Below, one piece after another: positions 1 through 64,000 of a stretch of DNA of 64,000 bases. Numbering within the stretch: position 1 is the first letter of the stretch; each line of letters begins with the position of its first letter. Made by a program: the position numbers and the translations under genes. The notes below the pieces were generated by a model. That model did no database searches and had not been told where the DNA came from. It saw only the letters and a list, made by a program, of their open reading frames with translations. Origin of the DNA: Ruminococcus sp. (GTDB taxonomy: Bacteria; Bacillota; Clostridia; Oscillospirales; Ruminococcaceae); assembly GCA_021205185.1 (NCBI GenBank), contig JAJPYB010000009.1, positions 62,001 through 126,000 on the forward strand. Reading direction: 5' to 3'.

Positions 1-361
1 GGTTGCAGCTATGAATCCGGCTTACCTTGACAGAGCTTCAGTTCCTGACAGCGCTCTTGAAGAGGAAAAGAAGATTATGCTCGCTCAGATGTCTGAGGAT
101 CCAAAAATGGCCAGCAAGCCTGAGCAGGTTAAGGTAAAGATTGTTGAAGGAAAAATTGGTAAGTTCTATTCTGAAAACTGCTTGTTGGAGCAGGCATTCG
201 TTAAGGACGACAAGGTTTCAGTTGGCAAGTATGTTGAAGCTGCTGCTTCAAAGTTCGGCGGAGCTATCAAGGTTGTAGACTTCGTTCGTTTTGAGCGTGG
301 CGAAGGCGTTGAAAAGAAGGCTGACAATTTCGCAGACGAAGTTGCAAGCATGATTAAGTAA
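1..361 (+). CDS. tsf: Elongation factor Ts, C-terminal part (cut by window edge)
   Basis: This is the last ~119 codons of EF-Ts, the guanine nucleotide exchange factor that recycles EF-Tu during translation in the cytoplasm. The reading frame is open from the first bases of the window, so the ORF-track start at the internal Met is not the true start. The visible part includes the C-terminal dimerisation-type region with the 'GKIGKFYSENCLLEQ' stretch typical of EF-Ts, ending in the usual 'FADEVASMIK'-like tail. A stem-loop terminator follows directly, so tsf is the last gene of its transcript (usually rpsB-tsf). Identification is firm; only the N-terminal part is missing. Confidence 0.93.
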   Translation, partial: VAAMNPAYLDRASVPDSALEEEKKIMLAQMSEDPKMASKPEQVKVKIVEGKIGKFYSENCLLEQAFVKDDKVSVGKYVEAAASKFGGAIKVVDFVRFERGEGVEKKADNFADEVASMIK

Positions 362-381
362 TTTATCAGAGCAATACTTTT

Positions 382-412
382 AAAAGGACGGTGCTTTCCG
401 TCCTTTTATTTT
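382..412 (+). terminator. Rho-independent terminator after tsf
   Basis: A 10-bp stem (AAAAGGACGG / CCGTCCTTTT) with a 6-nt loop is followed by a T-rich run, 20 nt after the tsf stop. It separates tsf from the SCIFF maturase gene. Confidence 0.85.
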
Positions 413-441
413 AGCTGTTCAAAATCAAAGGAGTTATTTTT

Positions 442-1812
442 ATGATTCATAAATTCAAGCTTGGCGGTTTTAATATTATTCTTGACGTAAATTCTGGCGG
501 CGTTCACAGCGTGGACGAGCTTACATATGATTTGCTTGATTTTGCCGCACCTCCGTTTGATGAGGAAAACTTAAAGGCTTGCATTAACGCTCTTAGCGAC
601 AGGTATGGCAAGGATGATATAAAGGAAGCCTTTGACGAGGTCAAAAAGCTTTATGATGAAAAGATTTTGTTTTCAGAGGATGATTATGAAAAGTACGCTA
701 AGTACTCGGTTGCTTCTCCTATAAAGGCGATGTGCTTGCATATAGCGCACGACTGTAATCTGAGATGTAAATATTGCTTTGCTTCAACCGGCGACTTCGG
801 CGAGGGAAGAAAGCTTATGAGCTTTGAAACCGGAAAAGCAGCGATTGATTTTCTTCTCAACAATTCTGGTGACAGAGTTAATCTGGAGCTTGACTTTTTC
901 GGCGGTGAGCCGCTTATGAACTTTGATGTAGTAAAGCAAATTGTCAGGTATGCAAGAAGCAAGGAAAAAGAATATAACAAGAATTTCAGATTTACAATTA
1001 CCACTAACGGAATGCTTTTGACGGACGACAAAATTGACTTTATAAACGAGGAAATGTCAAACGTTGTACTTTCTATCGACGGCAGAAAAGAGGTAAATGA
1101 CAGACTCAGGGTCAGAGTTGACGGACGGGGAAGCTACGACAAGATTCTTGACGGCTATAAAAGGCTGGTTGCAAAAAGAGGGGACAAGGACTATTACGTT
1201 CGTGGAACCTATACAAAATACAACCTCGACTTTTCAAACGACGTAATGCATCTTTACGATTTAGGCTTTGATCAGGTTTCTGTTGAGCCTGTTATGGCGG
1301 ATAAAGAGCTTCCGTTTGCAATAACTGATGACGATATAGAAGCTATCAGCCGTGAATATGAGGTGCTTACTGAAAAGCTTGAAAACATTCGTGAAAATGG
1401 CGGATTTTGTAATTTCTTCCACTTTATGCTTGACCTTGATCAAGGCCCTTGTGCTATAAAGCGATTAAGAGGCTGTGGAAGCGGAAACGAGTATGTTGCT
1501 ATAACTCCTGACGGAGATATTTATCCCTGCCACCAGTTCGTTGGTATTCCTGAGTTTAAAATGGGAAATCTTGAGGACGGAACTTTTGATATGGAAATGA
1601 AAAAGAGATTTGCCGCTACTCACGTTTACGCAAAAGAGGATTGTAAAAAATGCTGGGCGAAGTTTTATTGCTCAGGCGGTTGTAACGCTAACAATTTCTT
1701 GTACGAGGGCGATATTTTAAAGGCTCATAAGCTTTCCTGCAAGCTTCAGAAGAAGCGATTGGAGTGCGCTATAATGCTTCAAATAAAAAGACATTTGGAA
1801 AAAGAGGCGTAA
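442..1812 (+). CDS. scfB: Thioether cross-link-forming SCIFF peptide maturase (radical SAM/SPASM)
   Basis: A 456-aa radical SAM enzyme of the family that installs Cys-to-Thr thioether bonds in the SCIFF ('six cysteines in forty-five') ribosomal peptide, as in Clostridium thermocellum CteB. The N-terminal ~90 residues look like a RiPP-recognition region ('KLGGFNIILDVNSGGVH'). The radical SAM CxxxCxxC motif (CNLRCKYC) is at residues 105-112. The C-terminal half carries the cysteine-rich SPASM auxiliary cluster region (GCGSGNEY...YPCHQF, then CKKCWAKFYCSGGC). A good GGAG ribosome-binding site precedes the ATG. Usually the SCIFF precursor gene lies immediately upstream; here that space is only the 80-nt tsf terminator region, and no Cys-rich small ORF is adjacent. 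The family call is confident; the substrate is inferred from family. Confidence 0.9.
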   Translation: MIHKFKLGGFNIILDVNSGGVHSVDELTYDLLDFAAPPFDEENLKACINALSDRYGKDDIKEAFDEVKKLYDEKILFSEDDYEKYAKYSVASPIKAMCLHIAHDCNLRCKYCFASTGDFGEGRKLMSFETGKAAIDFLLNNSGDRVNLELDFFGGEPLMNFDVVKQIVRYARSKEKEYNKNFRFTITTNGMLLTDDKIDFINEEMSNVVLSIDGRKEVNDRLRVRVDGRGSYDKILDGYKRLVAKRGDKDYYVRGTYTKYNLDFSNDVMHLYDLGFDQVSVEPVMADKELPFAITDDDIEAISREYEVLTEKLENIRENGGFCNFFHFMLDLDQGPCAIKRLRGCGSGNEYVAITPDGDIYPCHQFVGIPEFKMGNLEDGTFDMEMKKRFAATHVYAKEDCKKCWAKFYCSGGCNANNFLYEGDILKAHKLSCKLQKKRLECAIMLQIKRHLEKEA

Positions 1813-1822
1813 AACAAAGCTC

Positions 1823-1851
1823 TTGCAAAAACATACAAAGTATAGTATAAT
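1823..1851 (+). promoter_or_regulatory. SigA-type promoter for glyA
   Basis: TTGCAA, 17-bp spacer, perfect TATAAT, about 80 nt upstream of the glyA start. Nothing else is evident in the 122-nt gap apart from the glyA ribosome-binding site. Confidence 0.75.
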
Positions 1852-1934
1852 GTACTCATAGCTTAGCTTTAAAAGAGCAGGCAATCAGTTTTGATTTAAA
1901 AAACAACAATTTAAGCAACGGAGGGACATCTTTT

Positions 1935-3179
1935 ATGGAAATGATGGATACAATCGGCTATGTTACGCAGTTTGATAGCGAGGTAGGAGAGGCTATGAAT
2001 GCTGAGCTCAAGCGTCAACGCAGAAATCTTGAGCTTATCGCTAGCGAAAACATAGTTTCAGGCGCAGTAATGGCAGCAATGGGAAGCGTTTTGACTAACA
2101 AATACGCAGAGGGCTATCCTTCAAAGCGTTATTACGGCGGTTGTGAATGCGTCGACGTAGTTGAAAATATCGCTATTGACAGAGCTTGTAAGCTTTTTGG
2201 CGCAAAGTACGCAAACGTGCAGCCGCACTCAGGAGCGCAGGCAAATACAGCAGTATATTTTGCACTTGTAAATCCTGGTGACACTATTATGGGAATGAGC
2301 TTGGCTCATGGCGGACATTTAACTCACGGAAGCCCTGTAAATATTTCGGGTAAGTATTTTAATTTCGTTTCTTATGAGCTGGGCGACAACGAGAGAATCG
2401 ATTACGATGAAATTGAGCGCAAGGCTTTGGAATGCAAGCCAAAGCTTATAGTAGCAGGAGCTTCTGCATATCCTAGAATTATCGACTTTGAAAGAATTTC
2501 CAAGATTGCAAAGAAGGTCGGAGCGTATTTTATGGTTGATATGGCTCACATTGCTGGTCTTGTTGCTGCCGGTGAGCATCCGACTCCTGTTGGAATTGCT
2601 GACATAGTTACAACAACAACTCACAAGACTTTGAGAGGTCCAAGAGGCGGTCTTATTTTAACAAACGATGATGAGCTTATTAAGAAGATTAACAAGGCTA
2701 TTTTCCCTGGAACTCAAGGCGGCCCTCTTGAACACGTTATTGCTGCTAAAGCTGTTTGCTTTGGCGAAGCACTAAAGCCTGAATTTAAGGAATATCAGCA
2801 TCAGGTTGTCTTAAACGCAAAGGCACTTGCTGATGCGCTTGTAGAAAAAGGCTTCAGACTTGTTTCAGGCGGTACTGACAATCACCTGATGCTTGTTGAC
2901 CTACAGCCGTTTAATGTTACTGGTAAAGAGCTGGAGCATAGACTTGACGAGGTTTATATTACAGTAAACAAAAATGCAATTCCTAACGATCCTCAGAAGC
3001 CATTCGTTACAAGCGGTATCAGAATTGGAACTCCTGCTGTAACCACAAGAGGTCTTAAAGAGGACGATATGAGGATAATTGCTGAGTGTATTTACCTTAC
3101 AGCAACAGATTTTGAAAACAAAGCAGACGAGATAAGAGCAACGGTAACCGCTCTTTGTGAAAAGTATCCTTTGTACTAA
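1935..3179 (+). CDS. glyA: Serine hydroxymethyltransferase
   Basis: A 414-aa PLP enzyme that interconverts serine and glycine while charging tetrahydrofolate with a one-carbon unit; it feeds purine and dTMP synthesis. The signature around the Schiff-base lysine, '[15 protein letters not shown]', is at about residue 230, and the N-terminal '[10 protein letters not shown]' and '[13 protein letters not shown]' motifs are intact. Length is normal for bacterial GlyA. The first ATG is chosen because GGAGGGA lies ~8 nt upstream. It has its own promoter, and rarA follows after 28 nt, probably on the same transcript. No frameshift or missing motif. Confidence 0.97.
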
Positions 3180-3207
3180 ACTTAAATATTAAGGAGCCTG
3201 AACGAAA

Positions 3208-4473
3208 ATGAACAAGCCTTTGGCGGACAGAATCAGACCAAATAAGCTTGACGACATTGTCGGACAGGCTCATTTGCTTGGTAAAGATAAACCGCTCAGA
3301 AGAATAATTGAAAGCGGTAAAATTCCAAATATGATTTTTTATGGTCCTTCGGGAACAGGAAAAACAACCGTTGCGAGAATAATTTCTGAAAATACAAATT
3401 TGAAAATGTATAAGCTGAACGGAACGAGCGCATCTGTTTCGGACATAAAGGACATCATCGCTTCAACCGATACCTTCGAGGGATATAATGGAATACTTTT
3501 GTATCTCGATGAAATTCAGTATCTGAATAAAAAGCAGCAGCAATCTCTTTTAGAGTATATAGAAAACGGAAAAATTACGCTTATTGCTTCAACGACCGAA
3601 AATCCATATTTCTATGTTTTCGGAGCTATTATAAGCCGCTCGACAGTGTTTGAATTTAAGCCAATCTCATGGAAGGACACGGCAGTAGCCGTAAAGAGAG
3701 CATTTCAGATTTTATCAGATGAAAATAAGGTGCGGCTTTCGCTTGACAAGGGAGTAGTTGAACATATAGCTAAAGGCTGCGGCGGCGACGTCAGAAAGTC
3801 AATCAACACGGTTGAGCTTTGCTTTTTGTCGGCTGATAAGACAGACGACAGAATGTTCGTATCTTTAGAGAACGCTAAGCTTTTAACTCAGAAGAGCAAT
3901 CTGAGATATGATAAAGCGGGGGACGAGCATTATGATATTCTCTCGGCTTTTCAAAAGTCTATCAGAGGAAGCGATGAGAATGCAGCGCTACATTATGCCG
4001 CAAGGCTTATAGAAGCAGGTGATTTGCCTTCTCTTTGCCGACGACTTTTAGTAATTGCATCGGAGGATATAGGACTTGCGTATCCTCTCGGAATAGTTGT
4101 TGCAAAATCAGCGGTTGACGCAGCTTTACAGCTAGGCTTGCCGGAAGCGAGAATACCTCTTGCCGAAGCTATTATTTTGCTTTGCACAGCACCGAAGTCT
4201 AACAGCGCAAAGGTAGCGATTGACGCAGCTTTAGCTGATGTAAGGGCAGGCTTGTCAGGCAGCATTCCCAGACAGCTTCAAAATGTTCACTTAGACGGTG
4301 ATGACGTAGCTGTAAAGGGTCAGCACTATCTTTATCCGCACGACTATAAAAATCACTGGGTCGAGCAGCAATATCTTCCAGATACATTAAAGGACAGAGT
4401 ATATTATGAATTTGGCGATAACAAGCAGGAGAAAACAGCGCTTGAATATCGAAAGAAGATAAGAGAAAAGTAA
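3208..4473 (+). CDS. rarA: Replication-associated recombination protein A (AAA+ ATPase, RarA/MgsA)
   Basis: A 421-aa AAA+ ATPase related to clamp-loader subunits and RuvB, acting at stalled replication forks. The Walker A motif GPSGTGKT is at about residue 47 and the Walker B region is 'LYLDEIQYLNKKQQ', where most homologues read DEIHRFNK. Sensor motif 'ASTTENP' and the C-terminal MgsA helical domain with 'PHDYKNHWVEQQYLP' are present. The ribosome-binding site AAGGAG precedes the ATG. It ends in a stem-loop shared with the convergent magnesium operon. The family assignment is firm; the physiological role is taken from the family. Confidence 0.93.
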   Translation: MNKPLADRIRPNKLDDIVGQAHLLGKDKPLRRIIESGKIPNMIFYGPSGTGKTTVARIISENTNLKMYKLNGTSASVSDIKDIIASTDTFEGYNGILLYLDEIQYLNKKQQQSLLEYIENGKITLIASTTENPYFYVFGAIISRSTVFEFKPISWKDTAVAVKRAFQILSDENKVRLSLDKGVVEHIAKGCGGDVRKSINTVELCFLSADKTDDRMFVSLENAKLLTQKSNLRYDKAGDEHYDILSAFQKSIRGSDENAALHYAARLIEAGDLPSLCRRLLVIASEDIGLAYPLGIVVAKSAVDAALQLGLPEARIPLAEAIILLCTAPKSNSAKVAIDAALADVRAGLSGSIPRQLQNVHLDGDDVAVKGQHYLYPHDYKNHWVEQQYLPDTLKDRVYYEFGDNKQEKTALEYRKKIREK

Positions 4474-4485
4474 ATCTTGATAGCA

Positions 4486-4520
4486 AGAAAGGGCAGCTTA
4501 ACCAGTTGCCCTTTCTTTAT
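4486..4520. terminator. Bidirectional terminator between rarA and the magnesium operon
   Basis: A 10-bp perfect stem, AGAAAGGGCA / TGCCCTTTCT, with an 11-nt loop and T-rich flanks on both strands lies between the convergent stop codons of rarA (+) and the 47-aa membrane protein gene (-). Confidence 0.85.
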
Positions 4521-4536
4521 CTTTAGCAAATTTTAA

Positions 4537-4680
4537 TTACTTTCTCTTTGGCTTCATTCCCCAGAAAACAGCATTCATAAGAATGACAATCACTGCAACA
4601 ACAATCATGGATACCCAAAAGCCAATGTTCAATCCAAAAATCTGAGCATTGCCGAGAAGCTTCGTTATAATATTTGTCAT
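4537..4680 (-). CDS. 47-aa single-pass membrane protein downstream of mgtA1 (unnamed)
   Basis: This ORF is below the ORF-track cutoff; the track's 66-aa ORF here is another frame. It reads MTNIITKLLGNAQIFGLNIG..., followed by a hydrophobic helix (about residues 18-40, 'FWVSMIVVAVIVILMNAVF') and a basic tail ending GMKPKRK. The start has a near-perfect ribosome-binding site, AAGGAGGTAATTATT-ATG, and the ORF begins 14 nt after the mgtA1 stop and ends just before the operon terminator. I recognise no family. Its position suggests a small subunit or regulator of MgtA1, by analogy with the unrelated small proteins MgtS and MgtR of enterobacteria; that is inference. Confidence 0.72.
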   Translation of the reverse strand: MTNIITKLLGNAQIFGLNIGFWVSMIVVAVIVILMNAVFWGMKPKRK

Positions 4681-4694
4681 AATAATTACCTCCT

Positions 4695-7460
4695 TTATAA
4701 CAACTCACCATAATGGCGAACATAAGCTTTCTTCAAGCTGGTGGCCAGCAGCATATATAAAAGTATGCAAGGAATCAAATAGAGAAAATAGCTTGCAGGT
4801 AGTGCAACAAATCCCAGTAAAGTGCCAAATGTGGTAAATGGAATGATAGTAAGTACTGTAATTCCAGTCAACGTCATCAATGTCAAAGGTGCAGAAGCAT
4901 GACTTTGAATAAACGGTAGTTTTGGCGTACGTATCATATGGATAACAAGCGTTTGACTCCACATCGATTCAACGAACCAGCCTGCTTGGAACATTGCCAT
5001 ATATTTAAATTGCATTTCTGCAAGCTCAACACCGCTAAAATGTGTAGCCAAATCATTATATAACACGCCGCCTGATACATACATCGGGCAAAATACAAAA
5101 TACATAAATATGTAGGTTGTAAAATCAAAAATGGAACTTGTAGGTCCGATCCAAATCATAAAGCTGCCAACGCTTGAAGCATCCCACTTTCTAGGCATCG
5201 CAATAAATTCTTTGTCTACATTGTCCCACGGAATAGCTGTACAGCTCAAATCGTATATCAAATTCAAGAAAATCAAATGTACGCTCATCATTGGTAAGAA
5301 TGGTAGTAGAGCAGATGCAGCAAGAACAGAAAACATATTTCCAAAGTTTGATGACGCTGTCATTTTGATATATTTAATCATATTCGCATAAGTCTTTCGT
5401 CCTTCAATAATTCCTTGTTCTAAAACCATAAGGTCTTTTTCCAGCAGAATTATATCCGCAGATTCCTTTGCTACGTCAACTGCTGTATCAACTGAAATTC
5501 CAATATCAGCCGCTTTCATTGCAGCGGCGTCGTTTATTCCGTCGCCCATAAATCCGACAGTATGACCGCTTTCTCTAAGAACCGATACAATTCTAGCCTT
5601 TTGGTCGGGCGTCAGTTTTGCAAATACGTCTGTTTTTTCAGCAGCTTTTGCAAGCTCTTTGTCTGTCATATGCTCTAAATCAGAGCCTAAGAGCATATTG
5701 CGAACCTTGAGCCCTACCTGAGCGCAAATAGTACGAGTTACCTTATCGTTGTCACCGGTAAGAATTTTTGTGCGAACGCCATGATCAGCTAAAGCTTGAA
5801 TAGCGTCAGCGGTAGATTCCTTTGGCGGATCTAGAAATGCAAGATAGCCGATCAGCACCATATCTATTTCGTCTTTGATGCTAAAAATTCCAACAGACGA
5901 CGGATTTGTTTTATGTGCAATGCACAAAACTCGGAAGCCCTTTTCATTTAGGTCGTCCGCTGTTTGTAAAATTCTTCCACGAACCTCAGCTGTAAGCGGC
6001 TTAACTTCGCCGTTAACATCTGCATACGAGCAAACTGAAAGCATTTCCTCTACGGCGCCCTTTGTAATCATTTGTGTTTTACCAGTTTTATCCTGTACAA
6101 CAGTGGTAAGGCGGCGGCGCTCAAAGTCAAATGGAATTTCATCAACCTTTACATAATGCTCTGACAAATCCGTTAGCTGAGGATTTTCTTGCTCTTCCTC
6201 TTCTGTTTTTTGAATGATTGCTAAGTCCATCAGGTTTTTATATCCTGTTTGAAAATAGCTGTTTAAATATGCGTGTCTTAAAACTCTGCTGTCCTCTTTG
6301 CCGTCTACGTTCAAATGATATTCCAAAACGACCTTGTCTTGTGTAAGCGTACCTGTTTTGTCTGTGCAGAGTATATCAATCGCGCCAAAATTCTGAATTG
6401 AATTTAAATTCTTTACAATCGTCTGCTTTTTGCTCATTGATACTGCGCCTTTTGCAAGACAGGTTGTAACAATCATCGGCAGCATTTCAGGCGTCAATCC
6501 TACAGCAATTGATATTGCAAACAAAAATGCAGACAGCCAGTCGCCCTTGGTTATACCGTTTATTACAAATACAAGCGGTACCATAATCATCATAAACCTT
6601 ATGAGCACCCAAGAAACGGCGTTGACGCCCTTTGTAAAGCTTGTTTCAACAGCATCACCTGCTACAGCTGATGCCATAGAACCAAATAACGTATTATCGC
6701 CGACGCAGACTGCGACTGCGGTAGCGCTTCCTGATATAACATTACTGCCCATAAAAGCAATATTTGAATACTCGGTTACGTTGTCTGTCTTTTCAGTAGC
6801 ATTCGGCGTTTTTTCAATCGGTTCACTTTCACCAGTAAGGCTTGCTTGACTGACAAATAAATCCTTTGCTTCTAAAATACGAACATCAGCGGGAATCATA
6901 TCCCCAGCTGACAGATGTATAATATCTCCGACAACTACTTCATCTAGTGGTATTTCAGACATTGAAGCTTCTCTTCTGGTTACGGTACAGGTAGTTGTTA
7001 TCATTTCAAGAAGCCTTTCTGCAGCATTACCGCTTCTTGATTCCTGAACAAATCTGAGCGTTCCTGAAATCACAACCATTGTGAGGATAATAACAACTGT
7101 TAAGCAATCAAAATCTTCAGGCACACAACCGAAAAGGGAAAAGTACGGAAAAATCATATCTGTTATTGTTGAAACAACAGCCAAGCAAAATAGGATTGCT
7201 GTAAACGGATTGATAAAGGCACCAGCTAAACGCTGTGGTAGTGACTTTTTCTTTTCTCTCGTTACTTTGTTTGAACCGTTTATAGATCTGCTTTCTTCAA
7301 CTTGATCTTCGTCTAATCCTGTAAGCTTTGTATTTAGCTTCGACAAAACCGCTGACGTGGGATTGGTTGCCGCAAAATTCAGACGATTGTTTTGCTCATC
7401 ACGTATAATAGCCTTTTGCGTCATTTTGTGTAAATTCTGTCTTGATAGTTTCTTGTTCAT
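4695..7460 (-). CDS. mgtA: Magnesium-translocating P-type ATPase (type IIIB), copy 1
   Basis: A ~921-aa inner-membrane ATPase that imports Mg2+ using ATP. It has the phosphorylation motif DKTGTLT, the A-domain 'SLTGES' loop, the hinge '[20 protein letters not shown]', and about ten membrane segments split 2+2+6. The N-terminal tail is basic and hydrophilic. The track starts five codons early (MEVSP...); I prefer the ATG of MNKKLSRQ because the first codons are themselves the ribosome-binding site (GGAGGT, 8 nt before the ATG). It is the fourth ORF of the mgtC-DUF3784-leader-mgtA1-small protein operon and is preceded by a structured leader with a 29-codon ORF. A second, divergent copy lies at 9.2-11.9 kb. 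Confidence 0.95.
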
Positions 7461-7575
7461 TGGACTTACCTCCATTTCTAATTATTTAGTAAAGGATAAG
7501 CTTATCACATAGTTGGACATAATACTCCAAAGGCTGTGTATGCTTATCTCTTCGTGGACTGCCATCAGAGTCCAT
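7449..7575 (-). promoter_or_regulatory. Structured mRNA leader of mgtA1
   Basis: On the minus strand, TGGACT/AGTCCA forms a 6-bp hairpin over the leader-ORF start (7555-7574). GATAAGC/GCTTATC, CACA/TGTG and TTGGA/TCCAA nest into one imperfect hairpin (7495-7548). The mgtA1 start region AAGTCCAATG is a third copy of the 'GTCCA' arm and can pair with CATGGACT at the leader-ORF start (8 bp, one bulge), so the pairings compete. It does not look like a known M-box (ykoK) riboswitch. Structures were found by eye. Confidence 0.5.
7486..7575 (-). CDS. 29-codon leader ORF upstream of mgtA1 (MgtL-like candidate)
   Basis: A short ORF reads MDSDGSPRRDKHTQPLEYYV..., ending 25 nt before the mgtA1 start. 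It has a strong ribosome-binding site, GGAGGTGAAGGGC-ATG. Its first residues (acidic, Asp, then Pro and Arg-Arg) resemble the composition of enterobacterial MgtL (acidic and proline-rich, then basic), the leader whose translation controls mgtA; there is no meaningful alignment, so this is analogy. The RNA of the ORF can form hairpins, and its start region can pair with the mgtA1 start region. It could instead be a chance ORF inside a structured leader. No homologue search was possible. Confidence 0.55.
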   Translation of the reverse strand: MDSDGSPRRDKHTQPLEYYVQLCDKLILY

Positions 7576-7624
7576 GCCCTTCACCTCCATGCGTGTAAAA
7601 TATCTATGAAAACTGCAATGCAGA

Positions 7625-7936
7625 TTATTGGTTGCTATAACGGTTGCTTTTAGAAATGTAAAACACGTCTATTCCTGCTACTATAATCCATAAAATTATA
7701 GCAACTGTAAACATATGGTCGGAAAACCTAGTGCAAAAGCCTTTTACAACAAAGATAATTCCATTGAGAGTTATCATCGCACCAATATTTTTGCAAAGCG
7801 GTGCTATTTTTATCTTTTTCTTTTCCTCATCAGGCATTATTTTCCACAAGGATAGGTGCTTGTATATTTTCCCAAAGGCAAATATTATACCGCCAATAAC
7901 AAAAAGCATTCCTAAAAATATGCATACATAATCCAT
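7625..7936 (-). CDS. DUF3784-like small membrane protein
   Basis: A 103-aa protein with three hydrophobic segments (about residues 3-22, 50-67 and 74-93), resembling the DUF3784 family of small Firmicutes membrane proteins. The middle of the protein is charged ('MPDEEKKKIKIAP'). It begins 19 nt after the mgtC stop with the ribosome-binding site AGGGAG, and lies directly upstream of the mgtA1 leader, so it is co-transcribed with the magnesium genes. Function is unknown; membership in this operon suggests a link to Mg2+ stress or membrane homeostasis. The family call is tentative because it rests on overall pattern rather than a motif. Confidence 0.65.
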   Translation of the reverse strand: MDYVCIFLGMLFVIGGIIFAFGKIYKHLSLWKIMPDEEKKKIKIAPLCKNIGAMITLNGIIFVVKGFCTRFSDHMFTVAIILWIIVAGIDVFYISKSNRYSNQ

Positions 7937-7955
7937 TTAACTTGCTCCCTTCAAA

Positions 7956-8633
7956 TTACAGAACCTCCCAACCGGCGCTGATTACTTCAGCACGAGTTAG
8001 TATTTGACCGACGATTCCTTCCAGCACTCGGTTTTTAGGCTTCCCAGCAGAATCATATTCAGCAATAATCTCTACTTTATCGCCTACAACATCTCCGCTT
8101 TCTAAATTTGTTAGATAAAGCGTTTTGCACGAATTGCTGTTAATCAGTAGCATTCTAAGGTCGTGCTCTGCTTTTTCGTGACAGGTTACTGAAATACGGT
8201 ATCTTTTTTCAGATTCCTCCTCGATAGTGATTGGATTGATTTTTCTAGCTAACGGTCTAAGCGCCAGATTAGATATTATCAAAATTGTAGCTGCAATTAT
8301 AGCCAGAATGTATATTCCTGAGCTTGCAAGCACACCGATTGCAGCAGTACACCAAAGAGTTGCTGCCGTATTTATTCCGCGAACTGAGGCGCTTTCTTTA
8401 AATATTACGCCGCTGCATAAAAAGCCAACGCCCTGAATAATAGCCGCTGCGACACGAAATGTCTGTTCTGATTCAAAAGCCAAAGGAAACAATGTAAAAA
8501 ATGCGGATCCCATACAAATTAGTACGTTGATTCTAATTCCCGCTGTATGCCCTGTCAGCTGACGTTCAAGTCCTATTGCAAAGCCCAGTACCAACGAAAG
8601 GGCGATTCTTAAAGCAAAATCTGTGTATTCCAT
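7956..8633 (-). CDS. mgtC: MgtC/SapB family membrane protein
   Basis: A 225-aa protein with the MgtC N-terminal transmembrane domain (four to five segments in residues 1-125, including 'GFAIGLERQLTGHTAGIRIN' and 'GVGFLCSGVIFKE', both hallmark stretches) followed by a soluble C-terminal domain of ~85 residues with an ACT-like pattern. MgtC proteins support growth at low Mg2+ and, in Salmonella, inhibit the F-type ATPase; they are not themselves transporters. It is the first gene of the mgtC-DUF3784-mgtA1 operon, with a -10 box 20 nt upstream. GAGGTG lies before the ATG. Confidence 0.92.
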   Translation of the reverse strand: MEYTDFALRIALSLVLGFAIGLERQLTGHTAGIRINVLICMGSAFFTLFPLAFESEQTFRVAAAIIQGVGFLCSGVIFKESASVRGINTAATLWCTAAIGVLASSGIYILAIIAATILIISNLALRPLARKINPITIEEESEKRYRISVTCHEKAEHDLRMLLINSNSCKTLYLTNLESGDVVGDKVEIIAEYDSAGKPKNRVLEGIVGQILTRAEVISAGWEVL

Positions 8634-8653
8634 TTCAGCACCTCTCTGTTTTT

Positions 8654-8682
8654 ATTATACAAAAAACGCAAGAAAATTCACA
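8654..8682 (-). promoter_or_regulatory. Candidate promoter for mgtC operon
   Basis: Minus strand: TGTGAA, 17 bp, perfect TATAAT, ~20 nt before the mgtC ATG. The -35 box is poor, so an activator may be needed. It overlaps the stem-loop after the regulator gene. Confidence 0.5.
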
Positions 8683-8713
8683 GGTTTAAAACCTTGCGAT
8701 TTCCTTGCGTTTT
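8663..8713 (-). terminator. Stem-loop terminator after the winged-helix regulator
   Basis: A 10-bp outer stem AAAACGCAAG / CTTGCGTTTT encloses a second small IR (AGGTTTTAAACCT) and is followed on the minus strand by TTTTTTG. It separates the mgtA2-regulator transcript from mgtC. The loop is long, so partial readthrough is plausible. Confidence 0.55.
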
Positions 8714-8733
8714 AGCAAGAATTTTTGATTGCC

Positions 8734-9228
8734 TTAAAGCTTGTCATTGAATTTGTATCCAATACCCCAAATGGTCAGTATGTATTCCGGAGCGTCAGGG
8801 TGAGGTTCAATTTTCTTTCTAAGCTTTCGTATAAAAGCCATGATGTTACTGTCGTCCATCAGGTACTCAGCATCCCATACTGCTTGATAAATTTGCTCCT
8901 TTGTAAAAACCTCGCCGCGATTTCTCGCCAGAAATAACAATATGTCAAACTCCTTTGGCGTTAAAATGATTTCATCCCGTCCTCTGATTACCTTTCTGGC
9001 AATAGGAAGTATATGTAAATCTCCGCAAATGATTTCTGAAAAATCGGGAATGGGTATAGCGTCGCCCAGTTCTAGCAGTATGCTTCTGATTTCGCCGTCC
9101 TTTAAAGCTGATATTGCGTCCTGCAATTCTTTGGCGCTTAGTATATCTGCTGGAGCAGCCTTTAACTTTTCGTTTAGCCAGTTCAGCGCTAAAGCGTCTA
9201 AGCTGACAAAGCCAATGTTGTTTTTCAT
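8734..9228 (-). CDS. OmpR/PhoB-type winged-helix regulator lacking a receiver domain
   Basis: A 164-aa protein. Residues ~68-164 are a clear OmpR-family C-terminal DNA-binding domain: 'RDEIILTPKEFDILLFLARNRGEVFTKEQIYQAVW', the recognition-helix region 'SNIMAFIRKLRKKI' and the wing 'ILTIWGIGYKF'. The N-terminal ~65 residues are not a normal CheY receiver: they are half length and I see no phospho-acceptor Asp pattern. It starts 10 nt after the mgtA2 stop with GGAGG upstream, so it is co-transcribed with mgtA2 and lies just upstream of mgtC. It is a good candidate for local regulator of both magnesium operons, sensing by some other route than phosphorylation; that is inference. Confidence 0.85.
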   Translation of the reverse strand: MKNNIGFVSLDALALNWLNEKLKAAPADILSAKELQDAISALKDGEIRSILLELGDAIPIPDFSEIICGDLHILPIARKVIRGRDEIILTPKEFDILLFLARNRGEVFTKEQIYQAVWDAEYLMDDSNIMAFIRKLRKKIEPHPDAPEYILTIWGIGYKFNDKL

Positions 9229-9238
9229 GCTACACCTC

Positions 9239-11878
9239 CTACAGTAGTTCCTTGTGCTTTTTAAAGTAAATATGCTTTGCTACGCTTACAAGGCCAAGAT
9301 AGCAGAGTACGTCTAACATCAAAAATAGATAATATCCAATCGGAAGAGCCGTTAAATTCATATAATGTCCAATCGGAGTGACTGTGATAATTGAAAACAG
9401 AGCAATGCCTACTAGAGTAACTACTAAAACAAGCTTTGACGGTTTGCTTTGAGCAAACGGTATTTTACTTGTCCGCAATAGATGAAGGATTAAAACCTGC
9501 GTCCACATTGATTCTAAAAACCAGCCCGTCTGAAAGGTCGTTACAAACGTCAGCTGCCCGACAGAGTCGAGCTGTGAAAACGCACCGCCGCATACGGCAG
9601 GGCAGAGGACAAAGAATAAAAACGCAAACGTCAGTATATCAAACACCGAGCTAATTGGCCCGAATCGGAGCATAAATTTCCCTAAATTTTTACCGTTCCA
9701 ACGAACTGGTTTTTCAAGCTGTTCGGAGTCGACGTTATCCCATGGCAAAATCAAGCAAAGAATATCGTACAGCAAATTCAAGAGGAGGAGCTGAAGGGAA
9801 GTCATTGGGAAAAATGGTAGAAGAATACTCGCAACAACCACGGCGAAGATATTTCCTAAATTTGAAGAAGCGGTGATTTTAATATATTTTGTCATATTGA
9901 CAAACGCTTTTCGTCCTTCTAAAATGCTACGTCTTAATACATTTAAGTCTTTCTTTAGCAGAATTACATCTGCACTTTCCTTTACTGCGTCTGCAGCCGT
10001 GTCTACTGAAATCCCAACATTCGCCTTAAGCTCAGCAGGAAGATCGTTCATTCCGTCGCCCACAAATCCAACTGTGTGACCGTTGGATTGTAGAATCTCA
10101 ATAATTTGAGCCTTTTGTTTTGGTGAAAGCTCGGCAAATACCTTCGTGTTTTCTATAGCTATTGGGATGTCATTTTCTGAAAGAGCATCAAAACCGGCTC
10201 CTGTTAATACGGATTTTGTATCGATTCCAAGGCGTGAGCAAACTGACAGGGTGGTTTTCATGTCATCTCCTGTTAAAACTCTGACGTCAACTTTTAATTC
10301 CTTCAAGCTTTTTATTGTTTCAGCGGCGCTTTTTTTAGGTGCATCAAAAAACGCAAGATAGCCGATTAGTACAAAATCTGAATTATCATTGCTAAGCACC
10401 GCTTCATTTGTATTTCTATAAGCTACTGCAAGTACCTTCATCCCGTCTTCGGTAAGGTCGTCTGTGACTGCGTGAACGCTTTTTAGTGTGTCGTTGTTTA
10501 CAGATATTTTTTCACCTTTAAATTCTGCGTACTTACACTTTGACAGTACGCTTTCAACGCTCCCTTTTATGATATGTAAATTATCTTTTTCACCTTTTAG
10601 TAAAACTCCGACATATTTGTGATCATAATCAAACGGCTGCTCATCCAAGAGAACGCTATCATTCAAAAGTGTCTGAAATCGTTCTCTTTCATTTGGAATA
10701 TCGCCATATTTCAGTATTGCTGTGTCGAGGTGATTTTTAACGCCGCTATGGTAGTGACTGTTTAAAAATGCATAGTTTAAAACCGTCTGACTTTCATTGC
10801 CAAGAATATCCATATAGTATTCAAGCATAATTGTGTCCTCGGTTAATGTTCCTGTCTTATCAACGCACAGCACGTCCATACCGCCAAGCGTCTGCATAGC
10901 GTTTATGTTTTTTACTACCGTTTGTTCCTTGCCCATTTGATGAGCGCCCTTTGCCATACAAGCGCTTACAACCATTGGTAGCATTTCAGGCGTAAGTCCC
11001 ACCGCTACAGAAAGGGCAAACAAAAATGCTTCTAACCAATTGTGCTGAGTTAGTCCGCTTGCTACAAACACAACAGGCAACAAAATCACCATAAATCGTA
11101 TTAAGACCCATGCAATTGAACCCGAACCGTTGTCAAAGCCTTGCTTTTGATCAAGCCGTTCGGTATCCAAGCCGCCGTAAAATGTGTTTACTCCGACTGC
11201 TTGTACTACGCCAATGCCAACACCGCCTGTAACAGAAGTTCCTTGAAAGACGATGTTTGTGTAATCGCTAAGCTTTTGCGGCTTGCCCTGCGGCTTTACA
11301 GGACTTTTTTCAAAGCTTTCGCTCTCACCAGTTATTACTGATTGCGAAACGAACAAATCTCTTGCTTCTGTGAGTTCAATATCCGCAGGTATGCGATCTC
11401 CGGCTTCTATGCGAACTAAGTCGCCAACTACCAGATCCTCAGAGGAAATTTCCTGCCAGATGCTATCTCTGCAAACGGATACAGTCGTTTCAGTCAGGCT
11501 TGCCAGCCTGTCAGCAACACGCTTTGCTCGCAGCTCCTGAATCAGACGAACAATTCCGCCAAGCAAAAGCATTATACAGATGATAATAACAGAAGAGAAG
11601 CTTTGACCGTATTTGTTTGGTGAAAGCACGTCAGTAATCAGCGAAACTACTGCCAGTACAAATAAAATAATTGAAAAGGGGTTTATAAACGCTCTGCGAA
11701 TGCTTTTAATAGCCGATGTTTGGCTTTTGTTTATTTGTTTGTTGCTTCCATATTTTTTTCTGCTTTCATAAATCTGCTCTCCATTTAAGCCGGTTTTACC
11801 ACCGCTATTATTAAGCTCTTTGCCGTCAATATGAATAAACGAATTTTTTGTTTGCCGATGATGAACAGTGTCCTTCAT
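9239..11878 (-). CDS. mgtA: Magnesium-translocating P-type ATPase (type IIIB), copy 2
   Basis: An 879-aa paralogue of the 4.7-7.5 kb ATPase. It has the phosphorylation motif DKTGTLT, the 'ITGESESFEKSP' A-domain loop, 'GDGMNDLPAELKANVGISVD' in the hinge, and the MgtA-type C-terminal membrane block ('LLYDILCLILPWDNVD'). In the hinge motif copy 1 has the usual NDAAAMK, whereas this copy has NDLPAELK, a divergent stretch beside a normally conserved site. It is the promoter-proximal gene of the mgtA2-regulator transcript; AGGAGG lies 7-8 nt before the ATG. Transport of Mg2+ is inferred from family; Ni2+ or Co2+ uptake is also known for MgtA proteins. Confidence 0.93.
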   Translation of the reverse strand: MKDTVHHRQTKNSFIHIDGKELNNSGGKTGLNGEQIYESRKKYGSNKQINKSQTSAIKSIRRAFINPFSIILFVLAVVSLITDVLSPNKYGQSFSSVIIICIMLLLGGIVRLIQELRAKRVADRLASLTETTVSVCRDSIWQEISSEDLVVGDLVRIEAGDRIPADIELTEARDLFVSQSVITGESESFEKSPVKPQGKPQKLSDYTNIVFQGTSVTGGVGIGVVQAVGVNTFYGGLDTERLDQKQGFDNGSGSIAWVLIRFMVILLPVVFVASGLTQHNWLEAFLFALSVAVGLTPEMLPMVVSACMAKGAHQMGKEQTVVKNINAMQTLGGMDVLCVDKTGTLTEDTIMLEYYMDILGNESQTVLNYAFLNSHYHSGVKNHLDTAILKYGDIPNERERFQTLLNDSVLLDEQPFDYDHKYVGVLLKGEKDNLHIIKGSVESVLSKCKYAEFKGEKISVNNDTLKSVHAVTDDLTEDGMKVLAVAYRNTNEAVLSNDNSDFVLIGYLAFFDAPKKSAAETIKSLKELKVDVRVLTGDDMKTTLSVCSRLGIDTKSVLTGAGFDALSENDIPIAIENTKVFAELSPKQKAQIIEILQSNGHTVGFVGDGMNDLPAELKANVGISVDTAADAVKESADVILLKKDLNVLRRSILEGRKAFVNMTKYIKITASSNLGNIFAVVVASILLPFFPMTSLQLLLLNLLYDILCLILPWDNVDSEQLEKPVRWNGKNLGKFMLRFGPISSVFDILTFAFLFFVLCPAVCGGAFSQLDSVGQLTFVTTFQTGWFLESMWTQVLILHLLRTSKIPFAQSKPSKLVLVVTLVGIALFSIITVTPIGHYMNLTALPIGYYLFLMLDVLCYLGLVSVAKHIYFKKHKELL

Positions 11879-11950
11879 AAGCTTCGCCTCCTTTTGATTT
11901 TAATGCTCATAGTTCTCATAGTTATAGTCCAAGCAATAGTCTGCTTACTT

Positions 11951-11959
11951 ATTATAGCA
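11951..11959 (-). promoter_or_regulatory. Extended -10 promoter for mgtA2
   Basis: Minus strand TGCTATAAT, an extended -10 box, 73 nt upstream of the mgtA2 ATG. There is no good -35 box. The leader between them holds a short direct repeat (ACTATGAG twice). Confidence 0.55.
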
Positions 11960-12040
11960 TATAAATCGGCTTTTGAATCTTGTTTTTTTCTTGCTTTAAA
12001 ATTATTGGTATAATATTTTTCAGAGCAAAATCAGTGAATA

Positions 12041-12075
12041 TGCAAAAAAGGGCAAGCTGTTTCTGCTTGCCCTTT
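12041..12075 (-). terminator. Terminator after the S1-domain gene
   Basis: An 11-bp perfect stem AAAGGGCAAGC / GCTTGCCCTTT with a 7-nt loop, followed on the minus strand by TTTTTTGC. It insulates the magnesium island from the upstream S1 gene. Confidence 0.9.
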
Positions 12076-12080
12076 AGTTT

Positions 12081-12998
12081 TTAAAACACCGATATTATCT
12101 TTCTTTCACTTTCCTTCGTCGAATATTCCCAGTGGGTTATGCTGCCCGAGCTTATATAATAATCGAACGACTTATCCGTTTCGTCGTCATCAAAAACATC
12201 GACAATAATAAGCTTGACCTTCATCTTTTCCGGAATTATAGATTTTATGTAGACTGACGTTTTTTGCCCGACAAAAACGTCGCTCCTGCTTTCTGCAAGT
12301 CCTGCAAGGTTAGGCTTAAGCTCAATGAAAATCCCATAGCTTTCAATAGAGCGTATAATTCCGCCGACAGTCTGACCTGCTTTAAAAAGGCTTGCATTTT
12401 GCTCCCATGTTCCTAAAAGCTCCTTGTGTGACAGATATATTCTGTAATTGTCTGTAGATTTGACGATTGCGTTTATTTCCTGACCGTTATAAAAGCGATC
12501 TCTGGGGTGAGAAATTCTCGATACGGAAATGGCGTCTATTGGAATTAGTGATGATATTCCACAGCATATATCTACAAAACAGCCGAACTGCTCTAAGTGA
12601 GTTACCTTTGCAGGAATAATATCTCCGGGAAGTAAATTTGCTATGTAATTTTCATAAGCTTCAAGCTGCGCTTCTCTGCGTGAAAGTATGGCAGTTTTCT
12701 CTTCACCGTTTTCTTCAACCGACAATACTTTAAAGCAAACAGGCTTGTTTACTCGTGATAAAAGAGCTATATCTCTTGTCGTTCCGTCGTCAATTCCAAC
12801 TGCGCCTTCAAACCTGGGAATAATTCCCTTGCAGCAAGGAAGGTCTACTAACAGGTTGTGGTCGGTGTCGCACATTACAGCCTTAGCTTCAAGAATTTGT
12901 CCTCGTTCCTTGGCTTCATATATTCCTTGTATTGTTTGAATTGACTGTTTATTTGAGGCTTGCGATATAAGCTTTCCCTCAGGGTAATATTTGTTCAT
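12081..12998 (-). CDS. S1 RNA-binding domain protein
   Basis: A 305-aa cytoplasmic protein with at least two OB-fold S1 repeats: one near residues 120-195 ('LLPGDIIPAKVTHLEQFGCFVDI') and one near residues 205-265 ('GQTVGGIIRSIESYGIFIELK'). The first ~115 residues look like a degenerate third repeat. S1 proteins bind single-stranded RNA in translation or RNA turnover; this one is shorter than ribosomal protein S1 and I cannot assign a named role. It is monocistronic, has AGGAGG before its ATG, ends in a strong terminator, and is divergent from the DUF951-prfA operon. Confidence 0.8.
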   Translation of the reverse strand: MNKYYPEGKLISQASNKQSIQTIQGIYEAKERGQILEAKAVMCDTDHNLLVDLPCCKGIIPRFEGAVGIDDGTTRDIALLSRVNKPVCFKVLSVEENGEEKTAILSRREAQLEAYENYIANLLPGDIIPAKVTHLEQFGCFVDICCGISSLIPIDAISVSRISHPRDRFYNGQEINAIVKSTDNYRIYLSHKELLGTWEQNASLFKAGQTVGGIIRSIESYGIFIELKPNLAGLAESRSDVFVGQKTSVYIKSIIPEKMKVKLIIVDVFDDDETDKSFDYYISSGSITHWEYSTKESERKIISVF

Positions 12999-13097
12999 TT
13001 TGTCCTCCTAAAAGCGTTTTTAATCTCTTGTTCAATATATTCCAAGCAAAAGGGGAATATGACATTTTGTGTTTCTGTCAAGATTGAGCAAAAAATT

Positions 13098-13126
13098 TGC
13101 GTTTTGGTAAATTATGTGGTATACTT
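13098..13126 (+). promoter_or_regulatory. SigA-type promoter for the DUF951-prfA operon
   Basis: TTGCGT, 17-bp spacer, TATACT, 59 nt before the DUF951 start. The rest of the 186-nt divergent gap presumably also holds the S1-gene promoter, for which I see only a weak match. Confidence 0.7.
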
Positions 13127-13184
13127 AAATACAGTATATGTTTGGCGGTAACAGGCAGGAATACTTAAATTTTGGGAGGCTATT

Positions 13185-13367
13185 ATGGATGTAAGAGCAG
13201 GTGACATACTTGTTATGAAAAAGAAGCACCCGTGCGGTGAGAACAAGATGCTTGTTTTACGTTCGGGAATGGATTTTAAGCTACGATGTGTTGGTTGCGG
13301 TCGGGAATTTATGATTCCGAGAGCAAAGGCAGAAAAGAATATTAAAAATATATCGAGAGAAGATTAA
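13185..13367 (+). CDS. DUF951 family protein
   Basis: A 60-aa protein matching DUF951: 'GDILVMKKKHPCGENKMLVLRSGMDFKLRCVGCGREFMIPR'. The Cys residues (HPCG, then CVGCGR) suggest a small zinc-ribbon-like fold. These proteins are widespread in Firmicutes and of unknown function. It starts the operon with prfA 24 nt downstream; AGGAGTAG precedes prfA. GGGAGG precedes its own ATG. Confidence 0.88.
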   Translation: MDVRAGDILVMKKKHPCGENKMLVLRSGMDFKLRCVGCGREFMIPRAKAEKNIKNISRED

Positions 13368-13391
13368 GCAATACAAAGGAGTAGAATTTAT

Positions 13392-14471
13392 ATGTTTGAA
13401 AAATTATTAGCGCTTGAACAAAAATACGAGGATATAAGCATTAAGCTTACTGATCCTGATGTTATATCGGACAATAAGCAGTATACAGCACTTATGAAGG
13501 AGTATAAGAATCTGACACCTATAATTGAAAAATTCAGGGAATATAAAAAGGCGAAGGATGCGTTTGATGAAGCGAACGAGCTGTTAGACGCCGGAAGCCT
13601 TGAAAAGGACTTTAAAGAAATGGTTCAGCTTCAATTTGAAGAATCAAAGGAGCAAATGGCGGCTATTGAGGAGGAGCTTAAAATTATGCTCCTTCCAAAG
13701 GACCCGAACGATGATAAAAACGTTATCATTGAAATTCGTGGCGGCGCAGGCGGCGAGGAAGCTTCGCTTTTTGCAAATTCGCTCTATAGAATGTACACAA
13801 TGTACGCTGATTCTAAAGGCTGGAAGCACGAGGTTATGAATGCAAATGAAACTGAGCTCGGCGGCTACAAGGAAATTTCCTTTAGCATTGAGGGTGAAGG
13901 CGCATATTCAAGGCTAAAGTACGAAAGCGGAGTCCACAGAGTTCAGCGTGTGCCTGAAACTGAGTCGCAGGGAAGAGTTCACACCTCTACCGTTACAGTT
14001 GCGGTACTTCCAGAGGCTGAAGAGGTTGAGTTTGAAATTAATGAAGCGACAGATTTAAAGATTGACGTTTTCAGAGCAAGCGGCGCAGGCGGCCAGCATA
14101 TTAACAAGACGGAATCGGCTGTAAGAATTACCTATCTTCCAACAGGTCTTGTTGTTGAATGTCAGGATGAGCGCAGCCAGTTTAAAAATAAAGAGAGAGC
14201 TATGAAAATCCTTCGTTCGAGGCTTTATGAGGAGCAGTTAAGAGCGCAGGAAAATGAAATTGCTGCAGAGCGCCGTTCTCAGGTTGGAACAGGCGACCGT
14301 TCAGAAAGAATACGCACCTATAATTTTCCTGAGGGAAGAATAAGCGATCACAGAATCGGTCTTACCATTTATAGACTTGAGCAGTTTCTAAATGGTAATT
14401 TAGATGAAGTGATTGACGCTCTTGCAACGGCCGATCAAGCTGCAAAGCTTTCAATGCAAAATGATGAATAG
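13392..14471 (+). CDS. prfA: Peptide chain release factor 1
   Basis: A 359-aa class I release factor that recognises UAA and UAG in the ribosomal A site and triggers peptide release. The catalytic GGQ loop appears as '[14 protein letters not shown]' near residue 232, and the family segment '[14 protein letters not shown]' at ~115. Length and ends are normal. It is followed after 11 nt by the Sua5/tsaC gene. The usual neighbour prmC, which methylates this GGQ, is not between them and is not elsewhere in this window. Confidence 0.97.
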
Positions 14472-14482
14472 AGGGAACTTAA

Positions 14483-15508
14483 ATGTTCGACACGAAAATA
14501 TTACCGCCCTCTGAAGAAAATATAGACTATTGCGCCACGCTCATAAATCAAGGCGAAATTGTAGGTATGCCTACTGAGACTGTTTACGGACTTGCCGCAA
14601 ACGCTTATAATGAAGAGGCTGTAAAAAAGGTCTTTTCAGCAAAGGGCAGGCCAGCTGACAATCCGCTGATTGTTCATATTGCTGAAATTGATATGCTTTA
14701 TGAGCTGGCTTTGGAAGTACCTGAAAACGCCAGACTTTTAGCCCAAAAATTTTGGGGCGGACCGCTTACAATGGTTCTGCCAAAGTCTGAAAAGATACCG
14801 TTTATAACAAGCGGCGGACTTAATACTGTTGGTATAAGAATGCCGTCGCACAATATAGCCAGAAGCTTTATTAAAGCCTGCGGCGTACCTATTGCAGCAC
14901 CGTCTGCAAATATTTCTGGAAGACCTAGTCCTACTACAGCTCGTCACGTTATTGATGATATGAATGGAAAAATTCCTGCAATTTTAGACGGCGGTGAGTG
15001 TACGGTAGGGGTTGAGTCTACCGTAATCTGTTTTGAAAATGAGGGCGTAAGAATTTTAAGGCCGGGCGGAATTACAAAGGATGATCTTTTAACGGTTGTC
15101 GATAATGTTATTCTGGACAAGGGAATATTATCTGAGGTCGATATTACTGAAAAAGCCGCTTCACCCGGTATGAAGTACAAGCATTATTCTCCAAAGGCAA
15201 GGGTTATTTTAGTCAATGGTTCGCTTGATAATTTTTTAAAGTATGCACGTGACAACGCTGATGACGAAACTTTCCTTATGTGCTTTGACGATGATAAGGA
15301 TAAAATTCCAGAAGGCTTAAATTGCGTGTTTTACGGTAGCTCTTCAAAAGAGCAGGCGAAGAATCTTTTTCTGACTTTAAGGAAGCTCGACGAGCTGGGC
15401 GCGAAAAAGGTTTATGCCAGAGTGCCTAGTGTTGAGGGGGTTGGGCTTGCCGTTTACAATAGGATTTTAAGAGCGGCGTCATTTGACGTTGTAGAGGTTG
15501 GTGAGTAG
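14483..15508 (+). CDS. tsaC: L-threonylcarbamoyladenylate synthase (Sua5 type)
   Basis: A 341-aa enzyme that makes threonylcarbamoyl-AMP from Thr, bicarbonate and ATP for t6A37 tRNA modification. The YrdC domain occupies residues ~10-200 ('MPTETVYGLAANAY', 'SAKGRPADNPLIVHI', 'PSANISGRPSPT'), and a C-terminal Sua5 domain follows the linker 'SPGMKYKHYSPKARV'. The length fits the long Sua5 form rather than short TsaC. It partners with TsaB/TsaD/TsaE, none of which is adjacent, although a TsaD paralogue sits at 51.5 kb. GAGGGAACTTAA precedes the ATG. Confidence 0.94.
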   Translation: MFDTKILPPSEENIDYCATLINQGEIVGMPTETVYGLAANAYNEEAVKKVFSAKGRPADNPLIVHIAEIDMLYELALEVPENARLLAQKFWGGPLTMVLPKSEKIPFITSGGLNTVGIRMPSHNIARSFIKACGVPIAAPSANISGRPSPTTARHVIDDMNGKIPAILDGGECTVGVESTVICFENEGVRILRPGGITKDDLLTVVDNVILDKGILSEVDITEKAASPGMKYKHYSPKARVILVNGSLDNFLKYARDNADDETFLMCFDDDKDKIPEGLNCVFYGSSSKEQAKNLFLTLRKLDELGAKKVYARVPSVEGVGLAVYNRILRAASFDVVEVGE

Positions 15509-15509
15509 A

Positions 15510-16127
15510 GTGCCGCTGATTGTAGGACTTACAGGACAAAGCGGAGCTGGCAAAAGTACCGCTTCAAGTATTTTCAGACGTCTTGGAGCATATGTAATAG
15601 ACTGTGATGAGATTGCAAGAAGTGTAACGAGTGACAATAGCCAATGCAACAAGGAGCTCAGTCAGTATTTTTCCGAATGCTTTGATGAGAACTTGCATTT
15701 AGATCGAAAAAAAATGGCTGATATAATATTTTCAGACGAGAAAAAGCTCAAAACACAAAATGCGATAATTTTTAAATATATAACTATTGAGATTGACGCT
15801 GTGCTTAGTGCGTGTAATCAGGATTACATAATCCTTGATGCGCCAACATTATTTCAAAGTGGGCTTGATAAACGCTGTGTTGCTATTATAGGCGTTCTGA
15901 GTGATACTGCTAAGAGATTTGAACGAATCAAGGCACGGGACAGTTTGTCTGACAAAAGCATTTTACTTAGATTTTCATCACAGCAGGACGACGATTTTTT
16001 TCAAAAGAACTGCGATATAGTTATTTACAACAATTCAAGCCTTGATGAGCTTGAGGTTAACGTAAAGAAGGCTCTTGAAAAAATTGAGGAGATAGTTAAT
16101 GGCAAAAAACCGAAAGAGAAGAATTAA
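15510..16127 (+). CDS. coaE: Dephospho-CoA kinase
   Basis: A ~205-aa P-loop kinase for the last step of CoA synthesis. Walker A is GQSGAGKST close to the N-terminus, followed by the family motif 'VIDCDEIAR' and 'ILDAPTLFQSGLDK', where most homologues read 'PLLFE'. The track begins at a TTG within the upstream gene; I prefer GTG at 15510, since it gives the usual short N-terminus (MPLIVGLTG) and the earlier starts have no properly spaced ribosome-binding site. It overlaps or abuts the tsaC stop and overlaps the downstream transglycosylase gene by 29 nt, so the genes are probably translationally coupled. Confidence 0.88.
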   Translation: MPLIVGLTGQSGAGKSTASSIFRRLGAYVIDCDEIARSVTSDNSQCNKELSQYFSECFDENLHLDRKKMADIIFSDEKKLKTQNAIIFKYITIEIDAVLSACNQDYIILDAPTLFQSGLDKRCVAIIGVLSDTAKRFERIKARDSLSDKSILLRFSSQQDDDFFQKNCDIVIYNNSSLDELEVNVKKALEKIEEIVNGKKPKEKN

Positions 16128-16692
16128 ACCGCTCGGTTGGTTTGTTATATTTGTGCTTATTACGTTATTGCTGATTGTAGCAATTTACAGCGTTTCTAAG
16201 CTTATTCCATTTTTCTCAAAGCAGTATTTCTATCAGCAAAACTACGCTGAATATGTTGAGAAATACAGTCAAGAATATGATTTAGACCCGCTGTACGTAT
16301 ACTCTGTTATAAAGGTTGAAAGTGATTTTAATCCTGACGCTACTTCTTCGGCGGGCGCTACCGGTCTTATGCAAATTATGCCGATTTCGTTTGAAGAGGT
16401 GGCCGAAAAATTAGGGGAAGCAGATGAGGTCAGCTACAGCGATATGAAGGATCCTGAAACGAACATCAGATACGGCTGCTATATTTTGCGGCAGCTGCTT
16501 GATGAGTTCGGAGATTACAGAATTGCGTCAGCTGCATATAACGGAGGAATAGGAAACGTTGAAGGCTGGGTTGAGGAAGGAATTATTTCGCTTGATGATT
16601 TTGACGTCGAAGCGATTCCGCTCAGCGAAACAAGACATTATGTCAGAAAAATCGTATCTACTTACGAGAATTATAAAAATCTGTATGAATAA
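16099..16692 (+). CDS. Membrane-anchored lytic transglycosylase (SLT domain)
   Basis: A 197-aa protein: basic N-terminus, one membrane anchor at ~13-36, then a soluble SLT domain (residues ~50-195). The catalytic Glu lies in 'VIKVESDFNP', and the motifs 'GATGLMQIMP' and 'AAYNGGIGNV' complete the goose-lysozyme-like active site. It cleaves peptidoglycan glycan strands outside the membrane. It starts inside the end of coaE with GAGGAGATAG upstream of the ATG. This small clostridial form resembles proteins often next to coaE; the specific physiological role is unknown. Confidence 0.9.
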   Translation: MAKNRKRRIKPLGWFVIFVLITLLLIVAIYSVSKLIPFFSKQYFYQQNYAEYVEKYSQEYDLDPLYVYSVIKVESDFNPDATSSAGATGLMQIMPISFEEVAEKLGEADEVSYSDMKDPETNIRYGCYILRQLLDEFGDYRIASAAYNGGIGNVEGWVEEGIISLDDFDVEAIPLSETRHYVRKIVSTYENYKNLYE

Positions 16693-16716
16693 TTTTAGTT
16701 GGAGGAGTGTAAAAAC

Positions 16717-18114
16717 ATGAGTGAGAATAGCACTAATGAATTAAAGGAAAGGTTGTTTACAAAGAAGAAGAACGCTTGTCTCACCCTTAGCGATGAGGAA
16801 ATAAGTGATGCTTATGACTTTTGCGAAGACTACAAAAGGTTCTTAAACGTGGCAAAGACAGAGCGCGAAGCTGTAAAGGAAGCTGTAAGGCTTGCTAATG
16901 CTAACGGCTTTGTAGAATTTGACTTTGACAAAAAGCTAAAGCCCGGAGATAAGGTCTACAAGGTAAACCGAGATAAGGCAATTTTACTTGCTGTTATTGG
17001 AAATGACGATATAAGCGAGGGAGTAAGAATTTCTGCCGCACATATTGATTCGCCGAGAGTTGATTTAAAGCAAAATCCTGTTTACGAGGACTCGGAGCTT
17101 GCGCTGTTTAAGACGCACTATTACGGCGGAATCAAGAAGTATCAATGGACGACAATTCCGCTTTCACTTCATGGGGTAGTATATCTGGAAAACGGAGAAA
17201 GAGTTGAAATAAATATAGGTGAGCAGGAGAGCGACCCTGTGTTTTGCATCACCGATTTACTCCCTCATTTAGCAACAAGCCAGATGAAGCGTCCTTCAAG
17301 TGAAGTTGTAAAGGGAGAAGAGCTTAATATTCTTATCGGTTCTCGTCCGTTCAAGGACGATAAGGAGTCAGAAAAAGTAAAGCTCAACATTCTGAAGCTT
17401 CTGAATGAGAAGTATGGAATTTTAGAGGACGATTTTGTGTCTGCTGAGCTTGAAGCTGTTCCTGCGTTTAAAGCTAAGGATCTGGGCTTTGACAGAAGTA
17501 TGGTGGGAGCATACGGTCAGGACGACAGAGTTTGTGCTTATACTGCTTTAAAGGCAATTCTGGACACTACCGCTCCAAAGAAAACTGCAGTTACTGTTCT
17601 GACCGATAAGGAGGAAACAGGAAGCGACGGAAATACAGGCTTAAACAGCGCCTATTTAACCTACTTTTTGAGCGACCTTGCTGAAAATATGGGAGCGATT
17701 CCTCGCCACGTAATTTCTGCTTCTGAGTGCCTTTCGGCAGACGTTAACGCGGCTGTTGACCCGACATTTCCCGATGTTACAGAAGCAAGAAACGCTTCAA
17801 AAATCAATTACGGCGTTGTTGTAACAAAGTTTACAGGCGCAAGAGGTAAGTCTGGCACCAGCGACGCTTCTGCTGAATACGTTTACAGAGTGAGAAATTT
17901 GCTCGATAAAAACGGCGTAGTATGGCAGACAGGAGAGCTGGGAAAGGTAGATATTGGCGGCGGCGGAACGGTTGCACAGTATATTGCAAACCTTGACATT
18001 GATGTTATTGATGTCGGTGTGCCAATTCTTTCGATGCACGCACCTTTTGAGGTTGCGTCAAAGGTAGATACCTATATGGCTTACAGAGCGTTTAAAGTAT
18101 TTTTTGCAGATTAG
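16717..18114 (+). CDS. M18 family aminopeptidase (aspartyl aminopeptidase type)
   Basis: A ~465-aa zinc aminopeptidase of family M18, cytoplasmic, removing N-terminal (often acidic) residues from peptides. Metal and catalytic motifs are present: 'SAAHIDSPRVDLKQNP' (first His/Asp), 'GQDDRVCAYTAL' (bridging Asp), 'DKEETGSDGNTG' (catalytic and ligand Glu) and a C-terminal 'SMHAPFEVASKVD' His. The track starts at a TTG within the ribosome-binding site; GGAGGAG lies 9 nt before the ATG at 16717, which I take as the start. The neighbour overlap pattern suggests it ends the prfA operon. Confidence 0.92.
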   Translation: MSENSTNELKERLFTKKKNACLTLSDEEISDAYDFCEDYKRFLNVAKTEREAVKEAVRLANANGFVEFDFDKKLKPGDKVYKVNRDKAILLAVIGNDDISEGVRISAAHIDSPRVDLKQNPVYEDSELALFKTHYYGGIKKYQWTTIPLSLHGVVYLENGERVEINIGEQESDPVFCITDLLPHLATSQMKRPSSEVVKGEELNILIGSRPFKDDKESEKVKLNILKLLNEKYGILEDDFVSAELEAVPAFKAKDLGFDRSMVGAYGQDDRVCAYTALKAILDTTAPKKTAVTVLTDKEETGSDGNTGLNSAYLTYFLSDLAENMGAIPRHVISASECLSADVNAAVDPTFPDVTEARNASKINYGVVVTKFTGARGKSGTSDASAEYVYRVRNLLDKNGVVWQTGELGKVDIGGGGTVAQYIANLDIDVIDVGVPILSMHAPFEVASKVDTYMAYRAFKVFFAD

Positions 18115-18195
18115 TACACTAAAATTTAATTGATAGCAAAGTCGCTGAACATATTCTTTTTTGTATGCTTGGCGGCTTGTTTTTGAGGAAAAGCA

Positions 18196-19146
18196 ATGCG
18201 GGAATTTATAATTTCAAAAAATGATGCAGGGCAAAGGGTTGATAAATTTTTATCAAAGGCTGTCAAAAGGCTTCCATCGGCTCTTATGTATAAATACATT
18301 CGCATCAAGCGGATTAAGCTAAATGGAAAGCGTTGCGAAATATCATCCAAACTTTGCGAGGGCGACGTAATGCAGCTTTACATAAACGATGAGTTCTTTG
18401 AGGAGCCTTCAAATTTGGATTTTATGACAGCGCCTGCATCTCTTAATGTTGTCTATGAGGACGAAAATATACTTGTAGTCAACAAGAAAACAGGCCTTGT
18501 AGTTCACGAGGATAACGATAATACAAGCGACACGCTTATAAATAGAATTAAGCGTTATCTTTATGATAAAGGCGAATACAATCCGAATGAGGAGGCTTCG
18601 TTTGCACCTGCCCTTTGCAACAGAATCGACAGAAATACCGAGGGACTTGTAATTTGCGCTAAGAACGCTGAAGCTTTAAGAATTTTAAATCAGAAAATCA
18701 AGGACAGAGAGATTAAGAAAAAGTACCGCTGTGTTTGTGTTGGAAGCTTCGATAAAAAGAGCGACGAGCTATCTGCATATTTGGTTAAGGACGAGAGCAA
18801 CAACAAAGTAAAGATTTATGACCGACAGGTACCTGATTCAAAAAAGATAATTACAAGGTATAAGGTCTTAAAACAAAAGGGGGAGCTTTCTCTTTTGGAG
18901 GTTGATTTAGTTACAGGCAGAACACACCAGATAAGAGCGCATTTAGCTTATATAGGACACCCTTTGCTTGGCGACGGTAAGTACGGAATAAATTCAATTA
19001 ACCGTAAATTTAATGTCAAGACACAAGCTCTTTGTTCATATTCATTGAGATTTGAATTTTCAACAGAATCGGGTTTGCTTGAATACCTAAACGGTAAGGA
19101 AATTAAGCTGGATCACACCTGGTTCGAGAATAAGCTATTTGACTGA
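18196..19146 (+). CDS. RluA-family 23S rRNA pseudouridine synthase
   Basis: A 316-aa enzyme isomerising uridine to pseudouridine in RNA. An N-terminal S4-like domain (residues ~13-70, 'RVDKFLSKAVKRLPSALMYK') precedes the catalytic domain, with the nucleophile Asp in 'NRIDRNTEGLVICAK' (HRLDxxTSG-type motif, here N for H) and the C-terminal 'GRTHQIRAHLAYIGHPLLGDGKYG' motif. The RluA/C/D subgroup and target site cannot be decided. GAGGAAAAGCA precedes the ATG. The 81-nt gap upstream holds no clear promoter. Confidence 0.92.
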   Translation: MREFIISKNDAGQRVDKFLSKAVKRLPSALMYKYIRIKRIKLNGKRCEISSKLCEGDVMQLYINDEFFEEPSNLDFMTAPASLNVVYEDENILVVNKKTGLVVHEDNDNTSDTLINRIKRYLYDKGEYNPNEEASFAPALCNRIDRNTEGLVICAKNAEALRILNQKIKDREIKKKYRCVCVGSFDKKSDELSAYLVKDESNNKVKIYDRQVPDSKKIITRYKVLKQKGELSLLEVDLVTGRTHQIRAHLAYIGHPLLGDGKYGINSINRKFNVKTQALCSYSLRFEFSTESGLLEYLNGKEIKLDHTWFENKLFD

Positions 19147-19192
19147 ATTTTGTACTTTTTGTCAGACGCTCGAATTATGAGGAATTTTGTTG

Positions 19193-19221
19193 TTGATTTT
19201 GTCTAAGGATTGTGATATAAT
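19193..19221 (+). promoter_or_regulatory. SigA-type promoter for PHP-malic enzyme operon
   Basis: TTGATT, 17-bp spacer, perfect TATAAT, ~90 nt before the PHP gene start. The remaining leader has no structure I recognise. Confidence 0.72.
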
Positions 19222-19309
19222 TAAACTTGTATAAGCCGAATAGAAATGCACTTTTCGTCTTAATATTAAAGCTTTGGCTATACAATATTGGTATACATAG
19301 GAGCAAAAC

Positions 19310-20158
19310 ATGAGTATTAAAGGAGATTTACATTGTCACACCACTCTTTCCGACGGATCGCTTGGAATTGAAGAGGTTATTATTCAAGCTAAAAGAATGG
19401 GACTCGATTATTTATCTCTTACCGATCACGATACGCTTTCGTCAGCTAACAGAGCAAATGTTTTAGGAGAGAGATATGGAGTTAAGGTTATTCCCGGCGT
19501 TGAGCTGTCAGCTTGGGACGAGGAGAGAAACTGTAAGGTACATATTCTTTGCTATGCACCTCAGAAGCCTGACAGGCTTGAGGGGGTTTGCCATAAATCG
19601 TGCGAAATCAGAAAGCTTTGCGCTAGGGATATGATTGAAAAGGTTAAGGAGATATATCCTATTACAACAGAGTCTGTGCTTAAATACGCTAAAAGCAGCA
19701 AGAGCATATTCAAATCGCACATTATGCGCGCGCTTATAAATTACGGCTATGCTACTGAATATTACGGCGAGGTAAACAATAAGCTTTTTGACAGAAAAAC
19801 TGGCAGTTGTTCTGTTGTCAGAAGATATCCGAGCGTTAAGTTTGTACTTGATTTAATTCACTCGTCAAGGGGAATTGCTGTAATGGCACATCCTTGTCTT
19901 TATGATAATGTTGAGCTTTGTGAGGAGCTTGCAGCTGAGGGCAAGCTTGACGGAATTGAGGTATATCATTTTTCTGCAGACGAAGAAAATGAGAAGAAGC
20001 TTTTTGAAATAACTCAAAAATACAATCTTATCGCAACCGGCGGTTCTGACTTTCACGGTTCTTATAATATGCAGCCTACTCATATTGGAAGCAGAGTTAC
20101 TGATGAGGAAAATATAAATAAAATTCTCGAACTTGCAAAACAAAACGCATCAAAATAG
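19310..20158 (+). CDS. PHP-domain phosphoesterase
   Basis: A 282-aa metal-dependent phosphoesterase of the PHP family (polymerase and histidinol phosphatase). Metal-binding motifs are 'GDLHCHTTLSDG' at residue 5, 'LSLTDHDTL' at ~40, the middle Glu/His region 'KVIPGVELSAWD', 'VMAHPCLYD' at ~195 and 'ATGGSDFHGSY' near the C-terminus. Such stand-alone proteins include nucleoside 3',5'-bisphosphate and RNA 5'-end phosphatases (RNase AM type); the substrate here is not determined. It heads an operon with malic enzyme (11 nt gap). Confidence 0.88.
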   Translation: MSIKGDLHCHTTLSDGSLGIEEVIIQAKRMGLDYLSLTDHDTLSSANRANVLGERYGVKVIPGVELSAWDEERNCKVHILCYAPQKPDRLEGVCHKSCEIRKLCARDMIEKVKEIYPITTESVLKYAKSSKSIFKSHIMRALINYGYATEYYGEVNNKLFDRKTGSCSVVRRYPSVKFVLDLIHSSRGIAVMAHPCLYDNVELCEELAAEGKLDGIEVYHFSADEENEKKLFEITQKYNLIATGGSDFHGSYNMQPTHIGSRVTDEENINKILELAKQNASK

Positions 20159-20169
20159 AGGTAGTAGCA

Positions 20170-21357
20170 ATGGATATAATGGAAAAAGCACTTAAATTTC
20201 ACAAGGATTTGGGCGGTAAAATAGAGGTTGTTTCAAGAGCAAAAATCGATGATAGAGAGTCTTTAAGCGTTGCGTATACCCCTGGTGTTGCTGAGCCTTG
20301 TCTTAAAATCAAAGAAAATCCTGAGCTTTCTTACGAGCTTACAAGGCGTTCAAATCTGGTGGCAGTAATAACCGACGGCACGGCAGTTTTAGGACTTGGC
20401 GATATTGGCGGCTTAGCAGGGATGCCTGTTATGGAGGGTAAATGCGCATTATTTAAGGAATTTGCTGATGTTGACGCTTTTCCACTTTGTATCAAATCTA
20501 AGGATACCGATGAAATTGTCAGAACAATCGAGCTTATTTCTGATAGCTTCGGAGGAATAAATCTTGAGGATATAGCAGCACCACGCTGCTTTGAAATTGA
20601 GCAAAAGCTAAAGGAAAGACTTGATATTCCCGTATTTCATGACGATCAGCACGGAACAGCTATTGTCGTTGGCGCAGCGCTTATTAACGCTTGTAAAATT
20701 GCAAACAAGAAGCTTGGCGACTTAACGCTTGTAATCAACGGCGCAGGAGCTGCCGGAACGGCAATAGGAAAGTTTTTAATTTCTCTCGGCGTTGGCGATG
20801 TAATTATGGTTGACATCGGGGGAATTATATGTGAGGGCGATGCTGCTCTCAGTCCTGCTCATCAGGAAATTGCTAAAATTACCAACAAGAATCACAAAAC
20901 AGGCTCTTTAGCTGACGCAGTTCAGGGAGCAGATGTGTTTGTCGGCGTATCCCGTCCGGGACTTTTGACGGAGGATATGGTAGGCAGCATGAATGATAAG
21001 TCTATCATTTTTGCAATGGCTAATCCAACGCCTGAAATAATGCCTGACAAGGCTTTGGAGGCTGGTGCTTTTATAGTGGGAACCGGTCGAAGCGATTTTT
21101 CAAATCAAATCAACAATGTTATTGCTTTTCCTGGAATTTTCAAGGGAGCGCTGAGCGTCAGAGCTTCGGATATCAACGAAGAAATGAAGCTTGCGGCGGC
21201 ATTTGCGATAGCTTCCTGCGTGTCTGACAGCGAGCTTTCAAGAGATTATATTTTACCTGATTCATTTGATAAGAAGATTCCAATAGCTGTCGCGAAGGCG
21301 GTAGCAGACGCAGCTGTAAAAAGCGGCGTCGCAAGGATTAAAAACACGGAGGTTTAA
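20170..21357 (+). CDS. NAD(P)-dependent malic enzyme
   Basis: A 395-aa cytoplasmic enzyme that oxidatively decarboxylates malate to pyruvate. The 'VAYTPGVAEPC' tyrosine loop, the metal site 'NLEDIAAPRCFEIE', 'PVFHDDQHGTAIV' and the nucleotide fold 'INGAGAAGTAIGK' are all intact. It is of the short bacterial type and lacks the C-terminal phosphotransacetylase domain of long malic enzymes. NAD versus NADP use cannot be told. GAGGTAG precedes the ATG. The TSCPD gene begins 3 nt after its stop. Confidence 0.94.
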   Translation: MDIMEKALKFHKDLGGKIEVVSRAKIDDRESLSVAYTPGVAEPCLKIKENPELSYELTRRSNLVAVITDGTAVLGLGDIGGLAGMPVMEGKCALFKEFADVDAFPLCIKSKDTDEIVRTIELISDSFGGINLEDIAAPRCFEIEQKLKERLDIPVFHDDQHGTAIVVGAALINACKIANKKLGDLTLVINGAGAAGTAIGKFLISLGVGDVIMVDIGGIICEGDAALSPAHQEIAKITNKNHKTGSLADAVQGADVFVGVSRPGLLTEDMVGSMNDKSIIFAMANPTPEIMPDKALEAGAFIVGTGRSDFSNQINNVIAFPGIFKGALSVRASDINEEMKLAAAFAIASCVSDSELSRDYILPDSFDKKIPIAVAKAVADAAVKSGVARIKNTEV

Positions 21358-21360
21358 ATT

Positions 21361-21606
21361 ATGACATATAGCTATAAGACAAAGGGCGTTTGCTCAAGAC
21401 AAATAAATGTTGAAGTTGAAGACGGGATTGTAAAGAATGTGCAGTTTGTTGGCGGTTGTCAAGGAAACACACAGGGTGTTGCAATACTTGCCAAGGACAG
21501 ACCTGTTGATGAAGTGATAGAGCTTCTTGAAGGAATAGATTGCGGCGGAAGGGGAACCTCCTGCCCGGATCAGCTTGCAAAGGCTTTAAAGGAAGCTATC
21601 AATTAG
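21361..21606 (+). CDS. TSCPD-domain protein (TIGR03905 type)
   Basis: An 81-aa protein consisting of a single TSCPD domain: 'GVCSRQINVEVEDGIVKNVQFVGGCQGNTQGV' followed by the diagnostic 'RGTSCPDQLAKAL'. The conserved Cys residues suggest metal or nucleic acid binding; the same domain occurs at the C-terminus of some class II ribonucleotide reductases. Function of the stand-alone form is unknown. It follows malic enzyme with GGAGG at the junction and is surely co-transcribed with it. Confidence 0.9.
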   Translation: MTYSYKTKGVCSRQINVEVEDGIVKNVQFVGGCQGNTQGVAILAKDRPVDEVIELLEGIDCGGRGTSCPDQLAKALKEAIN

Positions 21607-21627
21607 TCTGATTTAAGAGACATAAAA

Positions 21628-21676
21628 TTAACAATAATCCCTCCCTTGAATATAATGGAATATTTAAAGGAGGGAT
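21628..21676 (+). promoter_or_regulatory. Promoter and palindrome upstream of yunB
   Basis: TTAACA (21628-21633), 17 bp, TATAAT (21651-21656). ATCCCTCC (21637-21644) and GGAGGGAT (21669-21676) form perfect 8-bp arms around the -10/start region, the right arm being the yunB ribosome-binding site. It could be an operator, or an RNA hairpin on readthrough transcripts. Confidence 0.5.
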
Positions 21677-21681
21677 AAATT

Positions 21682-22323
21682 ATGCTTGTCAGAAAAAAGA
21701 AAAAGCACTTGAAATTAAAGATAATTATTTTATGCTTTATAGTTTTTGCAATTATTTTGCTTATTGCTTTTGATAGCCTTGTAAAATCAAGAACAAAAGA
21801 AATTGCAATTGTAAAAAGTGAAAGCTATGCTGAAAGCGTTGTAACAAGCTCTGTGAGTGAGTGTATGAGCGAATGCGACGGATTTGAATTTGTAAGCAAG
21901 CAATACAGCGGCGACAAAATAACAGCTATTGAGGTAAATTCCAACGAGGTAAACGCATTCAAGCAGGTGCTGACTGAAACGATAAACGATAAGCTTAGCG
22001 ATACAAATAACGCAAGCTATAAAATAAATCTGGCGGCTGTGCTTTCAAGCAACCTTTTTGGCAAAATCGGTCCTGGCGTTAGTATTTATTTTCAAAACGA
22101 GGGGAGCGTTGATCTGAACATTACCAGCGACTTTTCCTCAGCAGGAATAAATCAAACTATACATAGAATTTATGCGACTATAAGCCTTGATATTTTAGCT
22201 GTTACTCCGTCGGGCAGCTATAGCGTTCCGTTCAGTACCGAATATGTGATAAGTGAAACGGTTGTAATCGGCGACATTCCGCAAGCTTATGCAACAATTA
22301 CTGACGAAGAAAAAATTACTTAA
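21682..22323 (+). CDS. yunB: Sporulation protein YunB
   Basis: A 213-aa protein with a very basic N-terminus, one membrane anchor (about residues 12-33) and an extracytoplasmic domain. The pattern 'IAIVKSESYAESVVTSSVSE', 'IEVNSNEVNAFKQ' and 'GPGVSIYFQNEGSVDLNITSDFSSAGINQT' is that of YunB, a mother-cell (sigma-E) sporulation protein whose loss reduces spore formation in Bacillus; exact function unknown. The ORF is slightly shorter than in Bacillus. The ribosome-binding site GGAGGG is perfect, but lies in the inverted repeat noted above. Confidence 0.87.
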   Translation: MLVRKKKKHLKLKIIILCFIVFAIILLIAFDSLVKSRTKEIAIVKSESYAESVVTSSVSECMSECDGFEFVSKQYSGDKITAIEVNSNEVNAFKQVLTETINDKLSDTNNASYKINLAAVLSSNLFGKIGPGVSIYFQNEGSVDLNITSDFSSAGINQTIHRIYATISLDILAVTPSGSYSVPFSTEYVISETVVIGDIPQAYATITDEEKIT

Positions 22324-22367
22324 AAAGCTGGTAAATCTATATAAAATGTGCTATACTATATCTGTGA

Positions 22368-24377
<2,010 letters not shown>

Positions 24378-24400
24378 ATCTGATATGAGGAGGATGTATA

Positions 24401-24670
24401 ATGGGAATTGACATTAAACACATTGCAAAGCTTTCAAGACTTTACATTGAAGACGAAAAGGTGGAAAAGTTTGAAAGCGATATGCTGGGGATCGTTCAAA
24501 TGGTTGAAAACCTTCCGGATGTAGAGGACGAGCCGTTGATCGATCCGGCAAACCCTATGACGCTAAGAGAGGATAAGGCAGAGGGCGGCAAATATTCAAG
24601 AGATGAGCTTACCCGCAATGCACCTCATGTAACGGCTGGCTGTCTTGTTGTGCCAAAGACTGTAGAATAG
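24401..24670 (+). CDS. gatC: Asp-tRNA(Asn)/Glu-tRNA(Gln) amidotransferase subunit C
   Basis: An 89-aa scaffold subunit of GatCAB, which converts mischarged Glu-tRNA(Gln) (and Asp-tRNA(Asn)) to the amide form. 'IKHIAKLSRLYIEDEKVEKFESDM' is the typical GatC N-terminus and 'LREDKAEGG' the C-terminal contact region. GGAGGATGTATA precedes the ATG. gatA begins 12 nt after the stop. The presence of GatCAB implies that this organism lacks GlnRS or uses the indirect route, as is usual in Firmicutes. Confidence 0.95.
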   Translation: MGIDIKHIAKLSRLYIEDEKVEKFESDMLGIVQMVENLPDVEDEPLIDPANPMTLREDKAEGGKYSRDELTRNAPHVTAGCLVVPKTVE

Positions 24671-24681
24671 GGGGAGTAGGA

Positions 24682-26139
24682 ATGGAACTTTATAATTTGA
24701 GCGGATACGAGCTTTCCAAAAAGCTTGAAAGCAAGGAGATAAGCTCAAAAGAGCTGACAGAAGCTGTATTTGATAGAATTGACAGCGTTGAAGATAAGGT
24801 TGACGCTTATGTAACGCTTGATAAGGAAAATGCACTAAAAAAAGCGGTTGAGGTTGACGAGAAAAGAGCAAGTGGCGAAAAGCTTTCAAGGCTTGCCGGA
24901 CTTCCTATTGGAATCAAGGACAATATTTCAACCAGAAATCTGCGTACAACCTGCTCGTCTAAAATGCTTGAGAATTACATTCCGTCGTTTAACGCTACCG
25001 TTATGGACAAGCTAAATGGAGAGGATATTGTTATAACAGGCAAGCTTAATATGGACGAATTTGCTATGGGCTCGTCAACCGAAACATCATATTTTAAAAA
25101 GACGAAAAATCCTTTTGATGAAACCAGAATACCAGGCGGCTCGTCGGGCGGTTCTGCTGCTGCTGTTTCGGCGGGCGAAGCTATTATGGCGCTTGGCTCT
25201 GATACAGGCGGCTCTATAAGACAGCCTGCTTCCTATTGCGGCGTTGTAGGTCTGAAGCCTACATACGGAGCTGTTTCACGTTTTGGACTTGTAGCATTTG
25301 CCTCTTCTCTTGACCAGATAGGACCTATCGGCAGGACTGTTAAGGATACTGTAATGCTTTACAGCGCTATATGCGGATTTGACAAAATGGACGCAACGAG
25401 CAAAAATATGTCACACCCGGATTACCTTGCTGATTTAAAGTGCGACGTTAAAGGACTCAGGATAGGCGTTCCAAAGGAATATTTCTCAAAGGGAATTGAT
25501 GAAAACGTAAAGAGCGCAGTATTAAGCGCTGTAAAAGTTCTTGAGCAAAACGGAGCCGTCGTCAAGGAGGTTTCTCTTCCGTCAACTGAATATGCGCTGA
25601 ACGCTTACTATATTATTTCCTCAGCAGAAGCTTCATCTAATCTTGCAAGATACGACGGCGTAAAATACGGCTATCGTGCAAAGGATTACGATAATTTGAT
25701 TGATATGTACGAAAAAACACGTTCTGAAGGCTTTGGCGACGAGGTTAAGAGAAGAATTATGCTCGGCACCTTTGTTTTAAGCTCGGGCTATTACGATGCA
25801 TATTACAAGAAGGCAAGACTTCTGCAAAGAAGAATTTCAAAGGAATTTTGCGATGTGTTCAAAGAGGTTGACCTGCTTGCTGCACCGACAGTTCCTTCAA
25901 CAGCGTTTAAAATTGGCGAGAATATTGACAACCCTCTTAAAATGTATGCAACTGACGTTTGTACTGTAACTATTAACATCGCAGGGCTTCCGGCAATCAG
26001 CGTTCCTTGTGGCTATGATGAGGCAGGACTTCCGATTGGCTTACAGCTTATATCGGATAAATTTAACGAACAGACGCTTTTAAATACGGCTGAATGTTAT
26101 GAAAATATCATGGGCGGCTTCAGACGCCCCGTACTTTAG
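24682..26139 (+). CDS. gatA: Glutamyl-tRNA(Gln) amidotransferase subunit A
   Basis: A 485-aa amidase-signature glutaminase that releases ammonia for GatB. The Ser-cis-Ser-Lys catalytic triad is visible: Lys in 'LPIGIKDNIST', cis-Ser/Ser in 'GGSSGGSAAAVSAG' and 'GSDTGGSIRQPA'. Length and ends are normal. It is the middle gene of gatCAB; GGGGGAGTAGGA lies before the ATG and gatB follows after 15 nt with AAGGAG. Confidence 0.97.
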   Translation: MELYNLSGYELSKKLESKEISSKELTEAVFDRIDSVEDKVDAYVTLDKENALKKAVEVDEKRASGEKLSRLAGLPIGIKDNISTRNLRTTCSSKMLENYIPSFNATVMDKLNGEDIVITGKLNMDEFAMGSSTETSYFKKTKNPFDETRIPGGSSGGSAAAVSAGEAIMALGSDTGGSIRQPASYCGVVGLKPTYGAVSRFGLVAFASSLDQIGPIGRTVKDTVMLYSAICGFDKMDATSKNMSHPDYLADLKCDVKGLRIGVPKEYFSKGIDENVKSAVLSAVKVLEQNGAVVKEVSLPSTEYALNAYYIISSAEASSNLARYDGVKYGYRAKDYDNLIDMYEKTRSEGFGDEVKRRIMLGTFVLSSGYYDAYYKKARLLQRRISKEFCDVFKEVDLLAAPTVPSTAFKIGENIDNPLKMYATDVCTVTINIAGLPAISVPCGYDEAGLPIGLQLISDKFNEQTLLNTAECYENIMGGFRRPVL

Positions 26140-26154
26140 AAAGGAGCGTTTGAA

Positions 26155-27591
26155 ATGGTAAAAGGTTATGAAGTAGTTATAGGACTTGAAACTCACGCAG
26201 AGCTAAATACCGAATCGAAGATATATTGCAGCTGTAAGAATCAGTTTGGTCTTGAGGTTAATACGCAGGTTTGTCCGATATGTATGGGAATGCCCGGAGC
26301 GTTGCCGACGCTTAATGAAAAGGTTGTCGACTATGCAATTAAAATGGGCCATGCTCTAAACTGCAAAATAAACTCTGTATGTAAGCAGGACAGAAAGAAT
26401 TATTTCTATCCTGACCTGCCTAAAGCTTATCAGATTTCACAGGCAGAGGTTCCGCTTTGTGAGAACGGATATGTAGATGTGTATGTTGACGGTGAGGAGC
26501 GCAGAATAGGAATCACTCGTATTCATATTGAGGAGGATGCAGGAAAGCTTTTGCACAGCGATAAGTTTTCAGGCTCGCTTGTTGACTTGAACAGATGCGG
26601 TGTTCCTCTTATAGAAATCGTTTCTGAGCCTGATATGAGAAGCTCAGCGGAGGCTAAGGCTTATCTTGAAACGCTTAAATCAATTTTGCAATACCTCGAT
26701 ATTTGCGACTGTAAAATGCAGGAGGGCTCAATCCGCTGCGATGTAAACGTTTCAGTTCACAAGCCGGGCGAGCCGCTCGGAACCAGAAGTGAGATGAAAA
26801 ACGTAAACAGCTTTTCAGCAGCAGTTCGTGGAATTGATTATGAGGTAAACAGACAGATTGAGCTTTTGGAATCGGGTTCAAAGGTTGTTCAGGAAACAAG
26901 ACGTTGGGACGACGACAAGGGAATAAGCGTTTCTATGAGAAGCAAGGAGGACGCACAGGATTATAGATATTTCCCAGAGCCTGATTTGCTGACTATAGTT
27001 GTTGACGAGGACAGAATAAGCGCACTCAAGGAAGAGATTCCAGAGCTTCCGAACAAAAAGCTAATTCGCTACATTAAAGAGTTTGAACTTAGCTTAAAGG
27101 AGGCTACCGCTATTTCTGAAAATGTTGCAAAGGCACGCTTCTTTGATGAGTGTGTTGCAAGCGGCGAGGTTTCACCAAAGTCGGTTTGCAACTGGTTGCT
27201 TGGAGATATTGCTAAGTACGAAAACGCAAACAATATAGCGATAACCGAAACGCCTGTTACGCCTAATAAGCTTGTTGAGCTTATAAAGGTTATTGAATCG
27301 GGTAAAATTTCAAATGCCGCCGGCAAAACGGTATTTGAGGTTATTATCAAAGAGAATAAGGAAATTGAAGACGTTATCAAGGAAAAATCCTTAGCGCAGG
27401 TTTCAGACCAGTTGACACTTGAAGCTATTGCAAATGAGGTTTTGTCAAACAATGAAAAATCCGTTAATGATTATAAAAACGGAAAGACGAACGCACTTGG
27501 CTTCTTAGTAGGTCAATGTATGAAGGCTTCTAAAGGAAAGGCCAACCCCTCGATGATGAAGGAAATCATTTTAAAGAAAATAGAAGGATAA
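26155..27591 (+). CDS. gatB: Aspartyl/glutamyl-tRNA amidotransferase subunit B
   Basis: A 478-aa subunit that activates the mischarged aminoacyl-tRNA and receives ammonia from GatA. The N-terminal catalytic cradle carries 'GLETHAELNTESKIYCSC' and 'CPICMGMPGALP' (zinc-ligand Cys residues) and 'QDRKNYFYPDLPKAYQISQ'; the C-terminal YqeY-like tail domain is present (residues ~330-478). It ends the ligA-gatCAB run and is followed by a terminator shared with the convergent ylbJ-like gene. Confidence 0.97.
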   Translation: MVKGYEVVIGLETHAELNTESKIYCSCKNQFGLEVNTQVCPICMGMPGALPTLNEKVVDYAIKMGHALNCKINSVCKQDRKNYFYPDLPKAYQISQAEVPLCENGYVDVYVDGEERRIGITRIHIEEDAGKLLHSDKFSGSLVDLNRCGVPLIEIVSEPDMRSSAEAKAYLETLKSILQYLDICDCKMQEGSIRCDVNVSVHKPGEPLGTRSEMKNVNSFSAAVRGIDYEVNRQIELLESGSKVVQETRRWDDDKGISVSMRSKEDAQDYRYFPEPDLLTIVVDEDRISALKEEIPELPNKKLIRYIKEFELSLKEATAISENVAKARFFDECVASGEVSPKSVCNWLLGDIAKYENANNIAITETPVTPNKLVELIKVIESGKISNAAGKTVFEVIIKENKEIEDVIKEKSLAQVSDQLTLEAIANEVLSNNEKSVNDYKNGKTNALGFLVGQCMKASKGKANPSMMKEIILKKIEG

Positions 27592-27596
27592 AAGTC

Positions 27597-27627
27597 AAAG
27601 CTGACGGCACTTAGCTGTCAGCTTTTT
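27597..27627. terminator. Bidirectional terminator between gatB and ylbJ-like gene
   Basis: A 9-bp stem AAAGCTGAC / GTCAGCTTT with an 11-nt loop and T-run on the plus side; the minus-strand stop codon of the ylbJ-like gene lies inside it. Confidence 0.8.
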
Positions 27628-28639
27628 CTTTTGTGAATATCAGAAAAATGACAAGAATTGCGGCTAGTATTGTACCCGGAAGGCTTATGCTTGTGGATTT
27701 AATATTGTAAACGTATGACGCATAAATACTTGGCGTATAGCCTGTTGCTTTTATAATCACAAGGCACAAAAACGCACTTAAAGGACAGGCTGCAAGCCGT
27801 GACAAAATTATGTATTTCAGCGTCAAACCTGTTACAGATTTAAGCTGCAATAGAATACAAATACCTCCGAAAGACGATATAGCTGCAACAATCGGCATAT
27901 AAGAGGTACTTGCATTGTCAAGCGCTGTTATGTTTGTAATTTCAAAAAAGGATTTTATAATTGTAGCAGTCGGTTTGTCAATGTTTTTTAATATTCCGTT
28001 CAAGAAAGTTGTCACAAAGGAAAAGGAAAGTATCACAGCGCAGATTTTAAAAATGCTGATTGCAGAATTTGTAATCGAAGAAATGAGATCAGGCTTTTGA
28101 AGAGTGACATCAAGGGATTTGACTTGTGGCTTGTAAATTCTGTTTATGACTATTGCAATTAAAGCGTTTGAAAGAAAGCATGATAGAAAAATTATTATTC
28201 CTGCATTTTCATCACCGTATATAGAAATTCCAACTAAGCCTAGCAAAAACGACGGACCGCCGCCGTAGCATGAAGCTGACATTACTGATGCAGTTTTTTT
28301 GTCAATTTCGCCCTTTTCAAGCATATCGTTTATAAGCTTCATTCCAATAGGGTAGCCGCAAATATTTCCCATTACAAATACAAAAAACAAACTGATTGGA
28401 AGTGAAAAAATGTATTTTGCCAGCGGCTTTAGCGGAACAAATATAAACTTGTAAATTCCGCTTTCGATTATCAGGCTTGACAGCACCATATAAATAAATA
28501 ACGACGGAATAATTACATTTATACACCGCACAACGCAAGCGTTAATATTTTCGGAAAGCTCCTTTGTATTTACAAGTGAGTATATATAAGTTGCAACGGT
28601 TACGATACACAAAAATACTATCAGCAGTTTTCTTTTCAT
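27611..28639 (-). CDS. ylbJ: YlbJ-like sporulation integral membrane protein
   Basis: A 342-aa polytopic membrane protein with about eight hydrophobic segments and the nucleoside-recognition-like pattern of YlbJ: 'VVRCINVIIPSLFIYMVLSS', 'GNICGYPIGMKLINDMLEKGEID', and 'SASCYGGGPSFLLGLVG'. YlbJ is a sigma-E-dependent protein needed for normal spore heat resistance in Bacillus. It is shorter than the ~400-aa Bacillus protein. It is divergent from yqfC across 66 nt; AAGGTGATG precedes the ATG. Confidence 0.82.
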   Translation of the reverse strand: MKRKLLIVFLCIVTVATYIYSLVNTKELSENINACVVRCINVIIPSLFIYMVLSSLIIESGIYKFIFVPLKPLAKYIFSLPISLFFVFVMGNICGYPIGMKLINDMLEKGEIDKKTASVMSASCYGGGPSFLLGLVGISIYGDENAGIIIFLSCFLSNALIAIVINRIYKPQVKSLDVTLQKPDLISSITNSAISIFKICAVILSFSFVTTFLNGILKNIDKPTATIIKSFFEITNITALDNASTSYMPIVAAISSFGGICILLQLKSVTGLTLKYIILSRLAACPLSAFLCLVIIKATGYTPSIYASYVYNIKSTSISLPGTILAAILVIFLIFTKEKADS

Positions 28640-28705
28640 TTAATACATCACCTTCTGAATAGAATATATTTGTCTATAATATAATACTAAAAAGGGTGAT
28701 TGAAT

Positions 28706-28945
28706 ATGAAGATAAAAGAATACATACCTATTACGAACGATATAGTTATAAGCGACGGAAATTATATGTCGATCGAGAATTTTAAAAGCCTATCCGAATG
28801 TAGCGATATTTTGATTGGAGTAAGAGCTAAAAACTATATGATAAATATCTGGGGAAGCGGCTTAAGAGTAGAGTTTTATTCCAGCAATAATATTTTTATC
28901 TTTGGAAGCTTTGAAAAAATAGAATTTCTTAAAGCTGTGAGGTGA
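28706..28945 (+). CDS. yqfC: Sporulation protein YqfC (YabP/YqfC family)
   Basis: A 79-aa protein of the YabP/YqfC family: 'IVISDGNYMSIENFKSLSECSDILIGVRAKNYMINIWGSGLRVEFYS'. These small beta-rich proteins are mother-cell sporulation factors; YqfC acts with YqfD. The track starts at TTG two codons upstream; the ATG at 28706 has AAGGGTGA at good spacing and is chosen. yqfD follows after 3 nt, so they form one operon. Confidence 0.88.
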   Translation: MKIKEYIPITNDIVISDGNYMSIENFKSLSECSDILIGVRAKNYMINIWGSGLRVEFYSSNNIFIFGSFEKIEFLKAVR

Positions 28946-28948
28946 CAA

Positions 28949-30130
28949 ATGTTTCTGAAAAGAATATTAGGTGTTGTGTCGCTGGAAATCATATCAGCAG
29001 AACCGCTAAAGCTTTTAAACGAGCTTATCAGGCAAAATATAACGCTGCTGTCAAGCTATATTGACGGCTACACTCTTAATGCGAAAATTTATTTTGTCGA
29101 CTACTTCAAGGTCAAAAAAATCGTCAGAGCACGAGATGAGAAAATTGAAACAGTTAAGGATAACGGCGGAATAATTTCATTTTTCTTCAGATACAGACTG
29201 CGCTATGGAATAATGGTAGGCTTTATAGTTTCGTTGTTTGCTTGTATATTTTTATCGAATGTGCTGCTGGAAGTTCAGATAAACGGCGCTGACGAGCAAA
29301 CTAAGGCGCAGGTTTTAAGCGTGTTGGAGCAAGACGGAGTAGATATTGGAGCGTTTTTGCCAACTGTAAACAGACTGGCTCTTGAATGTGATCTGGTTGA
29401 CAATACATCTACTGTTGCGCTTGCAGATACAAGGACAGAAGGATGCACACTTATAATTGATATTAAAATGATTGATGAAAAGCTGTCAACAAAAACCAGC
29501 AGAATTTACGCTGATATTGTAGCCAGCAGGGACGCAGTAATTACCTCTATGGAAATTTTTGCGGGAGATAAGGTAAAGGTTGTCGGGGAAGAGGTTAAAA
29601 AAGGAGAAGTAATAGTTTCAGGAAAAATGGCGCTTCATGGTAAGCTTTTGCCTATTGAAAAGGAAGCGTACTTTTATTCATCAGGTAAAGTACACGGTGA
29701 CTATGACGAAACTGTTTCGTTTTACGTTCCGTTTAATGATATAAAGCAAACGGTTGAAAGGGAAGTAAGCACAGCACAGTATTTTCAGTTTTTCTCGGCG
29801 CAAATACCATTTAATCCGTTCGCTGACAACTCAGGGCTTAAAGAAAGCGAAAGCATAAGCTATTTTAGCCTGTTCGGTTTAGAGATGCCGTTTGGAATTG
29901 CTACTAAAACTTACGATAAATATGCTTTTGAAGCGATTGTCAGAAGCGAGGATGAGGCAATAAGCGTTGGTGAAAACAGAATTAAAAACTACGAGAAAAA
30001 TATTCTAAAGGACAAAACGATTCTGTCGAGGTCTGAAAAGATTGATACAACAGACAATGGTATAACAATAACTGTTACCTATAGGCTTAACGGCGAAATA
30101 GGAGAAATAAAAGAAATATACAAAAAATAG
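28949..30130 (+). CDS. yqfD: Sporulation protein YqfD
   Basis: A 393-aa protein with a cytoplasmic N-terminal ~75 residues, a membrane anchor near residues 88-110 ('IMVGFIVSLFACIFLSNVLLEVQING'), and a large extracytoplasmic domain. The region after the anchor (POTRA-like 'VQINGADEQTKAQVLSVLEQDGVDIGAF') and 'VSRDAVITSMEIFAGDKVKVVGEEVKKGEVIVSG'-like biotinyl/hairpin motif are typical of YqfD. It is a sigma-E-regulated sporulation protein. The usual next gene phoH follows, in the order known from Bacillus. Confidence 0.92.
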   Translation: MFLKRILGVVSLEIISAEPLKLLNELIRQNITLLSSYIDGYTLNAKIYFVDYFKVKKIVRARDEKIETVKDNGGIISFFFRYRLRYGIMVGFIVSLFACIFLSNVLLEVQINGADEQTKAQVLSVLEQDGVDIGAFLPTVNRLALECDLVDNTSTVALADTRTEGCTLIIDIKMIDEKLSTKTSRIYADIVASRDAVITSMEIFAGDKVKVVGEEVKKGEVIVSGKMALHGKLLPIEKEAYFYSSGKVHGDYDETVSFYVPFNDIKQTVEREVSTAQYFQFFSAQIPFNPFADNSGLKESESISYFSLFGLEMPFGIATKTYDKYAFEAIVRSEDEAISVGENRIKNYEKNILKDKTILSRSEKIDTTDNGITITVTYRLNGEIGEIKEIYKK

Positions 30131-30141
30131 GAAAATTGCTC

Positions 30142-30170
30142 TTTATTTTTAAAAAGAGGTGTGTTATAAT
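30142..30170 (+). promoter_or_regulatory. Candidate promoter for phoH-ybeY-era operon
   Basis: TTTATT, 17 bp, perfect TATAAT, ~47 nt before the phoH ATG. The -35 box is weak. It would let the housekeeping genes be expressed apart from yqfCD. Confidence 0.45.
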
Positions 30171-30216
30171 AAAATCAAGATGTAAGCTCTGAACAAAAAA
30201 GCAAAGGAAAGAAAAC

Positions 30217-31188
30217 ATGATAGAAAAAACTATTGAAGTGCAAAACATGGATGCAATACTCAACGTCTTTGGAAATTACGACGAGAATGTGAATCTACTG
30301 CAAAAGGAATATAATGTCGTAATTTTAAATCGTGGAGCTGACATTAAAATAACAGGCGATGAGGAAAATGTCAGAAAGGCGTCAGAAGCTGTTAAATCCT
30401 TGTTTTTGCTTGCTGAAAAAGGTACCGTTTTAGACGAGCAAAGCATTCGCTACGTTTTTTCTTTAGTCAGAGAAGGCACTCAGAGAGAGCTTGAAAAGCT
30501 TTCAGACGATGGAATTTGCGTTACTACAACAGGAAAAATTGTACGGCCTAAAACAATCGGTCAAAAGAAATATGTAGACCAAATTAAAAAGAATACTATT
30601 GTTTTAGGAGTAGGACCTGCCGGCACTGGAAAAACATATCTTGCTGTTGCTATGGCGGTTAAGGCATTCAGAGCACACGATGTAAATAAAATAATTCTTA
30701 CAAGACCTGCTGTTGAGGCCGGCGAAAAGCTGGGATTTTTGCCCGGCGATTTACAAAATAAGGTTGATCCGTATTTAAGACCTCTTTACGACGCTTTGTT
30801 TGAAATGCTGGGAGCTGAATCTTTTGTTAAGCAGCAGGAAAGGGGAGCAATTGAGGTCGCACCGCTTGCTTATATGCGTGGCAGAACGCTTGACGATGCG
30901 TTTATAATTTTAGATGAAGCACAAAATACAACGCCTGAGCAAATGAAAATGTTTCTGACTCGTTTAGGCTTTAATTCAAAAATTGTAATTACAGGCGACA
31001 TCACGCAAATTGACCTTCCTGATTCAAGAAAGTCAGGACTTGTTCAAGCAATGAAGGTTTTAAAGAACGTTGACGATATTTATATCAATAGATTTACTGA
31101 AAAGGACGTTGTAAGGCATAAGCTGGTTCAGGATATAATCAAGGCTTATGAAAAATATACAAACGAAAGGAAAGGGCAAAGACAATGA
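30217..31188 (+). CDS. phoH: PhoH family ATPase
   Basis: A 323-aa cytoplasmic P-loop protein of the PhoH/PhoL type. An N-terminal KH-like region (residues ~1-70) precedes the ATPase domain with Walker A 'GPAGTGKTYLAVA' at ~133 and Walker B 'FIILDEAQNTTPEQM'. PhoH is associated with YbeY and RNA metabolism; that pairing is kept here because its stop overlaps the ybeY start (ATGA). AAGGAAAG precedes the ATG. Confidence 0.94.
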   Translation: MIEKTIEVQNMDAILNVFGNYDENVNLLQKEYNVVILNRGADIKITGDEENVRKASEAVKSLFLLAEKGTVLDEQSIRYVFSLVREGTQRELEKLSDDGICVTTTGKIVRPKTIGQKKYVDQIKKNTIVLGVGPAGTGKTYLAVAMAVKAFRAHDVNKIILTRPAVEAGEKLGFLPGDLQNKVDPYLRPLYDALFEMLGAESFVKQQERGAIEVAPLAYMRGRTLDDAFIILDEAQNTTPEQMKMFLTRLGFNSKIVITGDITQIDLPDSRKSGLVQAMKVLKNVDDIYINRFTEKDVVRHKLVQDIIKAYEKYTNERKGQRQ

Positions 31189-31682
31189 GTAAGGCGAAGG
31201 TTTTAATTTACAACAAGCAAAAGGACGTAAAAATCCCTGTCGGAATCAGGCTTTTAATCAGAAGAAGCTGCACCGCTGTTTTGATGTACGAAAATTTCCC
31301 GGGAAATGCTGAGGTTTCAGTTTCGTTTGTAAACGATGAGCAAATTCACGAGCTTAATAAGGAATACCGAAATATAGATAAGTCTACTGACGTTTTGTCG
31401 TTTCCTCTTGGTGAAAACGGAAATTACGATATAAATCAGGAAACTAACGACTACCTTCTTGGAGATATTGTTATTTCTCTCCAAACCGCAGAAAGACAAG
31501 CTGATATATATAACCATTCTCTTGAACGTGAAATTGGCTTTTTAACAGTTCATTCTATGTTTCATCTGTTAGGCTACGACCACGAGAACAATAACCTTGA
31601 AGCGCAGATTATGAGAGAAAAGGAAGAGGCTGTTTTAGACGAGCTTGGAATATCAAAAAGTAGTACGTTTGTCGATGAATAA
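31185..31682 (+). CDS. ybeY: Endoribonuclease YbeY (16S rRNA maturation)
   Basis: A 165-aa metalloenzyme acting in 16S rRNA 3' processing and ribosome quality control. The zinc-binding H-x3-H-x5-H motif reads 'HSMFHLLGYDHE', and 'DVLSFPLGE' upstream is family-typical. It overlaps phoH by 4 nt and precedes era by 9 nt, so translation is probably coupled. Genes dgkA and cdd, which lie between ybeY and era in Bacillus, are absent here. Confidence 0.95.
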   Translation: MSKAKVLIYNKQKDVKIPVGIRLLIRRSCTAVLMYENFPGNAEVSVSFVNDEQIHELNKEYRNIDKSTDVLSFPLGENGNYDINQETNDYLLGDIVISLQTAERQADIYNHSLEREIGFLTVHSMFHLLGYDHENNNLEAQIMREKEEAVLDELGISKSSTFVDE

Positions 31683-31691
31683 GGAGAATTG

Positions 31692-32591
31692 ATGACTAAG
31701 AGTGCTTTTGTAACCATTATAGGGCGAGCAAACGCTGGAAAATCGTCGCTGTTAAATGCTTTAGTTGGTGAGAAAATTGCAGCCGTAAGCTCAAAGCCGC
31801 AAACTACAAGGACTAAGATAACAGGCGTCTTAACTAAAGGCGATACGCAGTTTGTTTTTATTGATACTCCGGGAATGCACAAGGCGAAGACAAAGCTTTC
31901 TGAGCTTATGGTAAAGACTATAAACGAGAGCGTTAAAAATGTCGAGCTTGTAATTGTAATGGTTGATGTTACTAAAAATATCAGCGACAGCGAAACTGCC
32001 TTGATAAACAGCGTTAATTCTAAAAATAGTAAGGTCGTTTTGTGTATCAATAAAATTGATCTTGTCAGTAAGGACGTTTTAATTCAAAAAATAGCAGAAT
32101 ATTCAACGTTGTTTGATTTTGATGAGATAATTCCTATTAGCGTCCTTAACAACGACGGACTTGATTTAATAATGGATTTTCTCAGCAAAAACGCTCAGGA
32201 AGGGCCGCATTATTTTTCCGATGACGCTATTACAGATCAGCCAGAAAAGGTTATAATTGCTGAAAAGATCCGTGAAAAGGCGCTTAAATTCTTAAGCGAC
32301 GAGGTCCCTCACGGAATAGCGGTAGGAATTGAAAACGTTTCTGAGCACGATAACAAGCAGGGAAATGCGATTATGGATATTGAAGCGGTTATTTATTGTG
32401 AAAGAGAATCGCACAAGGGAATTATTATTGGAAAGCAGGGAAGTATGCTCAAAAAAATCGGACAAGCTGCTCGTGAGGAGCTTGAGGACTTCTTCCAGAT
32501 TAAGGTCAACCTGAGGTGCTGGGTTAAGGTTAAGGAAGGCTGGAGAAACAAGGAAGGTCTTATTAAAAATTTTGGGCTATCATTCAAATAA
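31692..32591 (+). CDS. era: GTPase Era
   Basis: A 299-aa GTPase that binds the 3' end of 16S rRNA and assists 30S assembly. G1 is 'GRANAGKSSLLNAL', the switch and G3 'DTPGMHK', G4 'NKID'; the C-terminal KH domain has 'GIIIGKQGSMLKKIG'. The track begins with TTG; AAGGAG lies five nt before the ATG at 31692, preferred as start. Length and motifs are normal. Confidence 0.96.
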   Translation: MTKSAFVTIIGRANAGKSSLLNALVGEKIAAVSSKPQTTRTKITGVLTKGDTQFVFIDTPGMHKAKTKLSELMVKTINESVKNVELVIVMVDVTKNISDSETALINSVNSKNSKVVLCINKIDLVSKDVLIQKIAEYSTLFDFDEIIPISVLNNDGLDLIMDFLSKNAQEGPHYFSDDAITDQPEKVIIAEKIREKALKFLSDEVPHGIAVGIENVSEHDNKQGNAIMDIEAVIYCERESHKGIIIGKQGSMLKKIGQAAREELEDFFQIKVNLRCWVKVKEGWRNKEGLIKNFGLSFK

Positions 32592-32612
32592 AAATTACCA
32601 CTAATAAAAAGC

Positions 32613-32645
32613 TATCACCTTTCAAAAAATATTTGTGAGGTGATA
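32613..32645 (+). promoter_or_regulatory. Hairpin covering the yqzL ribosome-binding site
   Basis: TATCACCT (32613-32620) and AGGTGATA (32638-32645) are perfect 8-bp arms with a 17-nt loop; the right arm is the yqzL Shine-Dalgarno. No promoter is evident after era, so the hairpin should be in the mRNA. Confidence 0.5.
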
Positions 32646-32649
32646 ATTT

Positions 32650-32760
32650 ATGAGTGATTGGGATAGGTTTTATGCTTCAGGTAAGGTTAGTGACTATTTA
32701 GCTTATTGCAAGTATAAATCACACCTCGAGGGAGAGGAAAAAATTGTTGATAACAACTGA
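32650..32760 (+). CDS. yqzL: YqzL-like small protein
   Basis: A 36-aa ORF missed by the track because of length. It reads MSDWDRFYASGKVSDYLAYC..., matching the W-x2-F-x3-G-x-[IV]-x2-YL pattern of the YqzL-like family, which sits between era and recO in Bacillus. The location here is identical. It overlaps the recO start by 17 nt, so the two are probably translationally coupled. Function is unknown. Its ribosome-binding site GTGAGGTGATAA is strong in sequence but lies in a hairpin arm. Confidence 0.78.
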   Translation: MSDWDRFYASGKVSDYLAYCKYKSHLEGEEKIVDNN

Positions 32761-33493
32761 CGGAGTTGTTCTGAGGGAGCGTACTCAGGGCGAAATAGAT
32801 AAGTTTATAGATGTTCTTACAGACGATATGGGGATTATTTCTATTTGCGTTAAGGGAGGCAGAAAGCTAAGCTCTAAAAATTCCAGCGCAACTCAGCTTT
32901 TTTCGTATTCTAAGTTTTGCTATAACCAAAAAGGGGAAAGAAACATTCTAAACAGCAGCGAGATTATAAGCAGCTTTTTTAACATCTCGTCTGATATTGA
33001 AGGCTTGGCGTTAGCTTCGTATTATTCAGAGCTTTTGCGGTATTCGAGCCTTGAAAATATACCGTCTACTAATGTTAAACGGCTTTTGCTCAACTGCCTT
33101 TATTATCTTGATAACAAGGAGAGAAGCGTTGAATTTTTAAAGCTATTGTTTGAGTTTCGCCTTGTATGTGAAATTGGTTTGATTCCAAATTTGATTGGTT
33201 GTTGTGAATGCTATGAGTTTCAGTCAAATTCTATGTATTTTGATATTTTAAACGGAAAGCTGTATTGCAGCGAATGCTTTGACAAAGAGCTTGATTATCA
33301 TACAATTCGTATAAGCGATAGCGAGCTTCATGTCTTACGGCATATTGCACTTACCGATTTCAACAGACTTTTTAACTTCAAAATTTCAGATGAGCTACAA
33401 AGTAGCGTTGGCAAGATTACTGAAAAATATACGCTTGCACATTTCGATCATGATTTTAAAACACTAAAGTACTACAAAAGCATTAAAACTTAA
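32744..33493 (+). CDS. recO: DNA repair protein RecO
   Basis: A 249-aa recombination mediator that loads RecA with RecR at gaps. N-terminal OB fold ('TTDGVVLRERTQGEIDKFIDVLTDDMG'), helical core, and a zinc-like Cys cluster 'GCCECYEF...LYCSECFD' near residue 155-185. The TTG start (GGGAGAGG ~6 nt upstream) lies within yqzL. mutS2 follows after 15 nt. Length is normal for clostridial RecO. Confidence 0.93.
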   Translation: MLITTDGVVLRERTQGEIDKFIDVLTDDMGIISICVKGGRKLSSKNSSATQLFSYSKFCYNQKGERNILNSSEIISSFFNISSDIEGLALASYYSELLRYSSLENIPSTNVKRLLLNCLYYLDNKERSVEFLKLLFEFRLVCEIGLIPNLIGCCECYEFQSNSMYFDILNGKLYCSECFDKELDYHTIRISDSELHVLRHIALTDFNRLFNFKISDELQSSVGKITEKYTLAHFDHDFKTLKYYKSIKT

Positions 33494-33508
33494 AAGCGGG
33501 AGGAAAAG

Positions 33509-35875
33509 TTGGATAACAAATATTTTAACACCCTGGAACTACATAAAGTGCTTGCACTTCTTGAAAAGGAATGCTCAAATTCCTACACAAAGGAGCTGGC
33601 CACAAATTTAAAGCCAATGACAGATTGCGATGAAATACGCTCAGAGCTTGAAAAAACAAGCGTTGCATTAGCACTGTCTTCAAGGTTTGGTACGCCGAGC
33701 TTTTACGATGTTATAAATATGGATATATCGGTTGATAAGGCTAAAAACGGCGGGGTTTTATCAATGTCTGAGCTTTTGGCTTTAAATAAAACGCTTAAAA
33801 ATTCCTGCGAGCTTATTAAATGGAGAGAAGAGTGTGAGGAGGAAACAACACTCGATTATCTGTTTGATATGCTTTTTGATATGTCTGGCTTATCAAGGAA
33901 TATTACTAACGCTATAATTTCTGAGGAGGAAGTGTCCGACGACGCAAGCGGAGAGCTTGCGTCAATCAGGCGAAGCATTAACAGGCAGGGAATTAAAATT
34001 CGTGAAAGCCTTGAAAAAATGACAAAGAGTGCAAGCGTTCAAAAATATTTGCAGGATAATATTGTTACAATTCGTGATGGAAGATATGTTGTGCCTGTTA
34101 AGGCGGAGCATAAGTCAAACGTATCAGGCTTAGTTCATGCAACCTCAGCAACTGGTTCTACCGTATTTATCGAGCCAATGCAGGTGGTAGACGCTAACAA
34201 CGAAATCGCAATCTTAAAGGGCAGGGAACAGGAGGAGATTCAAAATATTCTCAGGGAGTTTTCAAAACAAATTTCAGAAAATTCTGAGCAGATAAAATCC
34301 TCATTCAAGGCTATCGTAAAGCTTAATTTATATTTTGCGAAAGCAAACCTGGCGGCAAAGATGAACGCTTGCGTTCCTGAAATCGTTTCTGACGGCAGAA
34401 TACTTCTCAAAAAGGCAAGGCATCCGCTTATTGATAAGCAAAGAGTTGTACCTGTTGATTTTTCTCTTGGTTTTGAATATTCAACGCTTGTAATAACCGG
34501 ACCCAACACAGGCGGTAAAACTGTAATTTTAAAGACAATAGGACTTCTCACGCTGATGACAATGTGCGGATTGCTAATTCCTGTTTCCAGCGGAAGTGTT
34601 ATATCTGTTTTTGATAATATTTTGGTTGACATTGGCGATAATCAGTCTATTGAAAATGATCTGTCGACCTTTTCGTCGCACATCAGCAACGTAAATTCTA
34701 TAGTTGAGCAGGCTGATGATAAAACGCTGGTGCTGCTTGATGAAATTGGTTCCGGAACGGATCCCGTAGAGGGCGCAGCACTTGCAGTTTCTATGGTCGA
34801 AAAGCTAAGGGAGAACAATGTAAAAACTGTTGTCACGACACATTATCAGGAGCTTAAAATGTATGCACTTGATACGCCATACGTTCAAAACGCTTCCTGC
34901 GAATTTGATACTAAAACTCTATCACCAACATATCGTCTCATTATCGGAACGCCTGGTAAGTCTAACGCCTTTGAAATTTCCAAAAGATTAGGCGTCAGCG
35001 ACGAGATTATAGATTACGCTAGGTCATTGCTGAATGAAAATTCAAGGCGTTTTGAGGACGTTTTAGAGCGTTTGGAGCAGGCAAGACTTGAGGCTGAAGA
35101 TAAAGCTGAGCAAGCGAATATTCTTCAAAAGCAAGCGGAAGAGAAGCTTATAAACCTCGAAAAAGCAGAGGAAGAGCTTGAAAAGGATAAGGAAAAAATA
35201 CTTTCAAAGGCTCGAAAAGAAGCTAACAGCATCATTACCAGAACTACCAGAGAGTCAGACGCTCTGATTGATGAACTGGAAAAGGTAAGAAAGCAAAAGG
35301 AAAAGACTGAATTTGCTGAAAACTTGTCTAAAGCAAAATCAAATGTTAAGATTTCGTTAAATAAGCTTTACAAAAATGCTAATGATGATAAAAATGAGCA
35401 AAAGCCGAATTTGGATATTAAAAAAGGCGATTCAGTTATAATTAAAGATACTAATAACAAAGGAACTGTTTTATCTTTGCCTGATGCAAACGGAATGTGT
35501 ATGGTTCAGGCGGGAATAATGAAAACTAAAATCCATTCCTCAAAGCTTCGAGTGGACAATTCTGAGAAGATAACCTTTAACAGCAATAAGGTATCCAAAA
35601 AAGGCGTTATAAGTAAATCAAGCCGCAGCGTTAAAACCGAGCTTGACATTCGTGGGTATGCTGTTGATGAAGGTTTGTACGAGCTGGATTCGTTTATTGA
35701 CAATGCTGTAATGTCGGGAATTGGAGTAATTACTATAATTCACGGCAAAGGTACGGGCGTTTTAAAAAATGCTGTGCGAAGTCATTTGAAAAATCATAAG
35801 CAGATTAAGAGCCATCGTAGAGGTGTTTATGGCGAAGGCGAGGACGGAGTTACTGTAGCTGAGCTAAATAAATAG
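33509..35875 (+). CDS. mutS2: Endonuclease MutS2
   Basis: A 788-aa MutS homologue without mismatch-binding domains. The ATPase has Walker A 'GPNTGGKTVILKTIG' at ~330 and 'LLDEIGSGTDPVEGAAL'; a long coiled coil (about residues 510-620, Glu/Lys/Arg-rich) precedes the C-terminal Smr nuclease domain ('LDIRGYAVDEG', 'IIHGKGTGVLKN'). In Firmicutes MutS2 rescues collided ribosomes or suppresses recombination. Start is TTG with GGGAGG upstream. It ends the yqfC-to-mutS2 block with a terminator. Confidence 0.96.
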   Translation: MDNKYFNTLELHKVLALLEKECSNSYTKELATNLKPMTDCDEIRSELEKTSVALALSSRFGTPSFYDVINMDISVDKAKNGGVLSMSELLALNKTLKNSCELIKWREECEEETTLDYLFDMLFDMSGLSRNITNAIISEEEVSDDASGELASIRRSINRQGIKIRESLEKMTKSASVQKYLQDNIVTIRDGRYVVPVKAEHKSNVSGLVHATSATGSTVFIEPMQVVDANNEIAILKGREQEEIQNILREFSKQISENSEQIKSSFKAIVKLNLYFAKANLAAKMNACVPEIVSDGRILLKKARHPLIDKQRVVPVDFSLGFEYSTLVITGPNTGGKTVILKTIGLLTLMTMCGLLIPVSSGSVISVFDNILVDIGDNQSIENDLSTFSSHISNVNSIVEQADDKTLVLLDEIGSGTDPVEGAALAVSMVEKLRENNVKTVVTTHYQELKMYALDTPYVQNASCEFDTKTLSPTYRLIIGTPGKSNAFEISKRLGVSDEIIDYARSLLNENSRRFEDVLERLEQARLEAEDKAEQANILQKQAEEKLINLEKAEEELEKDKEKILSKARKEANSIITRTTRESDALIDELEKVRKQKEKTEFAENLSKAKSNVKISLNKLYKNANDDKNEQKPNLDIKKGDSVIIKDTNNKGTVLSLPDANGMCMVQAGIMKTKIHSSKLRVDNSEKITFNSNKVSKKGVISKSSRSVKTELDIRGYAVDEGLYELDSFIDNAVMSGIGVITIIHGKGTGVLKNAVRSHLKNHKQIKSHRRGVYGEGEDGVTVAELNK

Positions 35876-35884
35876 CGAAATTAT

Positions 35885-35915
35885 AAAACGGCAGAATTTG
35901 AGTTTCGCCGTTTTT
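35885..35915 (+). terminator. Terminator after mutS2
   Basis: An 8-bp stem AAAACGGC / GCCGTTTT with a 14-nt loop followed by T-rich sequence, 9 nt after the mutS2 stop. Confidence 0.82.
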
Positions 35916-35947
35916 CTGTGTTTTTTGGATATTCTCAAAAGAGGGGG

Positions 35948-35976
35948 TTGACAAATAGGAAAAAATCGGGTACAAT
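35948..35976 (+). promoter_or_regulatory. Strong SigA promoter for the tyrosine recombinase
   Basis: Consensus TTGACA, 17-bp spacer, TACAAT, 65 nt before the recombinase ATG. Start of transcription would fall just upstream of the inverted repeat at 35990. Confidence 0.82.
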
Positions 35977-35989
35977 TTAGATATAGTAA

Positions 35990-36021
35990 AATATTCACTA
36001 AATAAAAATTTAGTGAATATT
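35990..36021. repeat. Perfect 14-bp inverted repeat before the recombinase
   Basis: AATATTCACTAAAT and ATTTAGTGAATATT are exact inverted arms around AAAA (32 bp in all), between the promoter and the ribosome-binding site. There is no U-tract, so it is not a normal terminator. It could be an operator, an mRNA hairpin, or a recombinase-binding site. Confidence 0.85.
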
Positions 36022-36041
36022 CGGGGAGTGGTGAAACGACA

Positions 36042-37043
36042 ATGAAAGCTGAATATATGGAAGATTGCCCGGAATATCTAAAAGACTACCTTTTAAACCT
36101 CAGACTTATTCGTGACAGAGCTGACAGGACCGAAGAAGCTTATTATATTGACCTGCGTACATTTTTGCGTTATTTAAAGATAAAAAACAAGGCTGTTGAC
36201 AAGGATACTCCTTTTGAAGAAATAACTATCAAGGACGTTCCTTTTTCATACATCGAAAACTTTACGCTTTTTGACGCGTACGAGTATATGAACTATTTAA
36301 AAGAGGTTCGTGAAAATGAAACTGCAACCAGAGCCAGAAAGACCTCTGCACTTAAGCAATTCTATGCGTTTCTTTGTAATAAGGCAAAGCTTTTAGAATA
36401 CAATCCGCTTGATAATTTAGAGCTTCCAAAGGTTAAAAATAAGCTGCCAAAATACCTGTCATTAGAGCAATCTATCGAGCTTTTGAAAAATATTGATTCA
36501 CGATATAAAGAACGGGATTTTTGTATAATTTGCTTGTTCTTGAATTGCGGAATGCGTCTGAGCGAGCTTGTAGGTCTTAATCTGAGCGATTACAGCAAAG
36601 ACAACCGTACATTAAGATTATTTGGTAAAGGTTCAAAAGAACGTATAATTTATTTAAACGATGCTTGTGTTGAAGCGATTGAAAATTATCTAAAAGTTCG
36701 ACCACAAAACGCCAAGGATCCTGATGCTATGTTTATTTCAATGCAGCTTAAAAGAATTGATAAGCGACGTGTTCAAGCAATAGTTGAAGAAATGCTTCAA
36801 AAAGCCGGGCTTTCAAATTTAGGAATTACAACTCATAAGCTCAGACATACATCAGCAACGCTAATGTATCAGCACGGCGGAGTTGATCCGCTTGTTTTAA
36901 AGGAGGTTTTAGGACACAAAAGCATTGCAACTACTGAGATTTATACGCATTTATCAAATGACAATTTAAAGAATGCAGCTGAAGCGAATCCTTTAGCACA
37001 TCAAAAAATTGAAAATAATAAAGAAAATAATAAAGATGAATAA
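36042..37043 (+). CDS. Tyrosine recombinase, XerC/XerD-like
   Basis: A 333-aa site-specific recombinase. An N-terminal SAM-like core-binding domain (residues ~10-115) precedes the catalytic domain with all active residues: Arg in 'NCGMRLSELVGL', Lys in 'FGKGSKERI', HxxR in 'THKLRHTSAT', His in 'LGHKSIATT' and the nucleophile Tyr in 'EIYTHLS'. The tail is Asn/Glu/Lys-rich. It is alone between two terminators with a strong promoter and an unusual palindrome. Dimer resolution at dif is the default role; whether this is the Xer of the organism is not decidable here. Confidence 0.9.
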   Translation: MKAEYMEDCPEYLKDYLLNLRLIRDRADRTEEAYYIDLRTFLRYLKIKNKAVDKDTPFEEITIKDVPFSYIENFTLFDAYEYMNYLKEVRENETATRARKTSALKQFYAFLCNKAKLLEYNPLDNLELPKVKNKLPKYLSLEQSIELLKNIDSRYKERDFCIICLFLNCGMRLSELVGLNLSDYSKDNRTLRLFGKGSKERIIYLNDACVEAIENYLKVRPQNAKDPDAMFISMQLKRIDKRRVQAIVEEMLQKAGLSNLGITTHKLRHTSATLMYQHGGVDPLVLKEVLGHKSIATTEIYTHLSNDNLKNAAEANPLAHQKIENNKENNKDE

Positions 37044-37047
37044 TAAA

Positions 37048-37083
37048 AAATGCCCTGTGCGAGAAAATACACACAGGGCATTT
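37048..37083. terminator. Bidirectional terminator between recombinase and U32 gene
   Basis: A 12-bp perfect stem AAATGCCCTGTG / CACAGGGCATTT; the minus strand has TTTTTTATTATT after it, so it mainly serves the thyX-U32 operon. Confidence 0.88.
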
Positions 37084-37087
37084 AAAT

Positions 37088-38329
37088 TTATTCACTTTTC
37101 ATTCTTATAATCGAACCGCTTTCAAAATCCAGATCACAGTCGAGTGAAAATTTCATTGTAGCGTGGTTAGCTGTATCAATTTCATTGTCATTTTCGTCAT
37201 AAATTTTCTCGGCAAAAATTTTAACAGGTTCCCTGCTGGGAGATAAAATTTCAAGCTCGTCTCCCCTGTTGAATTTGTTTCGCTGAGTTCCGTACAGTCT
37301 GCCGTTCTGGCATTTGTCTACTACTGCAACGACGTCATATTCTCTGATATAACCATTGTCGCCGTAATATTGATATTCGCCGTTTTTGTCGTTTGGATGA
37401 CTAAAGAAAAAGCCTGTACAGTAGGCTCTGTGACTCACCTTGAAAACCTCGTCAAAAATCCATTTTGGACATCCTTCCATTGTATTGTGTTCAAGATAAT
37501 AGTCAACAGCCATTCTATAAGCGTTTGTGACAACAGAAACATAGTAAGAGGATTTGGCTCTGCCTTCAATTTTAAGGCTATAAACGCCAGCTTCTGCAAG
37601 CTTGTCAATGTGTTCAATCATGCACATATCCTTTGCGTTTAAAATGTATGTCCCCTTTTCGTCTTCAAATATAGGGAAATACTGACCCTCACGGTTTTCC
37701 TCCATCAGGTGGTAACCCCACCTGCAAGGCTGAGCGCATTCTCCCCTGTTTGCGTCTCTATTAACTAAATATTGCGAAAGCAAGCATCTGCCTGAAAAGC
37801 TAACGCACATTGCACCATGCACAAAGCATTCAATATCAAGCTCTTCAGGGGTTTTAGCTCTTATCTCAGCTATTTCGTCAATTGAAAGCTCTCTTGCTAA
37901 AACAACACGCTTAGCGCCCATATTGTAAAACTCGTTTGCTGTAACGTAGTTTACAATTCCAGCCTGCGTTGATATGTGAATTTCCATATCCGGAGAATAC
38001 TTTTTAACAAGCGACAGCAAGCCGATATCATTGACAATAACAGCATCAACGCCTGAATAGTCGGCTGTTCTCATAAACTCTTCAAAATGCGGTATTTCGT
38101 CGTTTCTGGGCAATGTATTGCAGGTCAGATATACTTTAACGCCTTTTTTATGCGATCGCTCAACGGCGTTTTTAAGCTCATCTGGTGCAAAGTTTGCAGG
38201 ACCTGCTCTCATTCCAAACATTTGACCGCCAAGATATATAGCGTCTGCTCCAAAATTAAGAGCAGCGCCAAGTCGCTCTTCATCACCGACTGGCGCTAAT
38301 ACTTCTAAAGCTTTTTTGCTCTTAAACAT
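37088..38329 (-). CDS. U32 family peptidase-like protein (TrhP-type)
   Basis: A 413-aa protein of the U32 family. The signature 'CFVHGAMCVSFSGRCLLSQ' and 'RGECAQPCRWGY' carries the Cys residues that probably bind an iron-sulfur cluster, within a TIM-barrel-like N-terminal domain ('LEVLAPVGDEERLGAALNFGADAIYLGG'). Members such as TrhP hydroxylate tRNA uridine-34 using prephenate; others were once called collagenases. This one resembles the tRNA hydroxylation branch found next to mltG in Firmicutes. It is the last gene of the thyX operon, 9 nt after mltG. Confidence 0.87.
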   Translation of the reverse strand: MFKSKKALEVLAPVGDEERLGAALNFGADAIYLGGQMFGMRAGPANFAPDELKNAVERSHKKGVKVYLTCNTLPRNDEIPHFEEFMRTADYSGVDAVIVNDIGLLSLVKKYSPDMEIHISTQAGIVNYVTANEFYNMGAKRVVLARELSIDEIAEIRAKTPEELDIECFVHGAMCVSFSGRCLLSQYLVNRDANRGECAQPCRWGYHLMEENREGQYFPIFEDEKGTYILNAKDMCMIEHIDKLAEAGVYSLKIEGRAKSSYYVSVVTNAYRMAVDYYLEHNTMEGCPKWIFDEVFKVSHRAYCTGFFFSHPNDKNGEYQYYGDNGYIREYDVVAVVDKCQNGRLYGTQRNKFNRGDELEILSPSREPVKIFAEKIYDENDNEIDTANHATMKFSLDCDLDFESGSIIRMKSE

Positions 38330-38338
38330 ATTTACTCC

Positions 38339-39931
38339 TTAGCTTAGTCCTGCCAGAACAAGGTTTTCCTCATGCTCCTCGAGAGTTGAAGCAAAGTAGC
38401 CTTCCTTAGTGCTGGTGTCGTGGCAGAAATAGAAATAGTCAGTTTCATCTGCATATAGTACAGCGTTTATAGCGTCAAGTCCGGGATTGCATATAGCTCC
38501 AACGGGAAGTCCTTCACGCTCGTAAGTGTCATATTTGTCTTCAAATGCTTCAACCTCGGCTGTTGTGTAATTTTGAAGCTCTGAAGCAACAGTTGTAATA
38601 GTTTCGCTATAATAGGTTGAAGTCGGGTCAGACTGAAGCTTTGCTATATACTCGTCAAATCTGTTGTATGGACCGTCTGTCAAACGGTTTATAAATACCG
38701 ATGCGATAGTAGGCATTTCCTCAACAGACGCCGATTCAAGCTGAACTATCGAAGCTAAGGTTATAACCTCGTCAACTGTAAAGCCTAGTTCCTCAGCACG
38801 ATCTTCCATTTCATCTGTAAACTTGGAATCGAAGTTACTTCTTATTGTATCAATTACCGTTTCGTTTTCAGAATCGAGGTAGAACTGATAGGTATCCGGG
38901 AAGAAATAGCCTTCCATTGCGAAGAATTTTTCACTGCTTGAATCTATAATATCCTCGCATTCGTATCCAAGCTTCAGAGAATTGAAATCGTAAATAAAGT
39001 CTGAAACGCTTGAAATAACGCCGTTTTCTTCAAGCAAAACTGCCGCCTCATAAAGAGTTGTACCCTCTGGGAAGGTTATATCAACTGTTTCAAGTGTTTC
39101 TCTTGAGGTCATCAGAGTATTGATTATATCGTTATAATCCATTGAAGGCTGTAGCTCAATATCGCCAGCAACTATTTTATCGCCAGCGTCCTTTACAGCC
39201 ACACAAATCTGGAACAAAAGCTTGTTTTCTATTATTCCCTTATCGTATAAAGCGTCGGTAACGTCGCCGACATCATAAGATTCGCCAATGTTGAGCTTTA
39301 TAGTAGTTGTACTCTTTCCGATTCCTAAAAATTCAAGTCCGCAGGTAATTCCTGTAAAAGCAATTACAGTTGAAATCGTAAGGATTATGATTGTTAATAT
39401 AATTCCTGAGAAAATAGAGCTGTTTACCTTTTTCTTTTTGGACTTTTTCTTGCTCTTTGAGGAAGGCTTTTTAGCGGTAGCTTTTGCAGCTGGCGCTTTG
39501 GCAGATGCTATTTTAGGCTCTGCTTTTACAGGCTTTTGAGGCTTTGAAAGTTCGTTTGGTTTGTCATCTGCTACTGCTTGCGACTTTTCAGGCGAAGTTA
39601 CGTTCTCATCCGCTACCTTAACATCATCGATATCGTCTACAACATTGCTGGGTGCTGAAGCAGCAGAATCCCTTGAAGCCAAATTGCCGCCGAGATTAAT
39701 ATCCAAGTCGCTCAGAGTGCTATCATCGGCAGACTGTTTGTCAGAGCCTGTCGATACTGCATCGTCAGACTTACTGTCGCTTGTAAGAATAGAATGAGAA
39801 TCCTTATCGTACAGTAATGCGTCCAAAGCGTTCTGAGCAGAGGAGTTTGTGCTTAGCAGCTCGTTAATATCATCGTCTAAATTAAAGCTGTCATTTAATG
39901 CGTCTAAATCCTTGTTCTTATCATTCTCCAT
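38339..39931 (-). CDS. mltG: Endolytic transglycosylase MltG
   Basis: A 530-aa membrane-anchored enzyme that cuts nascent glycan strands, terminating peptidoglycan elongation. A ~170-residue cytoplasmic region, first acidic (Asp/Ser-rich) and then Lys/Ala/Pro-rich, precedes a transmembrane helix at ~174-197 and the LysM-like and YceG catalytic domains; the catalytic Glu lies in 'LASIVQLES'. Most MltG proteins have a much shorter cytoplasmic part (E. coli total ~340 aa), so the extension is notable. Upstream 5-FCL gene ends 4 nt before its start. Confidence 0.92.
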   Translation of the reverse strand: MENDKNKDLDALNDSFNLDDDINELLSTNSSAQNALDALLYDKDSHSILTSDSKSDDAVSTGSDKQSADDSTLSDLDINLGGNLASRDSAASAPSNVVDDIDDVKVADENVTSPEKSQAVADDKPNELSKPQKPVKAEPKIASAKAPAAKATAKKPSSKSKKKSKKKKVNSSIFSGIILTIIILTISTVIAFTGITCGLEFLGIGKSTTTIKLNIGESYDVGDVTDALYDKGIIENKLLFQICVAVKDAGDKIVAGDIELQPSMDYNDIINTLMTSRETLETVDITFPEGTTLYEAAVLLEENGVISSVSDFIYDFNSLKLGYECEDIIDSSSEKFFAMEGYFFPDTYQFYLDSENETVIDTIRSNFDSKFTDEMEDRAEELGFTVDEVITLASIVQLESASVEEMPTIASVFINRLTDGPYNRFDEYIAKLQSDPTSTYYSETITTVASELQNYTTAEVEAFEDKYDTYEREGLPVGAICNPGLDAINAVLYADETDYFYFCHDTSTKEGYFASTLEEHEENLVLAGLS

Positions 39932-39935
39932 TAAA

Positions 39936-40502
39936 TCAATCCGTCCTCTCGTAAATATTTTTATCGGATATTATCTTTTTTACCCTTATATCTGTTGGAA
40001 GCGTCGGGAGATACTGAACCATAAATTTGTCCATCACAACGCCTATAGAATGCCCTTTGAATGTACTTAAGAATCTATCGTAATAGCCTTTTCCGTAGCC
40101 TAGTCGAAACCCACGCTTATCAAAGCAAATTGCAGGAACTATACACAGCGTATCGCTTGAGCTTTCATACTCACAAGCGCAATTATCAGGCTCTGGTATG
40201 CCATACATACCTGGGCATAGCTTGCTTAAAGATGAAACCTCAAAAAATCTCATCTTGCCGTTCGCCTGGCATTTTGGAAAGTATATTTGCTTGCTTAGCT
40301 TTCTTGCACGCTCAAAGAAGTCGTATGTAGAAACTTCGTTGTTGTACGATGCGTACAGCAATATTTTACTGCAGCTTTTAAATTCTTCAAGCGCTAACAC
40401 TTTACTGAAAATCTTTTCACTGGCGACGTCAATCTCGCTTTTGGAAATTTTTCCTCGTGCATTTAAATATTCCAGCCGCAAGGCGTTTTTTCCTACTTGC
40501 AT
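39936..40502 (-). CDS. fau: 5-formyltetrahydrofolate cyclo-ligase
   Basis: A 188-aa enzyme that returns 5-formyl-THF to the active folate pool as 5,10-methenyl-THF using ATP. The P-loop-like N-terminus 'ALRLEYLNARGKISKSEID' and the C-terminal 'CFDKRGFRLGYGKGYYDRFL' (substrate and Mg-ATP site) are intact. It overlaps the DJ-1 gene by 10 nt. Folate context fits the operon, which also carries ThyX (methylene-THF as donor). Confidence 0.9.
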   Translation of the reverse strand: MQVGKNALRLEYLNARGKISKSEIDVASEKIFSKVLALEEFKSCSKILLYASYNNEVSTYDFFERARKLSKQIYFPKCQANGKMRFFEVSSLSKLCPGMYGIPEPDNCACEYESSSDTLCIVPAICFDKRGFRLGYGKGYYDRFLSTFKGHSIGVVMDKFMVQYLPTLPTDIRVKKIISDKNIYERTD

Positions 40503-41035
40503 TGCAATGAAGCTTCGAGAGCGTCCGCTTTTTCCTTACCTGCTAAAAGTGAAGACAACATAAGTCCGAATTTAATCGCTGCGCCTGCGCCCTTTGCTGT
40601 TGTAATTTTTCCGTCGTTTACAACAAACTCGCTTGAAAGGGTTGCGCCCTGAAGCTCCTTTTCAAAGCCGGGAAAACAGGTAGCAGTCTTTCCGTTTAGC
40701 AATCCCTTATGTCCTAAAATTGACGGAGCGGCACAAATTGCTGAAATATATTTATCATTCTCAGTGCAGTAATCTATAAAGGACTGCACCTTTTCGTTTA
40801 CTTCAAGATTCAGCGTTCCTGGCATTCCACCAGGGAGAACAATCATTTCAATATTGTCGTCAGGCTCAATTTCATTTATATCCAAATCTGTAATTACAGG
40901 GATAGAGTGAGAACCTCTTATGATGTTTGAATTTATACCAACGGTCCTTACCTCGATGCCGCTTCTTCTTAAAATGTCAACAGGCGCTAACGCCTCGACC
41001 TCTTCAAAGCCTTCTGCTAAAAAAACATAAACCAT
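40493..41035 (-). CDS. DJ-1/PfpI family protein
   Basis: A 180-aa DJ-1-type flavodoxin-like protein. 'MVYVFLAEGFEEVEALAPVDILRRSG' and the nucleophile-elbow Cys in 'YISAICAAPSILG' are typical, as is 'VLPGGMPGTLNL' with the conserved Gly-rich turn. DJ-1 proteins are proposed glyoxalases/deglycases or oxidative-stress sensors; role here is not known. Start has AGAGGGTTTGTATT before the ATG. Confidence 0.9.
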   Translation of the reverse strand: MVYVFLAEGFEEVEALAPVDILRRSGIEVRTVGINSNIIRGSHSIPVITDLDINEIEPDDNIEMIVLPGGMPGTLNLEVNEKVQSFIDYCTENDKYISAICAAPSILGHKGLLNGKTATCFPGFEKELQGATLSSEFVVNDGKITTAKGAGAAIKFGLMLSSLLAGKEKADALEASLQCK

Positions 41036-41048
41036 AATACAAACCCTC

Positions 41049-41936
41049 TCATTTAAAAATAACAGTATTCTTTTCGTACATGAAAGCAGGGCGATAGGAT
41101 TCCTTTGACTTTCTCAAGCCTTCTATTCCTAAATCCTCTTCCCTGTTTATATATAAACAGTCTGAAGCCTGCGCCCTTGCAAACTCATTACAAAGGCAGG
41201 GATAAGCTCCGTTGACTTTGCTTAAAGCCTTTTCAATATGAACGACAAACGTATCGGAATTAAGCTTTTCGCCAATTGTAAAACCAACCATTTCACCATT
41301 TTGATACAGCACGCCGCCGCTAAGATTTAAGTATTTAAAATTTGTCAAAAACGTATTTATTGCGTATTGCTCAACAACAGCCGAATGCTCGTCGAATTTA
41401 TCAGAAGCGTTAAAGCTTTTAGCAGAAAATTCAAAGCAATCGTCAATCAAGCTTTCGTCAATCGGGACAAAGCTCCAATCGCTTTCCTTAAAACGCTTGA
41501 TATGATTTCTCTTTCCGTGATATTTCTTGCCAGAAAGATTTATCAGATCCTCCGCTTTGTAAATGTAGTCAAAATAATCTCTGTCAGCTTCGACTTCAAG
41601 CCTATCCTCGCCGTAGAGCTGGGTCAGAACCTTTAGCATATCGCTATTTACACCGTTAAGCTTTAGCCTTTTGCCAATTTCACTTGAAAACTCAAGCATT
41701 TTGTCAAACAATTCTTTGTAATCTCCGCTTCCTGCCGGAAAGGTTAAATTAAAAAATTCATATTCAAAGCTTGCGCTTAAATAGAAATCCTTGTATCTTG
41801 AAATTTTAGTATCGCTCAAACGGCACCAAGCAACATTATTAGCAAAGGAATACTCGCACCCTCTGAAATCAGATTTTTTCAGAGCCTCATCAATCCAATC
41901 CTTGTCGCTTAGTTTAATTTGCCTGAATTCTAACAT
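41049..41936 (-). CDS. DUF2156 protein (phosphatidylglycerol lysyltransferase C-terminal-like domain)
   Basis: A 295-aa protein with the double-GNAT DUF2156 fold: 'IDEALKKSDFRGCEYSFANNVAW' at the start, 'SGKKYHGKRNHIKRF', and 'NREEDLGIEGLRKSKESYRP' at the end. It lacks the transmembrane part of MprF, so it is a soluble cousin; aminoacyl transfer from tRNA is a family possibility, not shown. It sits between tmk and DJ-1. The start is close to consensus for the family. Confidence 0.86.
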   Translation of the reverse strand: MLEFRQIKLSDKDWIDEALKKSDFRGCEYSFANNVAWCRLSDTKISRYKDFYLSASFEYEFFNLTFPAGSGDYKELFDKMLEFSSEIGKRLKLNGVNSDMLKVLTQLYGEDRLEVEADRDYFDYIYKAEDLINLSGKKYHGKRNHIKRFKESDWSFVPIDESLIDDCFEFSAKSFNASDKFDEHSAVVEQYAINTFLTNFKYLNLSGGVLYQNGEMVGFTIGEKLNSDTFVVHIEKALSKVNGAYPCLCNEFARAQASDCLYINREEDLGIEGLRKSKESYRPAFMYEKNTVIFK

Positions 41937-41950
41937 TTAATCACCAAACA

Positions 41951-42613
41951 TTAAAACCTATCAATAATTTTCATAATTTCACTTGTGATTTTTTCTTTTG
42001 AATATGGATCTTCTCCGTCGGAGCATTGAATTATGCTCCAGTTAAATTTTTCTGCGGTGTAAAGAGCCGCTTCACGACAGCGTTTTAAAAATTCAACGTC
42101 TACCTCGTGAATATCCTTTTTATTTTCATCACCGTCATACCTTGCGCTCAAAAGCTTTTGAGAAACTGAAATTGGCATATCGAGAAAAATTACGCTGTCA
42201 GGTTTCGGAAGTCCAAGCCTTTCATACTCATAATCAAAAAGCCAGTTAAGAAAGCTATCCCATTCGCTCTTTTCGCATTTTACCATTTGATAAATAGCGT
42301 TTGAGGTAACATATCTGCTTGCTAAAATAAGGTCGCCTGATTTATAAGCCTTTTCCCAATACAGCTTATAGCTTGCATACCTGTCAACAGCATAAAAGCT
42401 CGCTGCTGCAAAGGCGTTAACACCAGCCGCATTTTTGGAAAATTCGCCACCAAGATACATCTTAACAAGCGCTGACGAAGGATTATCATAATCTGGAAAG
42501 CTGATAGATTTATGCGGAGTATTCCTATCACTCAAAAGCTTGTCCACAATTTCAAACTGAGTAGATTTTCCGCTTCCGTCAAGGCCTTCAATTACTACTA
42601 GCGAACCTTGCAT
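41951..42613 (-). CDS. tmk: Thymidylate kinase
   Basis: A 220-aa dTMP kinase: P-loop 'GLDGSGKST', 'DRYASYKLYWEK' and the DRX-like 'SRYVTSNAIYQM' region, with lid 'RYDGDENKKDIHE'. It acts on the product of ThyX, whose gene is immediately upstream (1-nt gap). The coupling of the two steps of dTTP synthesis in one operon is straightforward. The protein is somewhat divergent from E. coli Tmk and belongs to the longer clostridial dTMP-kinase-like group. Confidence 0.87.
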   Translation of the reverse strand: MQGSLVVIEGLDGSGKSTQFEIVDKLLSDRNTPHKSISFPDYDNPSSALVKMYLGGEFSKNAAGVNAFAAASFYAVDRYASYKLYWEKAYKSGDLILASRYVTSNAIYQMVKCEKSEWDSFLNWLFDYEYERLGLPKPDSVIFLDMPISVSQKLLSARYDGDENKKDIHEVDVEFLKRCREAALYTAEKFNWSIIQCSDGEDPYSKEKITSEIMKIIDRF

Positions 42614-42614
42614 A

Positions 42615-43379
42615 TCACTTAAGCTCCTTGTAATGTTTAACTACCTCGCCCATTTTTTTGCAGGACATTTTTCCTTCAGGACACCTACCAGTCATCACAC
42701 AGGAAGGACCGGCATTGGCAAATATATGAGGAGCAACGCTTTTACAAAGGCGAAGCATTTCATCAGCTACTGCTTTAATTTCCCATTGAGCTCGATTACA
42801 GCAGCGGTGCTTAAAGAAGTTAAATAAGCTTCTTACGTTCATAGTTACAACTATTTTGGTTTCACAAGCATTAGGTAAAACAAATCTTGCGTCTTGATAA
42901 GCTAATTTTTTCGCCTTTTTTAAAGCCTCCGCTTCGTCCATGCCGTCAGCTACCAGCTTTTTTGTGTTCTCTTTAGTAAGAATAACTGCAATCTTGTTGT
43001 AGCTTTCAAGAAGGGCGTTCATCTGCTTGTCAAATTCTTCCTTTGCCTCCCCTGACTGCTCTATCGCAGGAGGAGTAATATATTCAAAGCCGCCTTCATT
43101 TACATATCTTTGACTCTTTTGAGAGTATGAAGCAATTCTATGACGAACGAGCTGATGAGAGCAGGCACGAGAAATTCCCTCGATTCCAAATGTAAACGAA
43201 ACGTGCTCCATAGGACTTTCGTGGCCAATAGATGCCAGCATATTTATAAAGCTTTCGGTCTTTTCCGGAGTAAGTCCTTCACGCAGCGAGCCAATATCAC
43301 TGCTTGAATAGCAAAGCTTTGCTGCTGTTGCTATTGTTTTTTCAGGCTCAGGAGTGTGGGTTAATAGCGTTACCTGCAT
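42615..43379 (-). CDS. thyX: Flavin-dependent thymidylate synthase
   Basis: A ~254-aa FAD enzyme that methylates dUMP using methylene-THF and NAD(P)H. The ThyX motif RHRxxSxxxxSxR reads 'RHRIASYSQKSQRY'. The track starts nine codons upstream; I choose the internal Met (MQVTLLTHTPEPEK), which aligns with the family N-terminus and has an AAAGGA site upstream. It is the first gene of a seven-gene operon and has a promoter with an overlapping palindrome. Confidence 0.93.
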   Translation of the reverse strand: MQVTLLTHTPEPEKTIATAAKLCYSSSDIGSLREGLTPEKTESFINMLASIGHESPMEHVSFTFGIEGISRACSHQLVRHRIASYSQKSQRYVNEGGFEYITPPAIEQSGEAKEEFDKQMNALLESYNKIAVILTKENTKKLVADGMDEAEALKKAKKLAYQDARFVLPNACETKIVVTMNVRSLFNFFKHRCCNRAQWEIKAVADEMLRLCKSVAPHIFANAGPSCVMTGRCPEGKMSCKKMGEVVKHYKELK

Positions 43380-43420
43380 AGAAAATTCAGTCCTTTCACA
43401 ACTCATTACATATTTCTCTT

Positions 43421-43451
43421 AGTATATCATTATTTGACATAAATGTCAAAT
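43421..43451 (-). promoter_or_regulatory. thyX promoter with overlapping 20-bp palindrome
   Basis: Minus strand: TTGACA, 17 bp, TATACT (+ strand 43444-43449 and 43421-43426). ATTTGACAT-TT-ATGTCAAAT (43432-43451) is a perfect 9-bp inverted repeat over the -35 box, the classic geometry of a repressor operator. Confidence 0.75.
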
Positions 43452-43463
43452 TTGCAAGAACCA

Positions 43464-43511
43464 AAAAAAGCGAAGCTCAAGGTCTGTTTTCAGACAATAA
43501 GTTCCGCTTTT
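43464..43511 (-). terminator. Terminator after recN
   Basis: Minus strand: AAAAGCG and CGCTTTT arms with an inner GTCTG/CAGAC hairpin, then a run of T. It ends the long spoIIIA-recN cluster. Confidence 0.75.
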
Positions 43512-43520
43512 AAATTCTCG

Positions 43521-45188
43521 TTATTCTGAGCTATTGAGCAGGTCCTCTGCGCTCTTTAGCGTTGAATCAGTAATCTTTTCACCGCTCATAATTCTTGCAA
43601 TTTCCTGTTTTCTCTGTTCAAAGTCGAGCGGAATAACGCTTGTTGTGGTTTTGTCGTCGCTCATCTTCTTTTCAATCAGAAAATGCTTGTCCGCAAACGC
43701 TGCAATCTGAGAAAGGTGTGTAACGCATAGAACCTGTCGGGTTGAGGACAGCTCCTTTAGCTTTTTTCCAATTCTCTGCGCTGCTTTGCCGGAAACTCCA
43801 GTATCAATTTCATCGAAAATCACGACAGGAATGTTATCCTTGTTAGCAGTTACACATTTAAGAGCAAGCATAATTCGTGAAAGCTCGCCGCCTGACGCTA
43901 TTTTTGAAATTGGTTTTAAATCCTCGCCGGGGTTTACAGAAATTAAAAACTCAACCTTTTCAAGTCCTGTTGAAGTAAGGTTTCCCTTTTTAAAATCAAC
44001 TCCGATTCTGACCTTTTCCATATTTAAAAATCGAAGCTCGTTTATTACGCTTTCTGTAAAGCTCTCGGCCGCCAATTGTCGCTTTGAGGACAGCTCCTTA
44101 GCTTTTTTACTTACCTCTTTAAGTGAATTGTTGCGATTTTCAGTAACCTTGTCAAGCTCTTCGTAGCTTCCGACAAGCTCGTCGTATTCGTTTTCAAATT
44201 CATCAAGCTTATCGAGCACATCCTTCAGCGTCGGACCATATTTTTTCTTGATTTTTATTAAAGCATCTCGCCTTTCGCTTACAAAGGCAAAACGATTAGG
44301 GTCAATTTCAAGCTTCGACGAAAGACGCAAAAGCTCATCTCTTATATCGGTAGCTTCAATTATAATGCTTGACAGTCTGCTTGCTAATGCTTCAAGGTCA
44401 GAAAAGGAATCGCTGTTTGATTCAAGAATGTCGTTTACAACCTCAAGGCTTGATATAGCGCCGTCGCTTGTATCGTTTCCAGAAAGCAATTCATCGCTGC
44501 TTCTGAGCGAATTTAAAAGGCTTACTGCGTTGTCAGCTAAATTAAACTCCTTTTCAATTTCTTCGTCCTCATTTTCGCTTTCGATTTTAACAGCGGAAAT
44601 TTCGTCGATTACGTCTTTAAGATAATCTATTCTGATGCTTCTTTGCTGATTTTGCGCTGAAAGCTCTTTGATTTTTCTCGAGGTTGACTGAAGCTCCCGA
44701 AACAGCTTTTTGTATTCAGAAAGTTCTTCCTCCAGTCCGCCATAAGAATCAAGTATTTCAAGGTGCTTTGAATTGTCGAGTAATATAATGCTGTCATGTT
44801 GACCGTGAATATCGACAAGCAGTGAACCTACCTCTCTTAGCGAAGAAGCGGAAACTGCTCTGCCATTTATTCTGGCAATGCTTTTGCCTTGCGAGGTTAT
44901 TTCACGCTCCAGCACCAGGCTGTCGTCGTCAGATTCAATCCCCATATTGCTCAAGACCTTCTTAACATCATCGCTAATGTCGTCAAATAGAGCGTTTATA
45001 AGCGCTTTGTCAGCGCCAGTTCTCACAACGTCCTTTGAAACACGCTGACCTAAAATTGCATTTATTCCATTTATAAGAATCGACTTTCCTGCGCCTGTTT
45101 CACCTGTGAAAACATTAAAGCCATTTGAAAAATCTATGGTTGCTTTTTCAATGACAACCAGGTTTTCTATGTACAATTCTCTTAGCAT
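43521..45188 (-). CDS. recN: DNA repair protein RecN
   Basis: A 555-aa SMC-like protein acting early in double-strand break repair. The N-terminal Walker A 'GETGAGKSILINGI' and C-terminal signature 'ASGGELSRIMLALK' with Walker B 'VVIFDEIDTGVSGK' flank a coiled coil (about residues 160-370). Length is normal. It follows argR with a 4-nt gap. In Bacillus spoIVB and spo0A come next; here the cluster stops. Confidence 0.96.
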   Translation of the reverse strand: MLRELYIENLVVIEKATIDFSNGFNVFTGETGAGKSILINGINAILGQRVSKDVVRTGADKALINALFDDISDDVKKVLSNMGIESDDDSLVLEREITSQGKSIARINGRAVSASSLREVGSLLVDIHGQHDSIILLDNSKHLEILDSYGGLEEELSEYKKLFRELQSTSRKIKELSAQNQQRSIRIDYLKDVIDEISAVKIESENEDEEIEKEFNLADNAVSLLNSLRSSDELLSGNDTSDGAISSLEVVNDILESNSDSFSDLEALASRLSSIIIEATDIRDELLRLSSKLEIDPNRFAFVSERRDALIKIKKKYGPTLKDVLDKLDEFENEYDELVGSYEELDKVTENRNNSLKEVSKKAKELSSKRQLAAESFTESVINELRFLNMEKVRIGVDFKKGNLTSTGLEKVEFLISVNPGEDLKPISKIASGGELSRIMLALKCVTANKDNIPVVIFDEIDTGVSGKAAQRIGKKLKELSSTRQVLCVTHLSQIAAFADKHFLIEKKMSDDKTTTSVIPLDFEQRKQEIARIMSGEKITDSTLKSAEDLLNSSE

Positions 45189-45192
45189 TATA

Positions 45193-45654
45193 TCACCCTA
45201 ACAAATGTCTGAGCTTATTTACAAGCTCAATTGCAGATTGCTCACTTTTAAGCACAACTAAAATAGTATCGTCGCCTGCTATCGTTCCAACGACCCTTTC
45301 AAAGTTTGCGTTGTCCAGCTTCGCACAAACAGCCTGCGCCATACCTGTATAGCATTTAATTACTACTGTGTTTATAGCAAAGTCAACCGAAATAACAGCC
45401 TGTGGGAAAATTTCCATTAAAAGCTCAAGCGGCGACTTGCCCTTCTCTTTCAGGCTTGCCGGTATATCGTAGTGATAGCCGTTTTTAGCATCGTTTACTT
45501 TTATAAGAGATAAATCCTTTATATCTCTTGAAATTGTCGCTTGCGCTGCATTAAAGCCATATTCAGAAAGCTTTGTTAAAAGCTCCTCCTGATCCCTTAT
45601 AATATTTTCAGATATTATTTTGAGAATAGCGTTTTGCCGCTCGGATTTTGACAT
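45193..45654 (-). CDS. argR: Arginine repressor
   Basis: A 153-aa hexameric regulator of arginine metabolism. The winged-helix N-terminus ('RQNAILKIISENIIRDQEELLTKL', 'AAQATISRDIKDLSLIKV') binds DNA; the C-terminal domain carries the Arg-binding 'GTIAGDDTILVV'. It sits between nadK and recN, the conserved Firmicutes place for ahrC/argR. No ARG box was identified in this window. Confidence 0.94.
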   Translation of the reverse strand: MSKSERQNAILKIISENIIRDQEELLTKLSEYGFNAAQATISRDIKDLSLIKVNDAKNGYHYDIPASLKEKGKSPLELLMEIFPQAVISVDFAINTVVIKCYTGMAQAVCAKLDNANFERVVGTIAGDDTILVVLKSEQSAIELVNKLRHLLG

Positions 45655-45655
45655 T

Positions 45656-46537
45656 TTATTCTTCCTCCCAGATAGGCTTCAGCGGTTTCATAAGCTTGTT
45701 GGTGACTGATTTAAAGAAGCTTCCGCCTTTAATGTCGATAAGCTCAATATAGTGGTTTGATAAAGAAATTTCAACGCTGTCGCTTGAAGCGATACCTTTA
45801 AGCTCATTTCCGTCAGCCGTCAGGTTAAATACCCCCTCACAGCCGCTTGAAGGTACAAAATGAACGGTAAGCTTTGTGTTTTTAGAGAATATTATAGTTC
45901 TTGACAAAAGCGTATGAGGGCAGATTGGCGTAAACTCAAAGCATTCCATATCAGGCTCGATAATAGGACCTCCGGCTGAAAGCGAATAAGCAGTAGCTCC
46001 TGTTGGCGTTGAAAAAATAACTCCGTCAGCTCGGATGTGAGAAACAGGAATGCTGTTTTTGTTTATAATAAAATCGGCAATCTGCGAGTTGTGATGTTTT
46101 GAAATTACAACGTCGTTAAGAACTGTATAGCTCTCGGATTTTTCTCCTCTGTTGACAGTTACGTTCAGCATCATTCTTTTTTCAGTAGAATAGCTTTTCG
46201 TCAGCAGATTTTCTAAAAGCGGGATTTCATCATGCTCTAAGTTTGCCATAAAGCCGAGCCTTCCGCAGTTTATTCCAAGAAGCTTTTTCTTGTGTAAATA
46301 TGCCGTTCCTGACGCTGAAAGAATTGTTCCGTCGCCGCCTACTGCAATAATAACATCACAGCTTTTAGCGCAGTTTTCTTCATTGTCGAAGATAACATAC
46401 TCAAGCGTTGAAAATTCAGATTTATAAAGCTCAGACATAAAGATGGCTACTCGTCTGGAATTAAAAAATTCACAAACGGAGATTACTGTATCATAGCAAT
46501 TATTCTTATCAAGATTAGGCATTATAAATACGCTCAT
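45656..46537 (-). CDS. nadK: NAD kinase
   Basis: A 293-aa enzyme that phosphorylates NAD to NADP. 'IIAVGGDGTILSASG' (the GGDG motif) and 'TPTGATAYSLSAGGPIIEP' are both conserved. It lies between tlyA and argR, as in many Clostridia. AGGAGGG precedes the ATG; its stop is 1 nt before argR. Confidence 0.95.
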   Translation of the reverse strand: MSVFIMPNLDKNNCYDTVISVCEFFNSRRVAIFMSELYKSEFSTLEYVIFDNEENCAKSCDVIIAVGGDGTILSASGTAYLHKKKLLGINCGRLGFMANLEHDEIPLLENLLTKSYSTEKRMMLNVTVNRGEKSESYTVLNDVVISKHHNSQIADFIINKNSIPVSHIRADGVIFSTPTGATAYSLSAGGPIIEPDMECFEFTPICPHTLLSRTIIFSKNTKLTVHFVPSSGCEGVFNLTADGNELKGIASSDSVEISLSNHYIELIDIKGGSFFKSVTNKLMKPLKPIWEEE

Positions 46538-46565
46538 AATTGTAAAACCCTCCTGTTAATAAGCT

Positions 46566-47357
46566 TTATTTCAAGCTTTCAAAAGCTTCAATTACCTTTC
46601 CCTCAATATCAATAGCTTGCCCTCTGCCGCTATTTGAAAGGTACAGAAGATACTCTATATTACCATCGCCACCTTTAATCGGCGAATAGATTAAACCGCA
46701 AACTAAAAGATTTGTTGCTTCACATTCGTTACAAATCTTACTAAGCGAAAATATATGGTCCTTTTTGTTTTTGACAATTCCCCTTTTGTTTAATGCGCTT
46801 TTTCCGGCTTCAAATTGCGGCTTTACGAGAATAACTGCCTCCCCGCTTTCGGATAATATACTTTTTATTGGCTTTAGCGCAAAGCTAACTGAGATAAACG
46901 ATAAATCAGCGCAAACAAAATCCATTCTTTCTTCAAAGAAATTGCTGTCAATATCTTTGACGTTTACACCCTCAATATTTACAACTCTTTTGTCCTGCAA
47001 AAGCTTTTTATCAAGCTGACCCTTTCCAACATCAACAGCATATACTTTCTTCGCTCCGTTTTGAAGAAGGCAGTCAGTAAATCCGCCAGTTGAAGCTCCT
47101 AAATCTGCACAGACAAGTCCTTTTAATTTCAAGCCAAAGCTTTCAACTGCTGCTTTTAGCTTGTACCCTCCCCGACCGACAAATTGCGGTTCTTTTGAGG
47201 TAACGACAATTTTGTCATTTTCATCAACCAATAAAGAGGGCTTTAAAGCGACTTTTCCATTTATAAGAACTTCGCCAGCTTCAATTGCTCTTTGCGAATA
47301 GGTTCGACTTTTAAAATATCCGTTTGAGTTCAAAAAAACGTCAAGCCTTGTTTTCAT
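46566..47357 (-). CDS. tlyA: TlyA family rRNA methyltransferase
   Basis: A 263-aa S4-domain plus FtsJ-like methyltransferase. The S4 domain (residues 1-60, 'RLDVFLNSNGYFKSRTYSQRAI') is followed by the SAM-binding 'CADLGASTGGFTDCLL' and the later 'VDVGKGQLD'. TlyA 2'-O-methylates 16S/23S rRNA in actinobacteria (capreomycin sensitivity); this Firmicutes homologue (YqxC type) is annotated as 'hemolysin A' historically. It overlaps the dxs end by 17 nt. Confidence 0.93.
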   Translation of the reverse strand: MKTRLDVFLNSNGYFKSRTYSQRAIEAGEVLINGKVALKPSLLVDENDKIVVTSKEPQFVGRGGYKLKAAVESFGLKLKGLVCADLGASTGGFTDCLLQNGAKKVYAVDVGKGQLDKKLLQDKRVVNIEGVNVKDIDSNFFEERMDFVCADLSFISVSFALKPIKSILSESGEAVILVKPQFEAGKSALNKRGIVKNKKDHIFSLSKICNECEATNLLVCGLIYSPIKGGDGNIEYLLYLSNSGRGQAIDIEGKVIEAFESLK

Positions 47358-49203
47358 AAAAATCCGCCTTTATTGTTTCATAAATTTTATCGCTTGATAG
47401 TCCTGTTGATTGAAGCGCTCTTGAAACGGACGACTGCTTAACGAAATCAGTAATAGCGTGCGCCTTTATATCAGAATTTATTGAGCAAAGCTTTTGTGAA
47501 ATCGAGCCGTTTAAAATACTCTCCTCAAAGAAATAAACCGTTTCGTATTGTGAAATTATGTCAAAGACCTGCTCCCTGATTGGAAAAATCTGAACAAGCT
47601 TTAAAATATCGGTCTTTATGCCGTCTGCTAAAAGCATTTCACTTGCCTTTAAAACCTCATTGTATAAGCGTCCATAAGTTATTATAAGCGTTTTACCGCC
47701 ATTTTTAACAGTTTTAAATGAGGTTGATACGTATTCATTAGTATCCTTTGATTCATCCTTGCCGCGAGGATACCTGACGCAGACAAGACCGCTATCGCTA
47801 TTTATCGCCTTATCTACGCATTTCCTGAGCTCGCTATAATTGCTCGGCGAATAGATAGTAATGTCTGGAATTGACGTCAAATAGGAAATGTCAAATATTC
47901 CCTGATGAGTTTCGCCGTCCTCACCGACAATTCCCGCTCTGTCAACACCTATTACAGCGTGAGTTTTGGTAATTGCAAGGTCGTGAATCAGCTGGTCGTA
48001 GCCACGCTGTAAAAAGGTTGAATAAACTGCAAAAACAGGTATCATTCCTGCGTTTGAAAGTCCTGCTGCAAAGGTTACTGCGTGCTGTTCGGCTATACCG
48101 ACGTCAAAAAATCTTTTAGGAAATCTTCTTGCAAATTTATCAAGTCCAGTTCCATATTTCATAGCGGCGGTAATAGCGCAGATTTTATTGTTCTTAGAAG
48201 CAAGTCGAGTTACAGCTTCACCAAATACAGCGGAAAAGCTGTCGGAAGGAACAACATCTGGGTTGCCGGTTTCTAAATCAAAAGCGTTTACGCCGTGATA
48301 ACCGCCAGGATTTTTTTCAGCAGGCTGATAGCCTTTGCCCTTTATAGTATTGACGTGAACAACAACAGGACCGCCGATTGACTTTGCAGCTTGTAAAGCA
48401 AATTCAACCTCTTCAACGTTATGTCCGTCAACAGGCCCTACAAATTTAAAGCCCAAATCCTCAAAAAGAGTAGGCATATTATTTTTCAAAACCATGTTCT
48501 TTACTGTGTTCTTTGAAGCCTTGATAGTTCTCTTTAAAGGAGTACCAAGCACGGGCGTTTTATCAAGTATTTTTTCAACTGCACCCTTTGTCTTAATGTA
48601 TTGCTGCTTTGTTCTGAGGGTTGACAGATATTTTGCAAGTCCGCCGACGTTTTTTGAAATTGACATCTCGTTATGGTTTATAATAACGATTATATTAGTA
48701 TCGCTTTTTCCTGCGTTGTTAAGTCCTTCAAAAAACTCTCCGCCTGTTGCTGCTCCATCACCTAAAACTGCTACGGCATAGTTATTTAGTCCTTTTAGCT
48801 TGAAGGCATAAGAATAACCAAGCGCTGCAGAAACGGAGGTTGAGCTATGTCCGGAAATAAAAGCGTCATGCTCAGATTCCTCAGGCCGACAGAATCCCGA
48901 CAAGCCGTTTTCCTGACGCAGAGTTTTAAAGCTTTGGTACCTTCCGGTTAAAAGCTTGTGATTGTATGACTGGTGTCCAACATCCCAGATGATTTTATCC
49001 TTTGGCGAGTCGAACACTCTGTGTATTGCTATAGTAAGCTCAACGGTACCGAGATTAGAGGCTAAATGTCCGCCGTTTGCAGATACCGTTTTTATAAGCA
49101 CTTCACGCATCTGACGAGCAAGCTCATCGCATTGCTCATAATTTAACTTTTTTAAATCGCCTGGAAGATTAAGCCTTTCAAGCATATTATCGCTCTCTAT
49201 CAT
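47341..49203 (-). CDS. dxs: 1-deoxy-D-xylulose-5-phosphate synthase
   Basis: A 620-aa thiamine diphosphate enzyme, first step of the MEP isoprenoid pathway (pyruvate + glyceraldehyde-3-phosphate). The ThDP motif 'VLGDGAATGGEFFEGLNNAG' and the 'IGVDRAGIVGEDGETHQG' segment are present. It follows ispA (17-nt gap), linking precursor and prenyl chain synthesis. First ATG has AAGGA at good distance. Standard length. Confidence 0.96.
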   Translation of the reverse strand: MIESDNMLERLNLPGDLKKLNYEQCDELARQMREVLIKTVSANGGHLASNLGTVELTIAIHRVFDSPKDKIIWDVGHQSYNHKLLTGRYQSFKTLRQENGLSGFCRPEESEHDAFISGHSSTSVSAALGYSYAFKLKGLNNYAVAVLGDGAATGGEFFEGLNNAGKSDTNIIVIINHNEMSISKNVGGLAKYLSTLRTKQQYIKTKGAVEKILDKTPVLGTPLKRTIKASKNTVKNMVLKNNMPTLFEDLGFKFVGPVDGHNVEEVEFALQAAKSIGGPVVVHVNTIKGKGYQPAEKNPGGYHGVNAFDLETGNPDVVPSDSFSAVFGEAVTRLASKNNKICAITAAMKYGTGLDKFARRFPKRFFDVGIAEQHAVTFAAGLSNAGMIPVFAVYSTFLQRGYDQLIHDLAITKTHAVIGVDRAGIVGEDGETHQGIFDISYLTSIPDITIYSPSNYSELRKCVDKAINSDSGLVCVRYPRGKDESKDTNEYVSTSFKTVKNGGKTLIITYGRLYNEVLKASEMLLADGIKTDILKLVQIFPIREQVFDIISQYETVYFFEESILNGSISQKLCSINSDIKAHAITDFVKQSSVSRALQSTGLSSDKIYETIKADFYENKA

Positions 49204-49220
49204 TTTAACATTCCTTGATT

Positions 49221-50099
49221 TTAATTTTGTCTTATCAAAAGCTCGCTTGTAAGCTCTTTTAAGTCTTCGGCATTTTCAAAGGCGTCAAGCGCATCGAGTG
49301 CTGCTTGTGTATATTCTCTTGCGAGTTGCTTGGCTTTTTGTAAGCCAAAAAGAGATACAAACGTAGTTTTGTTATTTTCGCTATCGCTGCCTATCGGCTT
49401 TCCGAGCGTTTCAAAGCTTCCCTCGACGTCTAAAATGTCATCGACAATCTGAAAGGCAAGTCCTAAATTGTAGGCGTATTCTCTTGCGTTCTGGCGCTTT
49501 TCATCACAGCCCGCAAGCACACAGCCCATTTCACAAGCGGCGCTTATCAGTGCGCCTGTCTTTTTGCTTTGAAGCTCCTTTAAGACCTCTAACGGTATTT
49601 GCTTGTTTTCGCTTTCGATATCAATTATCTGACCGCCTACCATACCATAAGAACCAGACGCCGCAGATAAAATTCCGACTAGTGTAATTGCTGTTTTGCT
49701 GTCAATTACACCATCCTGCGCTGCATTGTAAATTTTTTCAAAAGCGGCAAAGGTTAAAGCGTCACCTGCAAGCAGCGCAGTAGCTTCGCCAAACTTCTTG
49801 TGGCAGGAAGGCTTTCCACGTCTGTAATCGTCGTTATCCATGCAAGGTAAATCGTCGTGAATAAGCGAAAATGAATGAATCATTTCAATGCAGGTGGACA
49901 CGTCAATAAAGCTGTCGCTGTTAGCGTTACAGGCTTCGCAAAAAAGCAGCATCAAAAGCGGACGAATACGCTTTCCGCCTGCTGTTACGGAATATTCCTC
50001 AGCAGCAAGCACGCTTTTTATAAGCTCAGGCTTGTGAGCAAAATAAGACTCTAATGAAGCGTTGATTTTGTCGGTTTTTTGAGTAACACTTGCGTTCAT
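49221..50099 (-). CDS. ispA: Polyprenyl (farnesyl) diphosphate synthase
   Basis: A 292-aa prenyltransferase with both Asp-rich motifs: 'DDLPCMDNDDYRRGKPS' and 'QIVDDILDVEG'. It extends DMAPP with IPP to farnesyl diphosphate for quinone and undecaprenyl carrier synthesis. Its start overlaps the xseB stop by 4 nt, and the order xseA-xseB-ispA-dxs is that of Firmicutes. Chain length is inferred from context. Confidence 0.94.
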   Translation of the reverse strand: MNASVTQKTDKINASLESYFAHKPELIKSVLAAEEYSVTAGGKRIRPLLMLLFCEACNANSDSFIDVSTCIEMIHSFSLIHDDLPCMDNDDYRRGKPSCHKKFGEATALLAGDALTFAAFEKIYNAAQDGVIDSKTAITLVGILSAASGSYGMVGGQIIDIESENKQIPLEVLKELQSKKTGALISAACEMGCVLAGCDEKRQNAREYAYNLGLAFQIVDDILDVEGSFETLGKPIGSDSENNKTTFVSLFGLQKAKQLAREYTQAALDALDAFENAEDLKELTSELLIRQN

Positions 50100-50284
50100 T
50101 TGTCTAGCTCACCGCCGTCAATTTTAGTCATTTCAAGCTTAGCTTCGTCCAATGCAGTTTTGCATTCACTAGCTAAAGTTACGCCTTTTTTATACAAGTC
50201 AAGAGATTCGTTTAAATTAAGCTCCCCTGTTTCTAAAGTTCTGACAATTGTTTCAAGCTCAGAAATATTCTTTTCAAAATCCAT
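50096..50284 (-). CDS. xseB: Exodeoxyribonuclease VII small subunit
   Basis: A 62-aa helical protein with the XseB pattern 'MDFEKNISELETIVRTLETGELNLNESL' and 'YKKGVTLASECKTALDEA'. It multimerises on XseA. Located between xseA (24-nt gap) and ispA (4-nt overlap). AGAAGTG lies before the ATG. Confidence 0.94.
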   Translation of the reverse strand: MDFEKNISELETIVRTLETGELNLNESLDLYKKGVTLASECKTALDEAKLEMTKIDGGELDK

Positions 50285-50307
50285 TATAACACTTCTTTCT
50301 TAAAAAT

Positions 50308-51489
50308 TTAAAGTACCTTCGCTTTTACCTCTCCGTTTGAAAAGGTAATGTCGACGACGTCGTCGCTCGAAACGCATTTTGAATCGTTTACAACCTTACC
50401 ATCCTTTAAAACAATAGAATATCCTCTAAACAAAACATTAAGCGGACTTAACGCTTCAAGCCGAGCAGCAAGATTTGTCAATTGCGAGGTCTTATTGTTA
50501 AAGCGGTTATTAGCGGCAAGAGAAAGTCGTTTATTGAGCGATAAATATTTATTCATTGTAATTTCGTACTGCTTCATCGGAGAAAGCAAGGCACATTGCT
50601 GTGAAAGCATTTTGGTCTTGCTTGAAAGCTTGTTAAGGTAAAAGCTCTCGGCGGTACTTAGCCTTTTGCGAAGAACCTCTATTTTACTGTACAGCTCGGA
50701 TATATCTGGAACTGCAATCTCAGCTGCAGCAGAAGGAGTTGGCGCACGATAATCTGCTGTCATATCGCAAATTGTAAAATCTGTTTCATGACCGACAGCA
50801 CTTATACAAGGAGTTTCAAGGTTGAAAATAGCGTCAGCTACATCTTCGCTGTCAAAGCAGGATAAATCCTCATTTGAGCCGCCGCCCCGAGCAATAATTA
50901 TTGTATCAACGCCAAAGCTATCGGCAGCCTTTAATGCTAAGGACACCGATTTTGCGGCTTGTGAGCCCTGAACGATTGCGTGAAAGAGATAAATTTTCAC
51001 CAATGGATAACGTCTTCCTGTTACGTTTAAAATATCCTGCAGTGCAGCCGACGTTTCAGACGCTACAATTCCAATAGACTTTGGCGAGTGAGGAATAGCT
51101 TTTTTGTTTTCTGTTTTAAAGTAACCTTTTTGGGCGAGCTTGTCTTTAAGCTCTTCTAGGCGCTTGGTATAGCCGCCTTCGCCGACAGGCATTACTTCAC
51201 GAACAATTATCTGGTAGGAGCCGTCACGTTCGTATACCTCGATTTCGCCATAAACTACCACCATAGTGCCGTCAGAAAGCGACACCTTTAAATTGCGAGC
51301 GTTACCAGCAAACATTACGCATCGAATGAGCGACTGCTCGTCCTTTAATGAAAAATATATGTGACCGCTTGTTGTTTGTCTGTAATTTGAAATTTCTCCC
51401 TTAACAGAAAGACCGCTGAGCTTTAAATCGCTTTTAATTTTGTTGGAAATATATCTGTTAATTTGAGAAACTGTGAGAATAGACGCCAT
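50308..51489 (-). CDS. xseA: Exodeoxyribonuclease VII large subunit
   Basis: A 393-aa catalytic subunit. An N-terminal OB fold ('LSVKGEISNYRQTTSGHIYFSLKDE') is followed by the nuclease core 'IGIVASETSAALQDILN', 'IIARGGGSNEDLSCFDSE' and 'SAVGHETDFTICDMTADYRAPTPSAAAE' and a coiled-coil C-terminus. It degrades single-stranded DNA. Directly abuts the TsaD-like gene upstream. Confidence 0.96.
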   Translation of the reverse strand: MASILTVSQINRYISNKIKSDLKLSGLSVKGEISNYRQTTSGHIYFSLKDEQSLIRCVMFAGNARNLKVSLSDGTMVVVYGEIEVYERDGSYQIIVREVMPVGEGGYTKRLEELKDKLAQKGYFKTENKKAIPHSPKSIGIVASETSAALQDILNVTGRRYPLVKIYLFHAIVQGSQAAKSVSLALKAADSFGVDTIIIARGGGSNEDLSCFDSEDVADAIFNLETPCISAVGHETDFTICDMTADYRAPTPSAAAEIAVPDISELYSKIEVLRKRLSTAESFYLNKLSSKTKMLSQQCALLSPMKQYEITMNKYLSLNKRLSLAANNRFNNKTSQLTNLAARLEALSPLNVLFRGYSIVLKDGKVVNDSKCVSSDDVVDITFSNGEVKAKVL

Positions 51490-52437
51490 TTATATCAATC
51501 CTTCTTTGTATGCTCCGTACAGGCAGACGCCATATGCGTTGTCGCAGGAAAAATCAGGTTCTGCAAAATAAGAATTTGAAAATTCTCTTTTAAGCTTGCT
51601 CGCAATAATCTTGTCCGACATAACTCCGCCTGCAAAAATAATTGGAATATCGCCAAAGCGTTCAATTTGGTAAATTGTCATCAACCGCAGAGCAGTATAA
51701 ATGTATTCAAGGCAAAATGCCGAGACGTCTTCCCTGCTCTCGCCTGTTTCAAACATTTGCCTGCACTTATTTTCAACGCCAGAAAGCGAGCAATCGCCAC
51801 TAATTAGATTGAGATTCATTTTAAATTGCCTGCTTGAATTTCGAGCCAGCTTTTCAAGCTCCTTGCCGCATGGAAATTGAAGCCCAAGCATAACGCCAGT
51901 TCTGTCTATAGCTTGTCCCGCCTTTAAATCTCTGGATTTTGAAACGAGAGAAACTATTATCTCACCGTTTTCATCAAAGCTTACGTGCAGACAGTCGGTC
52001 GTTCCTCCGCTTATATGAAACGCCAAAAACGGTTGACGATTTAAAACTAAATCGAACCGTTTTGCTGAATATGCTGCCGCTAAAATATGACCTGTCTGAT
52101 GAGTGGTCTTTATGTATTTGATTTTATTTATGTGAGATAGGCTCTGGGCTGTACCGCTTCCCACCAAAAAGCAAGGCATATAAGAGCCGCATTGACTGGT
52201 AGGAGAAACTGATGCGCAAACTGCGCTTATAGGTTCAGTCGCATTTTGCATCAGGTTTTTAAGGACAATTGGCAGCTGTCTGGTATGATGAAAAACAGCG
52301 TCAGACTGCCTGATTCCACGCTCTCCGCTTTTTACCGGCAAAAGCATTTTCTCACCATAAAGCTTGTTTTTACTAGAATCGTATAGTGCGGCGGAGGTAG
52401 TATAATTGCTGGTATCAATTCCTAAAATCAAAGACAT
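51490..52437 (-). CDS. TsaD/Kae1-like protein (M22 family paralogue)
   Basis: A 315-aa ASKHA-fold protein related to TsaD: 'ILGIDTSNYTTSAALYD' at the N-terminus, the metal-binding HxxxH as 'HQTGHILAA', 'FHISGGTTDCLHV' and 'GGVMSDKIIASKL'. It is shorter than genuine TsaD (~335-345 aa) and several stretches differ from the t6A enzyme. Its place, between nusB and xseA, is where Bacillus has folD. It is probably a paralogue of unknown function rather than the tRNA-modifying TsaD, but that cannot be settled without the rest of the genome. Confidence 0.8.
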   Translation of the reverse strand: MSLILGIDTSNYTTSAALYDSSKNKLYGEKMLLPVKSGERGIRQSDAVFHHTRQLPIVLKNLMQNATEPISAVCASVSPTSQCGSYMPCFLVGSGTAQSLSHINKIKYIKTTHQTGHILAAAYSAKRFDLVLNRQPFLAFHISGGTTDCLHVSFDENGEIIVSLVSKSRDLKAGQAIDRTGVMLGLQFPCGKELEKLARNSSRQFKMNLNLISGDCSLSGVENKCRQMFETGESREDVSAFCLEYIYTALRLMTIYQIERFGDIPIIFAGGVMSDKIIASKLKREFSNSYFAEPDFSCDNAYGVCLYGAYKEGLI

Positions 52438-52439
52438 TT

Positions 52440-52835
52440 TTACAAGCTCTCCGCAAACGAGCCAAATACTCCGTTTACAAATTTAATATCGCCCTCGAGT
52501 CCATATTTATCGACCAGCTTCATAGCTTCTGAAATAGCAACCTTTACAGGGATATTATATCCGTATAAAACCTCTGCAATGCCGATGCTCAGAACGGTTA
52601 CGTTGAGCTTTGGTATTCTTGAAACAGCTCTGGTGGTACTGAAGCTTTGAATAATATCATTTATATGGTCATTATTATGCAATACATCCCATACGAGCTT
52701 TCGTGTCTTATTTCCCAGATTTATACACTCAATCTCTCTGGCTGTTTCAAAAAGCTCGTCGTAGTCTTCGTTTAAAAACTTATTTTCAAAAAGCATTAAA
52801 AAAGCAGATTCTCTATATCCTAGCAATTCGTTCAT
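52440..52835 (-). CDS. nusB: Transcription antitermination protein NusB
   Basis: A ~131-aa all-helical RNA-binding protein that with NusE/S10 promotes rRNA antitermination. Core pattern 'YRESAFLMLFENKF', 'TRKLVWDVLHNNDHINDIIQ', 'AISEAMKLVDKYGLEGDIKFVNGVFG'. The track start is upstream; the Met of 'MNELLGYRESAF' has AAAGGACGTG at good spacing and fits the family. It overlaps no neighbour and lies between asp23 and the TsaD-like gene. Confidence 0.92.
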   Translation of the reverse strand: MNELLGYRESAFLMLFENKFLNEDYDELFETAREIECINLGNKTRKLVWDVLHNNDHINDIIQSFSTTRAVSRIPKLNVTVLSIGIAEVLYGYNIPVKVAISEAMKLVDKYGLEGDIKFVNGVFGSFAESL

Positions 52836-52849
52836 ATTTTTCACGTCCT

Positions 52850-53182
52850 TTAAGATATACAATCTACAAGCGTTATGCTGACCTTACTAACGACTGCGCT
52901 TGTCATATCCTGAATTGTCTTTTTTATATTATTTTGCATTGATTCACAAACGGCGGCAACCGCACAGCCTCGCTTCATATTTATTGAAGCGAAAACCTCT
53001 ATTACTCCGTTTTTAAAGTTTATCTTGACGGAATGTCTTGTAAGGCGTGGCGAAATCTTAGAAAGTAGCTTATTTTCCGTAATTGGAACAAGACTAGCTC
53101 CGTCAGTTTCGGAAATTATTTTTTCAACTATAGCTATCAGACTATCCTTGCTGATGCTAAATGCTGTATTTGAATCAAACAT
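52850..53182 (-). CDS. Asp23/Gls24 family envelope stress protein (YqhY-like)
   Basis: A ~110-aa Asp23-domain protein of the YqhY branch, which sits next to nusB in Firmicutes. The beta-rich core 'TRHSVKINFKNGVIEVFASINMKRG' and 'MQNNIKKTIQDMTSAVVSKVSITLVDCIS' is typical. In Bacillus yqhY is linked to acetyl-CoA carboxylase and lipid metabolism. I take the ATG with AGGAGG upstream, 22 codons after the track start. A housekeeping promoter lies just upstream. Confidence 0.85.
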   Translation of the reverse strand: MFDSNTAFSISKDSLIAIVEKIISETDGASLVPITENKLLSKISPRLTRHSVKINFKNGVIEVFASINMKRGCAVAAVCESMQNNIKKTIQDMTSAVVSKVSITLVDCIS

Positions 53183-53219
53183 TATAAACCTCCTGGGTAT
53201 GGTTAAACTGCTTGTATTC

Positions 53220-53248
53220 ATTATAGCATTAAAATCCGATAAATACAA
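53220..53248 (-). promoter_or_regulatory. SigA promoter for asp23-nusB-recN segment
   Basis: Minus strand: TTGTAT, 17-bp spacer, TATAAT with TG extended -10 (TGCTATAAT), 38 nt before the asp23 ATG. It begins directly after the spoIIIAH stop codon, so the housekeeping genes can be transcribed in growing cells independently of the sporulation operon. Confidence 0.75.
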
Positions 53249-53800
53249 CTATTTGACATCAAAAATTCGTATGTTTTCCGATTCTACCTCAACCTCGCTT
53301 AAAAGAATATCTTTAATCTGAGCGATTGAATCAGCGTCCAAATCGCCGCTTTTTACTACTATATTCGCTCCGTCCTCGTCAAGATAAACCACTGCGTCCT
53401 CAAATCCTGCGGCTAAAAGCAAGCTTTCTATTGTGCTTTCCTTTTCAATATAATTACTTACAGCCTCTGCGCTTTTAGCAGCTACCGCTTGTTCCTCTTC
53501 GGTAGAATCTCCGCCGTTTAATATGCTTTGAAGCGTTTGAATGGCCGTATCTCTTGATTCAAGTCTGTCAAGCCTTGCCTGTTCAAAATAGTCTACATCT
53601 TCGTCTTCACTTTCATCGGTCGTTTCACTTACAAACGCCGCTGTACCATAAGTTTTTGACGAGTTTTCAACAACCTCAGTTTCCGAAATCGTGTTAGAAT
53701 CTGAAACAACATAGTTTACATAAATAGCCGCTCCTAAAATCAGCGTCAGACAGGTCAGAATTATCTGCTTTTTTCCAATGATGAAATTAAACTTTTTCAT
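53249..53800 (-). CDS. spoIIIAH: Stage III sporulation protein AH
   Basis: A ~183-aa bitopic protein with an N-terminal membrane anchor ('IILTCLTLILGAAIYVNYVV') and an extracytoplasmic ring-building (YscJ/FliF-like) domain near the C-terminus ('ESTIESLLLAAGFEDAVVYLDEDGANIVVK'). In Bacillus it meets forespore SpoIIQ across the intermembrane space to form the channel. An acidic Ser/Asp/Glu linker joins the parts. The start was moved to MKKFNFIIG (AAAGGATAAG upstream). Last gene of the spoIIIA set. Confidence 0.92.
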   Translation of the reverse strand: MKKFNFIIGKKQIILTCLTLILGAAIYVNYVVSDSNTISETEVVENSSKTYGTAAFVSETTDESEDEDVDYFEQARLDRLESRDTAIQTLQSILNGGDSTEEEQAVAAKSAEAVSNYIEKESTIESLLLAAGFEDAVVYLDEDGANIVVKSGDLDADSIAQIKDILLSEVEVESENIRIFDVK

Positions 53801-53820
53801 AAATATCTTATCCTTTCTTG

Positions 53821-54381
53821 CTACCCCTTGACAACGCAAACGCTGCTTGTGGGTATATTCAAAGCGGTGCTTACCGCTCTGTAAACCTTTTCGATTATTT
53901 CGTACCTGTCGCCGCCGCTACAAACGACAAGCACGCCTGTGACATTTGGTTCAACTATTTTCTTAATCAGCGGCTTTTGATTTCCGTCCTCGTCGATAAT
54001 TACCACCTTGTTGTTGTAGTCCTCACTTTGACTATCGTCGCTTTCGTTGCTTTGAGTGTCAAGCTCTTCGGCGTATACATACTCGGTAGTTCCGTCAACG
54101 GTGACAAGTATATCAACCTCCCCTACTCCGTCAATTTTCTTTATAATTGATAAAAGCTCGCTTTGTATTTTGTCCTTATAAGCTGTACTTGTGCTGTAAT
54201 AGTCGTCACTAACTGTTTCTGATTGAACGTCTTTGTCAGAAGAATCAAACAGCTCAGACAGTAAAATCAAAATCATTCCCAGCACTCCTACAATAACTAT
54301 TACGCAAAGCTTTTTGTTCTTTTTGAATTTCTCCTTTTGACTTGATATAAACGCTGATAAGTCAATCCTTTTTGATTTCAA
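53821..54381 (-). CDS. spoIIIAG: Stage III sporulation protein AG
   Basis: A 186-aa single-pass protein: basic N-terminus, transmembrane helix at ~24-43, acidic linker, and a ring-building domain ('IQSELLSIIKKIDGVGEVDILVTVDGTTEYVYAEE'), with the C-terminal 'VEPNVTGVLVVCSGGDRYEIIEKVYRAVSTALNIPTSSVCV'. It forms the large oligomeric ring of the feeding-tube channel in the mother-cell membrane. It starts with TTG inside the end of spoIIIAF (20-nt overlap), with GAGG at suitable distance. Confidence 0.92.
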   Translation of the reverse strand: MKSKRIDLSAFISSQKEKFKKNKKLCVIVIVGVLGMILILLSELFDSSDKDVQSETVSDDYYSTSTAYKDKIQSELLSIIKKIDGVGEVDILVTVDGTTEYVYAEELDTQSNESDDSQSEDYNNKVVIIDEDGNQKPLIKKIVEPNVTGVLVVCSGGDRYEIIEKVYRAVSTALNIPTSSVCVVKG

Positions 54382-54829
54382 TTTCTATGTCCTCTGTTTC
54401 TAAAAAGTCTTTGATTACGTTTTGAATTTCTTCTTCGCTGTCGTCACTTGAGACTACTATTTTTTCAATTTCAATATTATTGTATTCATCACTTGTTGCT
54501 TTAATGTCAACAGATGAAACATCTATACCTTTTTCATTGAGCATTTGCGTAATGCTGCTTTCAAGACTTTCTTTGTAATCCTCGATAAGGGCGTCTGTTA
54601 CTTCTTCCTCAAGGGTTTCAATTTTGCTTAAATCGGGAGAATCTATAATATTTAAATTCAAGCTCAAGCCGTCCTCGAAAAACGGGTTTACAACTGAAAT
54701 TATAAAAATCAGTCCGATGATAAATTTTACGCACTTTTTGTAGTCGTTGTTTGGAAGCAGAAATTCTGTGATGGAAAGAATTATTCCTATAATGCAAAAC
54801 GCTTTGATAATTTCCTTTATAAGCTCCAT
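54362..54829 (-). CDS. spoIIIAF: Stage III sporulation protein AF
   Basis: A 155-aa protein with two N-terminal membrane helices ('IIKAFCIIGIILSITEFLLP' and 'FIIGLIFIISVVNPFF') and a C-terminal ring-building-like domain (~residues 90-155, 'GIDVSSVDIKATSDEYNNIEIEKIVV'). Part of the SpoIIIA channel. It follows spoIIIAE with a 2-nt gap and overlaps spoIIIAG. Confidence 0.9.
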   Translation of the reverse strand: MELIKEIIKAFCIIGIILSITEFLLPNNDYKKCVKFIIGLIFIISVVNPFFEDGLSLNLNIIDSPDLSKIETLEEEVTDALIEDYKESLESSITQMLNEKGIDVSSVDIKATSDEYNNIEIEKIVVSSDDSEEEIQNVIKDFLETEDIEIEIKKD

Positions 54830-54831
54830 TG

Positions 54832-55953
54832 CTACACCACGTTCATACTAAGCATCATCATTACTGCAGTTGCAATAATAAATATCAGGGTAAAGCAGGC
54901 TAAAATTCCTAAAATGATTGATAAAACAGAGTTTATTCCGTCTAAAAGACCAGATACATTTTGCTGACCGAAAAACGTACTGATTCCTTTGGTTATTGAA
55001 AGCACAGCCTTTAAAATTACAACCGTTACAACAGGCGTTATTACAGAAAAAACGATTGCTATTATTCCAACTACACCAACGCCCGATTTTATGTAGCTCA
55101 TACTGCTGACTACAGTCTGGTAAGCGTCGCTTACAGCTCCGCCGACAACCGGAATAAAGCTTGAAGCGGCAAATTTGATAGCTCTTGTACCAAGCGTATC
55201 AGACGCCTGTCCTATAATTCCCTGAATGGAAATAACGCCTATAAAAATTGATGAAATAAGTCCTAACATCCACTTTGAAATTGTTTTTAATGAGCCTGAA
55301 AGATTTATGCCCATAAGAGAAGGGTTTATAGCTTCAACGACAGAAACGGCAATAGTAAAGCTCATAAAGGGAACCAGCAGGTTTTCAATAAAGAAGCCTA
55401 TAATTTCACACACGGAAAGAATTGTCACATAGTAGGAAATTCCAGATGATGTGCTACCGCCTGCTGCTAAAATGCTTGAAAATACAGGAACATAAGAATA
55501 CATAAATACTGTAGCGGCGGTAATGGTTTCGGTTACTATGTTTAAGCAGCGGCTTATAGACGGGTATAAAATTCCAACGCTTGCAAGGGACGCTATAACT
55601 CCTAAAATCGAATCCATATCGCCGCTATCCTCAAGCAGACTTTTTGTCATTGTCAGAATAATTATTACTATAAGCATTTCACCCATTAGCGTCAGAGGAT
55701 TTTTTATGTTTTGTAGTACAGTATCTCGTATAAGCTCAAGCCAATAGGTAGCCGACAGCTTGTCAACGTTTTCAGGAGTTTCAAAGGAAATATCGTTTTC
55801 GCTCATAAGGCTTTGAGCCTCATCGGGAAGTACCTCAGTCAGCGTTTTGTTGGTATCGCTTAAATACTCGTCCACATCATCTGCGCCGGCACTGAGCGTT
55901 GGAACTAAAAGCGCTATAAGGAAAACGCAAAGAACAATTTTTAACACCCTCAT
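54832..55953 (-). CDS. spoIIIAE: Stage III sporulation protein AE
   Basis: A 373-aa protein with an N-terminal signal-like segment (residues 5-23, ending 'LLVPTLSAGADD') and about six to eight membrane helices, including the conserved 'SLASVGILYPSISRCLNIV' and 'FAASSFIPVVGGAVSDAYQTVVSS' regions. It is the polytopic core of the SpoIIIA complex, thought to be exporter-like. Normal length. Confidence 0.95.
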   Translation of the reverse strand: MRVLKIVLCVFLIALLVPTLSAGADDVDEYLSDTNKTLTEVLPDEAQSLMSENDISFETPENVDKLSATYWLELIRDTVLQNIKNPLTLMGEMLIVIIILTMTKSLLEDSGDMDSILGVIASLASVGILYPSISRCLNIVTETITAATVFMYSYVPVFSSILAAGGSTSSGISYYVTILSVCEIIGFFIENLLVPFMSFTIAVSVVEAINPSLMGINLSGSLKTISKWMLGLISSIFIGVISIQGIIGQASDTLGTRAIKFAASSFIPVVGGAVSDAYQTVVSSMSYIKSGVGVVGIIAIVFSVITPVVTVVILKAVLSITKGISTFFGQQNVSGLLDGINSVLSIILGILACFTLIFIIATAVMMMLSMNVV

Positions 55954-55955
55954 AT

Positions 55956-56342
55956 TTAACCTAACATCTCGTCAATCAAAGAAATTACCGATGAATACAG
56001 AGGCATTGCCAGAAGTAGGACGGTAATTCTTCCAAACATTTTTACATTTGAAGCCATTGCGCTTTCGCCGCAGTCCTTGCATAAATCGCTTGACAAGGAG
56101 GTTATAAAGCAAATACCGACGCTCTTAAAAAGAATTTCAGAGAACTCCTTGTCAACGCTGATTTTATTAAGCAGCGACTCAACCGTTTTTGTTATATCGC
56201 TGACATTGGATACAAGGATTATCATAATCAGCACAGCAACGCTTGCTGTAATTATGAATGAAAATTCGTGAGCTTCCTTTTCAAGCAGCTTGCAAACCGC
56301 ACAAGCTACAATGCTTAAAGCGCAAATTAAAATGATATCCAT
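55956..56342 (-). CDS. spoIIIAD: Stage III sporulation protein AD
   Basis: A 128-aa membrane protein with four hydrophobic segments; 'MDIILICALSIVACAVCKLLEKEAHEFSF' and 'ILFKSVGICFITSLSSDLCKDCGESAMASNVKMFGR' are typical for AD. SpoIIIAC and AD resemble each other and sit together in the membrane part of the channel. It lies 2 nt from spoIIIAE and 3 nt from spoIIIAC. Confidence 0.93.
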   Translation of the reverse strand: MDIILICALSIVACAVCKLLEKEAHEFSFIITASVAVLIMIILVSNVSDITKTVESLLNKISVDKEFSEILFKSVGICFITSLSSDLCKDCGESAMASNVKMFGRITVLLLAMPLYSSVISLIDEMLG

Positions 56343-56345
56343 TTA

Positions 56346-56540
56346 TCAAAAACCGAACGCACTTTTAATTGTTTCAAACAGCTCGCTGACTTGATTTATT
56401 ACAAGTATTAAAACTATAACAAGTCCCGCAATCGTTATCATCATTGCCTGCTCGTCCCGTTCGGCTTTTTTTAGCAGGATATTCAGAATTGATACTATAA
56501 TTCCAACACCCGCTATTTTAAAAATCAAATCAACTTCCAT
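56346..56540 (-). CDS. spoIIIAC: Stage III sporulation protein AC
   Basis: A 64-aa protein with two membrane helices: 'MEVDLIFKIAGVGIIVSILNILLKKAERDEQAMMITIAGLV'. The 'AERDEQA' turn is a family hallmark. It is a small integral component of the channel, homologous to the start of SpoIIIAD. Spacing to both neighbours is only a few bases. Confidence 0.94.
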   Translation of the reverse strand: MEVDLIFKIAGVGIIVSILNILLKKAERDEQAMMITIAGLVIVLILVINQVSELFETIKSAFGF

Positions 56541-56550
56541 TTTGCTTCTC

Positions 56551-56970
56551 CTAAATAAGAATAATCGCTAAAAATGCACCAGACAGCACACCTAAAGAGC
56601 TATATAGCTTACATTTAGTCGGCGTTTTTCTTTCAAGCTCGTTGAGCTTTAGCTTCAATCGTTCCTCACAGCCTTCAAACAGCAAAAGCTGACCATCAAG
56701 CGGCGTTGTGCCAACGCTTTTACAAAGCTCTTCTATGAGCTTGTTTACTTCTTTATCGTTTATCTCCTCGCAAACTTGCCTCAAATCAGCTACAATTTTG
56801 CTTGAGCGTACTTTGTTGAATTTAAGCGATAGCTTACAGCTTAAAAGCTTGTCATATAAGCCTCTTATCGTATTAAGCTCCATTTGAGTTGCAACAGCTT
56901 TTTGGTGCCCTAGCAGACAAAGGGTAATAAAAATGATCAAAACGCCTGTATACTTAATTAGCATTTTCAA
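56551..56970 (-). CDS. spoIIIAB: Stage III sporulation protein AB
   Basis: A 139-aa protein with an N-terminal helix in the membrane ('YTGVLIIFITLCLLGHQKA'), a helical cytoplasmic bundle, and a C-terminal membrane helix ('YSSLGVLSGAFLAIILI'). Its fold resembles type II secretion GspF. It presumably pairs with the ATPase SpoIIIAA. It overlaps spoIIIAA by 17 nt. Confidence 0.92.
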   Translation of the reverse strand: MKMLIKYTGVLIIFITLCLLGHQKAVATQMELNTIRGLYDKLLSCKLSLKFNKVRSSKIVADLRQVCEEINDKEVNKLIEELCKSVGTTPLDGQLLLFEGCEERLKLKLNELERKTPTKCKLYSSLGVLSGAFLAIILI

Positions 56971-57883
56971 CGCTCTCTTTCTGGAGGTCTTTTATCTCGC
57001 AAATCTTTTTGTCTCTTGAAAGGCAAATAATTGTATCAAAGAATCTTTTCTTTAGCATCTTTTTGATAAGAGGCTTCTCTATCGCTTCGTATATCGACTG
57101 TGCGTGTGTGGTAGCTATTAGCTTGACGCCAGAGTTAAAAAGATATTCAAAGCTAGGTAGTTCGTTTTTTGAGCCTATTTCATCGCAGATTATATATCTT
57201 GGCGACAAAAGTCTTACAGCACGTACAATACCCTCCTGCTTTGAAACGCCGCTTAAAACGTCTGTAAGCTTGCCAACATCATTTTCTATAATACCGTTAT
57301 CAGCAGCGGCAATTTCATTTCTCTCATCAATTATCGTAACTGAAAATTTATTTCCCAGCTCTCTTGCTAAATCTCTTAAAACGGTCGTTTTGCCACTTGC
57401 AGGCGGACCGCATATAAGCAGACTTACAGGCTCTTTAAAGCTGACTGCTTCAAAAATTTTCTTTGAGCAGTATTTTACCTCTCTTGCAATTCTGATGTTT
57501 ATTCCAGTTATATCATTGATTCTTGAAATTTCGCCATTATCGTAAACGAAGGACGAGGAAAAGCCTACCCTATTGCCGCCCTGAGTTGTAATGTAGCCAT
57601 TTTTAAGCTCCTGTTCAAAGCTATAAAGAGAATTGTCAAACGAGCTAAGATATGTGTATTCAATGTCGGCTTTATAAACCTTTATTGCGTTTGCGGTAGA
57701 CAGCGATAAATTTCCGCCGTAAGTTACAAAGTATTCGCAGTCTTGCGCTTTTACAGTTAAATAGTTGCCCACACGAAGTCTTATTTCACAAATTTTTTGG
57801 ATGTCTGAAAGAGAGAGCTTTTCAATAGCGTTTTTTATTCCGAGCGGTAACAGATCAAGAGCGTAAAGGTATTTGTTGTTCAT
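56954..57883 (-). CDS. spoIIIAA: Stage III sporulation protein AA (ATPase)
   Basis: A 309-aa secretion-superfamily ATPase. Walker A reads 'ICGPPASGKTTVLRDLAREL' at ~160 and Walker B 'RYIICDEIGSKNE'; 'IDERNEIAAADNG' and 'LIATTHAQSI' are the other conserved parts. It energises the SpoIIIA channel from the mother-cell side. First gene of the operon; AAAGGAG precedes the ATG and a sigma-E-like promoter lies 29-57 nt upstream. Confidence 0.95.
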   Translation of the reverse strand: MNNKYLYALDLLPLGIKNAIEKLSLSDIQKICEIRLRVGNYLTVKAQDCEYFVTYGGNLSLSTANAIKVYKADIEYTYLSSFDNSLYSFEQELKNGYITTQGGNRVGFSSSFVYDNGEISRINDITGINIRIAREVKYCSKKIFEAVSFKEPVSLLICGPPASGKTTVLRDLARELGNKFSVTIIDERNEIAAADNGIIENDVGKLTDVLSGVSKQEGIVRAVRLLSPRYIICDEIGSKNELPSFEYLFNSGVKLIATTHAQSIYEAIEKPLIKKMLKKRFFDTIICLSRDKKICEIKDLQKESVENAN

Positions 57884-57911
57884 AATCGGCTCCTTTCTAA
57901 ACTCCTACAAA

Positions 57912-57940
57912 ATAGTATGTGAATAGTTGTCCAATTATGA
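57912..57940 (-). promoter_or_regulatory. Sigma-E-type promoter for the spoIIIA operon
   Basis: Minus strand: TCATAAT, 14-bp spacer, CATACTAT, close to the sigma-E consensus kmATATT-N14-CATACAmT (6/7 and 7/8 by eye), ending 29 nt before spoIIIAA. It matches the known mother-cell expression of this operon. Confidence 0.7.
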
Positions 57941-57956
57941 CTGGCGGCATTATCTG

Positions 57957-57985
57957 TTGACAATTATTAGCTATTCCCGTATAAT
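57957..57985 (+). promoter_or_regulatory. SigA promoter for the GNAT gene
   Basis: Perfect TTGACA, 17-bp spacer and perfect TATAAT, 34 nt before the ATG. Divergent from the sigma-E site on the other strand. Confidence 0.85.
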
Positions 57986-58018
57986 TAAGGTAGAAATTTG
58001 AGAAGTGGAAGTGTAAAT

Positions 58019-58519
58019 ATGGAAACGAAAATTGTAAAATCAGATGAAGAGATTAACGACCTGGTAAAAATGGCTGACAGCGTTTGGCACGAAGCGTTTG
58101 CTGATATGATAACAACTGAGCAAATCGACTATATGCTTGAAAAGTTTTTAAGCGTTGACGCTATCAAGGCTTCATTTGAAACAGGTTATGAGTATTATTT
58201 TTTATGCGACGGTGATGTGATTGTTGGATTTATTGCAATTTGCCCAAAGAGCGACGATACGCTATTTCTTTCAAAGCTTTATATTTTAAGCGAGTACAGA
58301 GGAAAGGGTTATCTTGGCAGCACGTTTGATTTTCTTAAAAAATATGCGGCGAATAAGGGCCTATCAAGCATCTGGCTTACAGTTAATAAGCACAACGGAC
58401 GAGCAATCGCTGCATACAAGAAAATGGGAATGGACATAATAAGAAGTGAGGTTACAGATATAGGCTGTGGCTTTGTTATGGATGATTATGTTTTCGAGCT
58501 TCAGTCCTCAAAATTTTGA
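58019..58519 (+). CDS. GNAT family N-acetyltransferase
   Basis: A 166-aa acetyltransferase: 'LSKLYILSEYRGKGYLGSTFDFL' holds the acetyl-CoA-binding R/Q-x-x-G-x-G/A motif A, followed by 'LTVNKHNGRAIAAYKKMGM' (motif B). Substrate unknown. The track start is a TTG seven codons earlier; the ATG is favoured by GGAAGTG before it. Alone between the spoIIIA and pyk promoters, with no clear terminator before pyk. Confidence 0.88.
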   Translation: METKIVKSDEEINDLVKMADSVWHEAFADMITTEQIDYMLEKFLSVDAIKASFETGYEYYFLCDGDVIVGFIAICPKSDDTLFLSKLYILSEYRGKGYLGSTFDFLKKYAANKGLSSIWLTVNKHNGRAIAAYKKMGMDIIRSEVTDIGCGFVMDDYVFELQSSKF

Positions 58520-58548
58520 AAAAATATTGTAAAAAGCACAGAATGTAA

Positions 58549-58578
58549 TTGACCGGATACTTTTGAAAATGGTATACT
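58549..58578 (+). promoter_or_regulatory. SigA-type promoter for pyk
   Basis: TTGACC, 18-bp spacer, TATACT, 44 nt before the pyk ATG. Confidence 0.7.
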
Positions 58579-58622
58579 ATTCTTGTGGCAATAGCCTTCA
58601 CAAAAATCAAGGAGAATAGCTT

Positions 58623-60047
58623 ATGAGAAAGACAAAAATTGTATGTACTATCGGTCCTGCTACCGATGACGATCAAATTATAAGAGATTTAATGACAAAC
58701 GGTATGAACGTAGCAAGATTTAACTTTTCGCACGGCGATTATGAAACTCACGAAAAGAGATTCAATCAAATCGTAAAAATCAGAGAGGAGCTTAATCTTC
58801 CGATCGCTACAATGCTTGACACCAAAGGCCCTGAAATACGACTTAAAAAGTTTGAAAACGGTAGCGTTGAGGTTTCTGACGGAGATACCTTTACGCTGAC
58901 GACTGAGGACGTTCCGGGAACTAAGGAGCGAGGTTCGATTACCTTTGCGAAGCTTCCTGATGACGTTAAAATAGGCTCGTCTATTTTAATCAATGACGGA
59001 GTTATCGAGCTTAAGGTTACAAAAATAGACGGCACTGAAATAATCTGCGAGGTAATTCACGGCGGAGTTATTTCCGACAACAAGGGCGTAAACGTTCCCG
59101 GAGTTCGCCTTTCAATGCCGTACATCAGCGACAGAGATATGCTTGACTTACAGTTTGGCGCAAAAATGGGATTTGATTTTATTGCGGCTTCATTCGTCAG
59201 AAGCGGAGCTGATGTTTCCTATCTCAGAAACTTTACTCAGTCGCTGGGCTGGACAACTCCTAAAATTATTGCAAAAATTGAAAATATGGACGGAGTTGTC
59301 AACATTGACGAGATTTTAGAGGCAGCTGACGGAATAATGGTTGCCAGAGGAGATATGGGAGTTGAAATTCCGTTTGAGCAAATTCCAGCTATTCAGAAGG
59401 AGCTTATAAGCAAGGCTTATAATGCGGGAAAACAGGTTATAACTGCTACTCAGATGCTCGAATCTATGATTCATAATCCACGACCGACAAGAGCTGAAAT
59501 TACTGACGTTGCAAACGCTATTTACGACGGAACCTCAGCTATTATGCTAAGCGGCGAAACGGCTGCGGGCGACTTCCCTGTTGAAGCGGTCAAGACTATG
59601 GCGCTTATTGCTGAAACAACCGAGAAGGACATAAACTACTCGCATGACTTCTCACTGAAAACGTACAATACAAATCTCAGCATTACAAACGCTATTTCTC
59701 ACGCAACTGTAACTACTGCTCACGACTTAAATGCAGGAGCTATTATTGCTTTAACCAAGGGCGGAAGCACAGCAAGAATGGTTTCAAAATATCGTCCTGA
59801 CTGCCCTATTGTAGGACTTACTACAAGTCCCATAACCTGCAGACAGCTTAATATGTCCTGGGGCATATATCCAGGAATAGTTGAAGAAATGTACAATACA
59901 GACGAGCTTATAGACCATGCTATTGATACTGCTTTAAAGCTTGGATACGTAACTGACGGCGATATAGCGGTTATTACGGGCGGTGTGCCTTTAGGAGTTG
60001 CTGGAACTACAAATCTTCTGAAGGTACAAAAGGTCAAGGAAAGATAA
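58623..60047 (+). CDS. pyk: Pyruvate kinase
   Basis: A 474-aa enzyme that makes pyruvate and ATP from phosphoenolpyruvate. 'RKTKIVCTIGPATDD', 'TMLDTKGPEIRL', 'GIMVARGDMGVEIP' (substrate and Mg site) and 'TRAEITDVANAIYDGTSAIMLSGETAAG' are all intact. It lacks the extra C-terminal PEP-utiliser domain found in Bacillus Pyk, which gives the short form. AAGGAG precedes the ATG. Monocistronic. Confidence 0.97.
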   Translation: MRKTKIVCTIGPATDDDQIIRDLMTNGMNVARFNFSHGDYETHEKRFNQIVKIREELNLPIATMLDTKGPEIRLKKFENGSVEVSDGDTFTLTTEDVPGTKERGSITFAKLPDDVKIGSSILINDGVIELKVTKIDGTEIICEVIHGGVISDNKGVNVPGVRLSMPYISDRDMLDLQFGAKMGFDFIAASFVRSGADVSYLRNFTQSLGWTTPKIIAKIENMDGVVNIDEILEAADGIMVARGDMGVEIPFEQIPAIQKELISKAYNAGKQVITATQMLESMIHNPRPTRAEITDVANAIYDGTSAIMLSGETAAGDFPVEAVKTMALIAETTEKDINYSHDFSLKTYNTNLSITNAISHATVTTAHDLNAGAIIALTKGGSTARMVSKYRPDCPIVGLTTSPITCRQLNMSWGIYPGIVEEMYNTDELIDHAIDTALKLGYVTDGDIAVITGGVPLGVAGTTNLLKVQKVKER

Positions 60048-60067
60048 AATTTAAAATCCGGGCATAA

Positions 60068-60105
60068 AAAATCCCTGAGGAAATTTATCCTCAGGGTTTT
60101 GTTTT
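60068..60105. terminator. Bidirectional terminator between pyk and atpC
   Basis: An 8-bp stem CCCTGAGG / CCTCAGGG with T-runs on both strands, between convergent pyk and the atp operon. Confidence 0.88.
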
Positions 60106-60122
60106 ACAAATATTAAAGTCGT

Positions 60123-60536
60123 TTACTTCTGACAGTTATAAACTGAAATTCTGGTAAGCGCTCTTTTAAGTTTTGCTTCAGCAAAGTCAAATGCTGCACC
60201 CGACTTTTTAGCTTCGGCAATTTTTTCCTCAGCACGCTTTTTAGCGGCTTCGGCTCTGTCAATGTCAATCTCGTCCGCCCATTCGGCAGATTGAGGTAAA
60301 ATAGTAACCTCGCCGTTTGCGACTACCATTATTCCGTCAGCTACCGCCGCAATTCTATACTCGTCAGTTTCAATTTGCTTTACCTTCAAGGGACCTGTCA
60401 AAATATTTGAAACATAGTCTATATGGCCAGCTAAAATTCCTGTGTCGCCCTCAGAGGTACGCACAACAATCTGAGTTGTTTCTCCGTCGAAAAAGGTTTT
60501 CTCAGGAGTTATAATTTTGAGTTTGTACGAATTCAT
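60123..60536 (-). CDS. atpC: F-type ATP synthase epsilon subunit
   Basis: A 137-aa rotor subunit. N-terminal beta sandwich ('YKLKIITPEKTFFDGETTQIVVRTSEGDTGILAGHIDYVSNI') and C-terminal helical hairpin ('AEWADEIDIDRAEAAKKRAEEKIAEAKKSGAAFD'). It couples gamma to the c-ring and can inhibit hydrolysis. Last gene of the atp operon, 11 nt after atpD. Confidence 0.95.
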   Translation of the reverse strand: MNSYKLKIITPEKTFFDGETTQIVVRTSEGDTGILAGHIDYVSNILTGPLKVKQIETDEYRIAAVADGIMVVANGEVTILPQSAEWADEIDIDRAEAAKKRAEEKIAEAKKSGAAFDFAEAKLKRALTRISVYNCQK

Positions 60537-60547
60537 TAAGGCTTCAC

Positions 60548-62862
<2,315 letters not shown>

Positions 62863-62877
62863 GTTTTATCGCCACCT

Positions 62878-64000
62878 TTACAGAGATTCCTTCTTGTATG
62901 TTTTTAAGAACTCCACAAGCGCCTCTTTAAGCGCCTCCTCATTTTCTTTCGTCAAGTCCTTGGTCTGCGTGATTGAATCTACAATTTCAGGATGAGAATA
63001 GTGCATAAATCTGAACAGGCTGTCCTGACAGTCTGTAACCTTTGAAGCTGAGATTTCATCCAGATAATCGTTTACAACCGCATAAATAATCAACACCTGA
63101 TCCTCAACGCTAAGCGGTGAGCTCTTGCCCTGCTTTAAAACTTCAACTATTCTCTCACCCTGTTCAAGACGCTTTTTTGTGTCAGCATCAAGATCTGAAC
63201 CGAACTGCGAGAAGGATTGCAGCTCCATATATTGAGAATACATAAGCTTCAGCGAGCCTGAAACCTTTTTCATAGCCTTTATCTGAGCGTTACCGCCAAC
63301 ACGGGAAACTGAAATACCAGGGTTTACAGCAGGTCTGATTCCAGAGAAGAAAAGCTCAGACTCCAGGAAAATCTGTCCGTCGGTAATTGAAATAACATTT
63401 GTAGGAATGTAAGCTGATACATCTCCTGCCTGAGTTTCGATAATCGGAAGGGCTGTGATTGAGCCGCCGCCGTATTCCTCGCTTAAATTACAAGCACGCT
63501 CTAAAAGTCTTGAATGGAGGTAAAATACATCGCCAGGATAAGCTTCTCTGCCCGTTGGTCTTTGAAGCAGCAGCGACATAGTTCTATAAGCTACTGCGTG
63601 CTTTGAAAGGTCGTCGTAAACAATTAAAACGTCCTTTCCCTGAAGCATAAAATATTCAGCCATAGCGCAGCCGGAATAAGGCGCAATATATTGAATAGGA
63701 GCCTTTTCACTTGCTGCAGCAGAAACGACGATTGTATACTTCATAGCTCCCGCTTTATCCAATGTATCAACTACGTTTGCGACAGTAGAGTTTTTCTGTC
63801 CAATCGCAACATAAATACACAGGCAGTCCTTGTCAGACTGATTGATGATTGTGTCAAGAGCGATTGTTGTTTTACCAGTTTGCCTGTCGCCGATAATAAG
63901 CTCTCTTTGACCTCTGCCGATAGGAATCATCGAGTCGATTGACTTAATACCAGTCTGAAGCGGCTTGTTTACAGATTTTCTTGCAATAATTCCAAATGCA
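62878..64000 (-). CDS. atpA: F-type ATP synthase alpha subunit (N-terminal part beyond window)
   Basis: Reading on the minus strand, the frame is open to the window edge, so the track's start at 63930 is internal. The visible ~373 residues include the P-loop '[18 protein letters not shown]', '[21 protein letters not shown]', the Arg finger region '[17 protein letters not shown]' and the C-terminal helical domain. Roughly the first 130 residues are missing. It is the non-catalytic nucleotide-binding subunit of F1. No defects seen. Confidence 0.97.

Follow-up and report, generated by a model that had tools for sequence, protein, structure and literature searches.

Several bacterial P-type ATPases are accompanied by very small membrane proteins. 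MgtS and MgtU protect MgtA/MgtB from degradation by FtsH (PMC10710835), and KdpF stabilises KdpABC (PMC10925321). The paper on the first cryo-EM structure of MgtA raises two questions, in what way small proteins act on P-type ATPases and whether further pumps of this kind have such partners (PMC10925321). MgtS of E. coli (31 aa) binds MgtA and stabilises it and, like the protein described here, is small, crosses the membrane once and is linked to a Mg2+ ATPase of the MgtA type; yet its gene lies away from mgtA, next to ydeE, whereas the small ORF here adjoins mgtA1, and MgtS is shorter with an acidic C-terminus, whereas the protein here has a predicted amphipathic helix at its N-terminus and a basic tail. 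In the Salmonella mgtCBRU operon the genes for MgtR (30 aa) and MgtU (28 aa) also come straight after a Mg2+ P-type ATPase gene, a placement found here in all 78 evaluable loci. The two operons share further traits, an mgtC gene, often present here, and a short acidic ORF ahead of the pump gene, but MgtR and MgtU belong to another phylum and differ in length and motif from the protein here; the sequence comparison covers MgtR. KdpF (29 aa), from the operon of the K+ P-type ATPase KdpFABC, is likewise a small single-TM protein and stabilises its complex, but it is encoded before the pump genes, serves a different pump class and has no sequence similarity to the protein here. One-helix modulators of P-type ATPases also include sarcolipin, phospholamban and DWORF, which act on SERCA, and FXYD proteins, which act on the Na,K-ATPase, but these are eukaryotic. 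FXYD proteins lie N-out/C-in with a basic tail, like the topology predicted here.

The first-pass annotation had held that the small protein does not resemble MgtS or MgtR, and this stands: against the profile of the family both score like their own shuffles. MgtS reaches 1.5 bits, with 53 of 198 shuffles as good; for MgtR (sequence from PMC6813294) 365 of 500 shuffles are as good, and for KdpF (score 0.1) 136 of 200. The E. coli MgtS and KdpF sequences were read from MG1655. No KdpF chain appears among the PDB matches of the small protein, no homology to SERCA regulators or FXYD is detectable in Pfam and PDB profile searches, and searches of Pfam, NCBIfam and PDB profiles with the small protein reveal no convincing family. 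In the literature, including a text search for motif peptides, no description of the small-protein family was found. Among PDB profiles, yeast V-ATPase subunit e (Vma9) came closest, but the match is weak (E=0.01 over 23 residues) and was taken for a chance or convergent VxxMxVxFWxMxPK motif. Judged by these comparisons, the small protein is alike in kind to MgtS, MgtR and KdpF, yet stands outside their families.

The small gene and its operon

The window (the whole stretch of DNA that was analysed, 64,000 nucleotides) carries the small ORF in a Mg2+ operon with the following features:

4485..4517, no strand assigned: hairpin closing the operon, terminator-like on the plus strand, possibly bidirectional
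4537..4680, minus strand: small ORF, 47-aa single-pass membrane protein (ORF and translation, homologues and synteny, dN/dS, AlphaFold2)
4689..4696, minus strand: Shine-Dalgarno sequence AAAGGAGG, which serves the small ORF and overlaps the stop codon of mgtA1 (sequence; same layout in homologues)
4695..7475, minus strand: mgtA1, Mg2+-translocating P-type ATPase and presumed partner (TIGR01524 and NF011702 far above cut-off), with an SD-supported start at 7460
7486..7575, minus strand: short upstream ORF MDSDGSPRRDKHTQPLEYYVQLCDKLILY (start MDSDGSPRRDKH) just ahead of mgtA1, preceded by an SD of its own
7625..7936, minus strand: DUF3784 membrane protein (PF12650, E=2e-19)
7956..8633, minus strand: MgtC family protein (PF02308 and PF21770)
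8734..9228, minus strand: winged-helix regulator with no receiver domain (PF00486), directly behind mgtA2 in 52/60 loci
9239..11878, minus strand: mgtA2, second Mg2+ P-type ATPase (TIGR01524), with no small ORF of this family behind it

The ORF at 4537-4680 is present after mgtA1 as the first-pass annotation had it, on the minus strand, which that annotation had not given, and its product is MTNIITKLLGNAQIFGLNIGFWVSMIVVAVIVILMNAVFWGMKPKRK, 47 aa. We find that the near-perfect ribosome-binding site attributed to it is an AGGAGG-type Shine-Dalgarno sequence that overlaps the mgtA1 stop codon (4697-4695; RBS TAAAGGAGG; SD core AGGAGG). The small-ORF ATG stands exactly 14 nt past that stop, the distance originally given, and the spacer from SD to ATG is 8 nt. 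The ORF had also been described as ending right before the operon terminator. A strong hairpin (4485-4517, fold z -3.7) does start 20 nt past the end of the ORF, and for the convergent plus-strand gene it is a classical terminator, but its form on the minus strand is imperfect. Given that the minus-strand reading has no clean U-run after the stem, the hairpin is at best a shared bidirectional terminator. The small ORF is a genuine gene.

Further up the operon, the protein encoded at 8734-9228 is possibly its Mg2+-responsive regulator. This winged-helix (Trans_reg_C) protein, encoded on the minus strand, has a conserved N-terminus, MKxNIGFVSLDS..WL.EKL.

An ORF that starts MDSDGSPRR or near that precedes mgtA1 in 30 of 65 loci; the conserved part is confined to the first 9 or so residues, and the N-terminus is acidic and contains Pro. 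The leader RNA before mgtA1 could form several competing helices, including one in which CUUGCCUCU pairs with the mgtA1 RBS GGAGGUAAG. This possible anti-RBS duplex beats the shuffle mean in 26 of 26 tested, by a modest amount (mean z -1.26). In Salmonella, mgtQ lies between mgtC and mgtB, carries Asp2 and Glu5, and frees the mgtB RBS via ribosome destabilisation (PMC8092293). The ORF at 7486-7575 is alike in place and composition, and by this analogy looks like an independent counterpart of mgtQ.

Distribution, selection and linkage to MgtA1

A scan of 84,980 GTDB genomes by pattern plus tblastn yields 104 relatives of the small ORF. The mgtA1 coding sequence lies directly upstream, on the same strand, in 78/78 evaluable loci from the 80 fetched; tblastn settled 76 of these, and for the short contigs L062 and L099 the C-terminal peptide of the pump was used, while L049 and L075, in which the ORF starts too near the contig edge, were left out of the count. 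The gap from mgtA1 to the small ORF is 9-25 nt in nearly all loci, and a strong SD, usually AGGAGG or GGAGG, precedes the ORF in nearly all homologues. In a sample of 199 genomes from the same family, each of 12 matches at E<=2.3e-4 lies directly behind an mgtA1-like gene, the one in G138 being fused to a shortened pump. The hosts belong to Oscillospiraceae, Lachnospiraceae, Peptostreptococcaceae (Intestinibacter bartlettii), Veillonellaceae (Megasphaera) and Erysipelotrichaceae; the copy in one Synergistaceae MAG may reflect transfer or misbinning. Plasmid and phage collections gave no small-ORF match. Within the window's own genus this genome is the one carrier among 15, so the small gene is patchy, and the two congeners checked have no match to mgtA1. 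The Mg2+ operon (window 4485-11878) also seems patchy, which suggests horizontal gain.

The reading frame of the small ORF is under purifying selection. Median pairwise dN/dS is 0.196 over 295 pairs, no pair exceeding 0.52, and differences fall most often in the third codon position (0.27/0.18/0.54 by position). In matched pairs the small ORF has a median of 0.17, whereas the final 150 codons of mgtA1 have 0.057. Homologues downstream of mgtA, which the first-pass annotation had named beforehand as bearing on its proposal together with selection on the frame, are thus found in scores of genomes, related and unrelated, and the frame is conserved at a median dN/dS of 0.17-0.20.

The small ORF is strictly linked to one MgtA clade. 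The MgtA1 clade was delimited by an identity of 74% or more across the final 222 residues; in unbiased samples of 199 genomes from the family and 391 from the class, 20 genomes have this clade, and 15 of these carry the small gene, counting as present the copy in genome G222, which lies 331 nt from mgtA1. The small ORF is absent from all 84 sequences of other MgtA clades, and it is never behind the mgtA2-type pumps in this survey. Intact MgtA1-clade pumps occur without the small ORF in G008, G014, G031 and G450; in G012 the small ORF is absent and the MgtA1 frame is disrupted. Given these four intact pumps, MgtA1 can do without the small protein. The C-termini of 122 MgtA sequences were placed on a maximum-likelihood tree, a quick one with many weak branches; on it the carrier label needs 3 changes versus a shuffled mean of 36, which fits a single gain of the gene followed by a few losses.

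The small protein and its proposed role

AlphaFold2, run with 50 relatives, predicts helices at residues 2-10 and 19-41, the latter at pLDDT 92-93; the single hydrophobic helix first read from the sequence is this second one, and the basic tail was likewise correctly described. Residues 2-10 are predicted to form an amphipathic N-terminal helix, and the hydrophobic moment of this segment is high (0.47). Family members are 47-73 aa long, and the protein here has a single predicted TM helix, in keeping with the class of single-TM accessory subunits of P-type ATPases, proteins of ~30-70 aa. Mean charge is -0.6 on the N side and +2.1 on the C side, and the C side is the more positive in 71 of 77 homologues; by the positive-inside rule, this asymmetry predicts an N-out/C-in topology. 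The protein sequence is conserved down to about 35-50% identity with 4-5 residues invariant, and G16, G20, F21, W22, V32, M35, N36, F39, W40, K43 and P44 are invariant or nearly so. Variation along the TM helix is periodic and leaves one conserved face, a modest effect (permutation p=0.024).

On the side of the pump, residue S913 of MgtA1, where the last TM helix ends, is Ser in 78/78 carriers and in 0/88 non-carriers, and S913 and D808 stand out among the columns that differ in pumps lacking the small gene. The screen of such columns did no better than its control, since diverged carriers gave as many columns; S913 and D808 are therefore not claimed as an interface. An AlphaFold2 model of the MgtA1-small stop-readthrough fusion, built from in-frame loci, failed at pLDDT 40, the alignment being too shallow.

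We favour the reading that the small protein is probably a co-translated accessory subunit of MgtA1, most likely stabilising or activating it. Translated from the end of the mgtA1 message, the peptide would be made in step with the pump and would span the membrane once, with its N-terminus outside and its basic C-terminus inside. The amphipathic N-terminal helix would rest on the outer membrane face, and the helix face formed by F21, M25, V28, V32, M35 and F39 would pack against the transmembrane domain of the pump. Stabilisation or activation could be achieved, for example, by shielding MgtA1 from FtsH-type proteolysis, or alternatively by keeping it in a productive conformation or oligomer. 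We infer the topology, the binding to MgtA1 and the stabilising direction alike, and as to direction the evidence fits an activator and an inhibitor alike. The original proposal of an undescribed MgtA partner is supported by homologues behind mgtA, by purifying selection and by the lack of a curated family, the role as partner being predicted.

The synteny and topology fit equally well an inhibitor or degradation adaptor of MgtA1, similar to MgtR or phospholamban, that would serve as a negative-feedback brake made with the pump. Salmonella MgtR, encoded behind mgtB, indeed promotes FtsH degradation of MgtA/MgtB (PMC10710835), and occasional loss of the small ORF without loss of the pump suits a dispensable brake as well. 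However, the strong SD right behind mgtA1 and the tight co-translation, with no separate control seen, fit a constant subunit better, and the small protein has no sequence similarity to MgtR. We regard a brake as less likely, though it is the main rival of the subunit reading.

A target other than MgtA1 is improbable. The small protein would then target MgtC, DUF3784 or MgtA2, the other membrane proteins of the operon, or something unlinked, and its site behind mgtA1 would merely reflect operon order. There is precedent, as MgtC is a target of MgtR in Salmonella (PMC6813294) and PitA is a further target of MgtS in E. coli (PMC10710835), and the typical order, mgtA2-regulator-(mgtC)-(DUF3784)-mgtA1-small, is widely shared, mgtA2 and the regulator standing beside mgtA1 in 52 of the 60 loci with enough flank. 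Yet mgtC occurs in about a third of these 60 loci, and in well over half of them it is not found in the 6 kb upstream, although the small ORF is there; loci with no mgtC or mgtA2 close by still have the small ORF; in 7 of the 60 it is kept behind an mgtA1 that stands alone; it stays with a lone mgtA1 in G222; and behind mgtA2-type pumps it is never seen. Because mgtC is missing from many loci and the constant neighbour is MgtA1, the gene order points to MgtA1, not MgtC, as the likely partner. That the small ORF is a chance ORF or an untranslated RNA-level element, for which its mere 47 codons might speak, is effectively refuted by selection on the frame (dN/dS about 0.2), alongside the conserved protein sequence with its invariant residues and the strong SD of nearly all homologues.

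Returning to the accessory subunit, we advance tentatively a wider claim that may well prove too broad: that MgtA1 pumps of anaerobic Firmicutes would be two-subunit enzymes with a dedicated, FXYD-like N-out/C-in regulatory subunit that arose independently of MgtS, MgtR, MgtU and KdpF, and that the operon would re-create in another phylum the Salmonella mgtC-mgtQ-mgtB-mgtR layout, with an acidic ribosome-destabilising uORF before the pump and a membrane peptide after it. The family, which has no detectable homology to known regulators, answers by genomic evidence the question whether more pumps have small proteins, in a large set of gut Clostridia and their relatives, outside the enterobacteria. 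It offers structural work about 100 putative pump-partner pairs, with natural losses as comparisons; among the hosts are cultured species such as Blautia wexlerae and Intestinibacter bartlettii.

Broken pumps and stray matches

At two loci the upstream mgtA1 is truncated or internally deleted and the small ORF is retained. In L012 (G138 C28, 745-1605) the ORF is in frame, fused with the pump remnant; the other case is L081 (4623-5557). Both broken pumps may represent a pseudogene or an assembly collapse. Weak profile matches in G480, G583, G015 and G447 were examined and look like chance, and one in G546 (L148 1516-1665) was set aside as a decayed-looking orphan copy with no mgtA nearby. A 62-aa TM ORF of G104 scores marginally against the profile, where 1 of 176 shuffles does equally well, and was kept out of the family because no relatives were found in 60 related genomes searched. 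This different one-helix ORF (L131 2182-2370) lies right behind a distant MgtA (46% identity) and may be an analogous pump partner.

Follow-up and report, generated by a model that had tools for sequence, protein, structure and literature searches.

What purpose is served by a perfect palindrome that lies shortly upstream of a tyrosine recombinase gene? For the window, i.e. the whole stretch of 64,000 nucleotides of Ruminococcus sp. DNA analyzed here, a preliminary description had offered autoregulation by the recombinase, a repressor operator, or a crossover-type site. The last option is the one that the data support, among them the terminus position and the conservation of the repeat; a pure operator is disfavored because the site in other genera lies far from the gene, yet at the terminus. 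As judged from sequence comparison, the palindrome very probably serves as the chromosomal dif of an Xer system with a single recombinase. This reading is supported by conservation, terminus position, the polarity of a neighboring motif, and the junctions left by phages, and by the fact that a classical dif is absent. The locus comprises the following features:

35948..35976, + strand: recombinase promoter, TTGACA-N17-TACAAT, conserved in the genus
35990..36021, + strand: dif-like site, a 32-bp palindrome, assigned by conservation, uniqueness, and terminus position
35990-36002, + strand: putative left 13-bp arm, delimited by symmetry and dif analogy
36003-36008, + strand: putative 6-bp centre TAAAAA, delimited likewise
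36009-36021, + strand: putative right 13-bp arm, delimited likewise
36022..36028, + strand: CGGGGAG box adjoining the palindrome (family consensus AGGGGAG), which polarises the site
36042..37043, + strand: single Xer-type tyrosine recombinase of 333 aa, with the R-K-H-R-H-Y catalytic residues present
36000..37050, no strand: replication terminus, where GC skew and coding strand change from + to -

The palindrome, AATATTCACTAAAT-AAAA-ATTTAGTGAATATT, was confirmed letter for letter as the perfect 14-bp inverted repeat described before, with 14 perfect pairs around AAAA. No other repeat in the window combines perfect 14-bp arms with a loop of 3-8; the preliminary description had called it too perfect for chance, and about 0.0025 such repeats are expected in the window. 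Its symmetry and the analogy with dif suggest the 13+6+13 division. A search for further copies showed that, with up to 3 mismatches allowed, the 1.75-Mb genome contains no other, which eliminates the operator of a regulon. A terminator had rightly been dismissed, since the hairpin is not followed by a T-run.

The palindrome starts 13 bases 3' of the promoter -10, and the recombinase ATG at 36042 follows 20 bases past it. The earlier placement between a promoter and a ribosome-binding site holds for the promoter TTGACA-N17-TACAAT only; the GGGGAG taken for the ribosome-binding site belongs to the conserved site and is retained even without a following gene, which eliminates this role, and several congeners possess a separate Shine-Dalgarno sequence further downstream. 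In the genus, the dif-like site extends from about +6 to about +37 of the recombinase transcript as predicted, so that recombinase bound there would dampen its own gene; autoregulation may thus be a by-product in this genus.

The recombinase aligns with invariant R172, K196, H265, R268, H292, and Y301, and its nearest named relative retrieved, from Ruminococcus sp. U.9_3, is 98% identical. The closest curated model is XerC, with 203 bits at a cut-off of 335; the XerD model gives 193 bits (cut-off 330) and the XerS model 146 bits (cut-off 267), and the curated XerA cut-off is not passed either. The recombinases of the relatives likewise fail the XerS cut-off. XerH (PDB 5jk0) is among the weaker solved-structure matches, with 66.6 bits and below XerA and XerD. 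A second strong Xer protein was sought in the source genome and none was found, so that the XerC/XerD pair is absent there; the same holds for several complete relatives. The genome encodes an FtsK with a gamma domain, as do all nine genomes tested. Traits of the single-recombinase kind that are present here are thus a sole Xer-type recombinase whose catalytic residues are intact, in a genome that lacks the XerC/XerD pair, a palindromic non-coding site of about 30 bp, present once per chromosome at the terminus, and FtsK-gamma. The canonical Firmicutes dif was found in 0/61 relatives and nowhere else in the source genome, in a search that detected it in 90/300 genomes of the phylum as positive control; the statement that the arms differ from the Firmicutes dif consensus was thus correct. 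With canonical dif missing in all 61 relatives and the XerC and XerD equivalog cut-offs failed, the system falls outside canonical XerCD/dif.

Conservation beside orthologues, on which the preliminary description had let its case depend, was examined, and the repeat is kept. A close copy, with 0-1 mismatch relative to the pattern, adjoins the recombinase gene in 15/15 congeners, one in each; two congeners show weak 2-mismatch places elsewhere as well, and one has its gene divided between contigs. The palindrome is also conserved in most of the order. Within family and order, the arm sequences vary while their complementarity is kept; they read AATATTCACTAAAT, AAGTTTCACTAAAT, AACTTTCACTAAAT, AATTTCGCTAAAT, AATTATACAAAAT, and AATTGCACCAAAT, among others, and are always accompanied by the mirrored sequence. 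Among 19 sequences, picked partly for symmetry so that the count is supportive and not independent, two-sided arm changes amount to 44 cells vs 14.1 in shuffles, and G-T pairs to 4-5/266. Paired arm changes with few G-T pairs are better explained by DNA that binds two identical protein subunits than by a hairpin in RNA. When the relatives were searched with a covariance model whose training palindromes came from the vicinity of the recombinase gene, 50/61 gave a match at a loose threshold, 46 of them convincing and mostly single-copy. Site and recombinase occur together in 46 relatives, the gene alone in 8, neither in 7, and the site alone in none; hence 46/54 recombinase-bearing relatives have the site, 8/54 have none detectable by this model, and it is missing from all 7 that lack the recombinase, most of which are incomplete genomes. 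Recombinase and site are coinherited. The two need not be adjacent: in G044, the site lies 6.5 kb from the recombinase gene, and in G039, G058, and others they are on different contigs, with the site nevertheless at the skew switch. Two distant families of the phylum possess the same gene-site pair near mid-chromosome.

Deviating sites were noted besides. In G046, a second palindrome copy without the G box (L218 5105, C49) is located downstream of an aspartokinase-like gene, and the main site of this genome is likewise near an aspartokinase-like gene; the second copy is possibly contamination or a moved site. In L211-L214 of family f89, the arms read AATTATACGAAAT and share the word TATACGAA with the loxP arms, in opposite inner-outer order, an overlap that is probably due to chance.

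The location of the site was derived from strand asymmetry. GC skew in the window amounts to +0.16 on the left side of the site and to -0.09 on the right side, and genes switch from the + to the - strand at 37.05 kb. Among genomes with enough flanking sequence, the skew is + left and - right of the site in 32/38, the switch not being shown over 10 kb in the remaining 6/38; control windows show it in 1/20 (matched, same genomes) and 3/58 (other samples). In three near-complete chromosomes the site coincides with the global skew switch: at 1.539 of 3.009 Mb (51%) in G044 and at 2.049 of 3.757 Mb (55%) in G034, both starting with dnaA, and at a dnaA-site distance of 1.20 Mb in the 2.58-Mb contig of G018, about 47% round. 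In G058, with the gene on another contig, the skew switches 33 bp from the site.

The right edge of the site carries a further conserved element. With sites oriented by their A-rich centre alone, GGG is found within 9 nt on the right side in 29/35 genera and on the left side in 1/35 (background 6%). AGGGGAG or a close variant follows almost directly after the right arm, also where the gene does not follow, and this conserved box on one side makes the symmetric site polar. The same word occurs in the surroundings of the sites, where it is the most terminus-pointing of 9,387 7-mers within 10 kb, with 110 copies toward the site vs 4 away (one genome per genus), and 51 toward and none away within the genus; it is 2.8x denser near sites than in far windows. 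The polarity partly tracks gene strand and G skew, and the toward/away skew of 27-44 fold compares with about 1.6-8 fold for other 5G+2A words, which argues against mere G-skew. Around the terminus, 116/131 copies lie inside ORFs, and ATG after the word is no commoner than random, so that a ribosome-binding site was dismissed here as well. By its polarity and by analogy with KOPS and SRS, AGGGGAG is probably the FtsK guide sequence of this group. In the window alone its polarity is not exceptional; all nine copies, spanning 22100-62379, point to the site:

22100..22106, also at 22902 and 30841, + strand: AGGGGAG toward the site, from a motif scan
37261..37267, also at 37741, 43047, 50222, 54118, and 62373, - strand: AGGGGAG toward the site, from a motif scan

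The box abutting the site points away from it and is therefore not simply the last loading site.

Mobile elements were encountered at the site as well. A Zot gene is present in 8/61 relatives and lies within 5 kb of the site in 4 of them (about 4e-8 under random placement); elements with Zot and rolling-circle Rep are located at the site in G025, G016, and G019, and in G035 only Zot was confirmed. Three viral contigs that carry the site beside a chromosomal recombinase contain inovirus-like prophages with Zot and rolling-circle Rep (L193 2129-7467, L196 1-5980, and L233 3306-7688). The element ends are direct repeats that share one arm and the centre and then diverge in G025, G016, and G035, and that share one arm before diverging in L196. 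Such hybrid att repeats match what Xer-mediated integration would leave, and Zot, Rep, and an att pair sharing one arm at a dif-like site, all of which are seen here, are the hallmarks of Xer-using inoviruses (IMEX). In L196 and G016, the end repeat extends outward too, which suggests tandem copies. Matches of the pattern in viral contigs are mostly tailed-phage contigs bearing palindromes. In L232, L239, L243, L240, and L234, a perfect AATTATACAAAAT-type palindrome has portal and terminase-like genes in its vicinity, and may either mimic dif or have a regulatory role in the phage. The low-GC phage contigs L195, L197, L198, and L200 have a common longer palindrome, ACATTTCGCTAAAT-N4-ATTTAGCGAAATGT, between phage genes.

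Other explanations of the palindrome have to be weighed against these data. That it controls only the adjacent promoter, through autoregulation by the recombinase or through a dimeric repressor, is suggested by its position right behind the -10 of a consensus promoter in the genus. This is very unlikely, however, since other genera have their site at a distance from the gene or on a separate contig, yet still as a single copy at the terminus, conservation persists at sites that have no promoter linked to them, one copy per genome provides no regulon, and the phage junctions fall inside the site. A hairpin at the mRNA 5' end that stabilises the transcript or tunes translation would explain the folding observed there (z = -4.1), but has a negligible probability: the symmetry is retained with almost no G-U intermediates, and the site is often outside the gene transcript, e.g. 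6.5 kb away in G044 or upstream of the TTGACA box in L040. The unlinked sites and the scarcity of G-U pairs led to the rejection of an RNA element. It is extremely unlikely that the locus is an integration hotspot of mobile elements and not a host dimer-resolution site; inovirus-like elements at the site in 4/61 genomes and three viral contigs would agree with this, but in most genomes the site is free of any element, and its terminus position and coinheritance with the recombinase make the phages look like users.

A dif site used by a pair, with this XerC-like protein on one arm and XerD on the other, is somewhat better founded and still unlikely. XerC is the closest curated model, albeit below cut-off, and an XerD-like gene of at least 295 bits is present in 11/61 relatives, about a fifth of the order members, among them cases near the gene in question; the arms are identical, however, and unlike XerC and XerD arms, and no second Xer of comparable strength is present in the source genome or in several complete relatives. 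Given these XerD-like genes, the Xer system may not be single-recombinase everywhere in the order. Bona fide XerD-like genes near the single-type recombinase gene were noted in L233 (1-894), G044 (C1:1546380-1547240), and G059 (C11:56272-57135), which are possible two-system intermediates, and a weaker extra XerD-like gene is found in five congeners. The site arms of G055 (C17:79748-79779), ATTACATAAAAT/GTTTTATGTAAT, recall the canonical XerD arm; this site is about 1.1 kb from an XerD-like gene, and the other recombinase is on another contig.

For the dif site of a single-recombinase system, the following course of events is conceivable. Each of the two identical arms would be occupied by one monomer of the adjacent recombinase. 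FtsK would follow the terminus-pointing AGGGGAG repeats along the DNA, pair the sister sites at the septum, and activate strand exchange, which, with cleavage points presumably bordering the 6-bp centre, would resolve a chromosome dimer to monomers. The symmetric site might owe its direction to the asymmetric A-rich centre together with the one-sided AGGGGAG box. Inovirus-like phages would integrate via the same site and, presumably, the host enzyme. We tentatively consider it possible that an AGGGGAG guide built into one edge of a symmetric dif breaks its symmetry, in an undescribed system that extends through the order and into at least two further families; the box could, for example, be the docking place of FtsK gamma and decide which recombinase monomer cuts first.

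Known single-recombinase systems are XerS/difSL, XerH/difH, XerA, and XerL (PMC5357621, PMC9765430). Reviews treat single-recombinase dimer resolution as an exception (XerS, XerH, XerA; XerL in 2022), and a large dif survey of 2011 drew on genomes with XerCD orthologues (PMC3025954). In the open literature (subscription journals lay outside the scope), no account of the system, the site, or AGGGGAG as an FtsK motif was found, and the system of this order is apparently undescribed so far, within a kind already known. It shares with dif/XerL of Legionellales (PMC9765430) a single recombinase, terminus location, a mobile element at the site, and long uninterrupted arms (10 and 12 bp in dif/XerL), but that system belongs to another phylum, and xerL is more than 400 kb from dif in L. 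pneumophila, whereas the gene is usually adjacent here. XerS/difSL is likewise a Firmicutes system with a single recombinase whose gene adjoins the site; the arms are imperfect and the centre measures 11 bp in difSL, vs near-perfect arms and a 4-6-bp centre here, and these differences together with the XerS score place the present system outside it. XerH/difH of Helicobacter and Campylobacter (PMC5357621, PDB 5jk0) also combines a single recombinase with a site near the gene, but in a different phylum, and membership was rejected as XerH scores below XerA and XerD. Canonical Firmicutes dif/XerCD resembles the system in its short palindromic terminus site, a 6-bp centre flanked by AA/TT, and FtsK-gamma, and differs in having two different arms in place of two equal ones and in its arm sequences. 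Like KOPS of E. coli, SRS of B. subtilis, and the A-rich motif of L. lactis (PMC5357621), AGGGGAG is short, terminus-polarised, and densest near dif; unlike these, it has its own sequence and one copy that abuts the dif-like site pointing away. CTXphi-type Xer-using inoviruses are comparable as Zot and rolling-circle Rep phages at the host dif with an att pair sharing an arm, but the hosts here are Clostridia and appear to have one recombinase and a palindromic site.

Single-recombinase resolution across an order of abundant gut bacteria without canonical dif would fill a gap. The site would serve as a replication-terminus marker for draft genomes, and would explain where the inoviruses of these hosts integrate. 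It would furthermore offer a simple symmetric Xer system for asking what FtsK needs at dif, and if the box is a guide fused to dif, the ordering of the two strand exchanges by FtsK would become testable with one protein and one palindrome.
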